Positions 1 through 64,000 of a stretch of DNA of 64,000 nt are shown here, one piece after another (within the stretch, counting starts at the first letter, position 1; the number at the start of each line of letters is the position of its first letter). The stretch is from Cyanobium sp. FGCU52. GTDB lineage: Bacteria > Cyanobacteriota > Cyanobacteriia > PCC-6307 > Cyanobiaceae. The notes under the pieces are model-generated. The model was not told where the DNA came from. It saw only the letters and a list, made by a program, of their open reading frames with translations, and ran no database searches. Made by a program: the position numbers and the translations under genes. Location: assembly GCA_024958715.1 (NCBI GenBank), contig JANWUS010000050.1:1-64000 (forward strand), given 5' to 3'.

Positions 1-48
1 TCCGCCTTGGGCGCGCCGGAAAAGCCCGCAAACGTAATTCAGCAAGCC

Positions 49-1044
49 CTAATTAAAGATATTCAGCAGGGTTGGCTGAGAAAGCCCCCACTGCAGCAGG
101 TAGTTTGCTGTCGTCCAACCCTTGGTCAAATGTTTGGAAGTGCATTCTCCTCTGTAGAGCGTGCATCCGTTCCAGATCGTATAGTCGCGAAAGGTATGAA
201 ATGCATTAACAAAAAAGGAGGGAGGGTTCTCCCATGCTGCCGGCAGCAACAGCGCTGCCACCAGAAACGTCAACAGCGCGTATAAGGCGCTGCTGTAAGC
301 CAGCAGGAGCAGCCTGCGTCTGTTGCGCATGCCCAGGCCTGGCGGAGAATACTTGGTGTCGACCGGAATGCTGAAGTAGATTGCAAATACAAAGGTGGTT
401 AAGGCTACGGGAAGCAGAGTTAGGCGAAGGGAAGCAAAACTTGCAGTGATAACTGATGCGATAATCGTGCCGTAAGTCAGGCGCCTGACGCTGAAGCGGC
501 TCAGGTAGCGATGGCACCACAACAGTGTACAGGTGAAAAGGGTGTAGAAGAATGCAATTGGTACATCCTTGATATTCATTAGTGAGTAGCCAAAAAAGGC
601 TGGCGAACCCAGCAGCATCGCGGAGGCCAGCCATCGGTTGCGGAACTGGCAAATGCGGGAAGTCCACCAGAGGAGGCAGGCTGTTCCAATTGCGCAGGCA
701 ACCGAGAAGATATGGGTTAAGCGATAGTAGTCACGGATGGGAAGGCCAAGCTTAAAAGACACCAGATAGGGAAAGATCGTGTTGACAATGCCGTAGTAGC
801 TTGCCGGCACTCCGGACGTGTCCGCTCCCTTGAGAAATCCAATTCCGCGAGCCAGATGATACTGGACGTTGTACCACTCCGCGCGTTCGTCAACGGTGAT
901 GCCACCGTGATACTCGTGGAGGAGGTGGCTGGAGAGAAGGAGAAGCAGAAACGCAGCCAGAAGGATGACCGTGATAACGGCAGGCTTGCCTGCTTTCTGC
1001 ATGCTGATGGCTTTCCCGTTGCTCTTGTCTACGCCGATCATCAT
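49..1044 (-). CDS. Membrane glycosyltransferase (GT-C/GT39-like), C-terminally truncated
   Basis: A polytopic membrane protein of 331 residues with a first transmembrane helix at about residues 22-42, a short extracytoplasmic segment with the acidic pair ITVDER (near residue 50) and several later hydrophobic helices. The motif FFGYSLMNIKDVPIAFFY (residues about 150-167) and the later YRGE resemble GT-C (protein mannosyl/arabinosyl transferase type) proteins, which use polyprenyl-phosphate sugars. Those are usually 500-600 residues, so this one seems to lack its last third: the reading frame stops at 49 just after a segment that still resembles the family. Codon use is much less GC-rich than in the genes after 1280, which suggests transfer. 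Two adjacent ATG codons (1044, 1041) could start it. Function is inferred from fold only. Confidence 0.65.
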   Translation of the reverse strand: MMIGVDKSNGKAISMQKAGKPAVITVILLAAFLLLLLSSHLLHEYHGGITVDERAEWYNVQYHLARGIGFLKGADTSGVPASYYGIVNTIFPYLVSFKLGLPIRDYYRLTHIFSVACAIGTACLLWWTSRICQFRNRWLASAMLLGSPAFFGYSLMNIKDVPIAFFYTLFTCTLLWCHRYLSRFSVRRLTYGTIIASVITASFASLRLTLLPVALTTFVFAIYFSIPVDTKYSPPGLGMRNRRRLLLLAYSSALYALLTFLVAALLLPAAWENPPSFFVNAFHTFRDYTIWNGCTLYRGECTSKHLTKGWTTANYLLQWGLSQPTLLNIFN

Positions 1045-1281
1045 GGTCGAGCCATCACTTGCTTCATCCTAATTGGCTGCCCAATCACGGGCTGGTCTCC
1101 GACCATGGACGCCCCTCCCCCACCCGTCCAACGGCGTCGAGACCACAAACCGTGAGCGATTCGCAAGCCGAAGGTCGGGCTCCTGCCGAGAAGCGAGCAC
1201 TCCGCCGAGCCTGAGGGAACGCAAGGGCCGAGGTTGATCAGCGGGGCACGCGCCGTTCCGGCTGCCGTAGGGGAATCCATC

Positions 1282-1680
1282 TCAATCCACAAACACATAC
1301 TCGATACGGATGCCGGGGGCGCTCCATTGGTGGCGGTAGCCGCCCTCGTACCAAGTGCCGGTGTAGCTGCCGCGCAAGCGGGCTCCGTTGCCGTTCGCGC
1401 CCGTGATCAGCGCCGGGCAGGCGCTCACGGGGTGGCTGTTGGTGCAGCGGCGCTCGTTCTTCTCCAGCCGCCAGGCGCTGTGGTCGGCGAACATCACCGT
1501 GACCACGGTGCGCTCCGGGCCGGTGTCCCCCGGGGTGACGGCACAGGCCGCCGCGACGCCGTTGCGCAGGCAGTTCGGCGACAGCTGGGCCTGCAGCGGC
1601 GCTTCACCCAGGCCCAGCCCCAGGGCGACTCCAGCGGCCCCGGTCAGAAGGTGAACGGCAACCCTGCGCAGCGGCGACAT
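1282..1680 (-). CDS. Small secreted protein of unknown function
   Basis: 132 residues starting at an ATG with a GGAG ribosome-binding site 8 bases upstream. The first 32 residues form a signal peptide: arginines, a hydrophobic stretch and a cleavage-like PLQAQ. The mature part contains four cysteines (CLRNG, CAVT, RRCTN, CPAL), so disulfides in the periplasm are possible. No catalytic motif is recognised. The preceding gene on the same strand ends 14 bases before this start, so the two are probably co-transcribed. The much longer open frame that runs through the opposite glycosyltransferase gene in this frame is not coding. Confidence 0.7.
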   Translation of the reverse strand: MSPLRRVAVHLLTGAAGVALGLGLGEAPLQAQLSPNCLRNGVAAACAVTPGDTGPERTVVTVMFADHSAWRLEKNERRCTNSHPVSACPALITGANGNGARLRGSYTGTWYEGGYRHQWSAPGIRIEYVFVD

Positions 1681-1694
1681 GTGGTGCTCCGGGC

Positions 1695-1937
1695 TCAGGA
1701 GTGGAACAGCAGCACCAGGCCCGCCTTCACCTGGTGAAACTCCCGCTCCTCCCGGCTGAGGTCGAGGCCCACCTGCAGCCCCTCCTCCAGGGCCATGTCG
1801 AACGGCGGCGCCGGCGGGGCAGGCCCTTGCGACCAGAGGGCGGCAATGCCCACCGGCGTGGCATGCCAGCGGAACCGCGGCGTGGTGCCGATCGCAGGCT
1901 CCAGCAGGGCATCTTCGAGAAGCTCGCGGATCGCCAT
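1695..1937 (-). CDS. Small conserved-looking hypothetical protein (80 aa)
   Basis: An 80-residue frame with protein-like composition (MAIRELLEDALLEPAIG at the start, an acidic region DLSREEREFHQVKAG near the end) and no signal peptide or membrane helix. It lies just upstream of the small secreted protein gene on the same strand, which favours a real two-gene unit. No strong Shine-Dalgarno sequence is visible and a frame of similar length is open on the other strand, so it could be spurious. No function is proposed. Confidence 0.45.
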   Translation of the reverse strand: MAIRELLEDALLEPAIGTTPRFRWHATPVGIAALWSQGPAPPAPPFDMALEEGLQVGLDLSREEREFHQVKAGLVLLFHS

Positions 1938-2046
1938 CGGGTTCCGGCTCTCGCCACCCAGCCACTCGGACCAGCTTCTTCAGGGTGCTCCGCTGGAGCA
2001 ATCGGCCGTGAGTTTTCGTGATACTGCCCCCGCCTACGGTGCCCCC

Positions 2047-3252
2047 ATGGCAGCTCTCCCGGGCCCGATCGCGCTGGTGCACGAGTGGTTCACGCCGCGC
2101 TCGGTGGGTGGATCGGAACTGGTGGTCGAGGCGATCGATGGCGCCCTGCAGGGGCGGGGCCTTCCCCCCGACCTGTACGCCCTGGTGGATGGCCAGAGCC
2201 GCCTTCCGGGCAGCTGGCTCACGGGGCGCCGGGTGCACACCTCCTTCATCCAGCGGCTGCCCTTCGGCGTCAGCCATGTGCAGCAGTACCTGCCGCTGCT
2301 GCCGCTGGCGATCGAGCAGCTGGATCTCGCGGAGCACCCGCTGGTGATCAGCAGCAGCCACCTGGTGGCCAAGGGGGTGCTCACCGGTCCCGACCAGCTG
2401 CACGTGAGCTACGTGCACACCCCCGTGCGTTACGCCTGGGATCAGATGCATCCCTACCTGGCCCGCTCCGCCATCGCCCGCCATCCCCTGCTCGGCCCCC
2501 TGGTGCGCTGGCAGCTGCACCAGCTGCGCCAGTGGGATGTGGCCAGCAGCCTGCGGGTGGATGCGCTGCTGGCCAACTCCCGCTTCACCGCCCGCCGCAT
2601 CCAGCGCTGCTGGCGCCGCCGCGCCCAGGTGCTCCATCCCCCCGTGGCGGTGGATCGCTTCCGCTGGGACCGCCCCCGCGACGACGTTTATGTGAGCCTC
2701 TGCCGGCTGGTGCCCAACAAGCGGGTGGATCTGGTGGTGGAAGCCTTCCGCCGCACCGGTCTGCCCCTGGTGGTGATCGGCGCCGGGCCCGAGCGGCGCC
2801 GGCTGGAGGCGATGGCCGGGCCGCGGACCCGCTTCCTCGGCCGCTGCGACGACGGCGAGGCGGCCGCCTGGCTGGAGCGTTGCCGCGCCTATGTCTATGC
2901 CGGTCTGGAGGACTTCGGCATCGCGCCGGTGGAGGCGATGGCCGCCGGTGCTCCCGTGATCGGCTTCGGCGCTGGCGGGCTGCTGGATTCCGTGCGCTGC
3001 ATCAGCTCCGGCGACAGCCATCCCACGGGCCTGCTGTTCCCGCGGCAGACCGCCACCAGCCTGGCGGAGGCCCTGGAGCATTTCGAGAGCGCTCAGCTCT
3101 GGCGCCGCTTGCCGGCGGAGGGCCAGCGCCGCTGGGCGGAGCATTTCGCTCCCGCGCGGTTCGAGCAGCGGTTGCTGGTTCTGCTGGAGCGGTTCTGGCG
3201 GGCCCATCAGCAGCGTCTGGCGCGCGACGCCCGACCTGTGCCTCTGGCCTGA
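2047..3252 (+). CDS. Glycosyltransferase family 4
   Basis: A 401-residue cytoplasmic GT-B glycosyltransferase. The N-terminal domain begins with IALVHEWFTPRSVGGSE, the acceptor-side glycine loop of GT4 enzymes. The C-terminal domain has VSLCRLVPNKRVDLVVEAF and the E-x7-E donor-binding region GLEDFGIAPVEAMAAG (about residues 287-302). The start was placed at the ATG at 2047 because the family begins directly with the IALVHEW strand; an upstream in-frame extension is not family-like. The next gene encodes the sugar-phosphate transferase that initiates polyprenyl-linked glycans, so a role in exopolysaccharide or O-antigen assembly is likely. The sugar donor cannot be told. Confidence 0.88.
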   Translation: MAALPGPIALVHEWFTPRSVGGSELVVEAIDGALQGRGLPPDLYALVDGQSRLPGSWLTGRRVHTSFIQRLPFGVSHVQQYLPLLPLAIEQLDLAEHPLVISSSHLVAKGVLTGPDQLHVSYVHTPVRYAWDQMHPYLARSAIARHPLLGPLVRWQLHQLRQWDVASSLRVDALLANSRFTARRIQRCWRRRAQVLHPPVAVDRFRWDRPRDDVYVSLCRLVPNKRVDLVVEAFRRTGLPLVVIGAGPERRRLEAMAGPRTRFLGRCDDGEAAAWLERCRAYVYAGLEDFGIAPVEAMAAGAPVIGFGAGGLLDSVRCISSGDSHPTGLLFPRQTATSLAEALEHFESAQLWRRLPAEGQRRWAEHFAPARFEQRLLVLLERFWRAHQQRLARDARPVPLA

Positions 3253-3317
3253 GTGACCCTCGCGACTGGGTTTCGCGCTGGACACATCTTTAGATTCGTC
3301 AACCGTAAGGGCTCTCG

Positions 3318-4034
3318 ATGGTCTCCACCGCAGCTACCGCTTCCGGTCGTCCGCCGCTGCTGAGCGTTTCGCCGCAGCTCCTCTCCGCCGACCAGCTGAT
3401 CGAGCTGCAGTCGCGCCGTTCGCGGGTGATCAAGCGCAGTGGCGACATCGTGTTCTCGCTGGCGGTGCTCACCCTGGGCTCGCCGGTGTTGCTGCTGCTC
3501 GGGCTGCTGGTGAAGCTCACCTCCCGGGGCCCCGTGTTCTACGTGCAGCAGCGGGTGGGACGGGGGTATCGCAGCTTCGGCTGCATCAAGTTCCGCACCA
3601 TGCGGCGCGATGCCGACAAGGTGCTCTCGGCGGTGCTCGCCCAGTCCCCCGATCTGGAGGAGGAGTTCCGCAACGATTTCAAGCTGCGCAACGATCCCCG
3701 CATCACCCGCCTGGGCAAGTTTTTGCGGCGATCGAGCCTCGATGAGCTGCCCCAGTTCCTGAACGTGCTGCGCGGAGAGATGAGCGTGGTGGGTCCCCGG
3801 CCGATCGTGCGCAAGGAACTGCCGCGCTACGGCGACCGCATGGACGAGGTGCTCGCGGTACGTCCCGGCCTCACCGGCCTGTGGCAGGTGTCGGGCCGCA
3901 ACAACCTCAGCTACGAGAAACGGGTCAAGCTTGACGTGCGCTACGCCCGTCACCGCAGCCTGCGGATGGATCTCAAGATCATCGCCCGCACCTTCCTGGT
4001 GATCCTCGATCCCCGCGACCGCGGCGCCTACTGA
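3318..4034 (+). CDS. Polyprenyl-phosphate sugar-1-phosphate transferase (bacterial sugar transferase)
   Basis: 238 residues of the bacterial sugar transferase family (WbaP/WcaJ catalytic domain), which moves a sugar-1-phosphate from a nucleotide sugar to undecaprenyl phosphate to start a surface polysaccharide repeat. Diagnostic pieces are the membrane hairpin at about residues 45-70, YVQQRVGRGYRSFGCIKFRTM, the stretch DELPQFLNVLRGEMSVVGPRP and GLTGLWQVSGRNNLSY. It is the short form with the catalytic domain only, without the extra N-terminal helices of full-length WbaP. It follows the GT4 gene on the same strand; its end overlaps the end of cbiB on the other strand by 7 bases. Confidence 0.93.
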   Translation: MVSTAATASGRPPLLSVSPQLLSADQLIELQSRRSRVIKRSGDIVFSLAVLTLGSPVLLLLGLLVKLTSRGPVFYVQQRVGRGYRSFGCIKFRTMRRDADKVLSAVLAQSPDLEEEFRNDFKLRNDPRITRLGKFLRRSSLDELPQFLNVLRGEMSVVGPRPIVRKELPRYGDRMDEVLAVRPGLTGLWQVSGRNNLSYEKRVKLDVRYARHRSLRMDLKIIARTFLVILDPRDRGAY

Positions 4035-5107
4035 GCCGTTCCAGGGGCTCCGGCCGTGCTGAAGGCACTGACGGCGCCCACCAGCACCGTTCCCGCCAGC
4101 AGCCACAGCAGCTCCAGTCGGCGGCTGAGGGCCAGGATTCTGCCCACCGCAGCCCGATCCGGCGGTGCCGCCGCCGCCGCCAGCATCGGCTTCCGGCGCC
4201 ATCCGCCGGCATAGCGGTTGAGGCCCCCCAGCCGCACTCCGGCCGCATGGGCGAAGGCGGCCTGGGACACGCCGGCGTTGGGGGAGGGATCGGCGGCACC
4301 CTCCGCCAGGGCGGCGCGCCAAAGCGCGGCGGTGGCCCCCGGCCGTCCCGCCGCCAGCGGCAGGCTCAGGGCCACCAGGCGCGCAGGCAGCCATACCAGC
4401 AGGTCGTCGAGGCGGGCGCCGGCCGTGCCGAGCCAGCGCAGCCGCCCGTGGCGGTAGCCCAGCATCGAATCGAGCGTGCTGGCGGCCTTGAACGCCCACG
4501 CCAGGGCCAGGGGGCCCGGCGAGGCGGTGCCTTCGGGAGCGGCGACCATCAGCACGGCCCCGGCCAGCATCCAGAACAGGGGGGCGAACAGGCCGTCCAC
4601 CGCGTTCTCGGCGGCGGTTTCGGCTGCCGCCCGCAGCAGTTCCCCCTCCGGCAGCCCGTCCACCTCCCGGCCGACGATCCAGCGCAGCCGTTCGCGGGCG
4701 GGCTCCAGGGGATCGGCCTCCTCCATGACGACGGCTGGGGCGGCGGCATCGGTGGCGTTGGGAAGGGCCGCCAGCACCGCGTCCACGGCCTGCTCCAGGC
4801 TGCGGCCCGCCAGGGCGCTGGCCAGTCCCACCAGCAGCAGCGGCAGCCCCACGGGAGGAAGGCTCTCTGCCAGCCGCTCCACCACCCAGCCTGATGCCGC
4901 GCTGCCTCCCACCACCACCAGGGTGATTCCCATCCCGGCCAGACGCAGCCGCCCCGGACGGTCGCCCGCCCAGGCTTCGGCGGGACTCCGCAGCACCCCG
5001 ATCACCGCCCCCATGGCCTGCACAGGGTGGAACCAGGCCCGGGGATCGCCCACCAGCCGGTCGAGGGCGGCCGCCGCCGGCACCAGCAGCATCGCCGCCA
5101 GGGTCAT
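4028..5107 (-). CDS. cbiB: Adenosylcobinamide-phosphate synthase CbiB/CobD
   Basis: 359 residues of an inner-membrane enzyme that attaches the aminopropanol (phosphate) arm to adenosylcobyrate in cobalamin (in picocyanobacteria, pseudocobalamin) synthesis. Family signs are DRLVGDPRAWFHPVQAMG near the N-terminus, LEPARERLRWIVGREVDGL, AAAETAAENAVDGLFAPLFW and FKAASTLDSMLGYRHGRLRWLG. The ATG start overlaps the TGA of the upstream MFS-like gene as ATGA, so the two are translationally coupled. Coupling to a transporter-like gene is of unclear meaning. Confidence 0.92.
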   Translation of the reverse strand: MTLAAMLLVPAAAALDRLVGDPRAWFHPVQAMGAVIGVLRSPAEAWAGDRPGRLRLAGMGITLVVVGGSAASGWVVERLAESLPPVGLPLLLVGLASALAGRSLEQAVDAVLAALPNATDAAAPAVVMEEADPLEPARERLRWIVGREVDGLPEGELLRAAAETAAENAVDGLFAPLFWMLAGAVLMVAAPEGTASPGPLALAWAFKAASTLDSMLGYRHGRLRWLGTAGARLDDLLVWLPARLVALSLPLAAGRPGATAALWRAALAEGAADPSPNAGVSQAAFAHAAGVRLGGLNRYAGGWRRKPMLAAAAAPPDRAAVGRILALSRRLELLWLLAGTVLVGAVSAFSTAGAPGTAQ

Positions 5108-6177
5108 GCCGCGGCGTTCCGGCGGTGAGGGAGCAACACGGCGGCCAGCAGGAAGGCGGCCACGATCAGGATCCGGGCGTTGGTCAGGCCCAGGATCTGG
5201 GTGCCGGCCCCCAGGGCCAGGCTGCCCACCAGGCTGCCGATGGCCCTGGAGCGGTCGATCCGGGCCAGCTGAGCGGCCGTATCGCCTGCGTCGTCCGCTT
5301 TCGCCGCATCGCTCAGGGCCGCGACCTGGCGGACATCGCTGCCGGCGGCAAGGGCCCCGAGCGGCACGAACAGGGCCGTCGCTCCCCAGGCGGGCAGCCA
5401 GGTGGTGGCCTGCAGCAGCACCGCCATGCCTCCGTACAGGCCCCAGCCCGGCAGGGGCAGGGGCAGGCTCAGGATCCGGCCCAGGCCATAGGCCGCCAGC
5501 ACCAGGCCGAAATCCACGCAACTGCCTCCGCCGATTGCGCGCACCCACAGGGGCAGCAGGGCGAACAGGCCGCCGAACAGCAGGCCCTGGAAGCCGCCGC
5601 GGAGATCGATCCCCGCAGCAGCGACCGGGGTGGCGAGCGGGGCGGTGGGGGTGGCGCCCTCCCGCAGCTGGAACCGAGGGGAGGACACCACCAGCAGGAC
5701 GGGCATCAACAACAGCGCCGCCACGGCGAACTGGGGGGCGGTGTTGCGCAGCAGGGGGAACAGCAGGGCGGTGAGCAGGCTGCCGGCCAGCCCCCCCGCA
5801 TCCCCCAGCCGTTGCAGCCAGGGCAGGTTGAGCCGGCGGGGCGCCAGCAGCCAGCGCTGCAGCGGCAGCACGCTGGCGGTGCGGCCCACCCCCACCAGGC
5901 CGCTGGCCAGCAGCGGCCACACCGGTGAGGGGCCCAGCCGCTTGAGGGCCACCGCCAGCAGCACCAGCAGGCCCACCACCTGAAGCACAAGCCCGAAGCG
6001 GGCGCGGGGGCGCAGCGGCAGCAGGGTGGTGGAGACGGACAGGGCCGGCAGCAGGCCGTTGACCAGGGGGGCCTGGGTCAGTCCGCTCAGCAGCCAGCCC
6101 GCCGAAGCCCCGCTGAGGGACTGGGCGGTGCGCTGGCTGAACCAGAGAAAGGAGGGGAGGGCGGCACGGTCGATCAC
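5104..6177 (-). CDS. MFS-like membrane protein
   Basis: 357 residues with about ten hydrophobic helices and the general layout of a major facilitator protein, but no recognisable substrate motif. N-terminal sequence SFLWFSQRTAQSLSGASAG precedes the first helix. It lies directly upstream of cbiB with an ATGA overlap and 14 bases after the end of ilvC in the same direction. It could be a transporter linked to cobamide metabolism by position only; the substrate is unknown. Confidence 0.7.
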   Translation of the reverse strand: MIDRAALPSFLWFSQRTAQSLSGASAGWLLSGLTQAPLVNGLLPALSVSTTLLPLRPRARFGLVLQVVGLLVLLAVALKRLGPSPVWPLLASGLVGVGRTASVLPLQRWLLAPRRLNLPWLQRLGDAGGLAGSLLTALLFPLLRNTAPQFAVAALLLMPVLLVVSSPRFQLREGATPTAPLATPVAAAGIDLRGGFQGLLFGGLFALLPLWVRAIGGGSCVDFGLVLAAYGLGRILSLPLPLPGWGLYGGMAVLLQATTWLPAWGATALFVPLGALAAGSDVRQVAALSDAAKADDAGDTAAQLARIDRSRAIGSLVGSLALGAGTQILGLTNARILIVAAFLLAAVLLPHRRNAAA

Positions 6178-6190
6178 GGCCTCCCCTCGA

Positions 6191-7222
<1,032 letters not shown>

Positions 7223-7295
7223 TTACGAAAGCGCCCCGCCTGGGCAGTCCGGCGGGCCCTGGCTAGCGTCCGGACATCCCTGCCCGTACGCGCCC

Positions 7296-7787
7296 ATGTC
7301 CGGTCCAGCGGCCCTGTTTGAGGCCCACATGCAGGCCGAACTGAATGCCGATCTGGCCTCCACCATGGACACGATGGTGGCGGAGCCCCATCTGCTCAAT
7401 CTCGGCTCCGGCACCGGCGGCGAAGGGCGTGAGGGGGTGGAGACGTTCTATGCCACCAAGCTGATCGGCCAGTTCTTTCCGCCGGATGTGGAGTTCATCC
7501 CGATCTCCCGCACCGTGGACAGGGAGCGGCTGGTGGATGAACTGGTGATCCGCTTCACCCACACCGAAACGATCAGCCACCTGCTGCCGGGGGTGGCCCC
7601 CACCGGCCGCCGGGTGGAGATGGCCTTGGTGGTGATCGTGGGGGTGCGCGACGGCAAGGTGGCCTACGAGCACATCTACTGGGATCAGGCCGGACTGCTG
7701 GCGCAGCTGGGCCTGCTCGAACCCGCCGGCCTGCCGGTGGATCCGCACGCAGCCGGCCGGCTGCTGGCGTTCACCGGCAAGGGTTGA
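7296..7787 (+). CDS. NTF2-fold (SnoaL-like) protein
   Basis: 163 residues with the cone-shaped NTF2-like fold pattern: an N-terminal helix pair (AALFEAHMQAELNADLAST), a His/Asn-containing strand (EPHLLNLGSGTGG) and a final curved sheet (EMALVVIVGVRDGKVAYEHIYWDQAGLLAQLG). The closing phrase YEHIYWDQ..LL is typical of SnoaL-like polyketide-cyclase-related proteins in bacterial genomes. The reaction, if any, is unknown. It is convergent with another NTF2-fold gene whose end lies 18 bases away. Confidence 0.75.
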   Translation: MSGPAALFEAHMQAELNADLASTMDTMVAEPHLLNLGSGTGGEGREGVETFYATKLIGQFFPPDVEFIPISRTVDRERLVDELVIRFTHTETISHLLPGVAPTGRRVEMALVVIVGVRDGKVAYEHIYWDQAGLLAQLGLLEPAGLPVDPHAAGRLLAFTGKG

Positions 7788-7805
7788 GGGCCGCAGGGCC
7801 GCTGC

Positions 7806-8192
7806 TCAGAAGCGATCGGTGTGGTGATGCACCACCCGCCAGTGGCCCTGCTCCTTGCGAAAGACGGTGGTGGAGCGGATGTCCAGCTTCAGCGGTTCAC
7901 CGTCCCGGGTCATGCCGCTGGTGCGTTCGGTGCACACGAGCAGGCCCATCTCAGCCGTTTCCACGGTGCGGCGGTCATCGGCCACCAGGCTTCCGGAAAA
8001 CCCCATGGCGGCTTCCCGGGCGAACTGTTCCATCACCGCCTGACGTCCGATGCAGCGGGCACCGGTGGGACCCAGGAGGCTGATGTCGTCCGCGTCGGAC
8101 CAGATCGCTTCATAAGCGGTGGCATCGCCAGCAAGCAGCCGATTGCCGGCTTCGTAGAACGCGTCGGCGGCGTCCTGCAGCGTGGAGGTCAT
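7806..8192 (-). CDS. NTF2-fold / SnoaL-like domain protein
   Basis: 128 residues. The sequence ADAFYEAGNRLLAGDATAYEAIWSDADD followed by ISLLGPTG and ending in TTVFRKEQGHWRVVHHHTDRF matches the small SnoaL-3/DUF4440-like family, which often has a pocket closed by the terminal His-rich strand. It precedes clpP in reverse (4 bases from the end of clpP), so it may be co-transcribed downstream... in fact it is the last gene of the clpR-clpP direction. Role unknown. Confidence 0.78.
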   Translation of the reverse strand: MTSTLQDAADAFYEAGNRLLAGDATAYEAIWSDADDISLLGPTGARCIGRQAVMEQFAREAAMGFSGSLVADDRRTVETAEMGLLVCTERTSGMTRDGEPLKLDIRSTTVFRKEQGHWRVVHHHTDRF

Positions 8193-8196
8193 CGGC

Positions 8197-8799
8197 TCAG
8201 GCCTCGCTGGGGTGGGCGATCACCCTGTCGATCAGGCCGTAGTCCTTGGCATCGGCGGCGCTGAGGAAGTAGTCGCGGTCGGTGTCCTTGGTGATCTTCT
8301 CCAGGCTCTGGCCGGTCATGTCGGCCATCGACTGGTTGAGCATGTCCTTGATGCGCAGGATCTCGCGGGCCTCGATCTCGATGTCGCTGGCCTGCCGCTG
8401 GCTGGTGCCGCCCAGGGGCTGGTGGATCATGATCCGGCTGTGGGGCAGGGCCAGGCGCTTGCCCTTGGTGCCGGCCGCCAGCAGGAAGGCCCCCATCGAG
8501 GCCGCCAGGCCCACGCAGATCGTCACCACGTCGGACTTGACGTACTGCATGGTGTCGTAGATCGCCAGGCCGGCCGTCACCGAGCCGCCGGGCGAGTTGA
8601 TGTACAGCAGGATCGGCTTGGAGTTGTCCTCGGAGTCGAGGTAGAGCATCTGGGCCACCAGCCGGTTGGCCACCGCGTCGTTGACCTCCTGGCCGAGGAA
8701 GAGGATCCGCTCGACGCCCAGGCGGGTGTAGATGTCGACCCAGCGCTCGTACTGGCTGCCGGGGAGGCGGTAGGGAACGCTGGGGGTGCCGATGGGCAT
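8197..8799 (-). CDS. clpP: ATP-dependent Clp protease proteolytic subunit
   Basis: 200 residues of the serine peptidase that forms heptameric rings with Clp ATPases. The catalytic serine lies in GLAASMGAF (Ser101), the histidine in MIHQPLG (His126), and the aspartate in the DTDRD segment near residue 174. It lies 40 bases downstream of clpR on the same strand, the arrangement of the cyanobacterial clpR-clpP3 operon, whose products form a mixed ring. The ClpP3 assignment is by context. Confidence 0.96.
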
Positions 8800-8839
8800 G
8801 GGTCGAGGGGAGGAAGCGGAAGGGGTGTGAGGGGGCCGG

Positions 8840-9523
8840 TCAGCCCAGGCCGGCGGCCGTGGGCAGGGCGGTGGGCAGTTGCTTCTGGCTGGTGAGCACG
8901 CGGTCGATCAGGCCGTACTCCTTGGCTTCCTCGGCCGTCATGTAGGTCATGCGGTCGGAGTCGCGGGAGAGCTGCTCGATGCTGCGGCCGGTGTTCTCCG
9001 ACAGCATTTCCAGCATCGTGTGCTTGTTGTGCAGCACCTCCTTGGCCCGGATCTGGATGTCGCTGGCCTGGCCACGGGCACCGGAGCGGGGCTGGTGCAG
9101 CACGATCGAGGCATGGGGCAGGGCCGCACGCTGGCCCTTGGTGCCTGCCGAGAGGATCATGGCGGCGGTGCCCATCGCCTGGCCGATGCAGATGGTGTGC
9201 ACCGGTGGCTTCACGTAGCGCAGGGTGTCGCAGATGGCGAAGGCTTCTGTTTCGAAGCCGATCGCATCGCCGGTGTACCAGCTGGTGCCGGTGGAGTTGA
9301 TGTAGAAGAAGATCGGCTTCTCCGGGTTGTCGAACTCCAGATACAGGAGCTGGGCAATGATCAGCTCCGTCACGTCGACGCCGACCTGACGCTTGAGGTC
9401 GTCGTCGGAGAAGAGGGGCAGACCCAGGTACACGATCCGCTCCTTCAGGAGCAGCGACTCCAGGTCGGGGGGCGGCGTGCGCAGCACGGCGGAATCGCCG
9501 TAGTAGGGGGCCGACGCCGTCAT
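8840..9523 (-). CDS. clpR: ClpR, catalytically inactive ClpP paralogue
   Basis: 227 residues, ClpP fold, but the active-site serine is replaced: the position equivalent to GLAASMG reads GQAMGTAA, with glycine where serine should be. The histidine region IVLHQPRSG remains. This is the hallmark of cyanobacterial and plastid ClpR. It also carries the ClpR-type insertion [19 protein letters not shown]. It is the promoter-proximal gene of clpR-clpP and presumably forms the mixed ring with the downstream ClpP. Confidence 0.96.
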
Positions 9524-9554
9524 CCGCAGCTTCCAGGGGGCATGACCTGGGAGC

Positions 9555-10709
9555 CTAGCGGGGGTCCGGAGTGCCGTGCCCCCTGGCGCCGATGGGTTTC
9601 CCGCCCCCCTTGCCGCCGCTGCGCTCGGTTCCCCCCGCGGCCGCCGGCCCCTCGGCCCGGGCGAACACCATCCGGCCCGTGGGCGTCTGCAGCGCTCCGG
9701 TGATCACCACGGCCAGGCGCTCGCCGATGCGGCTGCGGGCGTCCTCCACCACCACCATGGTGCCGTCCTCCAGGTAGCCGACCCCCTGGGCCGCCTCCTT
9801 GCCCTCGCGCACGATCTTGATCTGCAGCCCGTCGCCGGGCTGCACCTCGGGCCGCAGGGCGATCACCAGCTCGCTGAGGTTGAGCACCTTCAGCTCGCGC
9901 ACCTCGGCCACCTTGGCCAGGTTGTAATCGGCCGTCAGCAGGGTGCCGCCGGTGTCGGCCGTGAGCGAGAGCAGGCGGTCGTCGACGCCGTTGCCCTCGT
10001 AGCGGGTGCTGTTCACCACCAGGCGCCGGCCGTAGGTCTCGCGCAGCTCCGACAGCAGCTTGAGGCCGCGGCGACCCTTGCCCCGCTTCTCGCCGTTGCC
10101 CGAATCGGCCAGCGCCTGCAGTTCGTCGATCACGCACTGGGCCACGATCACCTGGCCCTCCAGCAGGCCGCTCTCCAGCAGCCCGCGGATGCGGCCGTCG
10201 ATGATCACGCTGGTGTCGAGGATCTTGGCGCTGGCGGGCTGCAGCACCCCTTCGGCCACCAGCAGGGCCTCGGTGCTGGTGGGGTTGAACAGGCGCAGCA
10301 GGGTGCGGCCGTGCACCTCGGCCAGGTTGTAGCCCAGCACCCCGAAGAACACGTTGCTGAGCACGGCCGCCAGCGGCTTCACCAGCACCACCTCCCAGGG
10401 CAGGGGCAGCAGCAGGATCGGCGCCAGCAGCAGGTTCGCCACCAGCAGGCCGAGGATCAGCCCCACCGCCCGGCTCACCAGCAGGTCGGTGGGCACGCTG
10501 CGCACCTGGGCCATCAGGCGACGGCGCAGCTGCTGGAACAGGAACCCGGCGATCAGGCCGAAGAAGGCGCCGAAGCCGCCCAGCACCGTGCGCAGCCCCT
10601 CGGGGTTGTTCACCTGCACCAACAGCGGTTCCGGCAGCAGATCCACGCCCAGCCAGCCCGTGGCCCCGCCGGAGATCACGAACAGCAGCAGGATGAGGGA
10701 GTCCACCAT
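9555..10709 (-). CDS. PIN/TRAM domain membrane protein (YacL-like)
   Basis: 384 residues. Four hydrophobic helices occupy the first 130 residues. A PIN nuclease-like domain follows, with acidic residues in ILDTSVIIDGRI, CVIDELQALAD and LLTADYNLAKVAE. A TRAM RNA-binding domain is at about residues 285-345 (PGDGLQIKIVREGKEAAQGVGYLEDGTMVVVE). The Gly/Lys-rich tail looks disordered. Such proteins are conserved in cyanobacteria and Gram-positives; RNA cleavage at the membrane is assumed, not proven. Divergent from hemW. Confidence 0.9.
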   Translation of the reverse strand: MVDSLILLLFVISGGATGWLGVDLLPEPLLVQVNNPEGLRTVLGGFGAFFGLIAGFLFQQLRRRLMAQVRSVPTDLLVSRAVGLILGLLVANLLLAPILLLPLPWEVVLVKPLAAVLSNVFFGVLGYNLAEVHGRTLLRLFNPTSTEALLVAEGVLQPASAKILDTSVIIDGRIRGLLESGLLEGQVIVAQCVIDELQALADSGNGEKRGKGRRGLKLLSELRETYGRRLVVNSTRYEGNGVDDRLLSLTADTGGTLLTADYNLAKVAEVRELKVLNLSELVIALRPEVQPGDGLQIKIVREGKEAAQGVGYLEDGTMVVVEDARSRIGERLAVVITGALQTPTGRMVFARAEGPAAAGGTERSGGKGGGKPIGARGHGTPDPR

Positions 10710-10749
10710 TCCGGGATGCTGTGGCTGCCCATCACATCAGCACCGCAGC

Positions 10750-12045
10750 ATGACGGATCCGGAGCGGATTGCCAGCGAGGGGTTACCGCCCGTGACGCGG
10801 CCGCCCCGCTCCGCCTACCTGCACATCCCCTTCTGCCATCGCCGCTGTTTCTACTGCGATTTCCCCGTGGTTCCCCTCGGCGACCGTGCCGATGGCGCGG
10901 GCGGTCCCGGATCCGCCTCGATCCGCGCCTATCTGAACCTGCTGCACCAGGAGATCGCCGCCGCCCCCGCAGGTCCACCCCTGGCCACCGTGTACCTCGG
11001 CGGCGGCACCCCCTCGCTGCTCACACCTGCCCAGGTGGCCGGGTTGCTGGCGGCCCTGGAGCGGCGCTTCGGCCGGATGCCCGGGGCGGAGGTGACCCTG
11101 GAGCTCGATCCGGCCAGCTTCGATCAGGCGCGGCTGGCCGGCTATCTGGAGGCGGGCGTCAACCGGGTGAGCCTGGGCGGCCAGAGCTTCGACGACGCGG
11201 TGCTTGCCGGGCTCGGACGCCGGCACCGCGGCGTGGACCTGGAGCAGGCCTGCGCCTGGCTGCGGGCGGCCCACCGGCGCGGCGATCTGGCCAGCTGGAG
11301 CCTCGATCTGATCCAGGGGCTTCCGGAGCAGTCCCTGGCCCACTGGGACGAGCAGCTGGAGCGGGCGATTGCCGCCGGGGCCCCGCACCTCTCGGTCTAC
11401 GACCTGATCGTGGAGCCCGGCACGGTGTTCGAGCGGCGCCGGCAGCGGGGCGAGCTCGACCTTCCCGACGACGACCTGGCGGCCGATCTGATGGAGCACA
11501 CCGGGCGGCGGCTCGCCGCCGCGGGCTACGGCCGCTACGAGGTGTCGAACCATGCCCTGCCGGGCCACGCCTCCCGCCACAACCGCGTCTACTGGAGCGG
11601 CGCCGGCTGGTGGGGCTTCGGCATGGGGGCCACCTCGGCTCCCCAGGGCGTGCGCACGGCCCGGCCGCGCACCCGCGAGGCCTACGCCGCCTGGCTGGCT
11701 GAGGGAGCCCCCCAGGAGTCCGGCCACCCCCGGGGTATGCCGGCCGACGAGCGGCTGCTGGTGGGGCTGCGCCGGCGCGAGGGGGTGAACCTGGCGGCCC
11801 TCGCCGGGGAGCACGGGCTGGATGCGGCTGCCTTGAGTGGGCTGCGGGCCCAGCTGGCGCCGTTCGAGCGGCGCGGACTGCTGGTGGTGGAGGGCCCGCG
11901 CTGGCGCCTCAGTGACCCGGAGGGTCTGGCTCTCAGCAATGCGGTGCTGAGGGAGCTGCTGGCGTGGTGGGCGTCCGCTGGGCCCGGATCCAGCCCCGCA
12001 GGGCCTCCACCGCCAGTCCCCGCCCATCCAGCAGCGGTGGGCTGA
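10750..12045 (+). CDS. hemW: Radical SAM protein HemW
   Basis: 431 residues. The radical SAM cluster motif is CHRRCFYC near residue 35, in the HemW context [18 protein letters not shown]. Further family segments are [35 protein letters not shown] and [13 protein letters not shown]. HemW binds and inserts haem; older annotations call it coproporphyrinogen III oxidase-like. The last ~25 residues are Pro/Gly/Ala-rich and lie opposite the end of panB, with a 113-base convergent overlap. Confidence 0.93.
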
Positions 12046-12790
12046 AGGGGGGCTGCCGCAGCGTCAGCCCCAGCAGGTCGGCGGTGACGCGCACCTGGCC
12101 GTCGCAGGCATCGCCGGCACCGATGCCGATCACCGGGATCGCCAGCCGCCCGCTCAGTTCGGTGGCCAGCTCGCCTGGAATGTGCTCCAGCACCAGGGCG
12201 AAGCAGCCCGCGGCCTCCAGGGCGAGGGCCTGGCGGCGCAGCCGGTCCTGGCTCACCGGGTCGCCGGCCTGGCGCCGGTAGCCGAGCCGGTGCACCGACT
12301 GAGGCGTCAGCCCCAGATGGCCCATCACCGGGATGCCGGCCCGCACCAGCCGGTCGATCACCGCCACGGTCTCCGGTTCGGCGCCCTCCAGCTTCACGGC
12401 CGCGGCGGCCGACTCCTTGAGCACCCGCCCGGCGGCGGCCACCGCCTCATCCGGGCTGCACTGGTAGCTGAGGAAGGGCAGGTCGCAGATGATCAGCGGC
12501 CGGCCGCCGGCGCTGGCGCTGCGGGCCGCCTCCAGACCCCGCGCCACCGCCCGCGTGTGGTGGAGCATCTCGTCGAGCGTCACCGGCAGGGTGGTGGTGT
12601 GGCCGAGCACCACCATCGCCAGGGAGTCGCCCACCAGCACCGCATCGGCGCCCGCTTCGGCCACCACCGCCGCCGACAGGGCATCCCAGGCGGTGAGCAC
12701 CGTGATCGGCAGCCCGGCCTGCTTGCGCAGCTGGAGATCGGCGGGGCGCTGGGGCACGGACCGGGATCGCGGCTGGGGCATTGCTAGCAT
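11933..12790 (-). CDS. panB: 3-methyl-2-oxobutanoate hydroxymethyltransferase
   Basis: First committed step of pantothenate synthesis: hydroxymethyl transfer from methylene-THF to ketoisovalerate. The sequence has [35 protein letters not shown] (metal-binding Asp), AVKLEGA and [16 protein letters not shown]-type motif, followed by [12 protein letters not shown] codons at 12790 and 12781 are both possible. The C-terminal tail past GWIRAQ is Pro/Ala-rich and coincides with the overlap with hemW. It is divergent from the SRP RNA gene. Confidence 0.94.
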
Positions 12791-12799
12791 CCGAACGAC

Positions 12800-12893
12800 T
12801 CGGACCCACGCGGCCCCGACGCCCAAACCTGGTCAGGACCGGAAGGGAGCAGCCACACGGGATGCTCAGGGCAGGCGTGGACTCCGGGTCACC
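12800..12893 (+). ncRNA. ffs: Signal recognition particle RNA, small (4.5S) type
   Basis: The apical Ffh-binding domain is recognisable: GGTCAGGACCGGAAGGGAGC starting at about 12831, with the invariant GGAA tetraloop and the following AGCAGCC. The flanks GGACCCACGC (12802-12811) and GCGTGGACTCC (about 12875-12885) pair as the base of the hairpin. The ends given are approximate, drawn from that stem. The RNA partners Ffh for co-translational membrane targeting. Its promoter would have to lie in or before the start of panB. Confidence 0.9.
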
Positions 12894-13089
12894 ACCTTCT
12901 TCACCGCGGTCGCGGCACAACTCAGGCGCAGACGCCGGCTGATCTCTGCAGCTCATCCAGTCTGCAGCGTCGCAGCCGCCATCGGGGGACAACAACGTCG
13001 CCTTACACCGTCGCGCTCCACCGTCGACCTACACCGCCGGGAGATCGACGATCCCCCGGAAACCCCAGGATCTGCTTCTGCTCCGGGAA

Positions 13090-14190
13090 TCAGTCGATCC
13101 GGCCCTGCCGGTTCAGCAGGAAGGGGGGAATCATGGCGCCCCGCTCCTCAGCGGCGGCCTCGGGGGTGAAGGGGTTGGCGAAGGCGGTGGCTGCCGCAGG
13201 CCGGTCGAGGTTGTGGGTGCCCTGGCCCTCGAAGCCGGTGGCGATCACGGTCACGTGGATCTCGCCGTCGAGGCTTTCATCCACCACGGCGCCCACGATG
13301 ATGTTGGCGTCGGGATCGACCGAGTCGTAGATCACCTCGGAGGCCGTGGTCATGTCCTCGAGGGTCATGTCCTTGCCGCCGCTGATGTTGATCACGCAGC
13401 CGCGTGCTCCTTCGATGCGGGCAGACTCCAGCAGGGGGCTGCTGATCGCCGCCTGGGCCGCCTCACTGGCGCGCGAGCGTCCCGAGCCCACCCCGATGCC
13501 CAGCAGGGCCGTGCCCGCATCGGCCATCACCGAACGCACGTCGGCGAAGTCGACATTCACCAGACCCGGCTTGGTGATGATGTCGGTGATGCCCTTGACG
13601 GCCATGCGCAGCACATCGTCGGCGGCGCGGAAGGCATCCTGCAGGGGAGCGCCGGCGATCGCGTCGCGCAGGCGGTCGTTGGGGATCACGATCAGGGTGT
13701 CCACGTTCTCCGCCAGCCGGGCGATGCCCTCCTCGGCCTGGCGGAGGCGGCGACGGCCCTCGAATCCGAACGGCTTGGTGACGATGCCCACGGTGAGGGC
13801 GCCGCATTCCTTGGCCACCTCGGCCAGGATCGGCGCCGCACCGGTGCCGGTGCCGCCCCCCATGCCGGCGGCGATGAACACCAGATCGGCCCCCTCAAGC
13901 GACTGCTGCAGATCGGAGCGCGACTCCTCGGCCGCCTTCTGGCCGATCACCGGATTGCCTCCGGCACCGAGGCCGCGGGTGAGCTTCTGGCCCAGCTGGA
14001 TCCGCTGGCGGGCCGCCGACTGCAACAGGGCCTGGGCATCGGTGTTGAGCACCCGGTAGCCCACCCCCTGGAGATCGGCGGCGATCATCCGGTTCACGGC
14101 GTTGCTGCCGCCGCCGCCGACACCGATCACCTCGATCCGCGCCGACTGGCTCGGGACGATGCCATTGGTGCTCGCCGGTGTCTGGCTCAT
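13090..14190 (-). CDS. ftsZ: Cell division protein FtsZ
   Basis: 366 residues. The tubulin-like GTPase that forms the Z ring. GTP-binding features: VIGVGGGGSNAVNRMI, the signature GMGGGTGTGAAPILAEVAKE, and NVDFADVRSVM with the T7-loop region. The start at 14190 (MSQTPASTNG) is preferred because an AGGAG lies 9 bases upstream and the length fits picocyanobacterial FtsZ; in-frame ATGs at 14253, 14292 and 14358 lack such a site. The C-terminus ends IPPFLLNRQGRID, resembling the partner-binding tail. ftsQ lies upstream in the same direction. Confidence 0.96.
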   Translation of the reverse strand: MSQTPASTNGIVPSQSARIEVIGVGGGGSNAVNRMIAADLQGVGYRVLNTDAQALLQSAARQRIQLGQKLTRGLGAGGNPVIGQKAAEESRSDLQQSLEGADLVFIAAGMGGGTGTGAAPILAEVAKECGALTVGIVTKPFGFEGRRRLRQAEEGIARLAENVDTLIVIPNDRLRDAIAGAPLQDAFRAADDVLRMAVKGITDIITKPGLVNVDFADVRSVMADAGTALLGIGVGSGRSRASEAAQAAISSPLLESARIEGARGCVINISGGKDMTLEDMTTASEVIYDSVDPDANIIVGAVVDESLDGEIHVTVIATGFEGQGTHNLDRPAAATAFANPFTPEAAAEERGAMIPPFLLNRQGRID

Positions 14191-14390
14191 GTCGCTGTTC
14201 TCCTGCAAGGGCGTGAGATCCACGGGGAAGGGGGAGGCCGGTTCGCTCGCCATTGCGGGAGGGACGGGGATGCCGTTGATCTGCGGCTGCATTATGTCGG
14301 GGGCCGGGACCCTGGCCCGGAAGGGAACCAGCTTGACCCCGATCGCCCCAGAGGGCAATGGCCTGTGTGGGATGGCTGTCCGCCGTCGGC

Positions 14391-15230
14391 CTACTGGCCC
14401 CCGCGTGGTGGGCCGGCCAGCGTGGTTCCGGCCGGCGCGGCGCCCCCGCCGGGCAGGCTCAGCTCGGGCTGTTCGGGATCGCTCAGGTCGATCAGCCGCG
14501 GCGTCCGCCCCCCCAGCCTGGCGGGCAGGGTGGCCAGCAGATGGCCGGCCACCTCCAGGCGCCGGTCGAGCTGGTTGTCGGAGGGCCCGAGGCGCATCCG
14601 GCCCAGGGAGCCGCTGACCAGCCAGAGGCTGCCGTCGGGCTCGAAGCGCACCTCCTGGAGGCCGGGACCAAGCTGCTGCCGCTGGGCCAGCACGCGGGCC
14701 AGGGTGGGGCGGTGGCGTTCCGTCCAGCCCACCACCTTGAGGGTCAGATCCCCCTTGACCTTCACCCCGTCGTGCTGGCGGGTGCTGATCCAGCTGCCGA
14801 GCCGGTCGACATAACCCAGCTCCGGCCCCTGGGGGGTGCGGCGTTCGGCGCGGGCCACCGCTTCACGGTCCACCAGTTCCACCCGCAGACGGGGCGGCAG
14901 GATCGAGCGGCTCACCTGCACCCGCTCCACAGGCAGGGCCTGGGAGAGGCTGCTGCCCAGCTCCCGGGGCTGCAGGGTGAGCAGGGGCTGGGGGAAGCGG
15001 AGCCCAGCGGCCTGGATCACCTGGTCGCGGCTCACCAGCTGGCTGCCCACCACCTCCACCTGGGAGGCATCGCGAAGGTTCCAGCCGTCCTTGAGCAGCA
15101 CCCAGCCCAGGCCGGTGGCGATGGCACTGAAGGCGACGAGCTGCCAGAGCTGGCGCAGCCGCTCGGCCCGCCGCTGCTGCCTCAGCTGCTTGCGCCGGGC
15201 GGCACCGGGGGGAAGGGGGGAGCTGGTCAC
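14391..15230 (-). CDS. ftsQ: Cell division protein FtsQ
   Basis: 279 residues. A short basic cytoplasmic head, one membrane helix (residues about 31-46), then a POTRA domain starting near SQVEVVGSQLVSRDQVIQAAG and a periplasmic FtsQ domain with LPPRLRVELVDREAVA. FtsQ links the Z ring to septal wall synthesis. It sits in the cluster ddl - hypothetical - ftsQ - ftsZ, a remnant of the dcw cluster. Its ATG overlaps the stop of the upstream small gene by four bases. Confidence 0.88.
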   Translation of the reverse strand: MTSSPLPPGAARRKQLRQQRRAERLRQLWQLVAFSAIATGLGWVLLKDGWNLRDASQVEVVGSQLVSRDQVIQAAGLRFPQPLLTLQPRELGSSLSQALPVERVQVSRSILPPRLRVELVDREAVARAERRTPQGPELGYVDRLGSWISTRQHDGVKVKGDLTLKVVGWTERHRPTLARVLAQRQQLGPGLQEVRFEPDGSLWLVSGSLGRMRLGPSDNQLDRRLEVAGHLLATLPARLGGRTPRLIDLSDPEQPELSLPGGGAAPAGTTLAGPPRGGQ

Positions 15231-15637
15231 AGTTCGCAGCGGGAGCGGGCCATCAGTTCATCGATCCAGCGCCGGGCACGCTGCGCATCCGAGAAGGGCA
15301 GGTCCTTCTGGAGTCCGCCACCCACCAGGCGCAGCCGGCAGGGGCCCTGGCTCTCCTCGGTGAGCGGGGCCTCGCCGGAGCCCAGGGACAGCAGCTCCAC
15401 CAGCTCCAGCTGCTTGATCACGAAGCTGTCCACGGGCTGGAAGCTGCCGGCCTCGAAGCGGCACCAGCTGAGCACCCCGTCCAACAGGCGCGCGGCGCCG
15501 CAGCCATCGAGCTTGGCCAGCTCGGCACCCTCCGCCCAGGCTCGGAACAGCTGCTGGCGGCGGCGCTCCAGCCAGCCCAGGGCCGTGAGCAGCACGAACA
15601 CCAGCAGCAGGGGGATCCAGAGCAGCCCATGACTCAT
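15227..15637 (-). CDS. Conserved-looking hypothetical protein with N-terminal membrane helix
   Basis: 136 residues starting at an ATG that overlaps the TGA of ddl (ATGA). Residues 3-22 form one hydrophobic helix ([19 protein letters not shown]); the rest is soluble and contains [24 protein letters not shown] and a final helix [12 protein letters not shown]. No domain is recognised. Position between ddl and ftsQ with overlaps at both ends suggests a role in envelope or division, by context only. Confidence 0.75.
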
Positions 15638-16731
15638 GTCGCGCCACCTCCTGCGGGGCTTCGATGCAGGGATTCTCTCGCCTCCTGCACCAGTTGGTGC
15701 ACGAGCTGCTCGCGCGACACCCCGCTCGCCTCCCACAGCATCGGGTACATGCTCTGGGGGGTGAAGCCCGGCAGGGTGTTGATCTCGTTGAGCCAGAGGT
15801 CGCCGCTGGCCTCCTCATAGAAGAAGTCGACCCGCGACAGGCCGCTGGCCCCCACCGCCCGGCAGGCCTCGATCGCCATGCCGCGCGCCTGCTCGGCCAC
15901 CAACGGGGGCACCTCGGCGGGGATCACGGTGTGGCTCAGGCCTTCGCTGTACTTGGTGGTGTAGTCGTACCAGTCGGCATCGAAACGGATCTCGCCGAGC
16001 ACCGAGGCCTGCAGGCTGCGGGTGCCGAGCACGGCGCATTCCAGTTCCCGGGCCTTCACCCCCTGCTCCACCACCAGGCGCGGGTCCAGGGCGGCGGCGG
16101 TGTGCAGCCCCGCCAGCAGGGAGCTGCGGTCGGTGGCCTTGCTGATGCCCACCGAGGAGCCCATGTTGGCGGGCTTGACGAAGCAGGGGTAGCCCAGCCG
16201 GGACTCCAGCTGATTGAGCAGGCCCTCGCCGTCGCCGGTCAGTTCCTCTGCGCCGACGCAGAGATAGGGCACCTGGGGCAGGCCGGCGGCGGCGAAGGCC
16301 GCCTTCATCGCCTGCTTGTCCATCCCCACCGCCGACCCCAGCACGCCGGAACCCACGAACGGCACCTGCATCAGGGTGAACAGCCCCTGGATCGTGCCGT
16401 CCTCGCCGTTGGGACCGTGCAGCACCGGGAACCACACCTCCACCTCCAGCGCTCCCTCGGGGAAACCGCGGAAGCCGGGCTGGCTGGGATCGGCCGGCAG
16501 GCTGCCCGGTTCGGGCGGGGTGCCCTTCTCCAGCACGGCTTCGGCCACCGCAGGCGGCCACCAGCGACCCTGGCGGTCGATGTAGAAGCAGGCCACCCGG
16601 TAGCGCTCGCCATTGGCCCCGCTGTTCAGGGCCGCCAGCACCGTGGCCGCGGAGCGGATCGACACCGCATGTTCATCCGAAGCGCCACCGAACAGCAGGC
16701 CCACCAGGGTGGGGGAGGGGCGGCTGCTCAT
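15634..16731 (-). CDS. ddl: D-alanine--D-alanine ligase
   Basis: 365 residues, ATP-grasp enzyme that makes the D-Ala-D-Ala dipeptide for peptidoglycan. N-terminal [20 protein letters not shown]-grasp core [35 protein letters not shown] and the C-terminal metal/ATP site [18 protein letters not shown] are all present. It begins the ddl-ftsQ-ftsZ run; the downstream gene is coupled through an ATGA overlap. Confidence 0.96.
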
Positions 16732-16815
16732 CGGGGCGGGCGTCGTGCTCAGGCGCCAAACGGTATCAGTGATCCGCCCGGTGGCCAGGGGCGTTGCCGG
16801 TGAGTTGCCGGGGGA

Positions 16816-17427
16816 TCAGTGCCGGAAGAGGCCGAACCCCCCGAGCACCGCGGCCACCGCCATCATCCCGAGGGGAGAGATCCGGGTGCGGAGCACCAGC
16901 ACGCACGCCAGCAGCGACACCACCAGGGCGGCCGGGTTGGGATCGGAGAGATGCAGGATCTTCAGACCCACGGCGAACAGCACCCCCAGGGTGATCGGCC
17001 CCATGCCGCGTTCGAAGGCCCGGCGCCAGGGGGAGTCGCGGAAGCGGTTCCAGCCCAGGCAGGCCACCACCACCAGCAGGGTGGAGGGCAGCAGGATGGC
17101 CACCTCGGCGGCGCAGGCGGAGAGCAGGGCCCACAGCGGACCCTCCTTCCAGGCGGCGGCCATCCCCAGCAGGCCCACCAGCATCGAACTGGGGCCGGGC
17201 GCCGCCTCCGCCAGCGCATAGAGATCGGCGAACTGGCCGGAGCTCAGCCAGCAGAACTCGTTGACGCTGATGTGGTGGTATTCGGTGAGCAGGGTGTTGC
17301 CGCCGCCGATCGAGAACAGCGAGAGGCCCAGGAAGGTGCCGAGCACCTGCAGCAGCTCACCCAGATCGCTCAGGCGTGCCGGCGTGCAGTTGGTTCCGAG
17401 CACGCCCAGCAGGGAGAGGGGGATCAC
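16816..17427 (-). CDS. Chromate transporter family subunit (C-terminal-type half)
   Basis: 203 residues with about six hydrophobic helices and the CHR-family signature SLFSIGGGNTLLTEYHH, EAAPGPSSMLVGLLG. In short-chain CHR systems two half-size proteins form the transporter; this is the second. A GTG start overlaps the TGA of the preceding half as GTGA. CHR proteins export chromate with sulfate antagonism in tested cases, but many homologues have other unknown anions. Confidence 0.82.
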   Translation of the reverse strand: MIPLSLLGVLGTNCTPARLSDLGELLQVLGTFLGLSLFSIGGGNTLLTEYHHISVNEFCWLSSGQFADLYALAEAAPGPSSMLVGLLGMAAAWKEGPLWALLSACAAEVAILLPSTLLVVVACLGWNRFRDSPWRRAFERGMGPITLGVLFAVGLKILHLSDPNPAALVVSLLACVLVLRTRISPLGMMAVAAVLGGFGLFRH

Positions 17428-18029
17428 GGACGCTCGCTCCCGTCGCGCTGGCGGGGCCAGTACCAGGCCATCGCCAGGGGGGAGATCACCAGCAGCAGGG
17501 GGACGAGCCGCACATGAAACACGGTCATCGCCATGACGACGACGGCGGCCAGGCCCAGGGCCACCGGATCGGCCCGGTAGTCGGGAAGGATCTTGAACCC
17601 CATCGACAGGGCCAGGCCCGCCGCCACGGCCACCATGCCATCGAGCACCCGGTCGACCAGGGGCAGGCTATGAACGCTGAGATAGACCATGCCCAGCCCC
17701 ATCAGCAGAGCGAAGGGGACGAGCAGCATGCCGGCCAGGGCCACCAGGGCTCCGGGAAGCCCGTGCAGGAAGGTGCCGATGTAGACGGCCATGTTGATCT
17801 GGTTGGGGCCCGGCAGCAGCCGGGCCACGGTGTAGCCGGTGAGGAAGTCCTCGTTGCGCATCCAGCGGCGACGCTCGACCACGATCCGCTGGCTCCAGAC
17901 CGAGAGACCGCCGCCGAAGGAGGAGAGGGCCACCTGCAGCATGCCGGCGAACAGCTGCGGCAGTGACGGGCGAGGCGCGAGCGCCGGTGCTGGCTGTGGT
18001 GTCGGTGCGGAAGCGACGGGGTTTGCCAT
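17424..18029 (-). CDS. Chromate transporter family subunit (N-terminal-type half)
   Basis: 201 residues. After a Pro/Ala-rich head the CHR motif SFGGGLSVWSQRIVVERRRW (about residues 37-56) and the second motif RLLPGPNQINMAVYIG are evident, with five to six membrane helices. It is directly coupled to the other half downstream. It starts at the base before the stop of the upstream phospholipase D-like gene, so the three genes form one transcription unit. Confidence 0.85.
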   Translation of the reverse strand: MANPVASAPTPQPAPALAPRPSLPQLFAGMLQVALSSFGGGLSVWSQRIVVERRRWMRNEDFLTGYTVARLLPGPNQINMAVYIGTFLHGLPGALVALAGMLLVPFALLMGLGMVYLSVHSLPLVDRVLDGMVAVAAGLALSMGFKILPDYRADPVALGLAAVVVMAMTVFHVRLVPLLLVISPLAMAWYWPRQRDGSERP

Positions 18030-19028
18030 TCAGTCGTGCACGAAGTGGGGATCCGGCGGCAGTTCCCCCTCCTCGTGCTGGCTGGGATCGAGGGGGTCGG
18101 GGGTGTGGTAGCGGCGGGCCTTCTTCCAGTCGTGCTCGAAGGTCTGCCGCAGGCGCTCCAGCACGGCGGGCGCCGCGGTCTCGATACCGAGTTCGCGGCG
18201 CAGATCGAAGGCGCTGCGATCGATGTTCATCGAGCCGGTGAGGGCATACTCCCCATCCACCAGGATCAGCTTGGCGTGCATCTTGAGGTGCTTCTGCCGG
18301 CGTACTTTCACGCCGAAGCGCTGCATCACCCGCAGCGACGCGAAGGTGTCGTAGATGTCCCAGTCGCTGATGCCGTGCTTGCCGCCGCACAGCACCCGCA
18401 CCTTCACGCCCCGCTCCCGCGCGCAGATGATGCGCTCGAGGATCACCGCATCCACGAACTTGGGATGCTGGATCCAGAGCGTGCGGCTGGCGGTGTCGAT
18501 CACCCGGGCCATCTGGCCGCGGCTGTGGGCGCTGCTCCAGACCAGGCCCACCCCCAGATCGGGCACGAAGAAGGTGCGGTGCCAGTCGGCCTCGAAGCCG
18601 GCCGCCACCTGCTGCACCACCGCCGGGTCGCGGCTCACGACCCCGTAGTCACGGGTTTCGCTGAAGTACTTGTCGGCCAGGTTGAAGGTGGCCACCAGGG
18701 CGGCCTGCCGATCGATCACCATCGACTTCTCGTGGGTGACCGGGAAGGACTCGCTCGTCCAGATGGTGGCAATGCCCCAGGCCTGCAGCCGCGCAAAGGT
18801 CTCGTCGTTCCAGCGATCGCCGCCGGAGGTGTGGGGGTTGAGCATCACCCGAACCTCCACCCCCCGCGCGTGGGCGTTGCGCAGGGCCTCGAGCACGGCC
18901 TCGGAACTGAGCTTGAACTGCTTGATCAGCAGCTGGCTGCGGGCCTGATCCACCAGGGCCAGAACCGATTCGGCGCCGTCCTCCGGCATGACCAGCAGCT
19001 GCTGGGGGGGATGGGGCTCGGGGGCCAT
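18030..19028 (-). CDS. Phospholipase D-like domain protein
   Basis: 332 residues with two HKD motifs, HEKSMVID (about residue 98) and MHAKLILVDGEYALTGSMN (about residue 250), the paired active sites of the PLD superfamily (phospholipases, cardiolipin synthases, nucleases). No signal peptide or membrane helix is evident, so a cytoplasmic phosphatidyl-transfer or nuclease role is possible. The start at 19028 gives MAPEPHPPQQLLVMPEDGAES. miaB lies just upstream in the same direction. Confidence 0.88.
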   Translation of the reverse strand: MAPEPHPPQQLLVMPEDGAESVLALVDQARSQLLIKQFKLSSEAVLEALRNAHARGVEVRVMLNPHTSGGDRWNDETFARLQAWGIATIWTSESFPVTHEKSMVIDRQAALVATFNLADKYFSETRDYGVVSRDPAVVQQVAAGFEADWHRTFFVPDLGVGLVWSSAHSRGQMARVIDTASRTLWIQHPKFVDAVILERIICARERGVKVRVLCGGKHGISDWDIYDTFASLRVMQRFGVKVRRQKHLKMHAKLILVDGEYALTGSMNIDRSAFDLRRELGIETAAPAVLERLRQTFEHDWKKARRYHTPDPLDPSQHEEGELPPDPHFVHD

Positions 19029-19051
19029 GGGCAGGTATCGAGGGGGCGATC

Positions 19052-20449
19052 CTAGGCAGGGGTTGCGCTCCCCCCCAGGGAGAAGGCGCGCACCGTGTTG
19101 ATGCGCACCTTCACCAGATCGCCGGCCCGGAAGCTGCCGCCCCGGCCGTCGTCGGCGGCGAAGAAGGTGAGCCGGTTGGTGCGGGTGCGGCCCATCACCT
19201 GGGCGGCGTCCTTCGGGTTGACACCCTCCACCAGCACCTCCTCGACGCGTCCCAGGTAGCGGGCGCTGCGCTCGCGGGCGGTGCGCTCCACCAGGGCATT
19301 GAGCTCCTGCAGCCGCTCCACCTTCACGGCTTCGGGAAGCTGGTCGGGCCAGTCGGCGGCCGGGGTGTTGGGGCGCGGGGAGTAGGCGGCGGTGTTCACC
19401 TGGTCGAAGCCGATCGCCTCGATCAGGGCCAGGGTGCGGCGGTACTGGGCGTCGGTTTCGCCCGGGAAGGCCACGATCACGTCGGCGCTGATCGCCGCAT
19501 CGGGCATGCGCTCGCGGATGCGGTCGATGATGCGGCGGTAGCGCTCCACCGTGTAGCCCCGGGCCATCGCCCGCAGCACCTCGTCGTCGCCGCTCTGGAA
19601 GGGGATGTGGAAGTGCTCGCACACCTTCGGCAGGTCGGCGCAGGCATCGATCAGCCGCTCGGTGAAGTAGCGCGGGTGGCTGGTGGCGAAGCGGATCCGC
19701 TCGATCCCCGCCACGTCGTGCACGCCGTGCAGCAGGTCGGTGAGGGTGTGGCGGCGGCGCCCCTCGGGGGTGATGCCCGGCAGGTCGCGGCCGTAGGCAT
19801 CGATGTTCTGCCCCAGCAGGGTGATCTCCTTGTACCCCTGGGCGGCGAGCCCCTCCATCTCCAGTCGGATGGCCTCGGGCAGGCGGCTCTGCTCCCGTCC
19901 CCGCACCGAGGGCACCACGCAGTAGGTGCAGCGCTCGTTGCAGCCGTAGATCACGTTCACCCAGGCGCACACCTGGCTGTCGCGCCGGGCGGTGGTGATG
20001 TCCTCGAGGATGTGGTGCTCCTCGGTGGCGACCACCTGCTGCCCCTGCTCCACCCGCGCCAGCAGGGTGTCGAGCCGGTTGGCGTGCTGGGGCCCCATCA
20101 CCAGATCGAGTTCGGGAACCCGCCGCAGCAGCGATTCGCCCTCCTGCTGGGCCACGCAGCCCGCCACCACCAGGGTGAGGTGGGGGTTGGCGCGCTTGCG
20201 CTGGGCCTGGCGTCCCAGGTAGCTGTACACCTTCTGCTCCGCGTTGTCGCGGATCGTGCAGGTGTTGTAGAGCACCAGATCCGCCTCGAACTCCCCCGCC
20301 GCGGCGCGGTAGCCCATGGTTTCCAGGATTCCGGCCATGCGTTCGGAATCCGCCTTGTTCATCTGGCAGCCGAAGGTGGTGATCCAGTAGCTGCCGCGCT
20401 TCGGGGCGGGAGTCCCCTGGGTGGGGAGCGGGGAAAGGGTTGCCGTCAT
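19052..20449 (-). CDS. miaB: tRNA-2-methylthio-N6-dimethylallyladenosine synthase
   Basis: 465 residues. MiaB adds the 2-methylthio group to i6A37 of tRNAs reading UNN codons. Order: N-terminal UPF0004 cluster domain ([32 protein letters not shown]), radical SAM motif CNERCTYC in [21 protein letters not shown], and a C-terminal TRAM domain ending near [18 protein letters not shown]. Both Fe-S cysteine sets are present. It is divergent from the epimerase gene. Confidence 0.96.
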
Positions 20450-20535
20450 CCCATCCAGTTTCCGCCATCACCGCCGCCGCGGTGGTGATGGCCATGCCCG
20501 TGGCCACCGGCGCGCGGCGCTGGCAGGCTGGATCC

Positions 20536-21621
20536 ATGCACTGCCGGCTTCACCGCATCCCGCTCACCAAGGCCGTGCCGCTGGCGATCAGCCGGGGCAC
20601 CACCGCGTCGGTGGAGCACCTGCTGTTGGCGATCGAGCACGAGGGGATCATCGGCATCGGCGAGACTGGCGGCTTCGACACCGGCCACCGTTGCTTCAGC
20701 ACCGACGCGGTGGTCGATGAGCTCTCTGCCCTGGCGCCCCGGCTGGCCGAGCGCAGCCCGGAACCCATGCAGGAGCTCGAACCCCTGCTGGCGGATCTGT
20801 CGCCGCCGGCCCGCTGCGGGCTGGATCTGGCCCTGCACGACTGGTGGGGCAAGCGGCTGGGGCAGCCCGTGGGGCGGCTCTGGGGTCTGGATCCCGGCGT
20901 CTCGGCGCCCACGAGCGTCACCCTGGGCCTGGGGTCGGTGGAGGCGGTGCTGGCGCGGCTGGAGCGCTGGTGGGACCAGCTCCCCGCCACCCGCATCAAG
21001 CTCAAGCTCGGCAGTCCCGACGGAGCCGACCACGACCGGGCCCTGGTGGAGGCCGTGGCCGCCGCCCTCCAGCGCCATCGCGCCACCACCGGCGTTGCCT
21101 GTGAACTGCAGGTGGACGCCAATGGCGGCTGGGATCTGGAGCGGGCCCGCTCCATGCTCGGCCTGCTGGCGGAGCATGGGGTGGTGCTGGTGGAGCAGCC
21201 CCTGCCGCCCCAGGAGGATCCCGACGCCGACTGCGCCGGCTTCGCCGCCCTCGACCTCGACTGCCCGATGGCGCTGGTGGCGGACGAGAGCTGCTGGGAT
21301 CTGCACGATCTGCTGCGGCTGGCGCCCCATGTCGATGGGGTGAACATCAAGCTGCTCAAGAGCGGCGGATTGGCGGAGGCCCTGCTGATGGCCCGAACCT
21401 CCCGCCGCCTGGGCCTGTCGGTGATGCTCGGCTGCTACTCCGATGCCGCCCTGCTCAACGGGGCCGCCGCCCAGCTGCTGCCGCTGGTCGACTGGCCGGA
21501 TCTCGACAGCCATCTCAATCTGGTGGACGACCCCTTCCGCGGCCCCGTGCTTGTGGGGGATCGCCTGCTCCCCGGCACCGGCCCGGGCCTGGGCGTGACG
21601 GTTGAGGGGCTGCCGTGCTGA
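20536..21621 (+). CDS. dgcA: Enolase-superfamily epimerase, DgcA-like (N-acetyl-D-glutamate racemase or dipeptide epimerase)
   Basis: 361 residues from the ATG at 20536. The muconate-lactonizing subgroup layout is seen: KxK general base region IKLKLG, metal ligands in VDANGGW, LVEQPLP and LVADESC, and the second lysine in GVNIKLLKSGG. Annotated homologues are called L-Ala-D/L-Glu epimerases. However the next gene is a DUF1611/DgcN protein, and the pair dgcA-dgcN has been described as a D-glutamate catabolic route in which DgcN acetylates D-Glu and DgcA racemises N-acetyl-D-Glu. The symbol is given on that context; peptide recycling remains an alternative. Confidence 0.75.
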   Translation: MHCRLHRIPLTKAVPLAISRGTTASVEHLLLAIEHEGIIGIGETGGFDTGHRCFSTDAVVDELSALAPRLAERSPEPMQELEPLLADLSPPARCGLDLALHDWWGKRLGQPVGRLWGLDPGVSAPTSVTLGLGSVEAVLARLERWWDQLPATRIKLKLGSPDGADHDRALVEAVAAALQRHRATTGVACELQVDANGGWDLERARSMLGLLAEHGVVLVEQPLPPQEDPDADCAGFAALDLDCPMALVADESCWDLHDLLRLAPHVDGVNIKLLKSGGLAEALLMARTSRRLGLSVMLGCYSDAALLNGAAAQLLPLVDWPDLDSHLNLVDDPFRGPVLVGDRLLPGTGPGLGVTVEGLPC

Positions 21622-22715
21622 CGGACCGCCACCGGGTGGTGCTGCTCCAGCACGGGGGACTCGACGACATGCGCGGCAAGACCGGTCTCGCCCTGCTGCG
21701 CTACCGCCGCGGGCCCGTGGTGGCGGTGATCGATCCGGCCCACGCGGGGCAGTCGCTGCGCCAGGCCTGCGGCATCGAGCGGGACGTGCCGGTGGTGGCG
21801 ACGATGGCGGAGGCGCTGGTGCACCGGCCCGAGGTGGCGGTGGTCGGTCTGGCTCCGTCGGGGGGGCGGCTGCCGCCGGAGATGCGCTCCGACATCGCTG
21901 CGGGGCTGCGGGCGGGCCTGTCGTTGGCCAGCGGGCTCCACAGCCGGCTGGGGGAGGATCCGGAGCTGGCGGCCCTGCGGCGGCCGGAGGCCTGGATCTG
22001 GGATCTGCGCCGGGAGCCGGACGATCTGGTGGTGGGCTCCGGCCGGGCCGCGGCGCTTCCCTGCCACCGGGTGCTGGCGGTGGGTTCGGACATGTCGGTG
22101 GGCAAGATGAGCACCTGCCTGGAGCTGCGGGCCGCCGCCCTGGCCCGGGGGCTGGACGCCCGCTTCGTGGGCACCGGCCAGGCCGGGATCCTGATCGACG
22201 GCCGCGGCGTCGCCCTCGATGCCGTGCGGGTGGACTACGCCGGCGGCGCCGTGGAACAGGCGGTGCTGGCCGCGGCCGAGGGGGCCGCCCCCGGGGCCCT
22301 GCTGCTGGTGGAGGGTCAGGGGTCTCTGGCCCATCCCGGCTCCACCGCCACCCTGCCGCTGATCCGGGGCAGCCAGCCCACGGCGCTGGTGATGGTGCAC
22401 CGGGCCGGCCAGGAGACGATCCGCAACCTCGACGATGTGCCCCTGCCGCCCCTGCCGGAGCTGATCGCCTGCGTGGAATCCCTCGCGGCCCTGGGGCGTC
22501 CGGCCCAGACCGGACCGGGGCCCAGGGTGAAGGCCGTTGCCCTCAACACCGCGCACCTCGATGAGCGAGCGGCCCGTAAGGCCGTGGAGGCCACGGCCCT
22601 TCTGACCGGCCTGCCCTGTGCCGACGTGGTGCGGCAGGGAGGGCAGAGTCTGCTGGAGAACCTCCTGGAAGGAGGAAAGAAAAGGGCGAGCGAGGGGACT
22701 CGAACCCCCGAATAG
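21615..22715 (+). CDS. dgcN: DUF1611 protein, DgcN-like (D-glutamate N-acetyltransferase candidate)
   Basis: 366 residues overlapping the end of the epimerase gene by 7 bases. N-terminal Rossmann-like domain; C-terminal P-loop-like domain with VGSDMSVGKMSTCLELRAAA, FVGTGQAGILIDGRG and LVEGQGSLAHPGST, all typical of DUF1611. Members paired with DgcA are D-glutamate N-acetyltransferases. The last ~10 codons (GTRTPE) are read through the antisense strand of the tRNA-His gene, so the true C-terminus is tied to that overlap. Activity is inferred from family and pairing. Confidence 0.78.
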   Translation: MLTDRHRVVLLQHGGLDDMRGKTGLALLRYRRGPVVAVIDPAHAGQSLRQACGIERDVPVVATMAEALVHRPEVAVVGLAPSGGRLPPEMRSDIAAGLRAGLSLASGLHSRLGEDPELAALRRPEAWIWDLRREPDDLVVGSGRAAALPCHRVLAVGSDMSVGKMSTCLELRAAALARGLDARFVGTGQAGILIDGRGVALDAVRVDYAGGAVEQAVLAAAEGAAPGALLLVEGQGSLAHPGSTATLPLIRGSQPTALVMVHRAGQETIRNLDDVPLPPLPELIACVESLAALGRPAQTGPGPRVKAVALNTAHLDERAARKAVEATALLTGLPCADVVRQGGQSLLENLLEGGKKRASEGTRTPE

Positions 22716-22758
22716 CGGCGCCACAAGCCGCTGCCTTAACCACTTGGCGACGCCCGCC
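22685..22758 (-). tRNA. tRNA-His (anticodon GTG)
   Basis: On the minus strand the cloverleaf folds with acceptor GCGGGCG / CGCTCGC, an additional 5' G (position -1) facing C73 as expected for tRNA-His, D-arm GCCAAGTGGTTAAGGC, anticodon loop TTGTGGC with GTG, and T-arm GGGGGTTCGAGTCCCC. The CCA is not encoded. A T-rich tract follows. The last 31 bases of dgcN overlap it on the other strand. Confidence 0.97.
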
Positions 22759-22785
22759 GTGGTGAGCAAAACCTACACCACGGCG
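22755..22785. repeat. Perfect 10-bp inverted repeat at the 5' side of tRNA-His
   Basis: CGCCGTGGTG (22755-22764) and CACCACGGCG (22776-22785) are exact reverse complements around an 11-base spacer. The left arm shares its first four bases with the 5' end of the tRNA. It may be an operator, a precursor-RNA hairpin for 5' processing, or chance. Confidence 0.6.
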
Positions 22786-22855
22786 ATGCCCTGCGGCACG
22801 CCCTGGAAATCCCGCCAGAATCCACCCACGTCCGCATCGGCCCCGGCCCGACGGT

Positions 22856-23281
22856 TTGCCCGTTCCCGCCCCTTTCCTTCCCCAGCGCATCGGCTTCGCT
22901 CTGGTGGTTCTCGTTGCCGGGGCCGTGGGCCTGGCCAGCACCAATCCCGGCCCTGACGCCTTTGCAGAGTTCGCCGGCGATCAGCTCACCCGCCTGCTCA
23001 CCGAGGAGCTCTGCGAGCCCGATGGCCTGCCGATGGTGCTGCGGCTGGTGATCCGTGACTGCCCCGGCCTCGTTCGCTCCCAGCGCCACACCCTGGGCCG
23101 CCTGGCCCTGGAGCACACCCGCCGCCGCAACCTGGGGGTGGCCAGCCTGTATCGCACCGATCTCGGCGGCCAGGAACTCGTGGGTTCCCTGCGCCTCCCC
23201 CATTACCGCGCCCTGACGCTGGCGGCTGCCGGACAGTTCGTGCTCGTGCGCACTGACACCCTCACGGGTGAGGAGCGTTGA
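22856..23281 (+). CDS. DUF4359 domain protein
   Basis: 141 residues (TTG start chosen because it precedes a hydrophobic helix IGFALVVLVAGAVGLA). After the helix, the segment STNPGPDAFAEFAGDQLTRLLTEELC matches the cyanobacterial DUF4359 pattern (NP-x4-Y/F-x2-Y/F-A ... L-C), followed by two more cysteines. A small membrane-anchored extracytoplasmic protein of unknown role. Its TGA overlaps the TTG of the next gene (TTGA), so it is coupled to the amidohydrolase. Confidence 0.72.
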   Translation: MPVPAPFLPQRIGFALVVLVAGAVGLASTNPGPDAFAEFAGDQLTRLLTEELCEPDGLPMVLRLVIRDCPGLVRSQRHTLGRLALEHTRRRNLGVASLYRTDLGGQELVGSLRLPHYRALTLAAAGQFVLVRTDTLTGEER

Positions 23282-24567
23282 GCAACGCACTGCCGCCGCT
23301 GCGGATCCCCAGGGTTCTGCTCGATCCCAGCGATCCCCACCTGCGCACCGACGCCGATGGGCTGGTCACGCTGCGGCTGGAGGTGGCGGACGGTCGCATC
23401 AAGGCGCTCCAGTCCCTCGATCCCCAGGTGGACCTGGAACGATCTTCCGCCGCACCCCTGGCCCTCACCCCGCTGGCGGAGGCCCACGCCCACCTCGACA
23501 AGGCCTTCACCGTGGAGGCCTTCCCCAATCGCCACGGCACGATCGCCGGTGCCCTGGAGGCCAACCTGCGGGAGATCGCCCAGCGGCGGCCCGAGCAGGT
23601 GGAGGCCCGGGCCGGCCTCGCCCTCGAGCGGGCCTGGCGGAACGGCCTGCGGGCGATCCGCAGCCACGTGGACACCCTCGGGCCCTGCGGCCTCGGCAGC
23701 TGGGAGGTGCTCGAGCACCTGGCCCACCGCTGGGCCGATCGGCTGGAGCTCCAGCGGGTGGCCCTGGTGCCGATCGGCCACTGGTGCACGGGCGAGGGCG
23801 AGGAGCTGGCGCGGCGGGTGGCCCTCTCCGGCGGGGTGCTGGGCGGTGTGCTGGGCCTGCCGGGCCGGCGGCAGGCCGACGACGCTGAAGCGCTCCGCGC
23901 CCTGCTGGCCCTCGCCGAGCGGTTCGGCTGCCCGGTGGATCTGCACATCGACGAGGCGGATGGCGCGCCGGCCTACGGCCTGCGGCTGCTGAACCGTGAG
24001 CTCAGGCGCCGGCACCCCGGCGTGCCGATCGTCTGCAGCCACGCCAGCAGCATGGGTCTGCTGGCGAACGGGGCCTGCCGCCGGCTGGCCGAGGCCCTGG
24101 CCCCGCAGCTGGCCGGGGTGGTGGCCCTGCCGAGCACCAACCTCTGGCTGCTCTCCCGCCAGCCGGGCCGCACGCCCTGCCGGCGGCCGCTGGCGCCGAT
24201 CCGGCAGCTGCAGGAGGCGGGGGTTCCCGTGGCGGTGGGCGGCGACAACGTGCAGGACCCCTGGTATCCAGGGGGTGACTTCGATCCGATCGAGCTGCTG
24301 CGCTTCGCCCTGCCCGCCGCCCAGCTCGAGCCCTGGCGCCGCACCGGTCTGGCACCGTTCACCACCGCCGCCGCCCGGGTTCTGGGCCTGGCCTGGGACG
24401 GGGTGCTCCGGCCCGGTGCCCCCGCCGATCTGGTGGTGCTGGCGGCCACGGGCTGGGGCGACCTGCTGGCCTGCACACCCCAGCGGCGGGTGCTGCGGGC
24501 CGGGCGCTGGCTGCCGCCTCCCCCGCAGCAGGAACCCTCTCCCCTGCTGGCCGCCCTTCCTCTCTGA
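23278..24567 (+). CDS. Amidohydrolase, cytosine-deaminase-like
   Basis: 429 residues with a TIM-barrel metal-dependent hydrolase pattern: the metal ligands LAEAHAHLDKAF, SHVDTLGPCG, VDLHIDEADG, CSHASSMG and GGDNVQDPWYPGG, in the order of CodA-type cytosine deaminases, which release ammonia from cytosine or related rings. TTG start coupled to the upstream DUF4359 gene. The substrate could be cytosine, isoguanine, a creatinine-like ring or other nitrogen compound; no specific match is claimed. A FAD-linked oxidase follows in the same direction after 12 bases. Confidence 0.82.
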   Translation: MSNALPPLRIPRVLLDPSDPHLRTDADGLVTLRLEVADGRIKALQSLDPQVDLERSSAAPLALTPLAEAHAHLDKAFTVEAFPNRHGTIAGALEANLREIAQRRPEQVEARAGLALERAWRNGLRAIRSHVDTLGPCGLGSWEVLEHLAHRWADRLELQRVALVPIGHWCTGEGEELARRVALSGGVLGGVLGLPGRRQADDAEALRALLALAERFGCPVDLHIDEADGAPAYGLRLLNRELRRRHPGVPIVCSHASSMGLLANGACRRLAEALAPQLAGVVALPSTNLWLLSRQPGRTPCRRPLAPIRQLQEAGVPVAVGGDNVQDPWYPGGDFDPIELLRFALPAAQLEPWRRTGLAPFTTAAARVLGLAWDGVLRPGAPADLVVLAATGWGDLLACTPQRRVLRAGRWLPPPPQQEPSPLLAALPL

Positions 24568-24579
24568 TCCCTGCTCCCC

Positions 24580-25971
24580 ATGTCCCTGCCACCCTCCCTG
24601 AGCCGCCCCGAGGCGGTGAGCGATGAGCGGGTCGCGGCCCTGGCCGCGGAGCTGGCGGCGTCCCATCCCGGGATCGCTCTGCTGGCAGGGGCGGCCGATC
24701 TCACCCGCCTGTCCCGCGATTTCCACGACTATTCGCCGGTGCTGCAGCAGCAGCTGGAGGGGCGGCGGGCCCAGCTGGCCGTGCGGGTGCACACGGTGGA
24801 GCAGGTGATGGCCGTGGCCGGCGCCTGCGCCCGCCATGGAGTGCCGCTCACGCCCCGCGGGGCCGGCACCGGCAACTACGGCCAGTGCGTGCCCCTGGCC
24901 GGCGGCGTGGTGCTCGATCTCACCGGCCTCAACCGGCTCCGCGTGATCGACCCGCTCAGCGGGGTGGTGGAGGCGGAGGCAGGGGCCCTGCTGGGGGATC
25001 TGGAGGCCCAGCTCCGGCCCGCGGGCCGCTCCCTGCGGCTGCTGCCGAGCACCTGGCGCACCGCCAGCCTGGGGGGCTTCATCGCCGGTGGCTCGGGCGG
25101 CATCGGCTCGCTGCGCTGGGGATTCCTGCGGGATCCCGGCAATCTCCTGGGTCTGGAGATCGTCACCGTCGAGCCCAGCCCACGCCGGCTGCGGTTCGAT
25201 GCCGCCGGCAGCGCCCCCCTGAATCACGCCTACGGCACCAACGGCATCCTCACGGCGGTGCGGCTGGCCACCGCCGAGGCGGTGACCTGGCAGCAGCTGG
25301 TGGTCGACTTCGCCGACGGCGACGCGGCCCTGGCCGCGGTGGGCGCCCTGCCGGCCACGGCCCTGCTGCTGCAGTCCCTGACCCTGCTGGAGGCGCCGAT
25401 CGCCGCGGCGCTGCCGTCTCCCCCCGGCTGCCCGGCCCCGGAGCCCGGCGCTCACCGGCTGCTGCTGCTGGCCGCCCCCGACAGCCTCGAGGTTCTGCCC
25501 CACTGGCTGGAGGAGCGGGGCGGCCGGCTGCGCTGGCAGGCGCCCGAGGGGGACGGCCGGGCCATGCCCCTGCGGGAACTGGGCTGGAACCACACCACCC
25601 TGCACTGGCGGGCCCGCCATCAAGGCTGGACCTACCTGCAGATGCTGCTGCCCCGACCGGAGACGCCCCTGATCGCCGCCGTGCGCGAGCGCTGGGGCCA
25701 CGACGTGCTCTGGCACCTGGAGGCGGTGCGCCAGGACGGGGCGACCCGGCTGGCCGCGCTCCCCCTGGTGCGCTGGCGGGGTGCCGGCGACCTGGCGGAG
25801 CTGATGGAGCAGTGCCGCAGCCTGGGTGCGGTGATCTTCAACCCGCACGTGCTCACCGTGGAGGACGGGGGCCTGGGGGTGATCGACGCCGACCAGGTGG
25901 CCGCCAAGGCGGCCCACGACCCCGCCGGCCTGCTCAACCCCGGCAAGCTGCGCGGCTGGGACGAGCGCTGA
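24580..25971 (+). CDS. FAD-linked oxidase / FAD-binding oxidoreductase
   Basis: 463 residues of the PCMH-type FAD-binding family (GlcD-like). The pyrophosphate-binding region PLTPRGAGTGNYGQCVPLAGGVVLDLTGLNRL and the segment GGFIAGGSGGIGSLRWGFLRDPGNLLGLEIV are clear; the C-terminal end AAKAAHDPAGLLNPGKLRGW is the usual closing motif. Substrate (a hydroxy acid, sugar acid or amino derivative) unknown. It is the third gene of DUF4359 - amidohydrolase - oxidase. Confidence 0.88.
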   Translation: MSLPPSLSRPEAVSDERVAALAAELAASHPGIALLAGAADLTRLSRDFHDYSPVLQQQLEGRRAQLAVRVHTVEQVMAVAGACARHGVPLTPRGAGTGNYGQCVPLAGGVVLDLTGLNRLRVIDPLSGVVEAEAGALLGDLEAQLRPAGRSLRLLPSTWRTASLGGFIAGGSGGIGSLRWGFLRDPGNLLGLEIVTVEPSPRRLRFDAAGSAPLNHAYGTNGILTAVRLATAEAVTWQQLVVDFADGDAALAAVGALPATALLLQSLTLLEAPIAAALPSPPGCPAPEPGAHRLLLLAAPDSLEVLPHWLEERGGRLRWQAPEGDGRAMPLRELGWNHTTLHWRARHQGWTYLQMLLPRPETPLIAAVRERWGHDVLWHLEAVRQDGATRLAALPLVRWRGAGDLAELMEQCRSLGAVIFNPHVLTVEDGGLGVIDADQVAAKAAHDPAGLLNPGKLRGWDER

Positions 25972-25989
25972 GCGCTGCCGGCGCGGACT

Positions 25990-26550
25990 TCAGGAGCACC
26001 CCAGGCTGAGGCGGGTGTCGGCCCCCGTGATCGGGTTGGTGCCGGAGGCCTCCCGGCACAGGGCCCGCTGATCCGCCCGATCGAGCAGGGCATCGGTGAA
26101 GTCGGCGTCGGTGATGATCGCCCCGTTGAAGCTGCTGCCGGAGGCGATCACCCCCCGCAGCACGGCGCCGGTGAAGTCGGCGCGGCTGAAATCCACCTTG
26201 TCCATCAGCACGTCGCCCAGGTCGGCGCCGCGGAAGTCGGCCTCGGGAAACGCTCCCTGGGTGAGGATCGCGCCGTGGAGGTTGGCGCCGGAGAAGTCGG
26301 CGCGGCGGCCCACGGCGCCGGCGAAGGAGGTGTTGGCCAGGTTCTGGCCGTGGAAATCCTTCTCGCTCTGGTTGGTGAGGGTGTAATCCACCCCGGAGAA
26401 CTCCGCGGCCGCCGGCGCCACGGCGATCACGCCCGCCAGCAGCAGGCCGAGGACAAGAGCCAGGCCCGCCGCCGCCCTGCGCCGCAGGGCGCGACCCCAG
26501 GGAGTCCCCCACCGGGGTGGGAGGAGCGGAGCGGCGTCGGGGTGGGCCAT
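25990..26550 (-). CDS. Pentapeptide-repeat secreted (lumenal-type) protein
   Basis: 186 residues. A basic head and one hydrophobic segment with an AAAEF cleavage-like end (about residues 27-50) form a signal sequence, possibly for the thylakoid lumen. From about residue 68 there are some ten A(D/N)LXX/ADFXX pentapeptide repeats (GRRADFSGANLHGAI ... DFRGADLGDV), giving a right-handed beta-helix. A C-terminal stretch with two cysteines follows. It resembles lumenal pentapeptide proteins of cyanobacteria and plastids; function unknown. Confidence 0.82.
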   Translation of the reverse strand: MAHPDAAPLLPPRWGTPWGRALRRRAAAGLALVLGLLLAGVIAVAPAAAEFSGVDYTLTNQSEKDFHGQNLANTSFAGAVGRRADFSGANLHGAILTQGAFPEADFRGADLGDVLMDKVDFSRADFTGAVLRGVIASGSSFNGAIITDADFTDALLDRADQRALCREASGTNPITGADTRLSLGCS

Positions 26551-26555
26551 GGCGA

Positions 26556-27035
26556 TCAGGCAATCCCCAGATGCTGGCGGATCCGATCGAGGGCGGCCTT
26601 CTCCTCGGCCGACACCTTCTCCCCCGAACCGAACAGACCCTTGCCCGCGGCTTCAGCCACGGCCACGCAGCCGTCCACGATCAGCTGCTTGTAGGCGTTC
26701 ACCGTGGCCTCATCCGCCTTGCTGGCCGCCAGCGCCAGCGAGGCATCCACCTCCTCCAGCGCCCGATCGAGCACCTTGCCCTCGCGCACGTCCTCGGGCG
26801 TGATCTGCAGCTTCTCCGGCCGGATCCCCTCCTTGAGGGCCTCGGCATCGAACAGGCTCGCGATCAGGGGATTGCCGGCGTAACGGCTGGAGGCCGTGGC
26901 CAGGGTCTTCCCCAGGGCGATGGCTTCCTGGGCGCTGGAGAAGATGCCCATGTCCACGGTCATCACCGCCAGGGCGGCGGCCAGCGGCCCCCCCAGCAGG
27001 CGGTTGCGTTCGTCGCTGGTCAGTTCGAGCGTCAT
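26556..27035 (-). CDS. Conserved-looking cyanobacterial hypothetical protein
   Basis: 159 residues, soluble, mainly helical: MTLELTSDERNRLLGGPLAAALAVMTVDMG, then a long charged helical middle, and an end EEKAALDRIRQHLGIA. No motif or catalytic set is recognised. The start at 27035 is the first ATG that avoids the Arg/Gly-rich out-of-frame-like extension. It lies between folC and the pentapeptide gene in the same direction. Confidence 0.75.
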   Translation of the reverse strand: MTLELTSDERNRLLGGPLAAALAVMTVDMGIFSSAQEAIALGKTLATASSRYAGNPLIASLFDAEALKEGIRPEKLQITPEDVREGKVLDRALEEVDASLALAASKADEATVNAYKQLIVDGCVAVAEAAGKGLFGSGEKVSAEEKAALDRIRQHLGIA

Positions 27036-27133
27036 CAGGGTTGGTCGTCGGGCGACACCTTCGGCTCGTCCAGCCTGGCCATGGTCACCGGCTTCGTCAG
27101 TGCCGCCGCCGCAGATCCGCCGTATCCCCGGGT

Positions 27134-28369
27134 TCAGGGATCGAGCAGGGGGATCACGCAGCCCAGAAGATGCAGGGAGCCCGCCACCACCACCCGCTCG
27201 CCCGCTGCCGCGCCGGCCATCAGCGCCTCCAGCCCTGCCTCCGGATCGCTCGCCTCCAGCAGCCTGCCCTGCAGCTGGGGCCGTTCCGCCAGCAGGTCGG
27301 CGGCGCTCCAGCAGCGGTGGTCGGGGATCGGCACCAGCCAGGCTCGATCCGCCCGGCCCACCAGGGCCTCCACCATCTCCGGCGCCTGCTTCTGGCGTTG
27401 GATCCCCAGCAGCCAGTGGGTGGCCCCCCGGCCAACGAGCCGATCCAGTTCCCGGCGCAGGCCGGCCGCCGCGGGGGGATTGTGGGCGCCATCGAGCAGC
27501 AGCTCCTGCCCGTGCCAGCGCCTTCGCTCCAGGCGCCCGGGCCAACGCGCCGCGGCCAGGCCCGTCGCCATCGCCTGCTCCGGGATCGGCCAGCCCCGCT
27601 CCACCAGGGCCCGCGCCATCCCCAGAGCCACCGCCGCGTTGCCGCGCTGCCACTCCCCCGCCAGCCCCAGCCTGGGTCCCCCCTGGTGTTCCGGCGGCAG
27701 GGGCTCCACCCAGCGCAGCTCGCAGCCCACCTCTCGGGCGAGCGCCTCGAGCACCCGGGCCGCCTCCGGCTCCTGGGGTCCGCTCACCGCCACGGCCCCC
27801 GGGCCCATCACCGCCGCCTTCTCGGCCGCGATCGCCGCCAGGGTGTCGCCGAGGTGCTCCCGGTGGTCGAGGCCGATGGTGCCGAACCCCACCACACTCC
27901 GATCCGGATGGGTGGTGGTGGCGTCCAGCCTTCCCCCCAGGCCCACCTCCAGCACCGCCAGTTCGATGCCTGCGGCGGCGCAGCGATCGAAGGCCGCGGC
28001 GGTGAGCAGTTCGAAGGGGGTGAGGTCGTGGCCGCGGGCGATCGCCTGCCAGCGGCCGAGGTCGGCGCGCAGCTGCTCGGGCGTGATCCAGGCATCGCCG
28101 AGTTCAAGGCGCTCGCACCAGCTCACCAGGTGCGGCGAGCGGTAGCAGGCGCTGGCCACGCCGGCGGCCCGCAGAATCGCGTGCAGCTGGGTGGCGATCG
28201 AACCCTTGCCGTTGGTTCCAGCCACCTGCACCGCGGCGAAGGCGTTCTGGGGATCACCCCCGTCGGCCAGAGCGGCCTTCAGCCGATCCAGGCCCAGGTC
28301 GACCCCGCGGCGGGCGAACGGCTCGAGCAGATCGCCCAGGTCGACCGGGGCGGGCAGATGGGCGGCCAT
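27134..28369 (-). CDS. folC: Folylpolyglutamate synthase / dihydrofolate synthase
   Basis: 411 residues of the Mur-ligase-like family. ATP-binding P-loop VQVAGTNGKGSIATQL (about residue 46), LEVGLGGRLDATT, the lysine/histidine region ...IAAEKAAVMG and the C-terminal LLDGAHNPPAAAGLRREL are all in place. It makes dihydrofolate from dihydropteroate and adds glutamates. ATG at 28369 is the best start. argD is upstream in the same direction, 17 bases away. Confidence 0.93.
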   Translation of the reverse strand: MAAHLPAPVDLGDLLEPFARRGVDLGLDRLKAALADGGDPQNAFAAVQVAGTNGKGSIATQLHAILRAAGVASACYRSPHLVSWCERLELGDAWITPEQLRADLGRWQAIARGHDLTPFELLTAAAFDRCAAAGIELAVLEVGLGGRLDATTTHPDRSVVGFGTIGLDHREHLGDTLAAIAAEKAAVMGPGAVAVSGPQEPEAARVLEALAREVGCELRWVEPLPPEHQGGPRLGLAGEWQRGNAAVALGMARALVERGWPIPEQAMATGLAAARWPGRLERRRWHGQELLLDGAHNPPAAAGLRRELDRLVGRGATHWLLGIQRQKQAPEMVEALVGRADRAWLVPIPDHRCWSAADLLAERPQLQGRLLEASDPEAGLEALMAGAAAGERVVVAGSLHLLGCVIPLLDP

Positions 28370-28386
28370 GGCAGAGACGGGCCGGT

Positions 28387-29616
28387 TCAGGCCAGGGCCA
28401 TCAGGGCCTTCTCCAGCCGCTTCACCGCCTTGCGGATGTGGCGCGGGCGGATCACCAGGGGCGGCACCAGGCGCACCACCTTCGGCCCGGCCGGAACGAG
28501 CAGCAGCCCCTCGGCCATCGCCGCCTTGACCACCTCCGCAGCCGTGGGCGCCTGCTCGCGCAGCACCAGACCCTGCAGCAGACCCCAGCCGCGGGCGCTC
28601 TCCACGAGCTGCGGATGGCGGATCGCCAGGTCGGTGAGGGCCTCGGCCAGCAGGGCCTCCATGCGGCGCACATGCTCCAGCAGCCCCCGCTGCTCGATCT
28701 CCTCGATCACCGTGAGACCGGCGCGACAGGCGAAGGGGTTGCCGCCGAAGGTGCTGGCGTGCTCGCCGGGCCGGAAGTGATCGGCGTGGGCCTTCACCGC
28801 CAGCGCTCCGATCGGGATGCCGCCGCCGAGGCCCTTGGCCGCGGTGAAGGCGTCGGGTTCCACCCCCAGCCGTTCGTAGCCCCACCAGCGGCCGCTGCGC
28901 CCCACGCCGATCTGCACCTCATCGAAGATCAGCAGGATCCGGCGCTCGTCGCAGAGTTCGCGCAGCCGCTGGAAGAAGGCGGGATCCCCCGGATTCACGC
29001 CACCCTCGCCCTGCAGGGGTTCCACCAGCACGGCGGCCACCCGCGGCCCTTCGGCCTCGCATTCGGCCAGCAGGGCCTCGAAGGCGGCGGTGTCGTTGTA
29101 GGGGAAGTAGCGGAAGCCCTGCACCATCGGCTCGAAGCCTTCGTGGTACTTGGGCTGGCCCGTGGCCGTGACGGCGGCGAGGGTGCGGCCGTGGAAGCTG
29201 GCCTTGGCGGTGAGGATCAGGGGGTCCTGGATGCCCCGCACCAGGTGGCCATGCTTGCGGGCCAGCTTGATCGCCGCTTCGTTGGCCTCGGCGCCGGAAT
29301 TGCAGAAGAACACCCGGTCAGCGCAGCTGCGGGCGACGATCGCCGCCGCCAAGGCCTCCTGTTCAGGGATCCGGTAGAGGTTCGAAACGTGCTGGAGGCG
29401 CCGGAGCTGGCGGCAGAGGCTGCGCCGCAGCACCGGATCGCTGTGGCCGAGGGTGCACACGGCGATGCCGGCCACCGCATCGAGGTAGCGGCGACCCTCG
29501 CGGTCCCACACCCACACGCCCCGACCCCGGACCAGCTCGAGGGGATAGCGCGCGTAGGTGTCCATCACGGGGGACACCGGTGCCGGCGCAGCGGGCGCGG
29601 GCGTGAGAGTGACCAT
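28387..29616 (-). CDS. argD: Acetylornithine aminotransferase
   Basis: 409 residues, class III PLP aminotransferase. PLP lysine in DAFTAAKGLGGGIPIGAL (Lys near residue 251), VFFCNSGAEANEAAIKLARKHG, FHGRTLAAVTATGQPKYHEGF, and LIFDEVQIGVGRSGRWWGYE. Converts N-acetylglutamate semialdehyde to N-acetylornithine; some homologues also act on succinyl-diaminopimelate. The ATG at 29616 was used; the longer frame runs into the tRNA and is not real. Confidence 0.95.
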   Translation of the reverse strand: MVTLTPAPAAPAPVSPVMDTYARYPLELVRGRGVWVWDREGRRYLDAVAGIAVCTLGHSDPVLRRSLCRQLRRLQHVSNLYRIPEQEALAAAIVARSCADRVFFCNSGAEANEAAIKLARKHGHLVRGIQDPLILTAKASFHGRTLAAVTATGQPKYHEGFEPMVQGFRYFPYNDTAAFEALLAECEAEGPRVAAVLVEPLQGEGGVNPGDPAFFQRLRELCDERRILLIFDEVQIGVGRSGRWWGYERLGVEPDAFTAAKGLGGGIPIGALAVKAHADHFRPGEHASTFGGNPFACRAGLTVIEEIEQRGLLEHVRRMEALLAEALTDLAIRHPQLVESARGWGLLQGLVLREQAPTAAEVVKAAMAEGLLLVPAGPKVVRLVPPLVIRPRHIRKAVKRLEKALMALA

Positions 29617-29633
29617 CGGCGCGACAACGGCGA

Positions 29634-29715
29634 TGGGAGCGGTGGGACTCGAACCCACATGCCCGAAGGCGCTCGATTTTGAGTCGAGTCCGTCTACCAA
29701 TTCCGGCACGCTCCC
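29634..29715 (-). tRNA. tRNA-Leu (anticodon CAA)
   Basis: Minus strand: acceptor GGGAGCG / CGCTCCC with A73, D-arm containing GGAATTGGTAGAC, anticodon arm with loop CTCAAAA (CAA), a long class II variable arm (GCGCCTTCGGGCATG region) and T-arm GTGGGTTCGAGTCCCAC. Long variable arm fits leucine; it decodes UUG. Gene is upstream of argD, same strand. Confidence 0.96.
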
Positions 29716-29727
29716 CGGGTGACGAAT

Positions 29728-31032
29728 CTAGGCGTCGTCGCTCAGGCGCCGGATCAAGGCCCCCACGGCGTTGAGCTTGCCCTCGAGATCGGCGTAGCCG
29801 CGATCGAGGTACTCGAGGCCCCGCACGGTGGTGACGCCGTCGGCCGCCAGGCCGGCCAGCACCATCGCCGCCGACGCCCGCAGATCGGTGCCGTGCACCG
29901 GCGCGCCGCTGAGGCGGGCCACGCCCTCCACGCAGGCGGTGTTGCCGTTCATGCGGATCGAGGCGCCCATCCGCTGCAGCTCGGCCACGTGCTGCAGACG
30001 GTTCTCGAAGATGTTCTCGACGATGAAGCTTGTGCCTTCCGCGGTGGCCAGCAGGCTCATGAACGGGGCCTGCAGGTCGGTGGGGAAACCGGGGAACGGC
30101 TGGGTGGTGAGATCGAGGGCGCGGATGCGCTCGGCGGAGAGAATCATGCCCTCGCCATCGGGCGTGAGGCGGCAGCCCGCTTCCTCGAGCTTGGTGAGCA
30201 CGGCGCCGAGGTGCTCAGGGATCACGGGCGCCACTCGCAGGGTGGAGCGGGTGATGGCGGCAGCCAGCAGGAAGGTGCCGGCCTCGATCCGGTCGGGGAT
30301 CACGGCGTAGTCGGCGCCGTGCAGGGTGCGCACACCATCAATCGTGATCGTGGGGGTGCCGGCGCCGCGGATGCGGGCTCCCATGGCGATCAGCAGTTCG
30401 GCCAGGTCCACCACCTCGGGCTCCTGGGCGGCGTTCTCGATGGTGGTCTCACCATCGGCGAGGGCCGCGGCCATCATCAGGGTCTCGGTGGCGCCGACGC
30501 TGGGGCAGTCGAGATGGATGTGGCCACCGGTGAGGCGCTGTTCGCGGCCCGGCACCACCGCCGTGACCACGCCGTGCTCAATGGTGACCTGGGCCCCAAG
30601 GGCCTTGAGCCCCTTCACGTGCTCCACGACAGGACGCGAACCGATCTGGCAACCGCCCGGGAGGGGAACCTGGGCTATCCCCATGCGGGCCAGCAGGGGG
30701 CCAATGCAGAAGAAGCTGGCCCGGAGGCTGTTCACCAGCTCGTAGGGGGGAGCGGCCTGGGTGATGTGCTCGCCGTCGAGATCGATGGCGTCGCCGCTGC
30801 GCACCACCCGCACGCCGAGGGCGGCGAGGATCTCGCCCATGGCCGTGATGTCGGTGAGCGGGGGCACATTGCGCAGCCGCAGGTTGTCCCTGGTGAGCAG
30901 ACAGGCTGCCATCAGCACCAGAGCCGAATTCTTGGCGCCGCTGACGCGGAGTTCACCCTCGAGTCGCCGTCCCCCGGAAATTTCGAGACGTGGCTGAGCC
31001 ACGATCATGGTGGGAACAGCGGAAAGGGTCAT
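29728..31032 (-). CDS. murA: UDP-N-acetylglucosamine 1-carboxyvinyltransferase
   Basis: 434 residues. First committed step of peptidoglycan synthesis, adding enolpyruvate from PEP. The substrate lysine-asparagine pair is in [15 protein letters not shown]; the catalytic cysteine is in [13 protein letters not shown], so the enzyme should be sensitive to fosfomycin. The C-terminal [19 protein letters not shown] and [19 protein letters not shown] are standard. ATG at 31032 used; [10 protein letters not shown] at 31008 is an alternative. Confidence 0.96.
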
Positions 31033-31217
31033 GGAACGACTGTCCCCGTCGCGAATTGCCCCGGCATCTTGACAACAAACCGCCACACCGTCTAGGCGGC
31101 CGCCGCCGGAACTGTCTCGACGCTGCCGCAAGGCCCAGTCGTCGCTGCCGGAGGCGGCCGCGACCCCGGTGGTCTATGGTGGTCGGGTCGCGGCCAAAGG
31201 ACTGCGGCACCTCGCCA

Positions 31218-31301
31218 GCGGATGTGGCGGAATTGGTAGACGCGCTAGTTTCAGGTACTAGTGGCAGCAATGTCGTGGGAGTTCAAGTCTCCCCATCCGC
31301 A
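31218..31301 (+). tRNA. tRNA-Leu (anticodon CAG)
   Basis: Acceptor GCGGATG / CATCCGC with A73, D-arm with GGAATTGGTAGACGC, anticodon arm CTAGT-TTCAGGT-ACTAG giving CAG, long variable arm (GGCAGCAATGTCGT) and T-arm GGGAGTTCAAGTCTCCC. Decodes CUG, a frequent leucine codon in this GC-rich sequence. Confidence 0.97.
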
Positions 31302-31312
31302 TACCCCTCCAG

Positions 31313-31567
31313 ATGATCGTCCTCAAGATCACCAATGCCTCGGAGGTCATGGCTTCCAAGGTCGGCAAGTTTCTCGAAAGCCTCACGCCCGACGGCTTCG
31401 ACCAGACCACGGTTGAGGACATCGTTCTGCGCAAACTCGCCGAAAATCTTGCCGCCGAAGGTATCCGCGGTGAGGTGCTCGCCGTGCAGGGGCTCGACAT
31501 CGAGACCGAAGGCGCTGGTCTGGTGCTGCACGAGCGGGTGTGCGTGCGCCAGCACGCCCGGTTCTGA
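31313..31567 (+). CDS. Small conserved cyanobacterial hypothetical protein
   Basis: 84 residues, MIVLKITNASEVMASKVGKFLESLTPDG at the start and EDIVLRKLAENLAAEGIRGEV in the middle; a soluble alpha/beta pattern without catalytic motifs. It lies 11 bases after tRNA-Leu and overlaps the start of the methyltransferase gene. Such short genes are kept in picocyanobacteria; function unknown. Confidence 0.8.
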   Translation: MIVLKITNASEVMASKVGKFLESLTPDGFDQTTVEDIVLRKLAENLAAEGIRGEVLAVQGLDIETEGAGLVLHERVCVRQHARF

Positions 31568-32397
31568 ACCCTCCCGCCCTGCCTCCGGAGCCGCTCACCA
31601 GCCGCCGCAACCCGCTGGTGGCCCGGCTGCGGGCCCTGCATCAACCCCGCGGGCGGCGGGAGCAGCAGGCGCTGCTGCTTGAGGGAACCCATCTGGTGCA
31701 GGAAGTGCTGAAGCGCTCGCTGGAGCCTGCGCTGCTGCTGGCCACCCCGGCCTGGTGTGAGGCCCATCCTGAGCTGCTGGCCGCCCTCCCTGCCGCCACC
31801 GTTCTGCGGACGGCCGTCCCCGAGGTGCTTGATGCGGCCGCAAGCACCCGCAGCCCCGATGGCGTGCTGCTCGAGCTGCCCGCCGCCTGCCTGCCCGAGC
31901 CCCGGAGGGAGGCGGATCCCCCGGACTTCGTGCTCGCCCTCGATCGGCTTCAGGATCCCGGCAACCTCGGCACCCTGCTGCGCACCGCCCTGGCGGCGGG
32001 CGTGGAGGAGGTGTGGCTGGCGGACGGCGCCGATCCCCTGCAGCCCAAGGTGGTGCGGGCCTCCAGCGGGGCCGTGCTGGCTCTGCCGGTGGTCCGGCTC
32101 GACGGCGATGGTCTGGGGCAGCGGCTAAGGGCCGCCCGTCAGCGCGGCCGGCAGGTGGTGGCCACGGTGGTGCCCGGTCCGGGTGCCGCTGGCGCCGTTC
32201 CCTACTGGCAGCTCGACTGGTCGGCGCCCACCGTGCTGCTGCTGGGCAATGAGGGGGCGGGGCTGGGTGCGGCGCTGGCGGCGGAAGCCGACCGGCAGGT
32301 CACCATCCCCCACAGCCCGCTGGTGGAGTCGCTGAACGTGGCGGTGGCGGCGGCACCGCTGCTGCTGGAGCGCTGGCGCCGGCGGCAGGCTCCCTGA
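31540..32397 (+). CDS. TrmH-type (SPOUT) RNA 2'-O-methyltransferase
   Basis: 285 residues if the GTG at 31540 is used, the only usable start before the conserved ITSRRNP-type opening (LTSRRNPLVARLRALHQ). The N-terminal substrate-binding domain is followed by the SPOUT core: motif 1 ALDRLQDPGNLGTLLRTALAAGV, motif 2 VLLLGNEGAGL and motif 3 TIPHSPLVESLNVAVAAAPLL, forming the trefoil-knot SAM site. The target (23S rRNA or tRNA) is not known. Overlaps the previous gene by 28 bases. Confidence 0.9.
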   Translation: MRAPARPVLNPPALPPEPLTSRRNPLVARLRALHQPRGRREQQALLLEGTHLVQEVLKRSLEPALLLATPAWCEAHPELLAALPAATVLRTAVPEVLDAAASTRSPDGVLLELPAACLPEPRREADPPDFVLALDRLQDPGNLGTLLRTALAAGVEEVWLADGADPLQPKVVRASSGAVLALPVVRLDGDGLGQRLRAARQRGRQVVATVVPGPGAAGAVPYWQLDWSAPTVLLLGNEGAGLGAALAAEADRQVTIPHSPLVESLNVAVAAAPLLLERWRRRQAP

Positions 32398-32435
32398 CAG
32401 GGGAGAATGCCAGGCATTCCGCGCAGCATGCCCCG

Positions 32436-33929
32436 GTGAGCGATCCCACCTCCGGCCCCACCGCCTCCTCCGGATTCGACTTCGACGTGCTGGTGATCGG
32501 TGCCGGCTACGGCGGCTTCGATGCCGCCAAGCATGCCGCCGACCATGGCCTGAAGGTGGCGATCGTCGAATCCCGCGACATGGGTGGTACCTGTGTGAAC
32601 CGCGGCTGCGTGCCCTCCAAGGCCCTATTGGCCGCCGCAGGTCGGGTGCGGGAACTGGCCGACGCCGAGCATCTGGCGGGCTTCGGCATCCATGCCGCGC
32701 CGGTGCGCTTCGAGCGCCAGAAGATCGCCGACCACGCCCGCCAGCTGGTGGAGACGATCCGCACCAACCTCACCCGCACCCTGGAGCGCGCCGGCGTCAC
32801 GATCCTGCGGGGCAAGGGTCGCCTCGACGGTCACCAGCGGGTGGTGGTGCGCGAGAGCGGCGGCGGTGTGGAGCGGGCCTACTCCGCCCGCGACGTGATC
32901 ATCGCCACCGGATCCGATCCGTTCGTGCCCCCCGGCATCGAGACGGACGGCCGCACCGTGTTCACCAGCGATGAGTCGATCAATCTGGAATGGCTGCCGC
33001 GCTGGATCGCGATCATCGGCAGCGGTTACATCGGCCTCGAATTCGCCGACGTCTACACCGCCCTCGGCTGCGAGGTCACGATGATCGAGGCGCTCGATCG
33101 GGTGATGCCCACCTTCGATCCCGACATCGCCAAGCTGGCGGCCCGCCATCTGATCGACGGCCGCGACATCGACGCCCGCTCCGGCGTGCTGGCCCAGAAG
33201 GTCACGCCCGGTTGCCCGGTGAAGATCGAACTGGTGGACATGGCCACCAGGGAGCCTGTGGAGACCCTGGAGGTGGATGCGGTGCTCGTGGCCACCGGCC
33301 GGGTGCCCGTGAGCAAGGAGCTCGGTCTTGCCTCGGTGGGGGTGGAGACCCAGCGGGGCTTCATCCCGGTGGACGAAACGATGCGGGTGCTGGCCGACGG
33401 CGCCCCGGTTCCCCACCTCTGGGCCGTGGGCGACGTGACCGGCAAGATGATGCTTGCGCATACCGCAGCAGCCCAGGGTGCGGTGGCGGTGGACAACATC
33501 CTCGGCCATCCGCGCCGCATCGACTACCGCTCGATTCCCGCCGCCACCTTCACCCATCCCGAGATCAGCTCGGTGGGCCTGAGCGAGGCCGAGGCGAAGG
33601 AACTGGCGGCTCGCGAGGGCTTCGAACTCGGCGCGGTGCGCAGCTACTTCAAGGCCAATTCCAAGGCCCTGGCGGAGCTGGAGAGCGACGGGCTGATGAA
33701 GCTGCTGTTCCGCAAGGACACCGGTGAGGTGCTCGGGGCTCACATCTACGGCCTCCACGCCGCCGACCTGATCCAGGAGGTGGCCAATGCGGTGGCGCGG
33801 CGCCAGTCGGTGCGCCAGCTGGCGAACGAGGTGCATACCCACCCCACCCTCAGCGAGGTGGTGGAAGTGGCCTACAAGCAGGCGGCGATGGCGGTGGCCT
33901 CGGCCCAGCCCTCCCTGGTGGGGGTCTGA
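32436..33929 (+). CDS. lpd: Dihydrolipoyl dehydrogenase (pyruvate dehydrogenase E3)
   Basis: 497 residues, GTG start. Flavin disulfide reductase: FAD loop [19 protein letters not shown], redox disulfide [16 protein letters not shown] loop [21 protein letters not shown], and the C-terminal His-Glu pair in [14 protein letters not shown]. It reoxidises dihydrolipoyl groups of the pyruvate dehydrogenase complex (and the glycine cleavage system), whose E2 gene is at the right end of the window. trpC follows after 2 bases. Confidence 0.95.
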
Positions 33930-33931
33930 GC

Positions 33932-34816
33932 ATGGAGATCCGACGCCGGCCTCCGAACCCCCCGGTGAAGGTGGCCCACCTGCAGTACGGCATCCCCCAT
34001 CCGGAGGAAAAGCCCCGTCACATCCTCGAGGAGATCGTCTGGGCGAAGGATCGGGAGGTGGCCGCCGCCCGGGAGCGGGTGAGCCTGCAGCAGCTGCAGC
34101 GCCAGGTGGCCGACCTTCCCCCCACCCGCGACTTCATCGCGGCCCTGAAGGCCAGCTGCCGCAAGCCGGCGGTGATCGCCGAGGTCAAGAAGGCCAGCCC
34201 CAGCAAGGGCGTGATCCGCGAAGATTTCGATCCGGTCGCCATCGCCCGCGGCTACGCCGCCGGTGGCGCCAGCTGCCTCTCGGTGCTCACCGACAAGGCC
34301 TTCTTCCAGGGAGGCTTCGAGGTGCTGGTGCAGGTGCGCGAGGCGGTGGATCTGCCCCTGCTCTGCAAGGACTTCATCCTCTCCCCTTATCAGCTGTATC
34401 AGGCCCGGGCGGCCGGCGCCGATGCTGCTCTTCTGATCGCCGCGATCCTCACCGACAGCGATCTGGCCTATCTGCTGAAGGTGGCCCGCAGCCTGGCGCT
34501 GGCCGTGCTGGTGGAGGTTCACGATGCCGAGGAGATGGAGCGGGTGCTGGCTCTGGAGGGGGTGGAGCTGATCGGCATCAACAACCGCGATCTCTCCACC
34601 TTCGTGGTGGACCTGGCCACCACCGAGCAGCTGATGCAGCGCTTCGGGCCGGCCGTGCGCGAGCGGGGCGCCCTGCTGGTGAGCGAATCGGGGCTGTTCA
34701 CCCGGGAGGATCTCGATCGGGCGGTGGAGGCCGGCGCCGATGCGGTGCTGGTGGGCGAGGCGCTGATGCGCCAGAGCGATGTCACCGCCGCCCTGGACAC
34801 CCTGATCGGCGGCTGA
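33932..34816 (+). CDS. trpC: Indole-3-glycerol-phosphate synthase
   Basis: 294 residues, TIM barrel. [23 protein letters not shown] holds the first catalytic lysine; [25 protein letters not shown] the second; [18 protein letters not shown] and [25 protein letters not shown] complete the family. Fourth step of tryptophan synthesis. The N-terminal extension of about 40 residues is seen in cyanobacterial TrpC. Two bases after lpd. Confidence 0.97.
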
Positions 34817-34850
34817 GGACCGGCCTCCCCTTCCCCTTTCCCCCACGGCC

Positions 34851-36077
34851 ATGGGTCGCCTACGACTCCACCCCCTGCTCGCCGCCTCGCTCGGCCTGGC
34901 CCTGCTCGGGCCGTCTCCCCTGGCTTCCCTCGCCGCGGCGCCGGCAGCCTCTCCCAGCCGCGTTTCTGAGCCGGCCGGCGGCGGCGCCAATCCCACCGCC
35001 GTGTCGTCCGTGGTGGTGGCAGCCGCTCCGGATCGCTTCCTCGCCTGGCCCGCCAACAACGGCTTCTGGTCGTGGCAGGGGGGACGGGAGATGCTGGTGG
35101 GCTTCAGCGATGGACCCTGGCGGCCGGAGGCGGAGGGCCACAAGGTGGGTCAGCCCCAGGAGTTCAGGCTGGCCCGCTCCCTTGATGGCGGCCTCACCTG
35201 GAGTGTGGAGGTTCCTCCACAGGACGTGAGCCGCATCGGCAAACCGCTGCCCCCGGGCCCCGGAGAGATCCGCTTCGATCATCCCGACCTGGCGGTGCGG
35301 GTGGTGGCCGGGGCGGGGAAGGGCGGACCGGGCCGGATCGGAGCCTTCCATGTCTCCACCGACCGGGGGCGGACCTGGCGGGGGCCCTGGGCCTTCTCCG
35401 GCCTGGAGGATGATCCCGCGCTGGCGGGACTTCGCATCACCTCGCGCACCAGCGTCCTGCCCCTGGGCAGGGACTCGGCGGTGTTCCTGCTCTCGGCCCA
35501 GGATCCGTCCCTGGGGCGCTGGGCGGGCCGGCTGGACAAGCCCTTCGCGGTCCGCAGCGATGACGGCGGCCGCAGCTTCCGCTTCCTCGGCTGGCTGGTG
35601 CCCAGGAGTGATCCCTACCGGGCCGTGATGCCGTCGGCGGTGGATCTCGGCGGCGGCCGCTTCGTGGCGGCCCTCCGGCGCCGGAACCCCCGGGGCGGGG
35701 AGAACGAGAACTGGATCGATCTGGTGGTGTCCGAGGACGGCGGCCGCCGCTGGCAGTTCCGCTCCCGGGTGGGGGAGGCCGGCTGCTGCAACGGCAACCC
35801 TCCCGCCCTCATCCGCCTGCGGGATGGGCGTCTGGCCTGCACCTGGGCCGATCGTCGCCGTCAGGTGATGCTGCTGCGCCTCAGCGCCGACGAGGGCCGG
35901 ACCTGGGGCCCCGAGCGGGTGGTGCGCTCCAACCCCCACGCCTCCGACATGGGCTATCCCCAGATCGGCCAGAACGATCGGGGCGAGCTCGTGATCCTCT
36001 ACTACCTGGCCACGGCCGAGCGGCCCGCCTCGTTCATCGAGGCCAGCCTCCTTGAGGCCAGCCTGGTGCGCCCCTGA
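34851..36077 (+). CDS. Secreted Asp-box (BNR/sialidase-like) protein
   Basis: 408 residues. A signal peptide (first ~31 residues, LALLGPSPLASLAAAPAAS) is followed by five Asp-box repeats of the S-x-D-x-G-x-T/S-W/F type: SLDGGLTW, STDRGRTW, SDDGGRSF, SEDGGRRW and SADEGRTW, so a six-bladed beta-propeller as in sialidases is likely. The RIP-like region and an intact sialidase catalytic set were not recognised, so sugar specificity is open. It lies next to the disturbed rpsD region and ends 52 bases before a terminator hairpin. Confidence 0.8.
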   Translation: MGRLRLHPLLAASLGLALLGPSPLASLAAAPAASPSRVSEPAGGGANPTAVSSVVVAAAPDRFLAWPANNGFWSWQGGREMLVGFSDGPWRPEAEGHKVGQPQEFRLARSLDGGLTWSVEVPPQDVSRIGKPLPPGPGEIRFDHPDLAVRVVAGAGKGGPGRIGAFHVSTDRGRTWRGPWAFSGLEDDPALAGLRITSRTSVLPLGRDSAVFLLSAQDPSLGRWAGRLDKPFAVRSDDGGRSFRFLGWLVPRSDPYRAVMPSAVDLGGGRFVAALRRRNPRGGENENWIDLVVSEDGGRRWQFRSRVGEAGCCNGNPPALIRLRDGRLACTWADRRRQVMLLRLSADEGRTWGPERVVRSNPHASDMGYPQIGQNDRGELVILYYLATAERPASFIEASLLEASLVRP

Positions 36078-36128
36078 TCGGCAGGAGCGCCCGGGCGCTC
36101 CTGCCGCAACCCGTGGTGCGGCCCATAC

Positions 36129-36153
36129 AAAAGAGGCCCGCAAAGCGGGCCTC
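36129..36153 (-). terminator. Intrinsic terminator, probably the original rpsD terminator
   Basis: GAGGCCCGC / GCGGGCCTC (36133-36141 and 36145-36153) form a perfect 9-bp stem with an AAA loop. On the minus strand four Ts follow. It lies just beyond the stop side of the decayed rpsD copy, on the strand of rpsD, and separates it from the Asp-box gene. Confidence 0.7.
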
Positions 36154-36179
36154 GGCAGATTGGATGGAGAGGGGGGCGA

Positions 36180-36402
36180 TCAGACCTTGCGGCTGTAGAG
36201 ACTCGACCACCAGCAGTTCGTTGATCTCCAGGACCACCCACCCCCGCTCGCACTTGCCCACAACAACCGTGGCGGTGAGCTTTGGCCATGTCGAGTTCGA
36301 GATGGGGGGATGTTGGCCAGGCCGAGGAACCTCAGGTTGCCTTCGTCCAGTTTCTTGCTGCACTTGCGCACGCGTACGGCGACCACGTTGCCGGGCCGAC
36401 AC
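36180..36402 (-). pseudogene. rpsD: Decayed copy of the 3' third of rpsD
   Basis: Aligns along its whole length with the last ~72 codons of the intact rpsD at 37705, from the CRPGDVVAV region to the C-terminal YSRKV and stop. Many positions are identical but there are frameshifts: an added base after the stretch encoding YSRKV (TGTAGAG for TGTAGA) and losses near the poly-G in the middle. Two frames share the match: one reads [25 protein letters not shown], another reads [27 protein letters not shown]. The 5' two thirds of the gene are absent. Confidence 0.93.
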
Positions 36403-36560
36403 TAACTACATCTATTCGCTCTAAGGACCCAGAGGAATTTTAGATTTCTATTCTGGGCAGGCTTGAAAGCCGGCAATATCTTTAATCCGCTAATCAAGTT
36501 AAGAGCGTTTCTTGATTCGGGAGATCATATTGAAGTCCTGGGTGGGTTTTCGTTGGCGGC

Positions 36561-37465
36561 TCAGCTTGTGCCTCTCCGGATCTTGCGCGCGAAGGCACGA
36601 ATATCCTGATGGAGACAGGAAAGACGGGTTCGCCGATCAAGCGCTATCGGCGAGGAGTAGCCGATCGCTTGGCGAACGCTCTGCATCGAGTCCGAGTTCA
36701 TGGCGCTCCGGAACACCGTACTCGTGCAGGGATGGCGAGGCATCCGAACAGGGCGTGGATGTCGGCGACCACTCGCACCTGAGGCCATATCGTCTCTGTG
36801 GATCTTGATCGGTTCAAAGGCTTTTGCGGTTGCCTCACTGCTGCCAAAGACGGCGACGCGAATTCGGGCCTGCTCCCGCACTTCATCGTCTGCGAGGTCT
36901 TCGATGCGGATATCATTCAGCTCAGGGCAATAGCTTTTCCATGCCTCCCATGACTTATAATATAATCTTGCGAATCTTTCCAGGGTGCTAAGGTCTTTGG
37001 CTTTTCCTAGTCCAGCGAACGATCTTTGAATCGAAAGGAAGGTGTCGAAGGGGTCGCGATGAGTGTAAAAGCTGTATAGGGGACCTTCCTGGCCTCGATG
37101 GCTTGGGTAAGAGCTGGTGCCACACTGCCGGCGGGATGGTCCAGAAACTGCCAGCACTCGCCAAGTGAGTGGTCACGGATGATAAGGACAGATGCCTCTT
37201 GATTCTCCAGAAAGAGATCAATTAATAGGCTGATCCGCCGTCGGTACTCGGCGAGCCACTCTTTGGTCTCCATTGTCCGAGTGGCGCGGATGACGTGGAG
37301 TGGATCCTCGGGAATGAAGGTCTTTGGGTCTCGCATGGAATGGGGATTGGTCTCACCAGTGATCCAGGCGGTATCGCTGAGGGTGCGGGCGATGTAGTGA
37401 GTTTGGAATGTCCCTGCAGTGCAGGGAAGGTTCGCTACAGTGATGATATGTTTCGAGTTTGGCAT
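36561..37465 (-). pseudogene. Frameshifted sulfotransferase-like gene in low-GC insertion
   Basis: Two overlapping minus-strand frames form one former gene. The first (37465 to 37007) begins MPNSKHIITVANLPCTAGTF with a P-loop-like region; the second (to 36561) continues with SFYTHRDPFDTFLSIQRSF, resembling the 3'-phosphate-binding RDP-x5-S motif of sulfotransferases, and RFARLYYKSWEAW. The frame changes near 37065-37090, where both frames encode versions of the same stretch (VPYTAF versus PLYSFYTHRD). A sulfotransferase call is tentative. GC content is clearly lower than in neighbouring core genes. Confidence 0.55.
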
Positions 37466-37624
37466 GAGTTGGGGCCTTCGTGATCATTCAATCGCTGTGG
37501 ATGTTCTTTCGGTGAAGCGCAGCAGTCGCCGGTGAAGCCCTGCATGCGACTCGAGGATCGCCAGAAAACCCATGGCAACTCAGGGCAACCTGCAAGAGCA
37601 AATTTAAGTCCGTGCAAGACTAGC

Positions 37625-37657
37625 AAAAAAAAGCCATTGCCCTCGAGGGGCAATGGC
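37625..37657 (-). terminator. Intrinsic terminator of intact rpsD
   Basis: A perfect 10-bp stem, GCCATTGCCC with GGGCAATGGC (37633-37642 and 37648-37657), loop TCGAG, is followed on the minus strand by eight Ts (37625-37632). It lies about 50 bases past the rpsD stop. Confidence 0.92.
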
Positions 37658-37683
37658 GGACATTCGGGAGCAAAAAGTGCTGG

Positions 37684-37709
37684 TGAGTGGATCAGATGAG
37701 TGGATCAGA
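37684..37709. repeat. Tandem 13-base repeat at the rpsD stop
   Basis: GAGTGGATCAGAT is followed directly by GAGTGGATCAGAC, one base different. The second unit carries the rpsD stop (TCA on the plus strand). The decayed copy has only a single GATCAGACC there. Confidence 0.75.
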
Positions 37710-38313
37710 CCTTGCGGCTGTAGAACTCGACCACCAGCAGTTCGTTGATCTCAAGGGCCACCCACTCCCGCTCGCACTTGCCGACCACCTTGGCAGTGAG
37801 CTTGGCCTTGTCGAGTTCGAGATGGGGGGGGATGTTGGCAAGGCCCGGGAACTCCAGGTTGCCTTCGGCCAGCTTCTTGCTGCACTTGCGCTCGCGCACG
37901 GCGACCACGTCGCCGGGGCGGCACTGGTAGCTGGGGATGTCGACCACCCGGCCGTTCACGGTGACGTGCCCGTGGTTCACGAACTGGCGGGCGCCGGGGA
38001 CCGTGGGGCCGAAGCCGAGGCGGAAACAGATGTTGTCGAGACGGTTCTCGAGCAGCTTGAGCAGGTTGGTTCCTGTGGAACCCTCCTGGGCACGGGCTTT
38101 CTTGACGTAGCGGACGAGCTGTCGTTCGGAAATCCCGTAGTTGAAGCGAAGCTTCTGCTTCTCTTCCAGACGGATCGCGTATTCGGAGCGCTTGCGACGG
38201 GCTTGGCCGTGCTGACCGGGGGGATAAGCCCGCTTGGCGGACTTACGGGTGAGACCGGGAAGGTCCCCCAAGCGCCGCGTGATCCTCAGGCGAGGGCCGC
38301 GGTAGCGAGACAT
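37705..38313 (-). CDS. rpsD: 30S ribosomal protein uS4
   Basis: 202 residues, full length for cyanobacterial S4. N-terminal [21 protein letters not shown], the S4 RNA-binding domain around [32 protein letters not shown] (about residues 91-123), and the C-terminus [14 protein letters not shown]4 binds 16S rRNA early in 30S assembly. The last third is duplicated as a decayed copy at 36180-36402. Divergent from yidD. Confidence 0.98.
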
Positions 38314-38390
38314 AAGTGTGGGGCAGGGTGGAAGGGCGCCGCTCAGGCGGGGCGGGCGTCATGCTGGGATGCATCCCGCTGGCCTGAATC

Positions 38391-38636
38391 TTGCAGCGCC
38401 GATTGGCAATCCTAAACCGAGGCCTGGCCGCCCTTCTCCTGGCCCTGATCGGGGCCTATCGCCGCTGGATCTCGCCCCTGCTGGGGCCGCACTGCCGGTT
38501 CGTGCCCAGCTGCAGCGCCTATGGCCTGGAGGCGATCCAGCGCCACGGACCGTGGCGGGGCGGCTGGCTCACCGTCCGCCGGCTGTGCCGCTGCCATCCG
38601 TTCACCCCCTGCGGCTGCGATCCCGTCCCCGACTGA
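38391..38636 (+). CDS. yidD: Membrane protein insertion efficiency factor YidD
   Basis: 81 residues from a TTG start. Amphipathic N-terminal helix [18 protein letters not shown], then [36 protein letters not shown] and CGCDPVP, the standard YidD cysteine pattern. It assists YidC-mediated insertion. Here it is not in its frequent rnpA-yidC neighbourhood (47.7-48.3 kb on the other strand) but next to rpsD. Confidence 0.92.
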
Positions 38637-38644
38637 GGTTCCCC

Positions 38645-38995
38645 ATGTCGCTCGCCCCCTCCCTGCTGCTGTTCAGCCGCCAGGGTTGCTGCCTGTGCGA
38701 GGGGCTGGAGGAGCGCCTCCGGGCCTTGCCCGCCCCTCCGCCCCTGCGGGTGGTGGATGTGGACCAGGATCCGGCGCTGCGCTCCCGCTACGACCTGGCG
38801 GTTCCGGTGCTGGCCCTTGAGGCGGAGGGCGGAGGCAGCTGGCAGGACCTGCCCCGGGTGCCGCCCCGGCTGGTCGGGGAGCGTCTGGCGGACTGGCTGC
38901 GGCGTCACGGCGCCCTGGCGCCCCAGGTCGGCGTCGATCCCGCCGGCGGAGCGAGCCGGCACAGCGCCGATGGGGATCCCTCCCTTTCGCCCTAG
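38645..38995 (+). CDS. Glutaredoxin-like protein (DUF836 type)
   Basis: 116 residues. [22 protein letters not shown] carries the CxxC of a thioredoxin-fold thiol site; the following [25 protein letters not shown] is the cis-proline strand region (VPVL) of the fold. Small cytosolic redox protein, partner unknown. A hydrophilic tail of ~20 residues is not conserved-looking. Eight bases after yidD. Confidence 0.85.
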
Positions 38996-39027
38996 AAAGG
39001 GGCCCCTCTGGTTCCCTGCGCCGGTCC

Positions 39028-40527
39028 ATGACCCAGCTGCTCCATCCGCTGCTCCACCAGGTGGGTCTGCCGGTGTCTCCCGCTCTGCCGAACGCGGAGC
39101 TGGAGAGCATCAGCTGTGATTCCCGGCGGGTCGGACCCGGCACCCTGTTCATCGGTCTGCCGGGCACACGGGTGGATGGCGGCCGCTTCTGGCGTGAGGT
39201 GCTGGCCGCCGGGGCCCCGGTGGCGCTGATCAGTGCGGCCGCGGCCGCCGCGGAGCCCCCCGCTCCCGGCGACCCGGTGCTGGTGGTGCCGGATCCGGTG
39301 GCCTTCTGGGCCGGGGAGCTGGCTTCGGCCTTCTGGCAGCACCCGAGCCGCCGGTTCCAGCTGATCGGTGTCACCGGCACCAACGGCAAGACCACCACCA
39401 GCTTCCTGATCGAGCATCTGGCGGCCCGCTCCGGCCATCCGGCGGCCCTGTTCGGCACCCTGGTGAACCGCTGGCCCGGGCACAGCGTCACCGCCCAGCA
39501 CACCACCGCCTTCGCCGACACCCTGCAGACCCAGCTGGCCCAGGCGGTGGAGGCCGGCGCCCGGATCGGTGCCATGGAGGTGAGCTCCCATGCCCTCGAC
39601 CAGCAGCGGGTGGCCGGCTGCCGCTACGCCGGGGTGGTGTTCACCAACCTCACCCAGGACCACCTCGACTACCACCCCACCATGGACGACTACTTCGCCG
39701 CCAAGGCGAAGCTGTTCGGCCCGCCCCTGCTCAGCGGCGGCGCCGTGGTGAACATCGACGATCCCTGGGGGCGGCGGCTTGCGGACCGTCTGCGGCAGGA
39801 GAACCGCCTCTGCTGGAGCAGTTCACTCGAGGATCCGGGCGCCGACCTGCGGATCGTGGACCTGCAGATGGCGGCCGATGGGGTGGCGGGCACCCTGGTG
39901 AGCCCGGTGGGGGAGGGGGCGTTCCGCTCGCCGCTGGTGGGCCGCTTCAACCTGATGAATCTGCTGGAGGCCGTGGGCGTGCTCGCCCAGCTTGAGATTC
40001 CGCTGGCCCGGCTGTTGGCGGGGCTGGGCAGTTTCCGCGGGGTGCCCGGCCGGATGGAGCGGGTGGCAGGGCCGGGTGGCCGGCCGGCTCCCTCCGTGCT
40101 GGTGGACTACGCCCACACCCCTGACGGCCTGCAGAACGCCCTGGCTGCCTGCCGCCCCTTCACCCGGGGCCGCCTGATCTGCGTGTTCGGCTGCGGCGGT
40201 GATCGCGACCGCAGCAAACGGCCCCAGATGGGGGCGATCGCGGCCCGGCTGGCCGATGCGGTGGTGGTCACCTCCGACAACCCGCGCACGGAAGATCCCC
40301 GCAGGATCCTCGAGGATGTGGTGGCGGGCATCCCGGCCGGCACCGCCCTCCAGGTGGAGGAGGATCGGGCCGCGGCGATCGCCGCTTCGATCGCCACAGC
40401 CGGGCCGGACGATCTGGTGCTGATCGCCGGCAAGGGCCATGAGGACTATCAGATCCTCGGCACCACCAAGATCCACTTCGACGACCGGGAGGAGGCCGAG
40501 CGGGCCCTGCGGGCCCGGGGCGGCTGA
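39028..40527 (+). CDS. murE: UDP-MurNAc-L-Ala-D-Glu:meso-DAP ligase
   Basis: 499 residues. Mur ligase with P-loop [18 protein letters not shown] (about residue 113), [13 protein letters not shown], and the DAP-selective DNPR motif ([13 protein letters not shown], about residue 416) as in Gram-negative-type peptidoglycan. Adds meso-diaminopimelate to the stem peptide. Cytosolic. The C-terminal [13 protein letters not shown] is typical. Confidence 0.97.
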
Positions 40528-40556
40528 AGCTCCGGACCTGCAGGGGGGGCTGACGT

Positions 40557-41270
40557 TCAGCGGAAGACCACCCGCCCGCTGTCGTAGCGCACCTCGATCT
40601 CCCGCACCCAGCCCCCCTGGCTCACCTCCAGCCAGTCGCCGCGCCGCACGCCGGTGAGGCTGACGCTGTCGCCGTTGCGCACCCGGTGCAGCACGGCCGA
40701 GGCCCCGTCGGCGTGCTCGCGCACCTCCAGCAGGCCGTCGCGGGCGGCCGCCTCGGCCAGCCACTGGCCATCGGCCACGCCGCGCACGACGCCGCCACCG
40801 CTTCCGCCGGCGGCCAGGGCGGCATCGCCTTCCCTGGCGCGCAGGGCGCCCCAGGACAGCAGGCCGAGACCGATCGGCAGCAGCAGCCACCAGGCTCTGG
40901 TGCGGTCCACCGGAACGCTGAGATCCGGTGGGGCGATCGGTTCCAGCACGCCGGCGGCGGCTTCGCCCAGGGTGCCCATCACCCCCTTGCTGATGCTGTA
41001 GGGACAGGTGAGACGGGCCTTGCTGCTGCCGTCGCGGGTGAGGTTGAAGATCACCTCGACCCGGTCGGAATCCAGGGTGCGGGCCGAGATCACCTCGGCC
41101 ACCTCGGTCTGCCAGCCGTTCTTGCCGGCGCTCTCCAGGCAGGCCACCTTGGCGGTCTCGATCATCTCCTTCGGTTCGAGGGCCCGGGCCGGGGCGGCCA
41201 GGACCGCCAGGCTCACCAGGGCGGCGCTGCCGAACACCACAGCGTGAAGGGGGGATCGGGGATGGGGCAT
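40557..41270 (-). CDS. Membrane-anchored protein with secreted N-part and SH3-like C-terminal region
   Basis: 237 residues. Signal peptide at residues 1-31 (SLAVLAAPARA), an extracytoplasmic part with two cysteines (KVACLESAGK, LTCPYSISKG), one membrane helix around residues 123-140 (AWWLLLPIGLGLLSWGAL) and a C-terminal beta-rich domain (SVSLTGVRRGDWLEVSQGGWVREIEVRYDSGRVVF) reminiscent of bacterial SH3 domains. The ribosome site is inside a short hairpin. Function unknown. Confidence 0.75.
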   Translation of the reverse strand: MPHPRSPLHAVVFGSAALVSLAVLAAPARALEPKEMIETAKVACLESAGKNGWQTEVAEVISARTLDSDRVEVIFNLTRDGSSKARLTCPYSISKGVMGTLGEAAAGVLEPIAPPDLSVPVDRTRAWWLLLPIGLGLLSWGALRAREGDAALAAGGSGGGVVRGVADGQWLAEAAARDGLLEVREHADGASAVLHRVRNGDSVSLTGVRRGDWLEVSQGGWVREIEVRYDSGRVVFR

Positions 41271-41278
41271 GGCGGTGA

Positions 41279-41295
41279 CCCTCCGGAGCGGAGGG
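41279..41295 (-). promoter_or_regulatory. Hairpin covering the ribosome-binding site
   Basis: CCCTCCG-CTC-CGGAGGG on the minus strand: a perfect 7-bp stem with a 3-base loop whose right arm holds the GGAGGG Shine-Dalgarno sequence, 8 bases before the ATG at 41270. Base pairing as drawn would block initiation of the SH3-like protein. Confidence 0.6.
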
Positions 41296-41594
41296 CGGCG
41301 TGGGGAAACGCTGGCAACCTATTCACGCCAAAAGTTTTTCGCCAACGGGCTTCATGCCGGGGTAACGCCAACGGGATTGGCCAGGGGAGAAATCAGCAAG
41401 AAAGAGCCGAATGAATCAACCGGTCACGACCTTCTTCCGAAAATCTTCGCTGTTCCTGTGGCCACACGCTGCACTTTTGTTGCGGATTCAGACAGGGGCC
41501 CCTCGGGAGTCCTGCTGGTTTCCTTACAGAAGGTTGTCGATGTGGGCTGAAATGTCATCATCGGAACGTCTGTCCCCTCCGCATCCGTTTCTGC
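41296..41594. other. Intergenic region before aqpZ
   Basis: About 300 bases between two divergent genes. It is less GC-rich than its surroundings. Short frames are open here but none has a convincing start or protein-like composition. It must hold the promoters of aqpZ and of the opposite gene; no -10/-35 pair is clear enough to place. Confidence 0.5.
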
Positions 41595-42365
41595 ATGGCA
41601 GCTGTTCCCCTTTCCAGGAAATTCCTTGCCGAATTGATCGGCACCTTCTGGCTCGTCCTCGGCGGCTGCGGCAGCGCCGTCCTGGCCGCCGTGTTCCCCT
41701 ACGACAGTCCCGCAGCGAACCCGCTCGGCCTCGGTTTCCTCGGCGTTGCCCTGGCCTTCGGTCTCACCCTGCTCACGATGGTGTACACCATCGGTCACAT
41801 CTCCGGCTGCCACATCAATCCGGCGGTCAGCTTCGGCCTCTGGGCGGGCGGCAAGTTCCCCGGCTCCCAGATGGTCGCCTACATCGTGGCCCAGGTGCTG
41901 GGGGCGATCATCGCCGGTGGTGTGATCTACCTGGTGGCCAGCGGCCGCGAGGGCTTCGCTCTCTCCGGCAGCAATCCCCTCGCCACCAACGGCTTCGGCG
42001 CCCATTCCCCCGGCGGCTACGGCTTCTGGTCGGCCCTGATCATTGAGGTGCTGCTCACCTTCATCTTCCTGATCGTCATTCTCGGCGCCACCGACCGTCT
42101 GGCGCCCACCGGCTTCGCCGGCGTGCCGATCGGCCTGGCGCTCACCCTCATCCACCTGATCAGCATCCCCGTCACCAACACGTCCGTGAATCCCGCCCGC
42201 AGCACCGGCGTGGCGGTGTGGGCCGGGGCCGAGGCGATGGGTCAGCTCTGGCTGTTCTGGGTGGCCCCGATCGTGGGGGCCCTGCTGGCGGGCTGGGTGT
42301 ATCGCAACTTCCTCGACTCCTACCGCGCCCCCGACTTCGAGCCTTCGGCCAGCGGCGGTCGTTGA
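41595..42365 (+). CDS. aqpZ: Aquaporin Z
   Basis: 256 residues, six membrane helices and both NPA boxes: HINPAVSFG (Asn near residue 75) and SVNPARSTG (near residue 198). The selectivity-filter arginine follows the second NPA (NPAR), and histidine in the [19 protein letters not shown] region fits a water-specific AqpZ. Inner membrane water channel, involved in osmotic responses in cyanobacteria. Terminated by a strong hairpin 35 bases on. Confidence 0.96.
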
Positions 42366-42399
42366 GCTTCGGGATCCCCAGGGATTGGGGCATGTGTTC

Positions 42400-42427
42400 G
42401 GGGGGCTCAAGCCCCCCCCCTTTTTTT
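42400..42427 (+). terminator. Intrinsic terminator of aqpZ
   Basis: GGGGGGCT / AGCCCCCC stem with CA loop, followed by seven Ts (42421-42427). Confidence 0.9.
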
Positions 42428-42483
42428 CATGGACGGGTTCGTCCAGGCCCTTTACGCCGAGGGGGATGCTGGAAAGGCCGAGC

Positions 42484-43689
42484 TCAGGAGCTGGCGATCA
42501 GCTCGGCCAGGGCGGCCAGCAGCCGGTCCACCTCCTCCTCGGTTGTGGTCACGTGGGTGCAGGCCCGCAGGCAGGCCGGATCGTCGAGCTTCCGCAGCCA
42601 GATGCCCTGCTCCCCCAGCCGCCTCACTACCTGCGCCGGATCCCACGAGGGCAGGGTGAAGCTCACCAGCCCCGCCGGCGGAGGCACCTCCAGCAGGGGT
42701 CTCACGCCCGGCAGCTCCTGGAGCCCCTGCCACAGGCGGCCACTGAGGCGCTGGATGCGGGCCAGCCGCTCCTCGGCCGTTCCCTCGGACTCCAGCAGGG
42801 CGAGGGAGCGATCCAGCCCCGCGAACAGGGGGGTGCAGGAGGTGGCCACCTCGAAGCGGCGGGCATCGCCATGGAAGCGGCTCTCGCTCATCGATTCGTC
42901 CGCCAGGCTGCGCCAGCCGATCAGCGTCGGCCGGGCTTCGGCCAGGGTGCGCTCCGAGAGCAGCACAGCCCCGAGCCCCTCCGGCCCGCAGCACCACTTG
43001 TGGCCCGTGCCCGCGTAGATATCGGCGGCGCGGGCCGCCTCCGCCAGCGGCAGGCTGCCGAGGGACTGAGCCGCATCCACCAGCAACCAGGGGTGGGCGG
43101 GATGGCCTAGCAGCCGCTCCGCCACGGCGGCGATCGGCATCACCTGCCCGGTGTTCCACAGCAGGTGGGAGAGCACCACCAGGCGGGTGCGTGGTCCCAG
43201 GGACCTCTCCAGGGCCTCCAGCACCCCGGCATCGGTGGTGGCCGGGTTCTCCCGCAGCCCCGTCACGGGGAAGGAGGCAAGGCTCAGGTGCTCCCGGCGG
43301 GCCAGCTCATGGCAGGCGGCCACCACCCCTGGGTGTTCCGCATCGCTCAGCAGGATCTCGTCTCCCGGCCGCCAGGGCAGGCCCCAGAGGGGCAGCACGC
43401 AACCCGAGGTGACGTTCTCGGTGAAGGCGATCCGGTGCGGCCCCGCCCCGAACACCTCGGCCAGCCGCAGGCGCAGCTGGCTGGTGGTGCGGTTCACCAG
43501 TGGCCAGACAGCCTCGCTGAAGGGGCCCAGCTGCTGGATCTCCCGCCAGCAGGCGACGATCGCCTCAAGGGAGGGGGTGGGCAGGGGGCCCTGGCCGCCG
43601 TAGTTGAAGTAGGTCTTGTTGGCGAGGGCGGGCATCAGGGCCCGCAGGGCACTCGCCTCGGAGGATGCCTGGCTGGTGCTGATGGTCAT
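42484..43689 (-). CDS. Class V aminotransferase, cystine lyase / cysteine desulfurase-like
   Basis: 401 residues, PLP enzyme of fold type I. YFNYGGQGPLPTPSLEAI opens it; the PLP lysine is in YAGTGHKWCCGPEGLGAVLLS (about residue 223), and LVDAAQSLGSLPL precedes it. Sequence features fit the cyanobacterial C-DES (cystine lyase) group, which splits cystine to persulfide for Fe-S assembly, more than IscS/SufS: the catalytic cysteine loop of those is not seen. Convergent with aqpZ. Confidence 0.85.
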   Translation of the reverse strand: MTISTSQASSEASALRALMPALANKTYFNYGGQGPLPTPSLEAIVACWREIQQLGPFSEAVWPLVNRTTSQLRLRLAEVFGAGPHRIAFTENVTSGCVLPLWGLPWRPGDEILLSDAEHPGVVAACHELARREHLSLASFPVTGLRENPATTDAGVLEALERSLGPRTRLVVLSHLLWNTGQVMPIAAVAERLLGHPAHPWLLVDAAQSLGSLPLAEAARAADIYAGTGHKWCCGPEGLGAVLLSERTLAEARPTLIGWRSLADESMSESRFHGDARRFEVATSCTPLFAGLDRSLALLESEGTAEERLARIQRLSGRLWQGLQELPGVRPLLEVPPPAGLVSFTLPSWDPAQVVRRLGEQGIWLRKLDDPACLRACTHVTTTEEEVDRLLAALAELIASS

Positions 43690-43738
43690 CGGCTCCGCCT
43701 GCCGCTGGTGGGGCCGTGCTTGCGGCCGTGGCCGGGGT

Positions 43739-43954
43739 TCAGAGCACCTGGCCCACGGCCACCGCGGCCACGGCGGAGAACAGGGTGATGCCCAGGGCGG
43801 TGAGGGGATTCTGCCCCTGGGCCACGGCCACGCTGGTGATCACGCCGGCGCCGAGGCAGGCGACCGCCAGCTGGGTGGCCAGTTCACCGCGGGAGCGGGG
43901 GGTGGGGCTTGGGATCACGGGGGCCACGGGTGCTCGGCTGACGCTAGGGAGCAC
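43739..43954 (-). CDS. Small membrane protein, unknown function
   Basis: 71 residues: a Pro-rich head, then ELATQLAVACLGAGVITSVAVAQGQNPLTALGITLFSAVAAVAVGQVL with two hydrophobic helices separated by a QNPLT turn. Composition and hydrophobic pattern look like a real small membrane protein of the kind frequent in picocyanobacteria. No function proposed. Confidence 0.6.
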   Translation of the reverse strand: MLPSVSRAPVAPVIPSPTPRSRGELATQLAVACLGAGVITSVAVAQGQNPLTALGITLFSAVAAVAVGQVL

Positions 43955-44017
43955 GGGCGGGCCGGTCTCGCGGGGGCGCCTGGCTCGTTACCTCACGTGG
44001 GAGTTCTTCAACCGGCG

Positions 44018-45523
44018 TTACACGCCGGGCATGCCGACCCGCGGCGCGGAGGCGGGCCGCGCCCGACCGCTGGAGGCCCACTGCCGCAGGGCCTCCAGCT
44101 GTTCCCGGGCGGTGCGCGAGAGGGGCACCACCTGGCTGGCGGCGGCGATCAGGTCGGCCTCCGCCAGCTCCCGGCCCTCGCCGAAGGCCAGGTGCATCGC
44201 CTCGATCACCGTCTGCTCAAGCTCCGCGCCGGAGAAGCCCTCGGTGCGACCCACCAGCACCTCCAGGGGCAGGCTGTGCTGCGGGCGTCGCCGACGCAGC
44301 TGCAGATCGAGGATCGTGCGCCGCTCTTCGGCGTCGGGGAGTTCGAGCAGGAAGATCTCATCGAAGCGGCCCTTGCGCAGAAGCTCCGCCGGCAGACGTT
44401 CCACCGCGTTGGCGGTGGCCACCACGAACACGGCGCTCGTCTTCTCCGCCATCCAGGTGAGCACGCTCGCCAGCACCCGCTGGCTGGTGCCGCCGTCGCT
44501 GCGGCCGTCGCCGCCCCCCAGCCCGAAACCCTTGTCGATCTCGTCGATCCAGAGCACGCACGGGGCCATGGCCTCGGCCCGCTGGATCATCTCCCGGGTG
44601 CGGGCTTCGCTGGCCCCCACCAGGCCCGCGAACAGGCGGCCCACGTCGAGGCGCAGCAGCGGCATGCCCCAGCTGTGGGCGATCGCCTTGGCGGTGAGCG
44701 ACTTGCCGGTGCCCTGGGGCCCCACCAGCAGCACGCCGCGGGGCAGGGGCAGTCCGTAGGCGCGGGCCTCCTCGCCGAAGGCCCGGTGCCGCTGCTCCAG
44801 CCAGTGCTTGAGCCGCTCGAGGCCGCCGATGTCGGCCGGGGTGGCCTCGCTGGGGCAGTACTCCAGCAGTTCGCTGCGGGCGATCGCCTGGCGTTTCTCC
44901 TCCAGCACCTCGGCCAGATCTTCCTCCCCCAGGCCCCCGCGTCGCGCCAGGGCCCGGGCCGCCAGCTGCCGCACCCGCTGGGCGCTCAGTCCATGGCAGG
45001 CGGCCGTGAGCGACGCGAGCACCTCGGGCGGCATCGGCCGCCCGGTGGCCTCGGCGATCGCCCGCAGCAGCGCGCCGATCTCCTCGGCGTCGGGCAGGGG
45101 AAGCTCCAGCAGCGTCATCGTGTCCTCCAGTTCCCGGGGCAGCGTCCACTCCGGCGCGCTGATCACCAGGGTGTGGGGAAGGCGGCGCAACTCGACCGCC
45201 AGATTGCGCAGGCGCCGGCAGATGCCGGCATCGTCGCCGTAGCGATGGAAGTCCTTGAGCAGCAGGATCGCCCCCGGCTCCTGCGGCAGGGCGGCCAGAA
45301 CGTCGAGGGCCGCCATCGGCTGACGGGCCGCCTCCCCCTCCCGGTTCGGAGCGCCGCGCAGGCCGGCGACGAAGTCCCAGCGCAGCAGGGTGCGGCCGCC
45401 CAGACGTTGGGCCACCTGCTCCAGCAGGGATTCCACCCGCTCCTCCTCCAGGCTGCGGATCCAGAGGATCGGCGTTCGGGCGCGGATCAGCAGATCCAGC
45501 TGTTCGGCGAGGGAGGCGCTCAT
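44018..45523 (-). CDS. ycf46: AAA ATPase Ycf46-like
   Basis: 501 residues. N-terminal domain with LLIRARTPILWIRSLEEERVESLLEQ, then an AAA module with Walker A GPQGTGKSLTAKAIAHSWG (about residue 265), Walker B CVLWIDEIDKGFG (about residue 324) and sensor/arginine-finger region LLRKGRFDEIFLLELPDAEER. This is the plastid/cyanobacterial Ycf46 family; a Synechocystis member has been linked to CO2 use regulation. It follows DUF177 in the same direction. Confidence 0.92.
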   Translation of the reverse strand: MSASLAEQLDLLIRARTPILWIRSLEEERVESLLEQVAQRLGGRTLLRWDFVAGLRGAPNREGEAARQPMAALDVLAALPQEPGAILLLKDFHRYGDDAGICRRLRNLAVELRRLPHTLVISAPEWTLPRELEDTMTLLELPLPDAEEIGALLRAIAEATGRPMPPEVLASLTAACHGLSAQRVRQLAARALARRGGLGEEDLAEVLEEKRQAIARSELLEYCPSEATPADIGGLERLKHWLEQRHRAFGEEARAYGLPLPRGVLLVGPQGTGKSLTAKAIAHSWGMPLLRLDVGRLFAGLVGASEARTREMIQRAEAMAPCVLWIDEIDKGFGLGGGDGRSDGGTSQRVLASVLTWMAEKTSAVFVVATANAVERLPAELLRKGRFDEIFLLELPDAEERRTILDLQLRRRRPQHSLPLEVLVGRTEGFSGAELEQTVIEAMHLAFGEGRELAEADLIAAASQVVPLSRTAREQLEALRQWASSGRARPASAPRVGMPGV

Positions 45524-45543
45524 GGCGGAACCCGGGCGGGCCG

Positions 45544-46068
45544 TCAGGACTTGAGGCGTTGCAGAGCGGCCCAGCGTGGATCGCCGCCGGCGGGGTCGCT
45601 GCTCCAGGCGGCCGGCCCCGGACAGTCGGGCCCGCAGCGGTTCACCAGCGGCAGCTGCAGGCTGAGCTGCTCGAACAGCCAGCGCTCCGGGTCGAAGCGG
45701 CCCTCGGCATCGAGGCGATCGTCGAGATCGTCACCGGCGGGCGCCAGCTCGTCGGCATCGCCGCTGAACAGGGTGGGATCGTCGTGGCCGCGGATCTCCA
45801 CCACTTCGTCCACCTCGGCCCGCAGGGGATGGTTGAAGTGCTGGAGGCAGCGGTCGCAGCAGAGGGTGACGATGGTGCTGACCTGGGCCTTCAGCTCCAG
45901 AGCCCTGCCGTGGTGACGGGCCTCGAGCGATCCACGCACCGGGGTGAGGCTGGCCAGCCCCTCCACGGGCTGATCCACCTGCCAGCACCTGCCTGCCGCC
46001 TGCAGCCGCAGCTCTGGCAGGGACACCGGCCGCAGCGGCTCGCTCATGGCTCCGCCGCCCTCGCTCAC
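45544..46068 (-). CDS. DUF177 / YceD family protein
   Basis: 174 residues. The paired cysteines [14 protein letters not shown] and [11 protein letters not shown] are the zinc-ribbon-like signature of YceD proteins, which in bacteria affect 23S rRNA accumulation and in plants are chloroplast proteins needed for 23S processing. A GTG start at 46068 overlaps the TGA of yidC (GTGA); an ATG at 46047 is the alternative. Between yidC and ycf46. Confidence 0.88.
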
Positions 46069-47204
46069 TTGCGGCCCTTAGGTTCGAAAGGCAGCCGTCC
46101 ATTGGCGGGGGCGCTGCCCGCCGTGGCGGCAACGGTCTGCTGGGCGAGCTGCTTGTCGAGGATCTTCTGGAGGTTGTCGGGGAGGGCCTCACGGCTGAGG
46201 ATCCAGGTCTGGACCCCCTGGAAGATGTTGGCCACCACCATGTAAAGCAGCACGCCCGCGGGCAGGGGGAAGAACAGGAACATCGCCGTGATCATGATCG
46301 GCGTGATCTTGTTGGCCGTGGCCTGCTGCGGATTGGGCGGCATACCCACGCCCGAGAGGAACTGGGAGATGAACAGGGTGGCGCCGAAGGAGGCCACCAG
46401 GATCGCCACATCCCAGTTGATGGCGCCATCGGTGAGGAAGCCCACCTGGCCGAGGGCCTTGATGAACAGGAAGCCGCTGCGGGCCGCAAGGCCGGGGATC
46501 TTGCCCTCCACCACGGCGTCGCCGGGAGCGAGGGCATGGATGGTGCCGTCGGCGTCCACGCTCACCACACCCTCGCCCTTGGTGACGCTCCAGCTGGGGT
46601 TGAAGGCGGCGCCGTCGTCGACGCCGGCCAGCACCGAGGCGAAGCTGCTGCCCTCGCGGGTGTGCAGATCCACCTTGCCGGTTTCGCCCACCCCAAGCTT
46701 GAGGCCCTTCTCCAGGGTGCCGATCACCGGCACGTGATTGGTGGCGGTGACGAAGATCGAATGGCTGGGGGTGTTGAACGGCCGGGGCTCGACCGCGGCG
46801 ATCTGGTCGGCCGGCAGCACCTTCAGGTTGAAGGTGTAGGGCACATCGGCGAACGGGCTGCCCCGCAGGGTGGCGAACAGTGCGAACAGGATCGGCATCT
46901 GCACCAGCAGGGGCAGACAGCCCGAGAGGGGGCTGCCGAACTCGTTCATCAGCTTGCCCAGCTCCTCCTGCTGCTTCTGCGGGTCGTTGGCGTACTTGCT
47001 GCGGATCTCGGCCTGCCGCTGCTGCATCACCGGCTGGGCGATGCGCATGCGCCGGGCGCTGCGGATCGAGCCCGCGCTCAGGGGGAAGAGGGCGAGCCGG
47101 ATGACCACCGTGAGAGCGACGATCGCGAGGCCATAGCTGGGCACCAATCCATAGAAGAAATCAAGGATCGGGATCAGCAGGTTGTCGGAGATGTAGCCGA
47201 TCAC
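46065..47204 (-). CDS. yidC: Membrane insertase YidC/Oxa1
   Basis: 379 residues. First helix [34 protein letters not shown] with the conserved arginine of the hydrophilic groove, then [54 protein letters not shown], a large insertion (residues ~120-240) containing a Big-like segment ([30 protein letters not shown]), and final helices [14 protein letters not shown] and [22 protein letters not shown]. The insertion between helices is seen in picocyanobacterial YidC. Inserts photosystem and ATPase subunits into membranes. Confidence 0.95.
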
Positions 47205-47259
47205 GGCGGGGGAGTTCGGGGTGGGGGGATCCGGGGGACAGTGTGCCCGACCGGTGGGC

Positions 47260-47730
47260 TCAGGCGGCGGTCTCGCCAGCGGATCCGAAGCCGGTGCTCG
47301 CCCGGCTGCCGGTCCCGGTCTTGCTGCGGCGGTTTCGGCGCTGTTCCTCGATGTAGGCCTCCAGTTCGCGGAAGCGCGGCACCGAGCGCATCTCGAGCTT
47401 GAAGCCGTCGTCGAGCACCAGCACCATGTCGCCCCAGGCGCCGAAGCCGCGGGGGACGGCGCGCACCTCGCGGATCTGGGAATAGACCACCTGGGTGCGG
47501 TCGCGGCCCAGCCAGCCGCCGTTCACCTCGATCCGGCGGCTGGTGATGCGGTAGCGCAGCCACAGGGCCCGCACCACGGCCCCCACGGCGAAGGGAAGAC
47601 CGATCAGGGTGAGGCCGAACAGCAGGTTGAGGATCAGATCGCCGCGGGCTGGACCCCCTTCGTAGAAGGTGGTCTCCGCGGGGGCGGGGCTCGCCGCGGC
47701 GCCGGCGGTGGTCGTGGGGGTGCCGGTCAT
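47260..47730 (-). CDS. Bacterial PH-domain membrane protein (DUF304-like)
   Basis: 156 residues. After a Thr/Ala-rich head a hydrophobic hairpin [27 protein letters not shown] (about residues 31-58) is followed by [33 protein letters not shown], the start of a YdbS-type PH domain. Sits between rnpA and yidC, a place where cyanobacteria carry this gene; its ATG overlaps the rnpA stop. Confidence 0.85.
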
Positions 47731-48107
47731 GGGGTGAGTCCTGCCTTGTGCAACAGATGGCGACATTCTCCCAGTAGCTGCTCCTGGGGAAGGTCGGGAG
47801 AACCGGGCTTCAGGCTGATCAGCAGCCAGACCGGCTGCGGCGCCACGATCGGCTGCTCGAGAAGGTGGGCCTGCAGCAGGCGGCGCAGGCGGTTGCGCTG
47901 GACTGCCCGCTTGCTGACCTTGGCGCTCACCACCACGGCGCAGCGCCAGGGGCTGGAGGCATGCCCGCGTTCCTGAAACGGCAGGAGCGGGGGCTCGGCC
48001 GGCCACACCCGTAGGACCATCGCGGTGCCATGCAGGCGTGGAGCCTTGCGGTAGATCCTCTCGAACACGCGGTGGCCCCGGAGGCGATGCCGCTGGGGCA
48101 GGGCCAC
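47727..48107 (-). CDS. rnpA: Ribonuclease P protein component
   Basis: 126 residues. HRLRGHRVFERIYRKAPRLHG and the RNP motif KVSKRAVQRNRLRRLLQ (near residue 66) identify it. Binds the RNA subunit and pre-tRNA 5' leaders. Follows rpmH, 17 bases away, in the canonical rpmH-rnpA order; rnpB is not in this window. Confidence 0.94.
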   Translation of the reverse strand: MALPQRHRLRGHRVFERIYRKAPRLHGTAMVLRVWPAEPPLLPFQERGHASSPWRCAVVVSAKVSKRAVQRNRLRRLLQAHLLEQPIVAPQPVWLLISLKPGSPDLPQEQLLGECRHLLHKAGLTP

Positions 48108-48123
48108 GACGGCGGCGCCGGGC

Positions 48124-48261
48124 TCAGACCGCCAGACGGGCGCGGCCGCGGCGGCGGCGGGCGCGGATCACCCGGCGACCGGTGTGGGTGCGCATGCGCA
48201 CGCGGAAACCGGACACGCGCTTGCGCTTGCGGCTGGTTCCTTCCAAGGTGCGTTTGGTCAT
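48124..48261 (-). CDS. rpmH: 50S ribosomal protein bL34
   Basis: 45 residues, [25 protein letters not shown] then [20 protein letters not shown], the full-length L34. Too short for many gene finders. Start ATG at 48261. First gene of rpmH-rnpA-PH-yidC. Confidence 0.97.
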
Positions 48262-48335
48262 GGCAGCCTCCCGGCGTCTCGTTTCCTGTCAGCCGGACAC
48301 CCTACCAGCCGGGGTGGCCGCCACCCGGAGGGTGA

Positions 48336-48959
48336 TCAGTTGGGCTCGATCTGGATCATCCAGCTGCCCAGATAGCCCGACACCGGGATGTCGCCAGGGG
48401 CCTGGGCCATGGCATTGAGCTGGTACATCGTGGCGGTGAAGGGGTTGAACAGGGTCATGTGCACCCCGATCGTGCCGTTGTCCGAGACGGGCGTGTTGGG
48501 GAAGATCTCGATGGCCCGGCCGTTCGGGGCCACTTCCACCGTGGCCGGGATCACCTTCTCGCAGCGGGTGCGGCTGAGCATGCCGCCCTCGCTCATCTCG
48601 CAGAGGCGGATGCGCTTCGGGTCGAGCTTCACGTCGAAGTTGTCCGGCAGGCTGATGCTGAGCTTGAGGATCGCGGTCTTGCGGTCCTTCGGCCTCAGTT
48701 TCAGGAAATACTCCGAGCGCCGCAGCCGGGTGGTTTCGGTAAGGAAGCAGGTGAGGTTGCGGAAGTCTTTGTTGTTCTCCCAGCGGTAGGACATCAGCGA
48801 CTCGCAGGTGCCGCTGCCGGCCCGGGCCGGTTGCAGTCCGAGGAGGGGGGCCGTGGTGCGGTCCAGGGGAAGCAGCGCCGCGGCCGCGCCGACGGCCAGG
48901 GAGGCACCGGCGAGGCCGGCGGCCGACCACAGGCGATCGGTTCGCAGGAAGGGGGCCAT
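48336..48959 (-). CDS. DUF2808 secreted protein
   Basis: 207 residues. A hydrophobic N-terminal helix (WSAAGLAGASLAVGAAAALLPL) acts as signal or anchor. The core YFLKLRPKDRKTAILKLSISLPDNFDVKLDPKRIRLCEM ... FPNTPVSDNGTIGVHMTLFNPF is the cyanobacterial DUF2808 domain, an extracytoplasmic beta-sandwich of unknown role. Four cysteines. ATG at 48959 preferred to the one at 49004, which extends over a non-conserved-looking head. Confidence 0.88.
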   Translation of the reverse strand: MAPFLRTDRLWSAAGLAGASLAVGAAAALLPLDRTTAPLLGLQPARAGSGTCESLMSYRWENNKDFRNLTCFLTETTRLRRSEYFLKLRPKDRKTAILKLSISLPDNFDVKLDPKRIRLCEMSEGGMLSRTRCEKVIPATVEVAPNGRAIEIFPNTPVSDNGTIGVHMTLFNPFTATMYQLNAMAQAPGDIPVSGYLGSWMIQIEPN

Positions 48960-49000
48960 GGGAAGCCGGAGCAGGAAAGGAAAATCCTCTGAAGGCCGGC

Positions 49001-49420
49001 TCACCCCTCGGGCATGAAGTGGTCGGAAGGGGAGGTGGCTGCGGCGGGATGGGCCCTGTCCGGCCGCAGCCGCGAGGCTTCCCGCAGGTAGGGATGGTCG
49101 GGAATCCGGTCGGGTTCGAGCCAGGCATGGGCCAGCAGCCGGATGCAGCGGGGCAGATCCCCGGCCACCGCCATCTGCTGGCAGTCGAGCAGTGCCACGC
49201 CGTCCCAGCCCTCCCGCCGGCGGGCCACCGCGGCCGGGAAGCAGGCATCGAGGTCGGCCGTCACCGAGAAGGTGACCGACAGCAATCGGGAGCCATCGAG
49301 CCGGTTGCGGTGCATCAGGGCATCCACCAGCTCGGCCACCGCCGAGGCGATCGCCTCGGCGGTGTTGGCCTCGGCGGTGGTGGCGCCGCGCAGGGCCCGC
49401 AGCTGGAGGGGAGGCGTCAT
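49001..49420 (-). CDS. aroH: Chorismate mutase, AroH type
   Basis: 139 residues, trimeric AroH fold. LRGATTAEANTAEAIASAVAELVDALMHRN starts with the conserved Arg of the active site; SVTFSVTADLDACFPAAVARRREGW, ALLDCQQMAVAGDLPRCIRLLAHAW (active-site Cys/Arg region) follow. Converts chorismate to prephenate for Phe and Tyr. The terminal 20 residues are low-complexity. Between sppA and DUF2808. Confidence 0.92.
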   Translation of the reverse strand: MTPPLQLRALRGATTAEANTAEAIASAVAELVDALMHRNRLDGSRLLSVTFSVTADLDACFPAAVARRREGWDGVALLDCQQMAVAGDLPRCIRLLAHAWLEPDRIPDHPYLREASRLRPDRAHPAAATSPSDHFMPEG

Positions 49421-49428
49421 GGCGGGGC

Positions 49429-50241
49429 TCAGGGGCGATGGAGCCAGAGCGGCTGCCCGCTCCAGGCGAGTTCGAGGCTCAGGGCCTGACCCACCGCCCG
49501 CAGCGCGCTGCGGCCGGGGATCAGGCCGGCGAAGCGCTTCGGGGGCTTGCCGAAGGTGACAGGACGGCACTTCTCAGGATCCAGGCCCGCCAGTTCGGCC
49601 GCCAGCCGCCGGGCAGCCTCCTCGTCGCCGAGAGCATCGACCAGGCCGAGGTCCATGGCCTGCTCGCCGGTGAACACCCGGCCGTCGGCGAAGCTGCGCA
49701 CGGCCTCCTGGCTCAGGCCCCGCCCCTCGGCCACGGCTGCCACGAACTGGCCGTAGCTGGCGTCGATCAGCCCCTGCAGCAGGGCCCGTTCATCGTCGGT
49801 GAGAGCCCGGTCCGGGGAGAGGATGTCCTTGTAGAGGCCGCTTTTGACGGTGTCGAAGCGGATGCCGATCCGCTCCAGCAGCCGCGAGAGATCGTTGCCC
49901 CGCAGGATCACGCCGATCGAGCCGGTGATGGTGCCGGAATTGGCCACGATCCGCTCGGCGGCCACCCCGACATACACGCCACCGGAGGCGGAAACGTTGC
50001 CGAAGCTGGCCACCACCCGGCAGCCCTTCTGACGCAGCCGCCGAATGGCGGCGTGGATCTCCTGACTGTCGCCCACGGTGCCGCCGGGGCTGTCGATGCG
50101 CAGCAGCAGGGCGGGGCATTCGCGACGTCCCACGGCCTCCAGGGCCTGGATCACCCGCTCGCGGGTGGGGCCGGCGATCGGCCCCTCGATCGCGATCCGT
50201 GCCAGGGTGCGACGGGTCTTGCGGCGCCAGGGCCAGGCCAT
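49429..50241 (-). CDS. sppA: Signal peptide peptidase SppA, short form
   Basis: 270 residues. Serine nucleophile in VSASGGVYVGVAAERI (about residue 92), the lysine in TVKSGLYKDILSPDRALTDDE (about residue 147), LRIDSPGGTVGDSQEIHAAI before the serine. Half-size SppA as in Bacillus and cyanobacteria; cuts leftover signal peptides in the membrane, and a cyanobacterial member acts in phycobilisome breakdown. The frame upstream of 50241 is not coding. Confidence 0.94.
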   Translation of the reverse strand: MAWPWRRKTRRTLARIAIEGPIAGPTRERVIQALEAVGRRECPALLLRIDSPGGTVGDSQEIHAAIRRLRQKGCRVVASFGNVSASGGVYVGVAAERIVANSGTITGSIGVILRGNDLSRLLERIGIRFDTVKSGLYKDILSPDRALTDDERALLQGLIDASYGQFVAAVAEGRGLSQEAVRSFADGRVFTGEQAMDLGLVDALGDEEAARRLAAELAGLDPEKCRPVTFGKPPKRFAGLIPGRSALRAVGQALSLELAWSGQPLWLHRP

Positions 50242-50311
50242 CGGGTCGGTCGGTGTTGGGGGGATCTTAAAAAGAGGGCCGAGGACGGCCCGCCGGGCCC
50301 GGAGCCAGCCC

Positions 50312-51301
50312 ATGCCCCAGCCCCTGCGCTGGCTGTCGATGCTTCTGCCCTTCGCCCTGTGGGGAACGGCGATGGCGGCGATGCGCCCGCTGCTCGATGG
50401 AGCCTCCCCGCCGCTGGTGGCGGCCCTGCGGATCCTGCCGGCCGGGTTGGCGCTGCTGGGGGTGGCGGCTCTGATGGGACGCCGCCTGGCGGTGGCCGAG
50501 GAGGATCGACCCTGGCTGCTGCTGTTCGCGCTCGTGGACGCCACGCTCTTCCAGGGTCTGCTGACCCGGGGCCTGGCCGAGACCGGTGCCGGCCTTGGAT
50601 CGGTGCTGATCGACTCCCAGCCCCTGCTGGTGGCTCTTCTTGCCCGGGTGCTGTTCGCGGAGGCCATCAACCCGGTGGGCTGGCTGGGCCTGCTGATCGG
50701 GCTGCTGGGCATCCTCTGCCTCGGCCTGCCGCAGTCCCTGCTGCGCCACTGGTGGCTGGAGGGGCCCCGGGTGCTGGGGGAGCCCGCCTGGAGCCACGGT
50801 GAGCTGTGGATGCTGGGGGCCGCCGCCGCCATGGCGGTGGGAACCGTGCTCAGCCGCTACGCCTGCCGGCGCAGCGATCCGCTGGCCGTCACGGGCTGGC
50901 ATCTGCTGCTCGGTGGGGTCCCCCTGCTCGTGCTCGCGGCGCTCGGTCCCGCTGGAGGGGCCGGCCTGCTCCCCCACTGGAGCCCGCTCGACTGGGGGCT
51001 GATGGCCTACGCCTCCCTGTTCGGCAGTGCCCTGGCCTATGGCCTGTTCTTCTGGTTCGCCACCCGGGGTGATCTCACCGGCTTCTCCGCCCTCACCTTC
51101 CTCACCCCGGTGTTCGCGCTGTTCACCGGGATGGTGCTGCTGGGCGAGCGGCTGCGTCCCCTGCAGTGGCTCGGTGCCGCTCTCGCCCTGGTGTCGGTGG
51201 TGCTGATCCACCGCCGCCAGCTGCTCTGGCAGCGGCCCGATCCGGCCCCGGGGTCCACGGAACCCCTGCCGCTGGAGGAGAACCGCGTGGGGGTGGGGTG
51301 A
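50312..51301 (+). CDS. EamA/DMT family transporter
   Basis: 329 residues with ten membrane helices in two EamA repeats, each beginning with a tract like LPFALWGTAMAAMRPLL and AAMAVGTVLSRYACRR. Likely exports or imports a small metabolite; substrate not identified. Its stop overlaps by one base the ATG of the GT39 gene, so the two are co-translated. Confidence 0.88.
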   Translation: MPQPLRWLSMLLPFALWGTAMAAMRPLLDGASPPLVAALRILPAGLALLGVAALMGRRLAVAEEDRPWLLLFALVDATLFQGLLTRGLAETGAGLGSVLIDSQPLLVALLARVLFAEAINPVGWLGLLIGLLGILCLGLPQSLLRHWWLEGPRVLGEPAWSHGELWMLGAAAAMAVGTVLSRYACRRSDPLAVTGWHLLLGGVPLLVLAALGPAGGAGLLPHWSPLDWGLMAYASLFGSALAYGLFFWFATRGDLTGFSALTFLTPVFALFTGMVLLGERLRPLQWLGAALALVSVVLIHRRQLLWQRPDPAPGSTEPLPLEENRVGVG

Positions 51302-53151
51302 TGGCGACACCGATCAAGCCGGTGGCAAGGCGCTCCAGGCGTTTCGCCCTGCTGGCCGTGCTGGCGCTGGGCCTGCTGCTGTTCGTCTGGCGGCTCGGCA
51401 GCACCGGCCTGGTGGATGAGACGCCGCCGCTGTTCGCCGCCTCGGCGCGGGCGATGGCCGAGAGCGGTGACTGGCTGATCCCGCACGTGAACGGCCTGCC
51501 CCGCTACGACAAGCCGCCGCTGGTGTACTGGCTGATGGGCGCCCTCTATGCGCTCCCCGGCCAGGCCCGCTGGAATCCGCTGGGCACCTGGGCGTCCTCC
51601 CTGCCGTCGGCCCTGGCGAGCGTGGCCGTGATGCTGCTGCTCTGCGACACGCTGCTGCGCCGTCCCCAGCCGGTGGCCCGGCCTCCTCTGGTGGTGGCCG
51701 TCACCGCCGCCCTGGCCTTCGCCCTCTCGCCCCTGGTGATCCTCTGGGGTCGCATCGGCGTCAGCGACGCGGTGTTCAGCGCACTGTTGGCCGCCAGCCT
51801 GCTGCTGGCCTGGCGCACCTACGCCGCCGGCGTCGGTCCCTGGTGGCCGGCCTGGCCTGTGCTGGGCCTGGCGGTGCTCGCCAAGGGGCCCGTGGCCGTG
51901 GTCCTGTTCGCGCTGACGCTCCTGCCGTTCGGCTGGCTCCAGGCCGATCTCGCCGGTCTGTGGCGCCGGCTGCGACCCGTCACCGGGCTGGTCCTCACCA
52001 CCCTGGTGGCCCTGCCCTGGTACGGGCTGGCCCTGCTGCGCGAAGGCCGTCCCTACTGGGACAGCTTCTTCGGCTACCACAACCTCCAGCGCTTCACCGC
52101 CGTTGTCAATGACCACCTCCAGCCCTGGTGGTTCTTCGCTCCGGTGCTGGTGGTGGCCAGCCTGCCCGCCACCCCCCTGCTGCTGCTGGGGCTGGCCCGG
52201 GCGATCGGGCCGCTCTCCCTGTCCTGGCGCCGCCCCGTCGAACCGCGGTCCGCTGCCGCCTCCCTCGACCGATTCGCCGCCTGCTGGCTGCTGGCGGTGC
52301 TGCTGTTCTTCACCCTCGCCGCCACCAAGCTGCCCAGCTACTGGCTACCCGCCACCCCGGCCGCCGGTCTGCTGATCGCCCTGGCCTGCCGCACCGGCTT
52401 CAGCAGCGGTGACCCCTCCACACCGCCGGACGACCGGGCGGGCCGCCTGGCCTGGCGGCTGACCCTGCTGCTGGCCCTGCTGCTCGCCGGCGTCTTCGCA
52501 CTGGCTCCCCTGTGGGTCCCCCTGATCAACGATCCCGAGATGCCCACCCTGCCGGCGGAGCTGCTGGCCGGCCGCCTGCTGGTGCCGGCGGCCCTCTGCC
52601 TGGCGGCCGCCGCTCTGGTCGGCTGGATCCTGCGACGGCGCCCGGCGCCGATCGCCCTGCTGGCCCTGCAGCTTCCCCTGGCCCTGTTCGTGCCCACGGC
52701 CCTGCTCCCCTGCTGGTCCCTGGGCGATCAGGTACGGGGGCTGCCCGTGCGGCGCATGGCCGAGGCCATCGGGCGAACGGCACAACCCGGTGAACCGCTG
52801 GCGATGGTGGGCATCCTCAAGCCCTCCCTGCACTACTACAGCCGCCGTGTCGTGATCTACGAGGGCCGCTGGGCCGGTGGGTTGGTGAATCTGGCCGATC
52901 GGTTGCGACGGGAGGACCGGGAGGGTCAGCGGCCGTCCCCCGCGGCCCAGCAGCCCACGGTGCTCGTGGTGATCGATGCCACCACCGCGGCCGAGCCCTA
53001 CTGGCAGGGCCTGGCCCCTCAGGAACTGGCCCGGGCCGGCCTCTACCGGCTCTGGCGCCTCGATCGGGGGCGTCTCGAAGCCCGGGAGGCCTCCCTGCGG
53101 GCCGCCGGCCAGGGGCCCGACTGGTACCGACCGGTTCCGGAGCGTTACTGA
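51301..53151 (+). CDS. Glycosyltransferase family 39 (ArnT-like)
   Basis: 616 residues with about 12 membrane helices. Extracytoplasmic loop with STGLVDETPPLFAASARAMAESGDW holds the acidic catalytic pair of GT-C enzymes (DE), and GLPRYDKPPLVYWLMG is the ArnT signature. A soluble C-terminal domain of ~130 residues (MAEAIGRTAQPGEPLAMVGI ...) follows. It probably transfers a sugar from a polyprenyl carrier to lipid or glycan. Convergent, overlapping by 7 bases, with the histidine kinase. Confidence 0.9.
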   Translation: MATPIKPVARRSRRFALLAVLALGLLLFVWRLGSTGLVDETPPLFAASARAMAESGDWLIPHVNGLPRYDKPPLVYWLMGALYALPGQARWNPLGTWASSLPSALASVAVMLLLCDTLLRRPQPVARPPLVVAVTAALAFALSPLVILWGRIGVSDAVFSALLAASLLLAWRTYAAGVGPWWPAWPVLGLAVLAKGPVAVVLFALTLLPFGWLQADLAGLWRRLRPVTGLVLTTLVALPWYGLALLREGRPYWDSFFGYHNLQRFTAVVNDHLQPWWFFAPVLVVASLPATPLLLLGLARAIGPLSLSWRRPVEPRSAAASLDRFAACWLLAVLLFFTLAATKLPSYWLPATPAAGLLIALACRTGFSSGDPSTPPDDRAGRLAWRLTLLLALLLAGVFALAPLWVPLINDPEMPTLPAELLAGRLLVPAALCLAAAALVGWILRRRPAPIALLALQLPLALFVPTALLPCWSLGDQVRGLPVRRMAEAIGRTAQPGEPLAMVGILKPSLHYYSRRVVIYEGRWAGGLVNLADRLRREDREGQRPSPAAQQPTVLVVIDATTAAEPYWQGLAPQELARAGLYRLWRLDRGRLEAREASLRAAGQGPDWYRPVPERY

Positions 53152-54623
53152 GGCGGCAGGCCGTCGCCCGGCCCTGCTCCCGGATCGCCGGCTTCGGGCG
53201 CCCGCAGGTGCAGGCGGAAACAGCTTCCCTGGCCCAGCTCGCTCTCCACCTCGATCCTGCCCCCCATCGCCTCCACCAGCAGGTTCACGATCGACAGGCC
53301 CAGACCCGATCCCCTGGCCCGGTCGAGGGCGTTGGCCGCGCGATGGAATCGCTCGAAGATCCGCGGCAGGTCGTCGGGCGGGATGCCGATGCCGCGGTCG
53401 CTCACGCTGATGGCCACCCCGGGGCGGCCGTCGGCGTCCCGCTCCCTCACCAGCTCCACCTCGATCGGGGCGTTGTCGGGGGTGTACTTGTCGGCGTTCT
53501 CGATCAGGTTCAGCACCACCTGCTGCAGCCGGTCGGCCTCGGCGATCGCCATCACCGGCTGTTCGGTGGAATCCTGCGGCAGCCGCAGCTCCAGCCGCCG
53601 GGCCAGCTGGCTGCGGGCCAGATCACAGGCCATCAGAAGGATCTCGTCCACCGCCACCGGGCCCGGCAGCAGCTCCAGCCGGCCCGACTCGCTGCGGGAC
53701 AGGTCGAGCAGGTCGTTGAGCAGACGCGTGATCCGGTGGGTCTCGGCCTCGGCCGTGGCCAGGGCCCGCAGCTGTTCGGGCTGGAGGCTGCCCCCCCGCC
53801 GCTGCAGACGCCGCAGATAGCCGCTGATGATCGTGAGCGGATTGCGCAGCTCGTGGCTGACCGCACTCACGAAGCTGCGCTGGTGGTCCCACGTGTGGGC
53901 CAGACGATCCAGCAGGCTGTTGTAGGCCTCCGCCAGGTCCTGCACCTCCCGTGGCGCGCCGGCCAACGCCAGCCTGCTGGTGGCCAGCGTGTCGGTGGTG
54001 ATGGCCGCCGCCATGCGGTTGAGTTCCCGAAGCGGCCGGATGATGCGGCGCGTCAGCAGGGTGAGGGCCAGCAGGGTGAGGGCCAGGCAGCCGAGCCAGA
54101 TCAGCAGCATGTCCATCAGCAGGCGGACCAGGGCCCGCCAGGGTTCGTTCACGTCCTCCGCCACCCAGAGGTCGGTGCCGTCGGTGCTGCGGTGATGGCG
54201 GTGCACCAGATAGCGGTGGTTACCGATCGTGCGGGGTGTCACCGGTCCAGGCCCGTCACCGCTGCCCCCGGGAACGGAGAACAGTGGAGCTTGGTCGATC
54301 CCCTGCAGCGGACGCGAGAGCAGCCGGCGGCCATCGGGTCGGCGGATCCAGAAGAGGGGCCCGCCGCGGGACTGGCGATCGATGGCGCGGCTCAGCGCGC
54401 TGAGGTCCACCGGCTGGGGACTGGCGGCCACCGCGTCGAGACGGGCCACCAGCGGCTCGGCCGCGGAGGTTGCACGATGCAGATGGTCGCGGACCAGCGC
54501 CTGGCGGTTGAGCTGGATCGTGGCCCCAGCGGCGGCCGCGAACCCCAGGGCGGCGGTGCCGAGCACCGCCAGATGCAACTGGACCAGGAGGCTGCCGAAC
54601 CGTGAGGACCGCCCCGTGCCCAC
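53145..54623 (-). CDS. Sensor histidine kinase
   Basis: 492 residues. Two membrane helices (about 13-33 and 150-170) bracket an extracytoplasmic sensor; a HAMP-like region follows, then HisKA with SAVSHELRNPLTIISGYLRR (His near residue 250) and HATPase with NLIENADKYTPDN, SVSDRGIGIPPDD, GSGLGLSIVNLLVE. No response regulator lies nearby, so the partner is unlinked. The sensed signal is unknown. GTG start. Confidence 0.92.
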   Translation of the reverse strand: MGTGRSSRFGSLLVQLHLAVLGTAALGFAAAAGATIQLNRQALVRDHLHRATSAAEPLVARLDAVAASPQPVDLSALSRAIDRQSRGGPLFWIRRPDGRRLLSRPLQGIDQAPLFSVPGGSGDGPGPVTPRTIGNHRYLVHRHHRSTDGTDLWVAEDVNEPWRALVRLLMDMLLIWLGCLALTLLALTLLTRRIIRPLRELNRMAAAITTDTLATSRLALAGAPREVQDLAEAYNSLLDRLAHTWDHQRSFVSAVSHELRNPLTIISGYLRRLQRRGGSLQPEQLRALATAEAETHRITRLLNDLLDLSRSESGRLELLPGPVAVDEILLMACDLARSQLARRLELRLPQDSTEQPVMAIAEADRLQQVVLNLIENADKYTPDNAPIEVELVRERDADGRPGVAISVSDRGIGIPPDDLPRIFERFHRAANALDRARGSGLGLSIVNLLVEAMGGRIEVESELGQGSCFRLHLRAPEAGDPGAGPGDGLPPQ

Positions 54624-54629
54624 CGCGGT

Positions 54630-55829
54630 TCAGGCGGCCATGGGCGTGCGGATCAGCCCCTGATACAGGCGCTCCAGGGCATCGATGTTGCGGGTGAGGG
54701 TGTAGCGCTCGAGAACCCGCTCGCGCGCCCGCCGTCCGAGTTCGGCGGTCAGCACGGGCTGGTCGCGCAGCACCGGCAACAGGGTGCGCAGCTGCGTGGT
54801 GACCCCCTGGGTGCGGATCACGATGCCCGCGCCTCCTTCGAGCACCTCCCCGTCGGCGCCGGCGTCGGTGGCCACGCAGGCGGTGCCGCTGGCCATCGCC
54901 TCCAGCAGGGCCAGGGACAGGCCCTCCACCAGGGAGGGCAGCAGGAAGACCTCGGCGAGCTGCAGCAGGGCGATCCGGCGCTCCAGGCTGGCCTCGTAGC
55001 CCCACCAGACCACATCGTTCTCAGCGCCGGTCTGCAGGGAGCTGAGCAGCGGCCCATCGCCCACCACCACCAGCACGCAGCCCTCGGGCCGCACCAGCCG
55101 CCAGGCCCGCAGCAGAGCCTCCACGTTCTTCTCGGTGGACACCCGGCCCATGTAGAGGAAGACGCGCCTCCCCGAGAACTGCCGCCGCAGCGCCTCCAGT
55201 TCCGCGGCCGGCCCTGCCGGGGGCGGGCACCAGAGGGAGGGATCCACGCCGTTGGGGATCACCGCCAGCCGCTCCCGTCGCACCCCGAGCCTCTCAAGCA
55301 TCTCGGCCTGAAGGTCGGAGAACACGATCACCCGGTCGAAGCGGGCCAGGGAGGGGGCGTAGAGCTGATAGGTGAGCTGCTGGGTGCCTGCGGCGAGGTT
55401 GCGCAGGCCGGCATCGAAGGCCGGGTGGAAGGTGGCCACCAGGGGCAGCCCCAGCTGCTGGCACAGATCCGGCAGGCGGAAGTCGAGCGGGGAGAGGGTG
55501 AGGCTGGCGTGCACCAGATCGGGCCGCAGCTGCTCGAGCGATTCGCGCAGCTCGCGCTGGGCCCCCGGCGAGGGGATCGTGTACACCTGCGACTTCACCA
55601 GGTAAGGCAGGGTGACGTCCCGGGTTTCGCCGGTGGGGTCCCAGCTGGGGAGGGGAGGCGTTTCCTCCTGCCGGCTCAGGGGCGCCGTCGGGGTGTCGAA
55701 GTGGATGAAGCTGACCCGATGGCCCCGTTCCCGCAGGGCCGCGGTGGTGCTCAGACCGTAGGTGACATTGCCGCAGAAGGGGGACTTCTTGCCCAGCCAG
55801 GCAACGTGAACCACCGGGAGCGGTTGCAT
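54630..55829 (-). CDS. Glycosyltransferase family 4
   Basis: 399 residues, GT-B fold. VHVAWLGKKSPFCGNVTYGLSTTAAL opens it; C-terminal VFLYMGRVSTEKNVEALLRAW and the donor motif SLVEGLSLALLEAMASGTA with the E-x7-E. The opening resembles cyanobacterial GT4 enzymes that make glycolipids, such as the digalactosyl-lipid synthase, but this is not certain. Upstream of the kinase in the same direction; the next gene upstream is an MFS transporter. Confidence 0.87.
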   Translation of the reverse strand: MQPLPVVHVAWLGKKSPFCGNVTYGLSTTAALRERGHRVSFIHFDTPTAPLSRQEETPPLPSWDPTGETRDVTLPYLVKSQVYTIPSPGAQRELRESLEQLRPDLVHASLTLSPLDFRLPDLCQQLGLPLVATFHPAFDAGLRNLAAGTQQLTYQLYAPSLARFDRVIVFSDLQAEMLERLGVRRERLAVIPNGVDPSLWCPPPAGPAAELEALRRQFSGRRVFLYMGRVSTEKNVEALLRAWRLVRPEGCVLVVVGDGPLLSSLQTGAENDVVWWGYEASLERRIALLQLAEVFLLPSLVEGLSLALLEAMASGTACVATDAGADGEVLEGGAGIVIRTQGVTTQLRTLLPVLRDQPVLTAELGRRARERVLERYTLTRNIDALERLYQGLIRTPMAA

Positions 55830-55892
55830 CCGACACCGAAAACTAGCAGTGCTGCCAGTGGCCCCGATGCGGCCCACGGCGGATGCGCCGCA

Positions 55893-57242
55893 TCAGGGCC
55901 GCCACGGCTGCTCCACCAGGGCGGCGGCGGCGGCGATCGAGGCCAGGGCCCAGAGCACCGGCAGCAGCCCATAGCGGCTCACCACCGCACCGGCCAGGGC
56001 CAGGGGCAGGCTGAGGGCGATGTTGATCAGATTGTTCTGCAGGCCGAACACCTTGCCCCTCTGATCCTCGGGGGTGTCCTCCTGGATGGTGGTCTGGGCG
56101 GGGATCGCCACCAGGGCGGAGCCGAAGCCCAGCAGGCCGCAGAGCGAGAGGGTGAGGGGCAGGTTGCCGCGGATCTGGCCCAGCAGCACCAGGGAGGCGG
56201 CGATCAGGCCCAGCCCCACCGCCGCCAGCAGCCGCCGGCGGAAGCGGTCGCCCAGCTGGGCCATCGCCAGGGCACCCACCGCCAGCCCCACGCCGCTCAT
56301 GGCCAGCAGGGTGCCGAAGCCGGTGGGGCCCAGTTCGCCGATCGCCGCCGCCAGGCTGATCGCCAGCACGTACAGGGCGGCCAGGATGCTGTACAGCAGC
56401 ACCAGCTGCAGCATGGCCCCCCGCACAGTCGCACGCTCCCGCAGCACCTGCAGGCCCTCGCCCACCTCCTGCCAGACCGAAACGTTGCGGTTGGAGCGGG
56501 CGGGTTCGTCGATCGTGATCCCGGCGATCGCCAGCGCGGCAAGGCCGTAGCAGAGGGGCAGGAGCAGCACCTCGCCGTCGCGCAGGCCGGTGGGTTCCAG
56601 CAGCATCCGCAGCAACCGCAGGATCGGATCGCCGAGGGCGAAGCCCACGATCGTGGCCGCCATGCTGGTGGCCTGGTAGGCCGAGTTGGCGGCCAGCAGC
56701 TGGTGCGAGGGCACGAGCAGCGGGATCGCCGCCTGCTCCGCCGGAGCGAAGAACTGGGTGAGCACCGATTCCAGGAAGGTCATCAGCACCAGGGCCCAGT
56801 AGCCCCAGCTCAGCCCCATCCAGGTGGGCCCGGGGATCAGGCACAGGGGGATGAGCAGCACCAGGAGGGCCCGCAGGCCGTTGGAGGCCACCATCACGGT
56901 GCGTTTCGGCCAGCGGTCGGCCCAGACCCCGGCGACCGTGCCCAGCAGCATCGCCGGGATGGTGTTGGCCACGTAGATGCCGGTGGCCAGCAGGGTGATC
57001 ATCTGGGCCCGGTTCTCCAGGCCCATGCGCATGGCGGCGGCGGCCTCGGCCAGGGCCTCGTTGCTCTGGGGGGTGTCGCTGACCCAGTGCTGGGCGATCA
57101 GGAACACCATCAGCACGATGTAGAACTTGTCGGCCAGCTGGGAGAAGATCTGGCCGATCCAGAGGCGCCGGAATCCCGGCAGGGCCAGCACCGCCCCCAG
57201 ACCGCGTTCGCGCAGTCCGCTCCGCCCACCGTCCTGGCTCAT
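55893..57242 (-). CDS. MFS transporter
   Basis: 449 residues, 12 membrane helices. Cytoplasmic loop signatures GVWADRWPKRTVMVASN and AQLGDRFRRRLLAAVG occupy the A-motif positions; a lysophospholipid- or macrolide-exporter-like architecture. The substrate is unknown. Its start is 8 bases from the recO end; GT4 gene follows. Confidence 0.85.
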   Translation of the reverse strand: MSQDGGRSGLRERGLGAVLALPGFRRLWIGQIFSQLADKFYIVLMVFLIAQHWVSDTPQSNEALAEAAAAMRMGLENRAQMITLLATGIYVANTIPAMLLGTVAGVWADRWPKRTVMVASNGLRALLVLLIPLCLIPGPTWMGLSWGYWALVLMTFLESVLTQFFAPAEQAAIPLLVPSHQLLAANSAYQATSMAATIVGFALGDPILRLLRMLLEPTGLRDGEVLLLPLCYGLAALAIAGITIDEPARSNRNVSVWQEVGEGLQVLRERATVRGAMLQLVLLYSILAALYVLAISLAAAIGELGPTGFGTLLAMSGVGLAVGALAMAQLGDRFRRRLLAAVGLGLIAASLVLLGQIRGNLPLTLSLCGLLGFGSALVAIPAQTTIQEDTPEDQRGKVFGLQNNLINIALSLPLALAGAVVSRYGLLPVLWALASIAAAAALVEQPWRP

Positions 57243-57249
57243 CCCTGGC

Positions 57250-58047
57250 TCATCGTCCGCCCGTGCTCACCGGATCGCAGCCGGATCGCAGCAGTCTGAA
57301 GGCTCGGGGTGTCCGGCCCAGGTGCTCGCTGCACCAGGCCTCGACCACCGCCAGCAGATGCAGCCACACGGGTTCCGGTCCAAGCAGGGCCCGGTCGCGG
57401 CGACGGGGCGGCACCGCGCGGGGCAGCCGCTGCAGGAGGGCCAGTTCCGAGGCGTTGAGCACCATCTTCGCTCCGGGCACCGCTCCGATCGCCAGCCCTT
57501 CCCCCGGCAGCAGGCTGCAGCGCCAGTCCCAGTTCCCCAGGGGCGGCTCCAGGGGCGCATCGGTGCGGCAGCAGCGGGCCAGGGGCAGGGCGAAGCCGCC
57601 CAGAGCGAGCAGGTGCACGCTGCCCTGAACCGCCGTGGCCACGGCCTCGACCCGATCGGAGCGTTCCAGCACCACCTCCTCCAACCGCCCGAACTGCAGC
57701 AACAGATCGGCCAGTATCCCCGGAGCCGGGTCCTCGGCCGGCACCAGCCGCAGCGCCAGCTCCGCCAGCGCCTGGGCCGCCGCCAGGGTCTCCAGCCGCT
57801 GGCCGAGGTCGCTGTAGCTGCGCAGCACGGTCAGCTGGCGCACCCGGCGCAGCCCCCGCTGCCCCCCCACCTGCAGGCGCAGCAGGGTGAGGGGCTGGGC
57901 CGCCGCCAGGCTGCTGCGGGGCCGGCGGGCACCGGGCACCGCCAGCCGCAGCAGCCCCGCATCCGCGCTCAGCACCGTGAGCAGCCGGTCGCTCTCGCCC
58001 AGGGGGCCGCAGGCGAGGGCGAGCCCTTCGAGCAGCGTCTCGGGCAT
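57250..58047 (-). CDS. recO: DNA repair protein RecO
   Basis: 265 residues. N-terminal OB-like part LLEGLALACGPLGESDRLLTVLSADAGLLRLAVPGARR, and the C-terminal helical domain. The zinc-finger cysteines of some RecO are not obvious here. RecO loads RecA on SSB-coated gaps in the RecFOR pathway. deoC and hpf are upstream in the recO-deoC-hpf order typical of cyanobacteria. Confidence 0.9.
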   Translation of the reverse strand: MPETLLEGLALACGPLGESDRLLTVLSADAGLLRLAVPGARRPRSSLAAAQPLTLLRLQVGGQRGLRRVRQLTVLRSYSDLGQRLETLAAAQALAELALRLVPAEDPAPGILADLLLQFGRLEEVVLERSDRVEAVATAVQGSVHLLALGGFALPLARCCRTDAPLEPPLGNWDWRCSLLPGEGLAIGAVPGAKMVLNASELALLQRLPRAVPPRRRDRALLGPEPVWLHLLAVVEAWCSEHLGRTPRAFRLLRSGCDPVSTGGR

Positions 58048-58060
58048 GGTGGCGGCGGAC

Positions 58061-58753
58061 TCAGGGCGAAGGAGGCTTGCGCAGGGCCTCCATCAGCCCC
58101 ACCCCCCGGCTGGTGCCCAGCCGGCTGGCTCCGGCCTCCACCAGGGCGTAGGCCTGCTCGAGATCGGCGATTCCGCCGGAGGCCTTGATCGCCGCCCGGC
58201 CCCGGGCCAGCTCCCGCAGACGCGCCACCTCGGCCGGGGTGACCTTCGGACCGAAGCCGCTGCCGGTCTTGAGGAAGCGGGCGCCGGCGTCGACGCTCAC
58301 CTCCACCAGCAAGGAGAGGGCGTCGGGCTGGAGCCGGCCGCTCTCCACGATCACCTTCACCGGCAGACCCAGATCGGTGAGGGCCGCCAGGTCGTCGAGC
58401 ACGGCATTGCCGTCGCCGTCGGCGAGCGCGCCGAAATCCGGCACCACATCGAGTTCGTCGGCACCGGCGGCGGCGGCGGCCTCCGCCTCTGCCCGCTTGA
58501 TCGCCGCCGGTACGGCGCCGAAGGGGAATCCCACCACCGACACCAGCCGCACCGGACCCCCCAGCGGCAACCGCTCCCGGGCCACCGCCACCCAGCGGGA
58601 GGCCACACAGACCCCGGCGAAGCCGAAGTGGCGGGCCTCCTCACAGCAGATCTCGATCGCGGCCCGCCCCCGGTGCGGATCGAGCAGGGCATGCTCGATC
58701 CGTGGCGCCAGGTCGGGGAGATCGTCGGAGCGCCGTCCGGCTTCAGGACTCAC
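58061..58753 (-). CDS. deoC: Deoxyribose-phosphate aldolase
   Basis: 230 residues, class I aldolase. Schiff-base lysine region VKVIVESGRLQPD and catalytic lysine in RAAIKASGGIADL; SVVGFPFGAVPAAIKRAEAE and GSGFGPKVTPAEVARL are family motifs. Splits deoxyribose-5-phosphate into glyceraldehyde-3-phosphate and acetaldehyde. GTG start overlaps the end of hpf by 11 bases. Confidence 0.94.
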   Translation of the reverse strand: MSPEAGRRSDDLPDLAPRIEHALLDPHRGRAAIEICCEEARHFGFAGVCVASRWVAVARERLPLGGPVRLVSVVGFPFGAVPAAIKRAEAEAAAAAGADELDVVPDFGALADGDGNAVLDDLAALTDLGLPVKVIVESGRLQPDALSLLVEVSVDAGARFLKTGSGFGPKVTPAEVARLRELARGRAAIKASGGIADLEQAYALVEAGASRLGTSRGVGLMEALRKPPSP

Positions 58754-59330
58754 GAGGCTGGATCACCCCGAAACCGCCGTGGTTGCGCCGGTAGGCCACC
58801 TGGATCTGGTTGGTTTCGGCGTCGCGGAAGACGTAGAAGTCGTGGTCGATCACCTCCAGCTGGTGCAGGGCGTCGTCGAGGCTCATCGGCGGCATGGCGA
58901 AGTACTTGCGCCGCACCCCCCGGCTGGGGGTCGCGGGCTCCTTGCCGTCGGTGAGGCTGGCTCCCGGCAGGGGCAGGTTCGCGGCTCCCGCCTCCTCGTC
59001 GCGGGCCGAACGGTGCACCGGTCCCTGCTGGCGCTCCAGCAGCCGGTCCTTGTAGCGGTTGAGCTGGCGGCTGAGCTTGCTGGCCACCAGGTCGATGCTG
59101 GCGTAGAGGTTGTCGCTGCGTTCCTGGGCCCGGATCACGGTGCCGTTGGCGAACATCGTGACTTCGGCGATCTGCTGGGGAACGCGGGGATTGCGGGCCA
59201 CCGACAGATGGACATCCGCTTCCTTGACGATGCCTTCGAAGTGATTGATCGCGCGGGTGAGCTTGGTCTCGGTGTAATCCCGGATGGCCGGGGTGACGTC
59301 GAGGTTGCGGCCGTGAATGAGCAGTTTCAT
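58743..59330 (-). CDS. hpf: Ribosome hibernation promoting factor, long form (LrtA)
   Basis: 195 residues. N-terminal ribosome-binding domain MKLLIHGRNLDVTPAIRDYTETKL ... ASIDLVASKLSRQLNRYKDRLLERQ, a linker, and the C-terminal dimerisation domain MPPMSLDDALHQLEVIDHDFYVFRDAETNQIQVAYRRNHGGFGVI. The long form dimerises 70S into 100S in dark or starved cells; LrtA is light-repressed in cyanobacteria. ATG at 59330. Divergent from lipB. Confidence 0.96.
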   Translation of the reverse strand: MKLLIHGRNLDVTPAIRDYTETKLTRAINHFEGIVKEADVHLSVARNPRVPQQIAEVTMFANGTVIRAQERSDNLYASIDLVASKLSRQLNRYKDRLLERQQGPVHRSARDEEAGAANLPLPGASLTDGKEPATPSRGVRRKYFAMPPMSLDDALHQLEVIDHDFYVFRDAETNQIQVAYRRNHGGFGVIQPRES

Positions 59331-59414
59331 CGGGTGCCGGTTGCCGGAGGGGTTGGGCCGGATCGCGTCCGGTCTCCGGGGTTCCGGTTGGATCCACGCT
59401 AGGAAGCCCGGATC

Positions 59415-60095
59415 ATGCGCTCCACAGCCGACGCAATCCTTTTCGAAGTGGCTCGCCCGGTGCCCTTCCCGCGGGCCTGGGACTGGCAGCGCCAGCTCCA
59501 GGAGCGCCTGCTGCACGATCCCGCAGGGCCGGAGGCGCTGCTGGCCCTGCAGCACGAGCCCTGCTACACCCTGGGCCGCGGCGGCGATCCCGCCCACCTG
59601 GGCTTCGATCCGTCCGATCCCCCCCACCCCCTCCACCGCATCGACCGCGGCGGCGAGGTGACCCATCACCTGCCCGGGCAGCTGGTGCTCTATCCGGTGC
59701 TGAATCTCCAGCGTCATGGAGGCGATCTGCACCTCTATCTGCGCAGCCTGGAGCAGGTGGTGATCGATCTGCTGGCCGACCTGGGCCTGGAGGCCGGGCG
59801 GCTGCCGGGACTCACCGGCGTGTGGCTGGAGGGTCGCAAGCTGGCGGCGATCGGGGTGGGGGCCCGGCGCTGGATCAGCCAGCACGGCCTGGCCCTCAAC
59901 GTGGACTGTGACCTGGAGGGCTTCCGTGCGATCACCCCCTGCGGGATCGCCGACCGGCCGGTGGGGCGTTTGGCCGACTGGCGGCCGGAGCTGACCGCCG
60001 CCGCCCTCCAGCCCCGGCTGGTGGCGGCCTTCGCCCGGCACTTCGGCATGAACCTGCGGCCGCCCAGCCCACAGGACAGCCTCCAGGGGTGGTAA
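59415..60095 (+). CDS. lipB: Octanoyltransferase
   Basis: 226 residues. Active-site Cys in [15 protein letters not shown] and Lys in [15 protein letters not shown], with [24 protein letters not shown], the conserved core. It moves octanoyl from ACP to apo-lipoyl domains; pdhC, a client, is 2.7 kb downstream. An acyl-CoA/ACP synthetase follows on the same strand. Confidence 0.95.
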
Positions 60096-60125
60096 CCATT
60101 GGGCGCCGACCCGCCCGCACGTCCC

Positions 60126-62090
60126 ATGCCTGCCGCCGGAAGCCCCCGGTCCGAGGTCGTCTGGACCGCCGACGCGGACGATCTCAGTGCCCTGGCCCGG
60201 CGCAGCGACTGGAGCGGCTTCACCGGCCTGGAGCAGCTGTGGCCGGTGCTGGCCGATCGCTACGGCGAGGGCCTGGCCCTCGATGCCCCCCATGCCCACC
60301 CTCCCGAGCGGATCAGCTACGGCGAGCTCCGCAACCGGATCGAGCGGGCGGCCGCCGGTTTCGCGTCCCTCGGCGTCCGCCCCGGGGATGTGGTGGCGCT
60401 GTTCTCCGAGAACGGTCCCCGCTGGTTCGTGGCCGACCAGGGGCTGATGCGGGCCGGGGCCGCCGATGCGGTGCGGGGCAGCAGCGCACCGGAGGAGGAA
60501 CTGCGCTACATCCTTGCCGACTCCGGGGCCGTGGGCCTGGTCGTCGAGACGGCCGCCCTGCTGGCCCGGCTGGAGCTGCCCCCCGCCCTGGCGGAGCGCC
60601 TGCGGTTCGTGGTGGTGCTCGAAGGGGAGGCCGGGCCCGACCTGGCGGACGGCCGGATCCCCTGCCGGAGCTGGGACGACCTGCTGGCCCTGGGGGCAAG
60701 CGGTGCCCTGCCGCCGCCGCCGCCGGCCGATCCGCAGCGCCTGGCCACGATCCTCTACACGTCGGGCACCACGGGCCAGCCGAAGGGCGTCCCCCTGACC
60801 CACGCCAACCTTCTGCACCAGTTGCGCCATCTCGGCGTGGCGGTGTCGCCCCGCCCCGGGGACCGGGTGCTGAGCGTGCTGCCGATCTGGCATTCCTATG
60901 AACGCAGCGCCGAGTACTTCCTGCTCTCCTGCGGCTGCGCCCAGACCTACACCACCCTGCGGCACCTGCGCTCCGATCTGCAGAAGGTGCGGCCCCAGTA
61001 CCTCATCAGCGTGCCGCGGCTGTGGGAGGCGCTGCTCTCGGGCTTCGAGGACGCCCTGGCCTCGATGCCCGCCAGCCGGCGTCGGCTGATCGAGGCGGCC
61101 CTGGCGAACAGCCGCGCCTACGGCCTCCAGCGCCGGGTCGCCGCCGATCTCACCCTCGAACCTGAACCGGCCCTGCGCCGGGCGCAGGCCGCCCTGAAGG
61201 CCTGCCTGCGCTGGCCCCTGCACCGGCTGGCCTCGGTGCTGCTCTGGCCGAAGGTGCGCGGCCAGCTGGTGGGCGGCGAAGTCCGCACGGCCATCAGCGG
61301 CGGCGGTGCCCTGGCCCTCCATGTCGATGCCTTCTTCGAGGCGATCGGCATCGAACTGCTGGTGGGCTATGGGCTCACCGAGACCAGTCCTGTGCTCACC
61401 TGCCGGCGGACCTGGTCGAATCGCCGGGGCAGCGCCGGCCGGCCCCTGCCGGGAACGGCCCTGCGCATCGTGGATCCGGAGAGCGGCCGCCCCGTGCAGC
61501 CGGGGGGCCGGGGTGTGGTGCTGGCGAAGGGCCCCCAGGTGATGGAGGGCTACTTCGGCAAACCCGAGGCCACGGCCAAGGTGCTCGACGCCGAGGGCTG
61601 GTTCGACACCGGCGACCTCGGGCGGCTGCTTCCCGACGGCACCCTGGTGCTCACCGGCCGGGCCAAGGACACGATCGTGCTCAGCAGCGGCGAGAACATC
61701 GAGCCCGGCCCCCTGGAGGAGGCCCTGGCCGCCAGTCCGCTGGTGGAGCAGGTGATGCTGGTGGGCCAGGACCGCAAACAGCTGGGCGCCCTGCTGGTGC
61801 CCCGGGCCGAGGCCCTGGCTGGCTTCGCGGCGACGGCCGGCATCGCTGTCCCCGACCACGATCATCCCGAGGCGGTGGATCCGGCGCTGCTGCGGGCCCT
61901 GACCCGTGAGTTCAACAGGCTGCTGGCGGAGCGGCCGGGCTCCCGTCCGGACGAGCGCCTGGCGGGTGTGGCTCTGGTGGCTCCGTTCACCATCGAGAAC
62001 GGCCTCCTCACCCAGACCCTCAAACAGCGGCGCGATCGGATCACGGAGCGTGATCGCGACGCGATCGCCGCGATCTACGGAGGGGAATGA
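60126..62090 (+). CDS. AMP-dependent acyl-CoA / acyl-ACP synthetase
   Basis: 654 residues from the ATG at 60126. AMP-binding P-loop ILYTSGTTGQPKGVPLTH (about residue 210), core LLVGYGLTETSPVLTCR, GWFDTGDLGRL, and the C-terminal lysine-bearing tail TLKQRRDRI. In cyanobacteria the single long-chain member is the acyl-ACP synthetase Aas, which reactivates free fatty acids; this length and neighbourhood fit, but ACP versus CoA cannot be told by eye. Confidence 0.9.
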   Translation: MPAAGSPRSEVVWTADADDLSALARRSDWSGFTGLEQLWPVLADRYGEGLALDAPHAHPPERISYGELRNRIERAAAGFASLGVRPGDVVALFSENGPRWFVADQGLMRAGAADAVRGSSAPEEELRYILADSGAVGLVVETAALLARLELPPALAERLRFVVVLEGEAGPDLADGRIPCRSWDDLLALGASGALPPPPPADPQRLATILYTSGTTGQPKGVPLTHANLLHQLRHLGVAVSPRPGDRVLSVLPIWHSYERSAEYFLLSCGCAQTYTTLRHLRSDLQKVRPQYLISVPRLWEALLSGFEDALASMPASRRRLIEAALANSRAYGLQRRVAADLTLEPEPALRRAQAALKACLRWPLHRLASVLLWPKVRGQLVGGEVRTAISGGGALALHVDAFFEAIGIELLVGYGLTETSPVLTCRRTWSNRRGSAGRPLPGTALRIVDPESGRPVQPGGRGVVLAKGPQVMEGYFGKPEATAKVLDAEGWFDTGDLGRLLPDGTLVLTGRAKDTIVLSSGENIEPGPLEEALAASPLVEQVMLVGQDRKQLGALLVPRAEALAGFAATAGIAVPDHDHPEAVDPALLRALTREFNRLLAERPGSRPDERLAGVALVAPFTIENGLLTQTLKQRRDRITERDRDAIAAIYGGE

Positions 62091-62243
62091 GCGGACGCGT
62101 TGATCGTGTGTCAAGGCATCAGGTCAACTCCGCACCGCCTTCGGACCGCCGCCGCCGTTCCCGCACCCCCTGAGTCCATCGGCGTCGGTTCGTTGACCGT
62201 CCGGCCGACGGCCTGACAACCTCAATCCAGTTCCTCCCTTCCC

Positions 62244-62687
62244 ATGGCCGACGCCACCACCTTGAGCATCAAGCGTTCGATCACCGTGCGGGCCGTGGTC
62301 ACCCCCCGCTGGAAGGAGGACGCCGAGCGGGAGCTCAGCAATGCCATCAGCGGCGTGGATCAGCAGCTGGCCCAGCTGGAGCAGGAGGGGCAGAGCCTGA
62401 TCGAGGAGATCCGCCGTCAGAGCGCCAACCCACTCGATCCCCGCGTGCAGGACCAGGTGGGTTCGGTGCAGCAGCAGGTGGCGGCCAAGCGGTCCGAGCT
62501 GGAGGAGCAGAAGCGCCAGATGCTCGAGCAGCAGCGTCAGGTGCGTGAACTCGAGCTCGAGCAGATCGTGGAGCAGGGGCAGCTCGAGAGCTTCTGCGAC
62601 GTGCAGGTGGGCGACAACCTGCTGCAGAAGCTGCAGGTGGCGGTGCTCGTCCGCGACGGCGTGATCGAGGCGATCGAAGGGGCCTGA
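62244..62687 (+). CDS. YlqD-like coiled-coil protein
   Basis: 147 residues. SIKRSITVRAVVTPRWKEDAEREL opens a YlqD-type domain; a central heptad-rich coiled coil (ISGVDQQLAQLEQEGQSLIEEIRRQ ... KRSELEEQKRQMLEQQRQVRELELEQ) and a small beta end (QVGDNLLQKLQVAVLVRDGVIEAIEG) follow. Conserved in cyanobacteria and firmicutes, role unknown. Immediately upstream of pdhC. Confidence 0.85.
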   Translation: MADATTLSIKRSITVRAVVTPRWKEDAERELSNAISGVDQQLAQLEQEGQSLIEEIRRQSANPLDPRVQDQVGSVQQQVAAKRSELEEQKRQMLEQQRQVRELELEQIVEQGQLESFCDVQVGDNLLQKLQVAVLVRDGVIEAIEGA

Positions 62688-62747
62688 GCCCAGGGGGAGC
62701 GCCCCTGTCGCCGCTTAAAATCGGCCGATCCGCGCGGCGCTCCTCCG

Positions 62748-64000
62748 TTGGCCACCCACGAAATCTTCATGCCCGCCCTCTCCTCCACGATGACGGAGGG
62801 CAAGATCGTGGAATGGCTCAAGAAACCCGGTGACCGGGTGGAGCGCGGCGAGTCGGTGCTGGTGGTCGAGTCCGACAAGGCCGACATGGACGTGGAATCC
62901 TTCAATGAAGGCTTCCTGGCGGCCGTGCTGATGCCCGCCGGCGGCACCGCCCCGGTGGGCGAGACCATCGGCCTGATCGTGGAGAGCGAGGCGGAGATCG
63001 CCGAGGTGCAGGCCAAGGCCCCCGCCGCGCCTGCGGCGGCGGCCGCTCCAGCTGCGGCTGCGCCGGCCCCCGCTGCCCCCACCCCTGCGCCTGCCGCCGC
63101 CACCCCCGCCCCGGTGGCCCCCGTTCCGGCCCCTGCCGCCACTGCGCCGGCCCCTGCCCCGGTGGCGGTGGCCCGCGCCGATGGCCGTCTGGTGGCCACG
63201 CCCCGGGCCCGCAAGCTCGCGCTCCAGCTCGGTGTGGATCTGGCCGGAGTCCGGGGCAGCGGTCCCCACGGCCGCATCCAGGCGGAGGATGTCGAGCGGG
63301 CCGGCGGCCAGCCGGTGAGCGTGCCCCGCGTGGCGGAGGGCAGCGCTCCTGCCGCCGTGGCCGCTTCCGCCAATGGCAACGGCGCCGCCGCGCCCGCTGC
63401 CCCCGCCGGTCAGGCCTTCGGTGCCCCGGGGGAGACGGTGCCGTTCAACACCCTGCAGCAGGCGGTCAACCGCAACATGGTGGCCAGCCTGCAGGTGCCC
63501 TGCTTCCGGGTGGGCTACACGATCACCACCGACAAGCTCGATGCCTTCTACAAGTCGGTGAAGGCCAAGGGCGTCACCATGACCGCCCTGCTGGCCAAGG
63601 CGGTGGGCGTGGTGCTGGCCCGCCATCCCCAGGTGAACGCCGCCACCACCGACGCCGGCATGGCCTATCCGGCGGCGGTGAACGTGGCCGTGGCCGTGGC
63701 GATGGAGGACGGCGGCCTGATCACCCCCGTGCTGGCCTCCGCCGACCGCACCGACATCTATTCGCTGGCGCGCAACTGGGCTGATCTGGTGGAGCGGGCC
63801 CGGGCCAAGCAGCTCAAGCCCGAGGAGTACAGCACCGGCACCTTCACCCTCTCCAACCTGGGCATGTTCGGCGTGGATCGCTTCGACGCCATCCTTCCCC
63901 CCGGCACCGGCGCGATCCTGGCGGTGGCCGCCTCCCGGCCCACGGTGGTGGCGCTCAAGGATGGCGCGATCGCGGTGAAGCGCCAGATGCAGGTGAACCT
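62748..64000 (+). CDS. pdhC: Pyruvate dehydrogenase E2 (dihydrolipoyl acetyltransferase), right-truncated by window
   Basis: 417 residues visible. Lipoyl domain MPALSSTMTEGKIVEWLKKPGD with the modified lysine in VESDKADMDVESF (about residue 43); a long Pro/Ala linker (residues ~85-145); the E1/E3-binding domain TPRARKLALQLGVDLAGVRGSGPHGRIQAEDV; then the catalytic domain starting near PFNTLQQAVNRNMVASLQ. The HxxxDG active site lies past the window. Start is TTG, fitting the family start MATHEIFMP. Partners: lpd at 32436. Confidence 0.95.
   Translation, partial: MATHEIFMPALSSTMTEGKIVEWLKKPGDRVERGESVLVVESDKADMDVESFNEGFLAAVLMPAGGTAPVGETIGLIVESEAEIAEVQAKAPAAPAAAAAPAAAAPAPAAPTPAPAAATPAPVAPVPAPAATAPAPAPVAVARADGRLVATPRARKLALQLGVDLAGVRGSGPHGRIQAEDVERAGGQPVSVPRVAEGSAPAAVAASANGNGAAAPAAPAGQAFGAPGETVPFNTLQQAVNRNMVASLQVPCFRVGYTITTDKLDAFYKSVKAKGVTMTALLAKAVGVVLARHPQVNAATTDAGMAYPAAVNVAVAVAMEDGGLITPVLASADRTDIYSLARNWADLVERARAKQLKPEEYSTGTFTLSNLGMFGVDRFDAILPPGTGAILAVAASRPTVVALKDGAIAVKRQMQVN

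Follow-up and report, generated by a model that had tools for sequence, protein, structure and literature searches.

A DgcA-DgcN-like gene pair in Cyanobium: shared inheritance, joint loss and a candidate role in D-glutamate salvage

The closest described counterpart of the gene pair considered here is that of dgcN and dgcA, for which the original paper reportedly showed that DgcN N-acetylates D-glutamate and that DgcA racemises N-acetyl-glutamate. Published reports name the two activities EC 2.3.1.312 and 5.1.1.25 (PMC11747546), record dgcN and dgcA transcripts in Shewanella with D-glutamate as nitrogen source (PMC10845958), and describe dgcN as the key gene of a D-glutamate racemisation pathway (PMC12363236), the main text of the last containing no word that begins with 'cyanobacteri'. 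Judged by title or abstract opening, we found no literature on this pair in cyanobacteria.

The window, by which we mean the whole stretch of 64,000 nucleotides analysed from Cyanobium sp. FGCU52, carries a gene for an enolase-superfamily (MR_MLE) racemase/epimerase of 361 aa at 20536..21621 (+), with its ATG at 20536 and its stop codon at 21619-21621, and a gene for a DUF1611/DgcN-superfamily protein of 366 aa at 21615..22715 (+), which starts with GTG at 21615 and whose stop codon ends at 22715. The overlap between the two genes that the initial annotation had described is confirmed, the reading frames sharing 7 nt (21615..21621, +). Pfam recognises MR_MLE_N and MR_MLE_C in the first protein and DUF1611_N and DUF1611 in the second, all above cut-off, and the second is the only match to PF07755 in this genome. 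PF07755 also has a match in Synechococcus elongatus. A query beginning at ATG 20536 aligns to most relatives from its own residue 1-6; an alternative, longer epimerase reading frame from TTG 20440 overlaps miaB. The divergent miaB gene (19052..20449, -; TIGR01574 441 bits, cut-off 355) is the conserved left-hand boundary of the pair, lying beside it in 15 of the 18 loci of the order that were viewed, some of which are short. The conserved right-hand boundary is tRNA-His(GTG) (22684..22757, -), which is antisense to the 3' end of the DUF1611 gene; all 42 of the loci scanned, which come from 41 genomes of the order, contain it. The last DUF1611 codons enter this tRNA gene, and residues 355-366 of the protein model have pLDDT below 50. 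Beyond tRNA-His lies a cytosine-deaminase-like amidohydrolase gene, which is also present in five of five loci where the pair has been lost. The window does contain argD, as had been noted initially, at 28387..29709 (-; acetylornithine aminotransferase, TIGR00707 475 bits, cut-off 410), together with ddl, ftsZ and murE, none of the four being adjacent to the pair. The adjacent genes include none that we could recognise as encoding a transporter or regulator.

To describe the distribution of the pair, we surveyed 200 genomes of the order, this one included, counting as present an epimerase match of more than 800 nt and a DUF1611 match of more than 600 nt. The epimerase is present in 105 genomes and the DUF1611 gene in the same 105, where the epimerase of G046, matched in two pieces, and the DUF1611 gene of G197, matched over 216 residues, were scored as present. 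In all 105 the two genes lie on one contig and one strand, and the distance between the match ends, stop codons uncounted, ranges from -4 to 1051 nt with a median of 35. The remaining 95 genomes show no match, fragments, or, in G182, only the second DUF1611 type discussed below. Many genomes of 1.5-1.9 Mb in the sample are without the pair; G154 and G197, both in this size range, retain it. Across the phylum, 71 of 244 genomes have both genes and one (G252) has the epimerase alone. This count excludes 13 epimerase matches that are weak or partial (E 1e-14 to 8e-4), as well as a distant match to DUF1611 in G395, and it retains G305 and G364, whose matches are partial. The pair is no peculiarity of picocyanobacteria. 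The genes are adjacent in 65 of the 71 and separated in six, and the epimerase gene comes first in 60 of the adjacent pairs, the five with DUF1611 first belonging to another class.

The pair is not only kept together but lost together. Remnants of both genes lie between miaB and tRNA-His, with further neighbours still present, in five of five decayed loci read, which indicates that the pair decayed as a unit at its home site. These are five of the six genomes with epimerase fragments only (G122, 59 aa at 44% identity, was left out), and matches to residues 1-199 of the marine epimerase query, from an over-extended reading frame antisense to miaB, were ignored. Shared presence in the same genomes of the order, adjacency across the phylum and joint decay lead us to reject chance adjacency. 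Against five relatives, dN/dS is 0.22-0.33 for the epimerase and 0.26-0.41 for the DUF1611 gene, so both genes are maintained, and with the family residues intact we also reject a pseudogene reading. In both the epimerase and the DUF1611 tree the sequences of the order (10 loci used) join those of other cyanobacteria with support 1.0, and a recent transfer into this genome is therefore unsupported. The pair is a trait of long standing in cyanobacteria, a maintained and inherited module that is not special to this genome.

The only NCBIfam model matched by the DUF1611 protein is DgcN (NF041892), at 219.4 bits against a curated cut-off of 480. The DUF1611 proteins of other epimerase pairs miss this cut-off in five of five cases scanned (L096 253, L117 267, L142 256, L162 281 and L079 235 bits; two are haloarchaeal), and both Proteobacterial proteins scanned pass it (493 and 551); we infer that this threshold was fitted to the proteobacterial branch. 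The AlphaFold model (pLDDT 90.4) matches 2obn (Ava_3511 of Anabaena variabilis) at Z 47.3, with 53% identity over 346 residues, TM0796 (2g0t) at Z 37.5, and the solved DgcN 7xrj at Z 37.2, with 329 of 366 residues aligned and an rmsd of 3.0. The next matches, from Z 13.5 down, are P-loop structures of the MinD, cobyrinic-acid amidating and dethiobiotin synthetase kinds and concern the C-terminal domain. The abstract of the DgcN paper is said to give DgcN a GNAT fold; no GNAT entry stands among the best 50 structure matches, a result that does not in itself exclude that fold.

The protein carries a G-x5-GK loop at 157-164, which we liken to the BioD motif, TGQ at 187-189, EGQGSL at 233-238, D207 and R340. 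In an alignment of 137 sequences (which takes in 10 of the order's 43 loci and, among the 29 cyanobacterial entries, includes some genomes twice), K164, T187, Q189, E233 and Q235 are universal and are intact in the window protein, which likewise keeps the residues conserved in four DgcN sequences (K164, T187, Q189, D202, D207, E214, E233, Q235 and R340). In ATP enzymes Thr or Ser follows the P-loop lysine; here K164 is followed by M, K, R or L, and never by Thr or Ser, in 137 of 137 sequences, so that the phosphate-binding loop is probably no longer built for Mg-ATP and would fit CoA phosphate instead. Two positions set the cyanobacterial proteins apart. Position 251 is R in 39 of 39 of them and H in DgcN (4/4), haloarchaea (26/26) and most others (52/56), and position 266 is Q in 37 of 39 and R in DgcN (4/4), haloarchaea (22/26) and others (44/56). 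DgcN retains D207, R340 and G83 (4/4 each), as do haloarchaea (26/26, 25/26 and 26/26, respectively) and cyanobacterial epimerase-paired members, although R340 is K in two of four sequences from the phylum's other class.

Of the 200 genomes of the order, 33 encode a second type of DUF1611 protein, a paralogue with 32-37% identity. It overlaps the gene of an Orr-type PLP racemase in six of six loci read, and the one such racemase scanned scores 302 bits against NF040742 (cut-off 480); such an overlapping pair recurs on two Proteobacterial plasmids. D207 and G83 are absent from all eight Orr-paired DUF1611 proteins compared and R340 from seven, and R251 is common to all eight and the cyanobacterial proteins. 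Since the window protein keeps D207, G83 and R340, its sequence places it outside the Orr-paired type. The same three residues occur in members without an adjacent epimerase, and hence they argue against the Orr type and are no proof of a D-glutamate substrate. That some of these organisms also pair a DUF1611 gene with a racemase of a second, PLP type suggests that the family of racemase partners is broader.

The epimerase retains K155, K157 and K272, which from the enolase superfamily we take to be the acid/base residues, D194, E220 and D250, presumably the metal ligands, the DxD motif at 322-324 (D322 and D324), and R20. Its best NCBIfam match is DgcA (NF042940) at 146.9 bits, short of the curated cut-off of 400, which five epimerase partners from other DUF1611 pairs also miss (196-263); the L-Ala-D/L-Glu epimerase models NF011708 (YcjG-type; 105 bits, cut-off 343) and NF041118 (56, cut-off 500) are not reached either. 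Both proteins therefore fall outside the curated DgcN and DgcA families. What stands of the DgcA-DgcN-like pair in the initial annotation is the homology (DgcN and DgcA are the best NCBIfam matches), the DgcN fold over most of the protein's length and a pairing far beyond chance, so that its interpretation is supported in part.

The phylogenetic comparison with DgcA that had been proposed places the window epimerase outside the annotated proteobacterial DgcA proteins. The epimerase groups with 3iji, L092 and members of the phylum's other class (support 0.948), apart from annotated DgcA of L032, L033 and L035, and 3iji, a Bacteroides thetaiotaomicron dipeptide epimerase solved with L-Ala-D-Glu, is also the nearest solved chain by sequence. 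A single clade unites the annotated DgcA proteins with 4gfi and Escherichia coli YcjG, the last nested inside it, and a Ruegeria DgcA matches YcjG at 262 bits. No residue that discriminates dipeptide from N-acetyl substrates was found among the positions compared, and this placement of YcjG, with the Ruegeria match, means that these residues cannot tell whether N-acetyl-glutamate or L-Ala-Glu is the substrate. The fold ranking is of no help on this point because Z values of 42.7-43.3 do not separate dipeptide epimerases, a chloromuconate cycloisomerase and an N-succinyl-amino-acid racemase; 4gfi stands at 39.0.

Taken together, these comparisons make it likely that the pair is a cyanobacterial variant of the DgcN/DgcA kind, with a DgcN/DgcA-like function. 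A more specific reading, to which we give about an even chance, is that the pair forms a functional module working like DgcN/DgcA and salvaging D-glutamate from turnover of the cell's own wall. We infer its substrate, acyl donor, direction and physiological role as follows. The DUF1611 protein would most likely acylate the amino group of D-glutamate, probably with acetyl from acetyl-CoA, and the enolase-superfamily enzyme would then produce N-acyl-L-glutamate, inverting the alpha carbon with opposed lysines that pass the proton. With acetyl as the acyl group, this product would be the substrate of ArgB and could also return L-glutamate. MurI-, ArgJ- and ArgB-type genes are present in the genome, so that both D-glutamate and a use for N-acetyl-L-glutamate should exist; MurI, however, already interconverts D- and L-glutamate, and the pair is not needed for that alone. 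Further points that speak against this reading are that both NCBIfam equivalog cut-offs are missed by a wide margin, that the epimerase is nearest to 3iji, and that the DUF1611 protein carries the R251 and Q266 changes. Peptidoglycan turnover is a possible source of the D-glutamate. The initial annotation had also considered dissolved D-glutamate as a nitrogen source, which finds no support here. Of 68 upstream regions, 2 contain an NtcA-like site (GTAN8TAC), where 3.7 would be expected, in a set where some genomes appear twice and reading-frame starts may be over-extended, and NtcA-controlled nitrogen scavenging is thus unsupported. With no such enrichment and no transporter or regulator recognised next to the pair, internal salvage appears favoured over scavenging.

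A rival that we regard as possible though doubtful places the epimerase in murein recycling, where an AvPCP-type endopeptidase would free L-Ala-D-Glu and the epimerase would convert it to L-Ala-L-Glu for ordinary dipeptidases, with the DUF1611 protein acting on the same dipeptide or on D-glutamate that escapes. The affinity to 3iji fits such a role, the position of YcjG within the DgcA clade puts dipeptide use within the family's reach, and the genome holds a front end in the form of an AvPCP/NpPCP-type endopeptidase and an S66 peptidase. The DxD motif is also kept, but it occurs in annotated DgcA proteins as well and is hence not diagnostic of a dipeptide epimerase. The epimerase, moreover, does not lie beside a YkfC-type gamma-D-Glu-DAP endopeptidase, an association seen in some members only, and the AvPCP-type gene is on another contig (C74). 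In the order, S66 peptidases are found in 195 and AvPCP-type NlpC proteins in 199 of 200 genomes, too nearly universal for their co-occurrence to guide function, whereas the epimerase is in 105, each with DUF1611; the epimerase thus tracks DUF1611 and not the wall-recycling families. The same pairing extends to organisms in which such a role is hard to place. Among the best 80 of at least 586 relatives' loci, an uneven sample consisting of the best matches to a haloarchaeal protein, DUF1611 stands beside an epimerase in 50, of which 21 are haloarchaeal. Haloarchaea are not known to have murein, and murein dipeptides therefore cannot be the general substrate. In 15 loci without an adjacent epimerase (14 of the 30 in the best-80 set and the plasmid locus L034), no recurring racemase was seen by eye.

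The two-step logic may also hold with another substrate or acyl group, in which case the DUF1611 protein would use a different donor, or an acidic D-amino acid other than D-glutamate, and the epimerase would racemise the corresponding N-acyl amino acid. The cyanobacteria-wide changes at the otherwise conserved positions 251 and 266 would suit this alternative, as would the closeness of the epimerase model to the N-succinyl-Arg/Lys racemase 2p88 (Z 42.7), equal to that of dipeptide epimerases, and the pairing of DUF1611 with an Orr-like racemase fold, from which the family's acceptor range may extend beyond D-glutamate; D207 and R340, however, are kept here and largely lost in the Orr-paired proteins, and on balance we think it rather improbable. 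Least credible, and in our view very improbable, is that the DUF1611 protein is not an acyl-CoA transferase but belongs to the dethiobiotin-synthetase/MinD class as a ligase or kinase dependent on ATP. Structures of MinD, dethiobiotin synthetase and cobyrinic-acid amidating enzymes do match its C-terminal domain at Z of about 13, and the loop resembles that of BioD, but the Thr or Ser expected after its lysine is replaced throughout the alignment, and 7xrj, titled as an N-acetyltransferase, is by far the better structural match.

If D-glutamate salvage by this pair is correct, much of the cyanobacterial phylum possesses a D-glutamate route that has gone unrecognised, 2obn, a solved structure whose title lacks a function, gains a testable one, and the many small genomes without the pair would handle wall D-glutamate differently. 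A broader proposal, which we offer as speculation and think unlikely as a whole, is that DUF1611 serves in general as the partner of amino-acid racemases, which would have two or more unrelated folds, and that its ancient, vertically inherited cyanobacterial version turns peptidoglycan D-glutamate into N-acetyl-L-glutamate, feeding PII-controlled ArgB without ArgJ and thereby connecting the turnover of the wall with arginine and the storage of nitrogen.

Among known proteins, 2obn is a close relative of the window DUF1611 protein and differs by sequence divergence alone. The L-Ala-D/L-Glu epimerases 3iji, YcjG (1jpd) and that of Bacillus subtilis (1jpm) share the fold, acid/base lysines, metal ligands and DxD motif of the window epimerase; the partner of the latter is DUF1611, whereas some L-Ala-D/L-Glu epimerases have a YkfC-type association, according to one report (PMC2954226). 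The DUF1611 and Orr-like (ornithine/alanine racemase, PLP) pairs likewise have DUF1611 overlapping an amino-acid racemase gene, but the racemase fold is unrelated, and in their DUF1611 proteins D207 and G83 are lost in eight of eight and R340 is kept in one of eight. From the DgcN-DgcA pair of marine Proteobacteria and haloarchaea, the cyanobacterial pair differs in having the epimerase gene first instead of DUF1611, in scoring below both NCBIfam cut-offs, in the place of its epimerase outside the annotated DgcA clade, in the H251R and R266Q changes, and in its surroundings, where no DgcR or transporter gene is recognised, while L032 has dgcR and L035 has LysR and symporter genes. With that pair it nevertheless shares homology, folds and adjacent or overlapping genes, and the catalytic residues of the racemase and the universal residues of DUF1611 are kept in both.

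The reading frame of the DUF1611 gene (21615-22715, +) terminates within the antisense of tRNA-His, the two overlapping at 22684-22715. Comparison of relatives' matches places the stop codon earlier in many of them than in the window gene, and thus the last residues of the window protein are encoded by tRNA sequence. Beyond tRNA-His lie a cytosine-deaminase-like amidohydrolase and an FAD-binding oxidase (23278-25971), both scoring below their NCBIfam cut-offs. The amidohydrolase adjoins the epimerase-DUF1611 pair in 15 of the 18 order loci viewed, and both genes persist in all five of the decayed loci read, where the pair has been lost (5/5). Five remnants of the pair (L177-L181, in genomes G004, G029, G127, G185 and G058, respectively) each lie between miaB and tRNA-His, and the extent of loss differs among these decayed copies.

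Among the 72 phylum genomes counted, a single one (G252, locus L092) carries the epimerase without DUF1611; in the tree, this epimerase clusters with 3iji, the Bacteroides thetaiotaomicron dipeptide epimerase structure.

The genes ftsZ, ddl and murE (13090-16731 and 39028-40527) lie less than 20 kb from the pair, and no operon link between them and the pair was seen. In a Candidatus Spechtbacteria MAG (L174, 3911-6430), DUF1611 is followed by a Mur-ligase-type gene, as judged by eye, a candidate that possibly hints at a cell-wall link.

Six picocyanobacterial loci (L040-L045, in G149, G174, G055, G045, G184 and G160) contain a PLP racemase of the ornithine/alanine-racemase (Orr-like) type overlapped by a second DUF1611 paralogue, and the same overlap occurs on one Ruegeria and one Vibrio plasmid (L038 and L039). 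Racemases of two unrelated folds are therefore partnered by one P-loop family, DUF1611.
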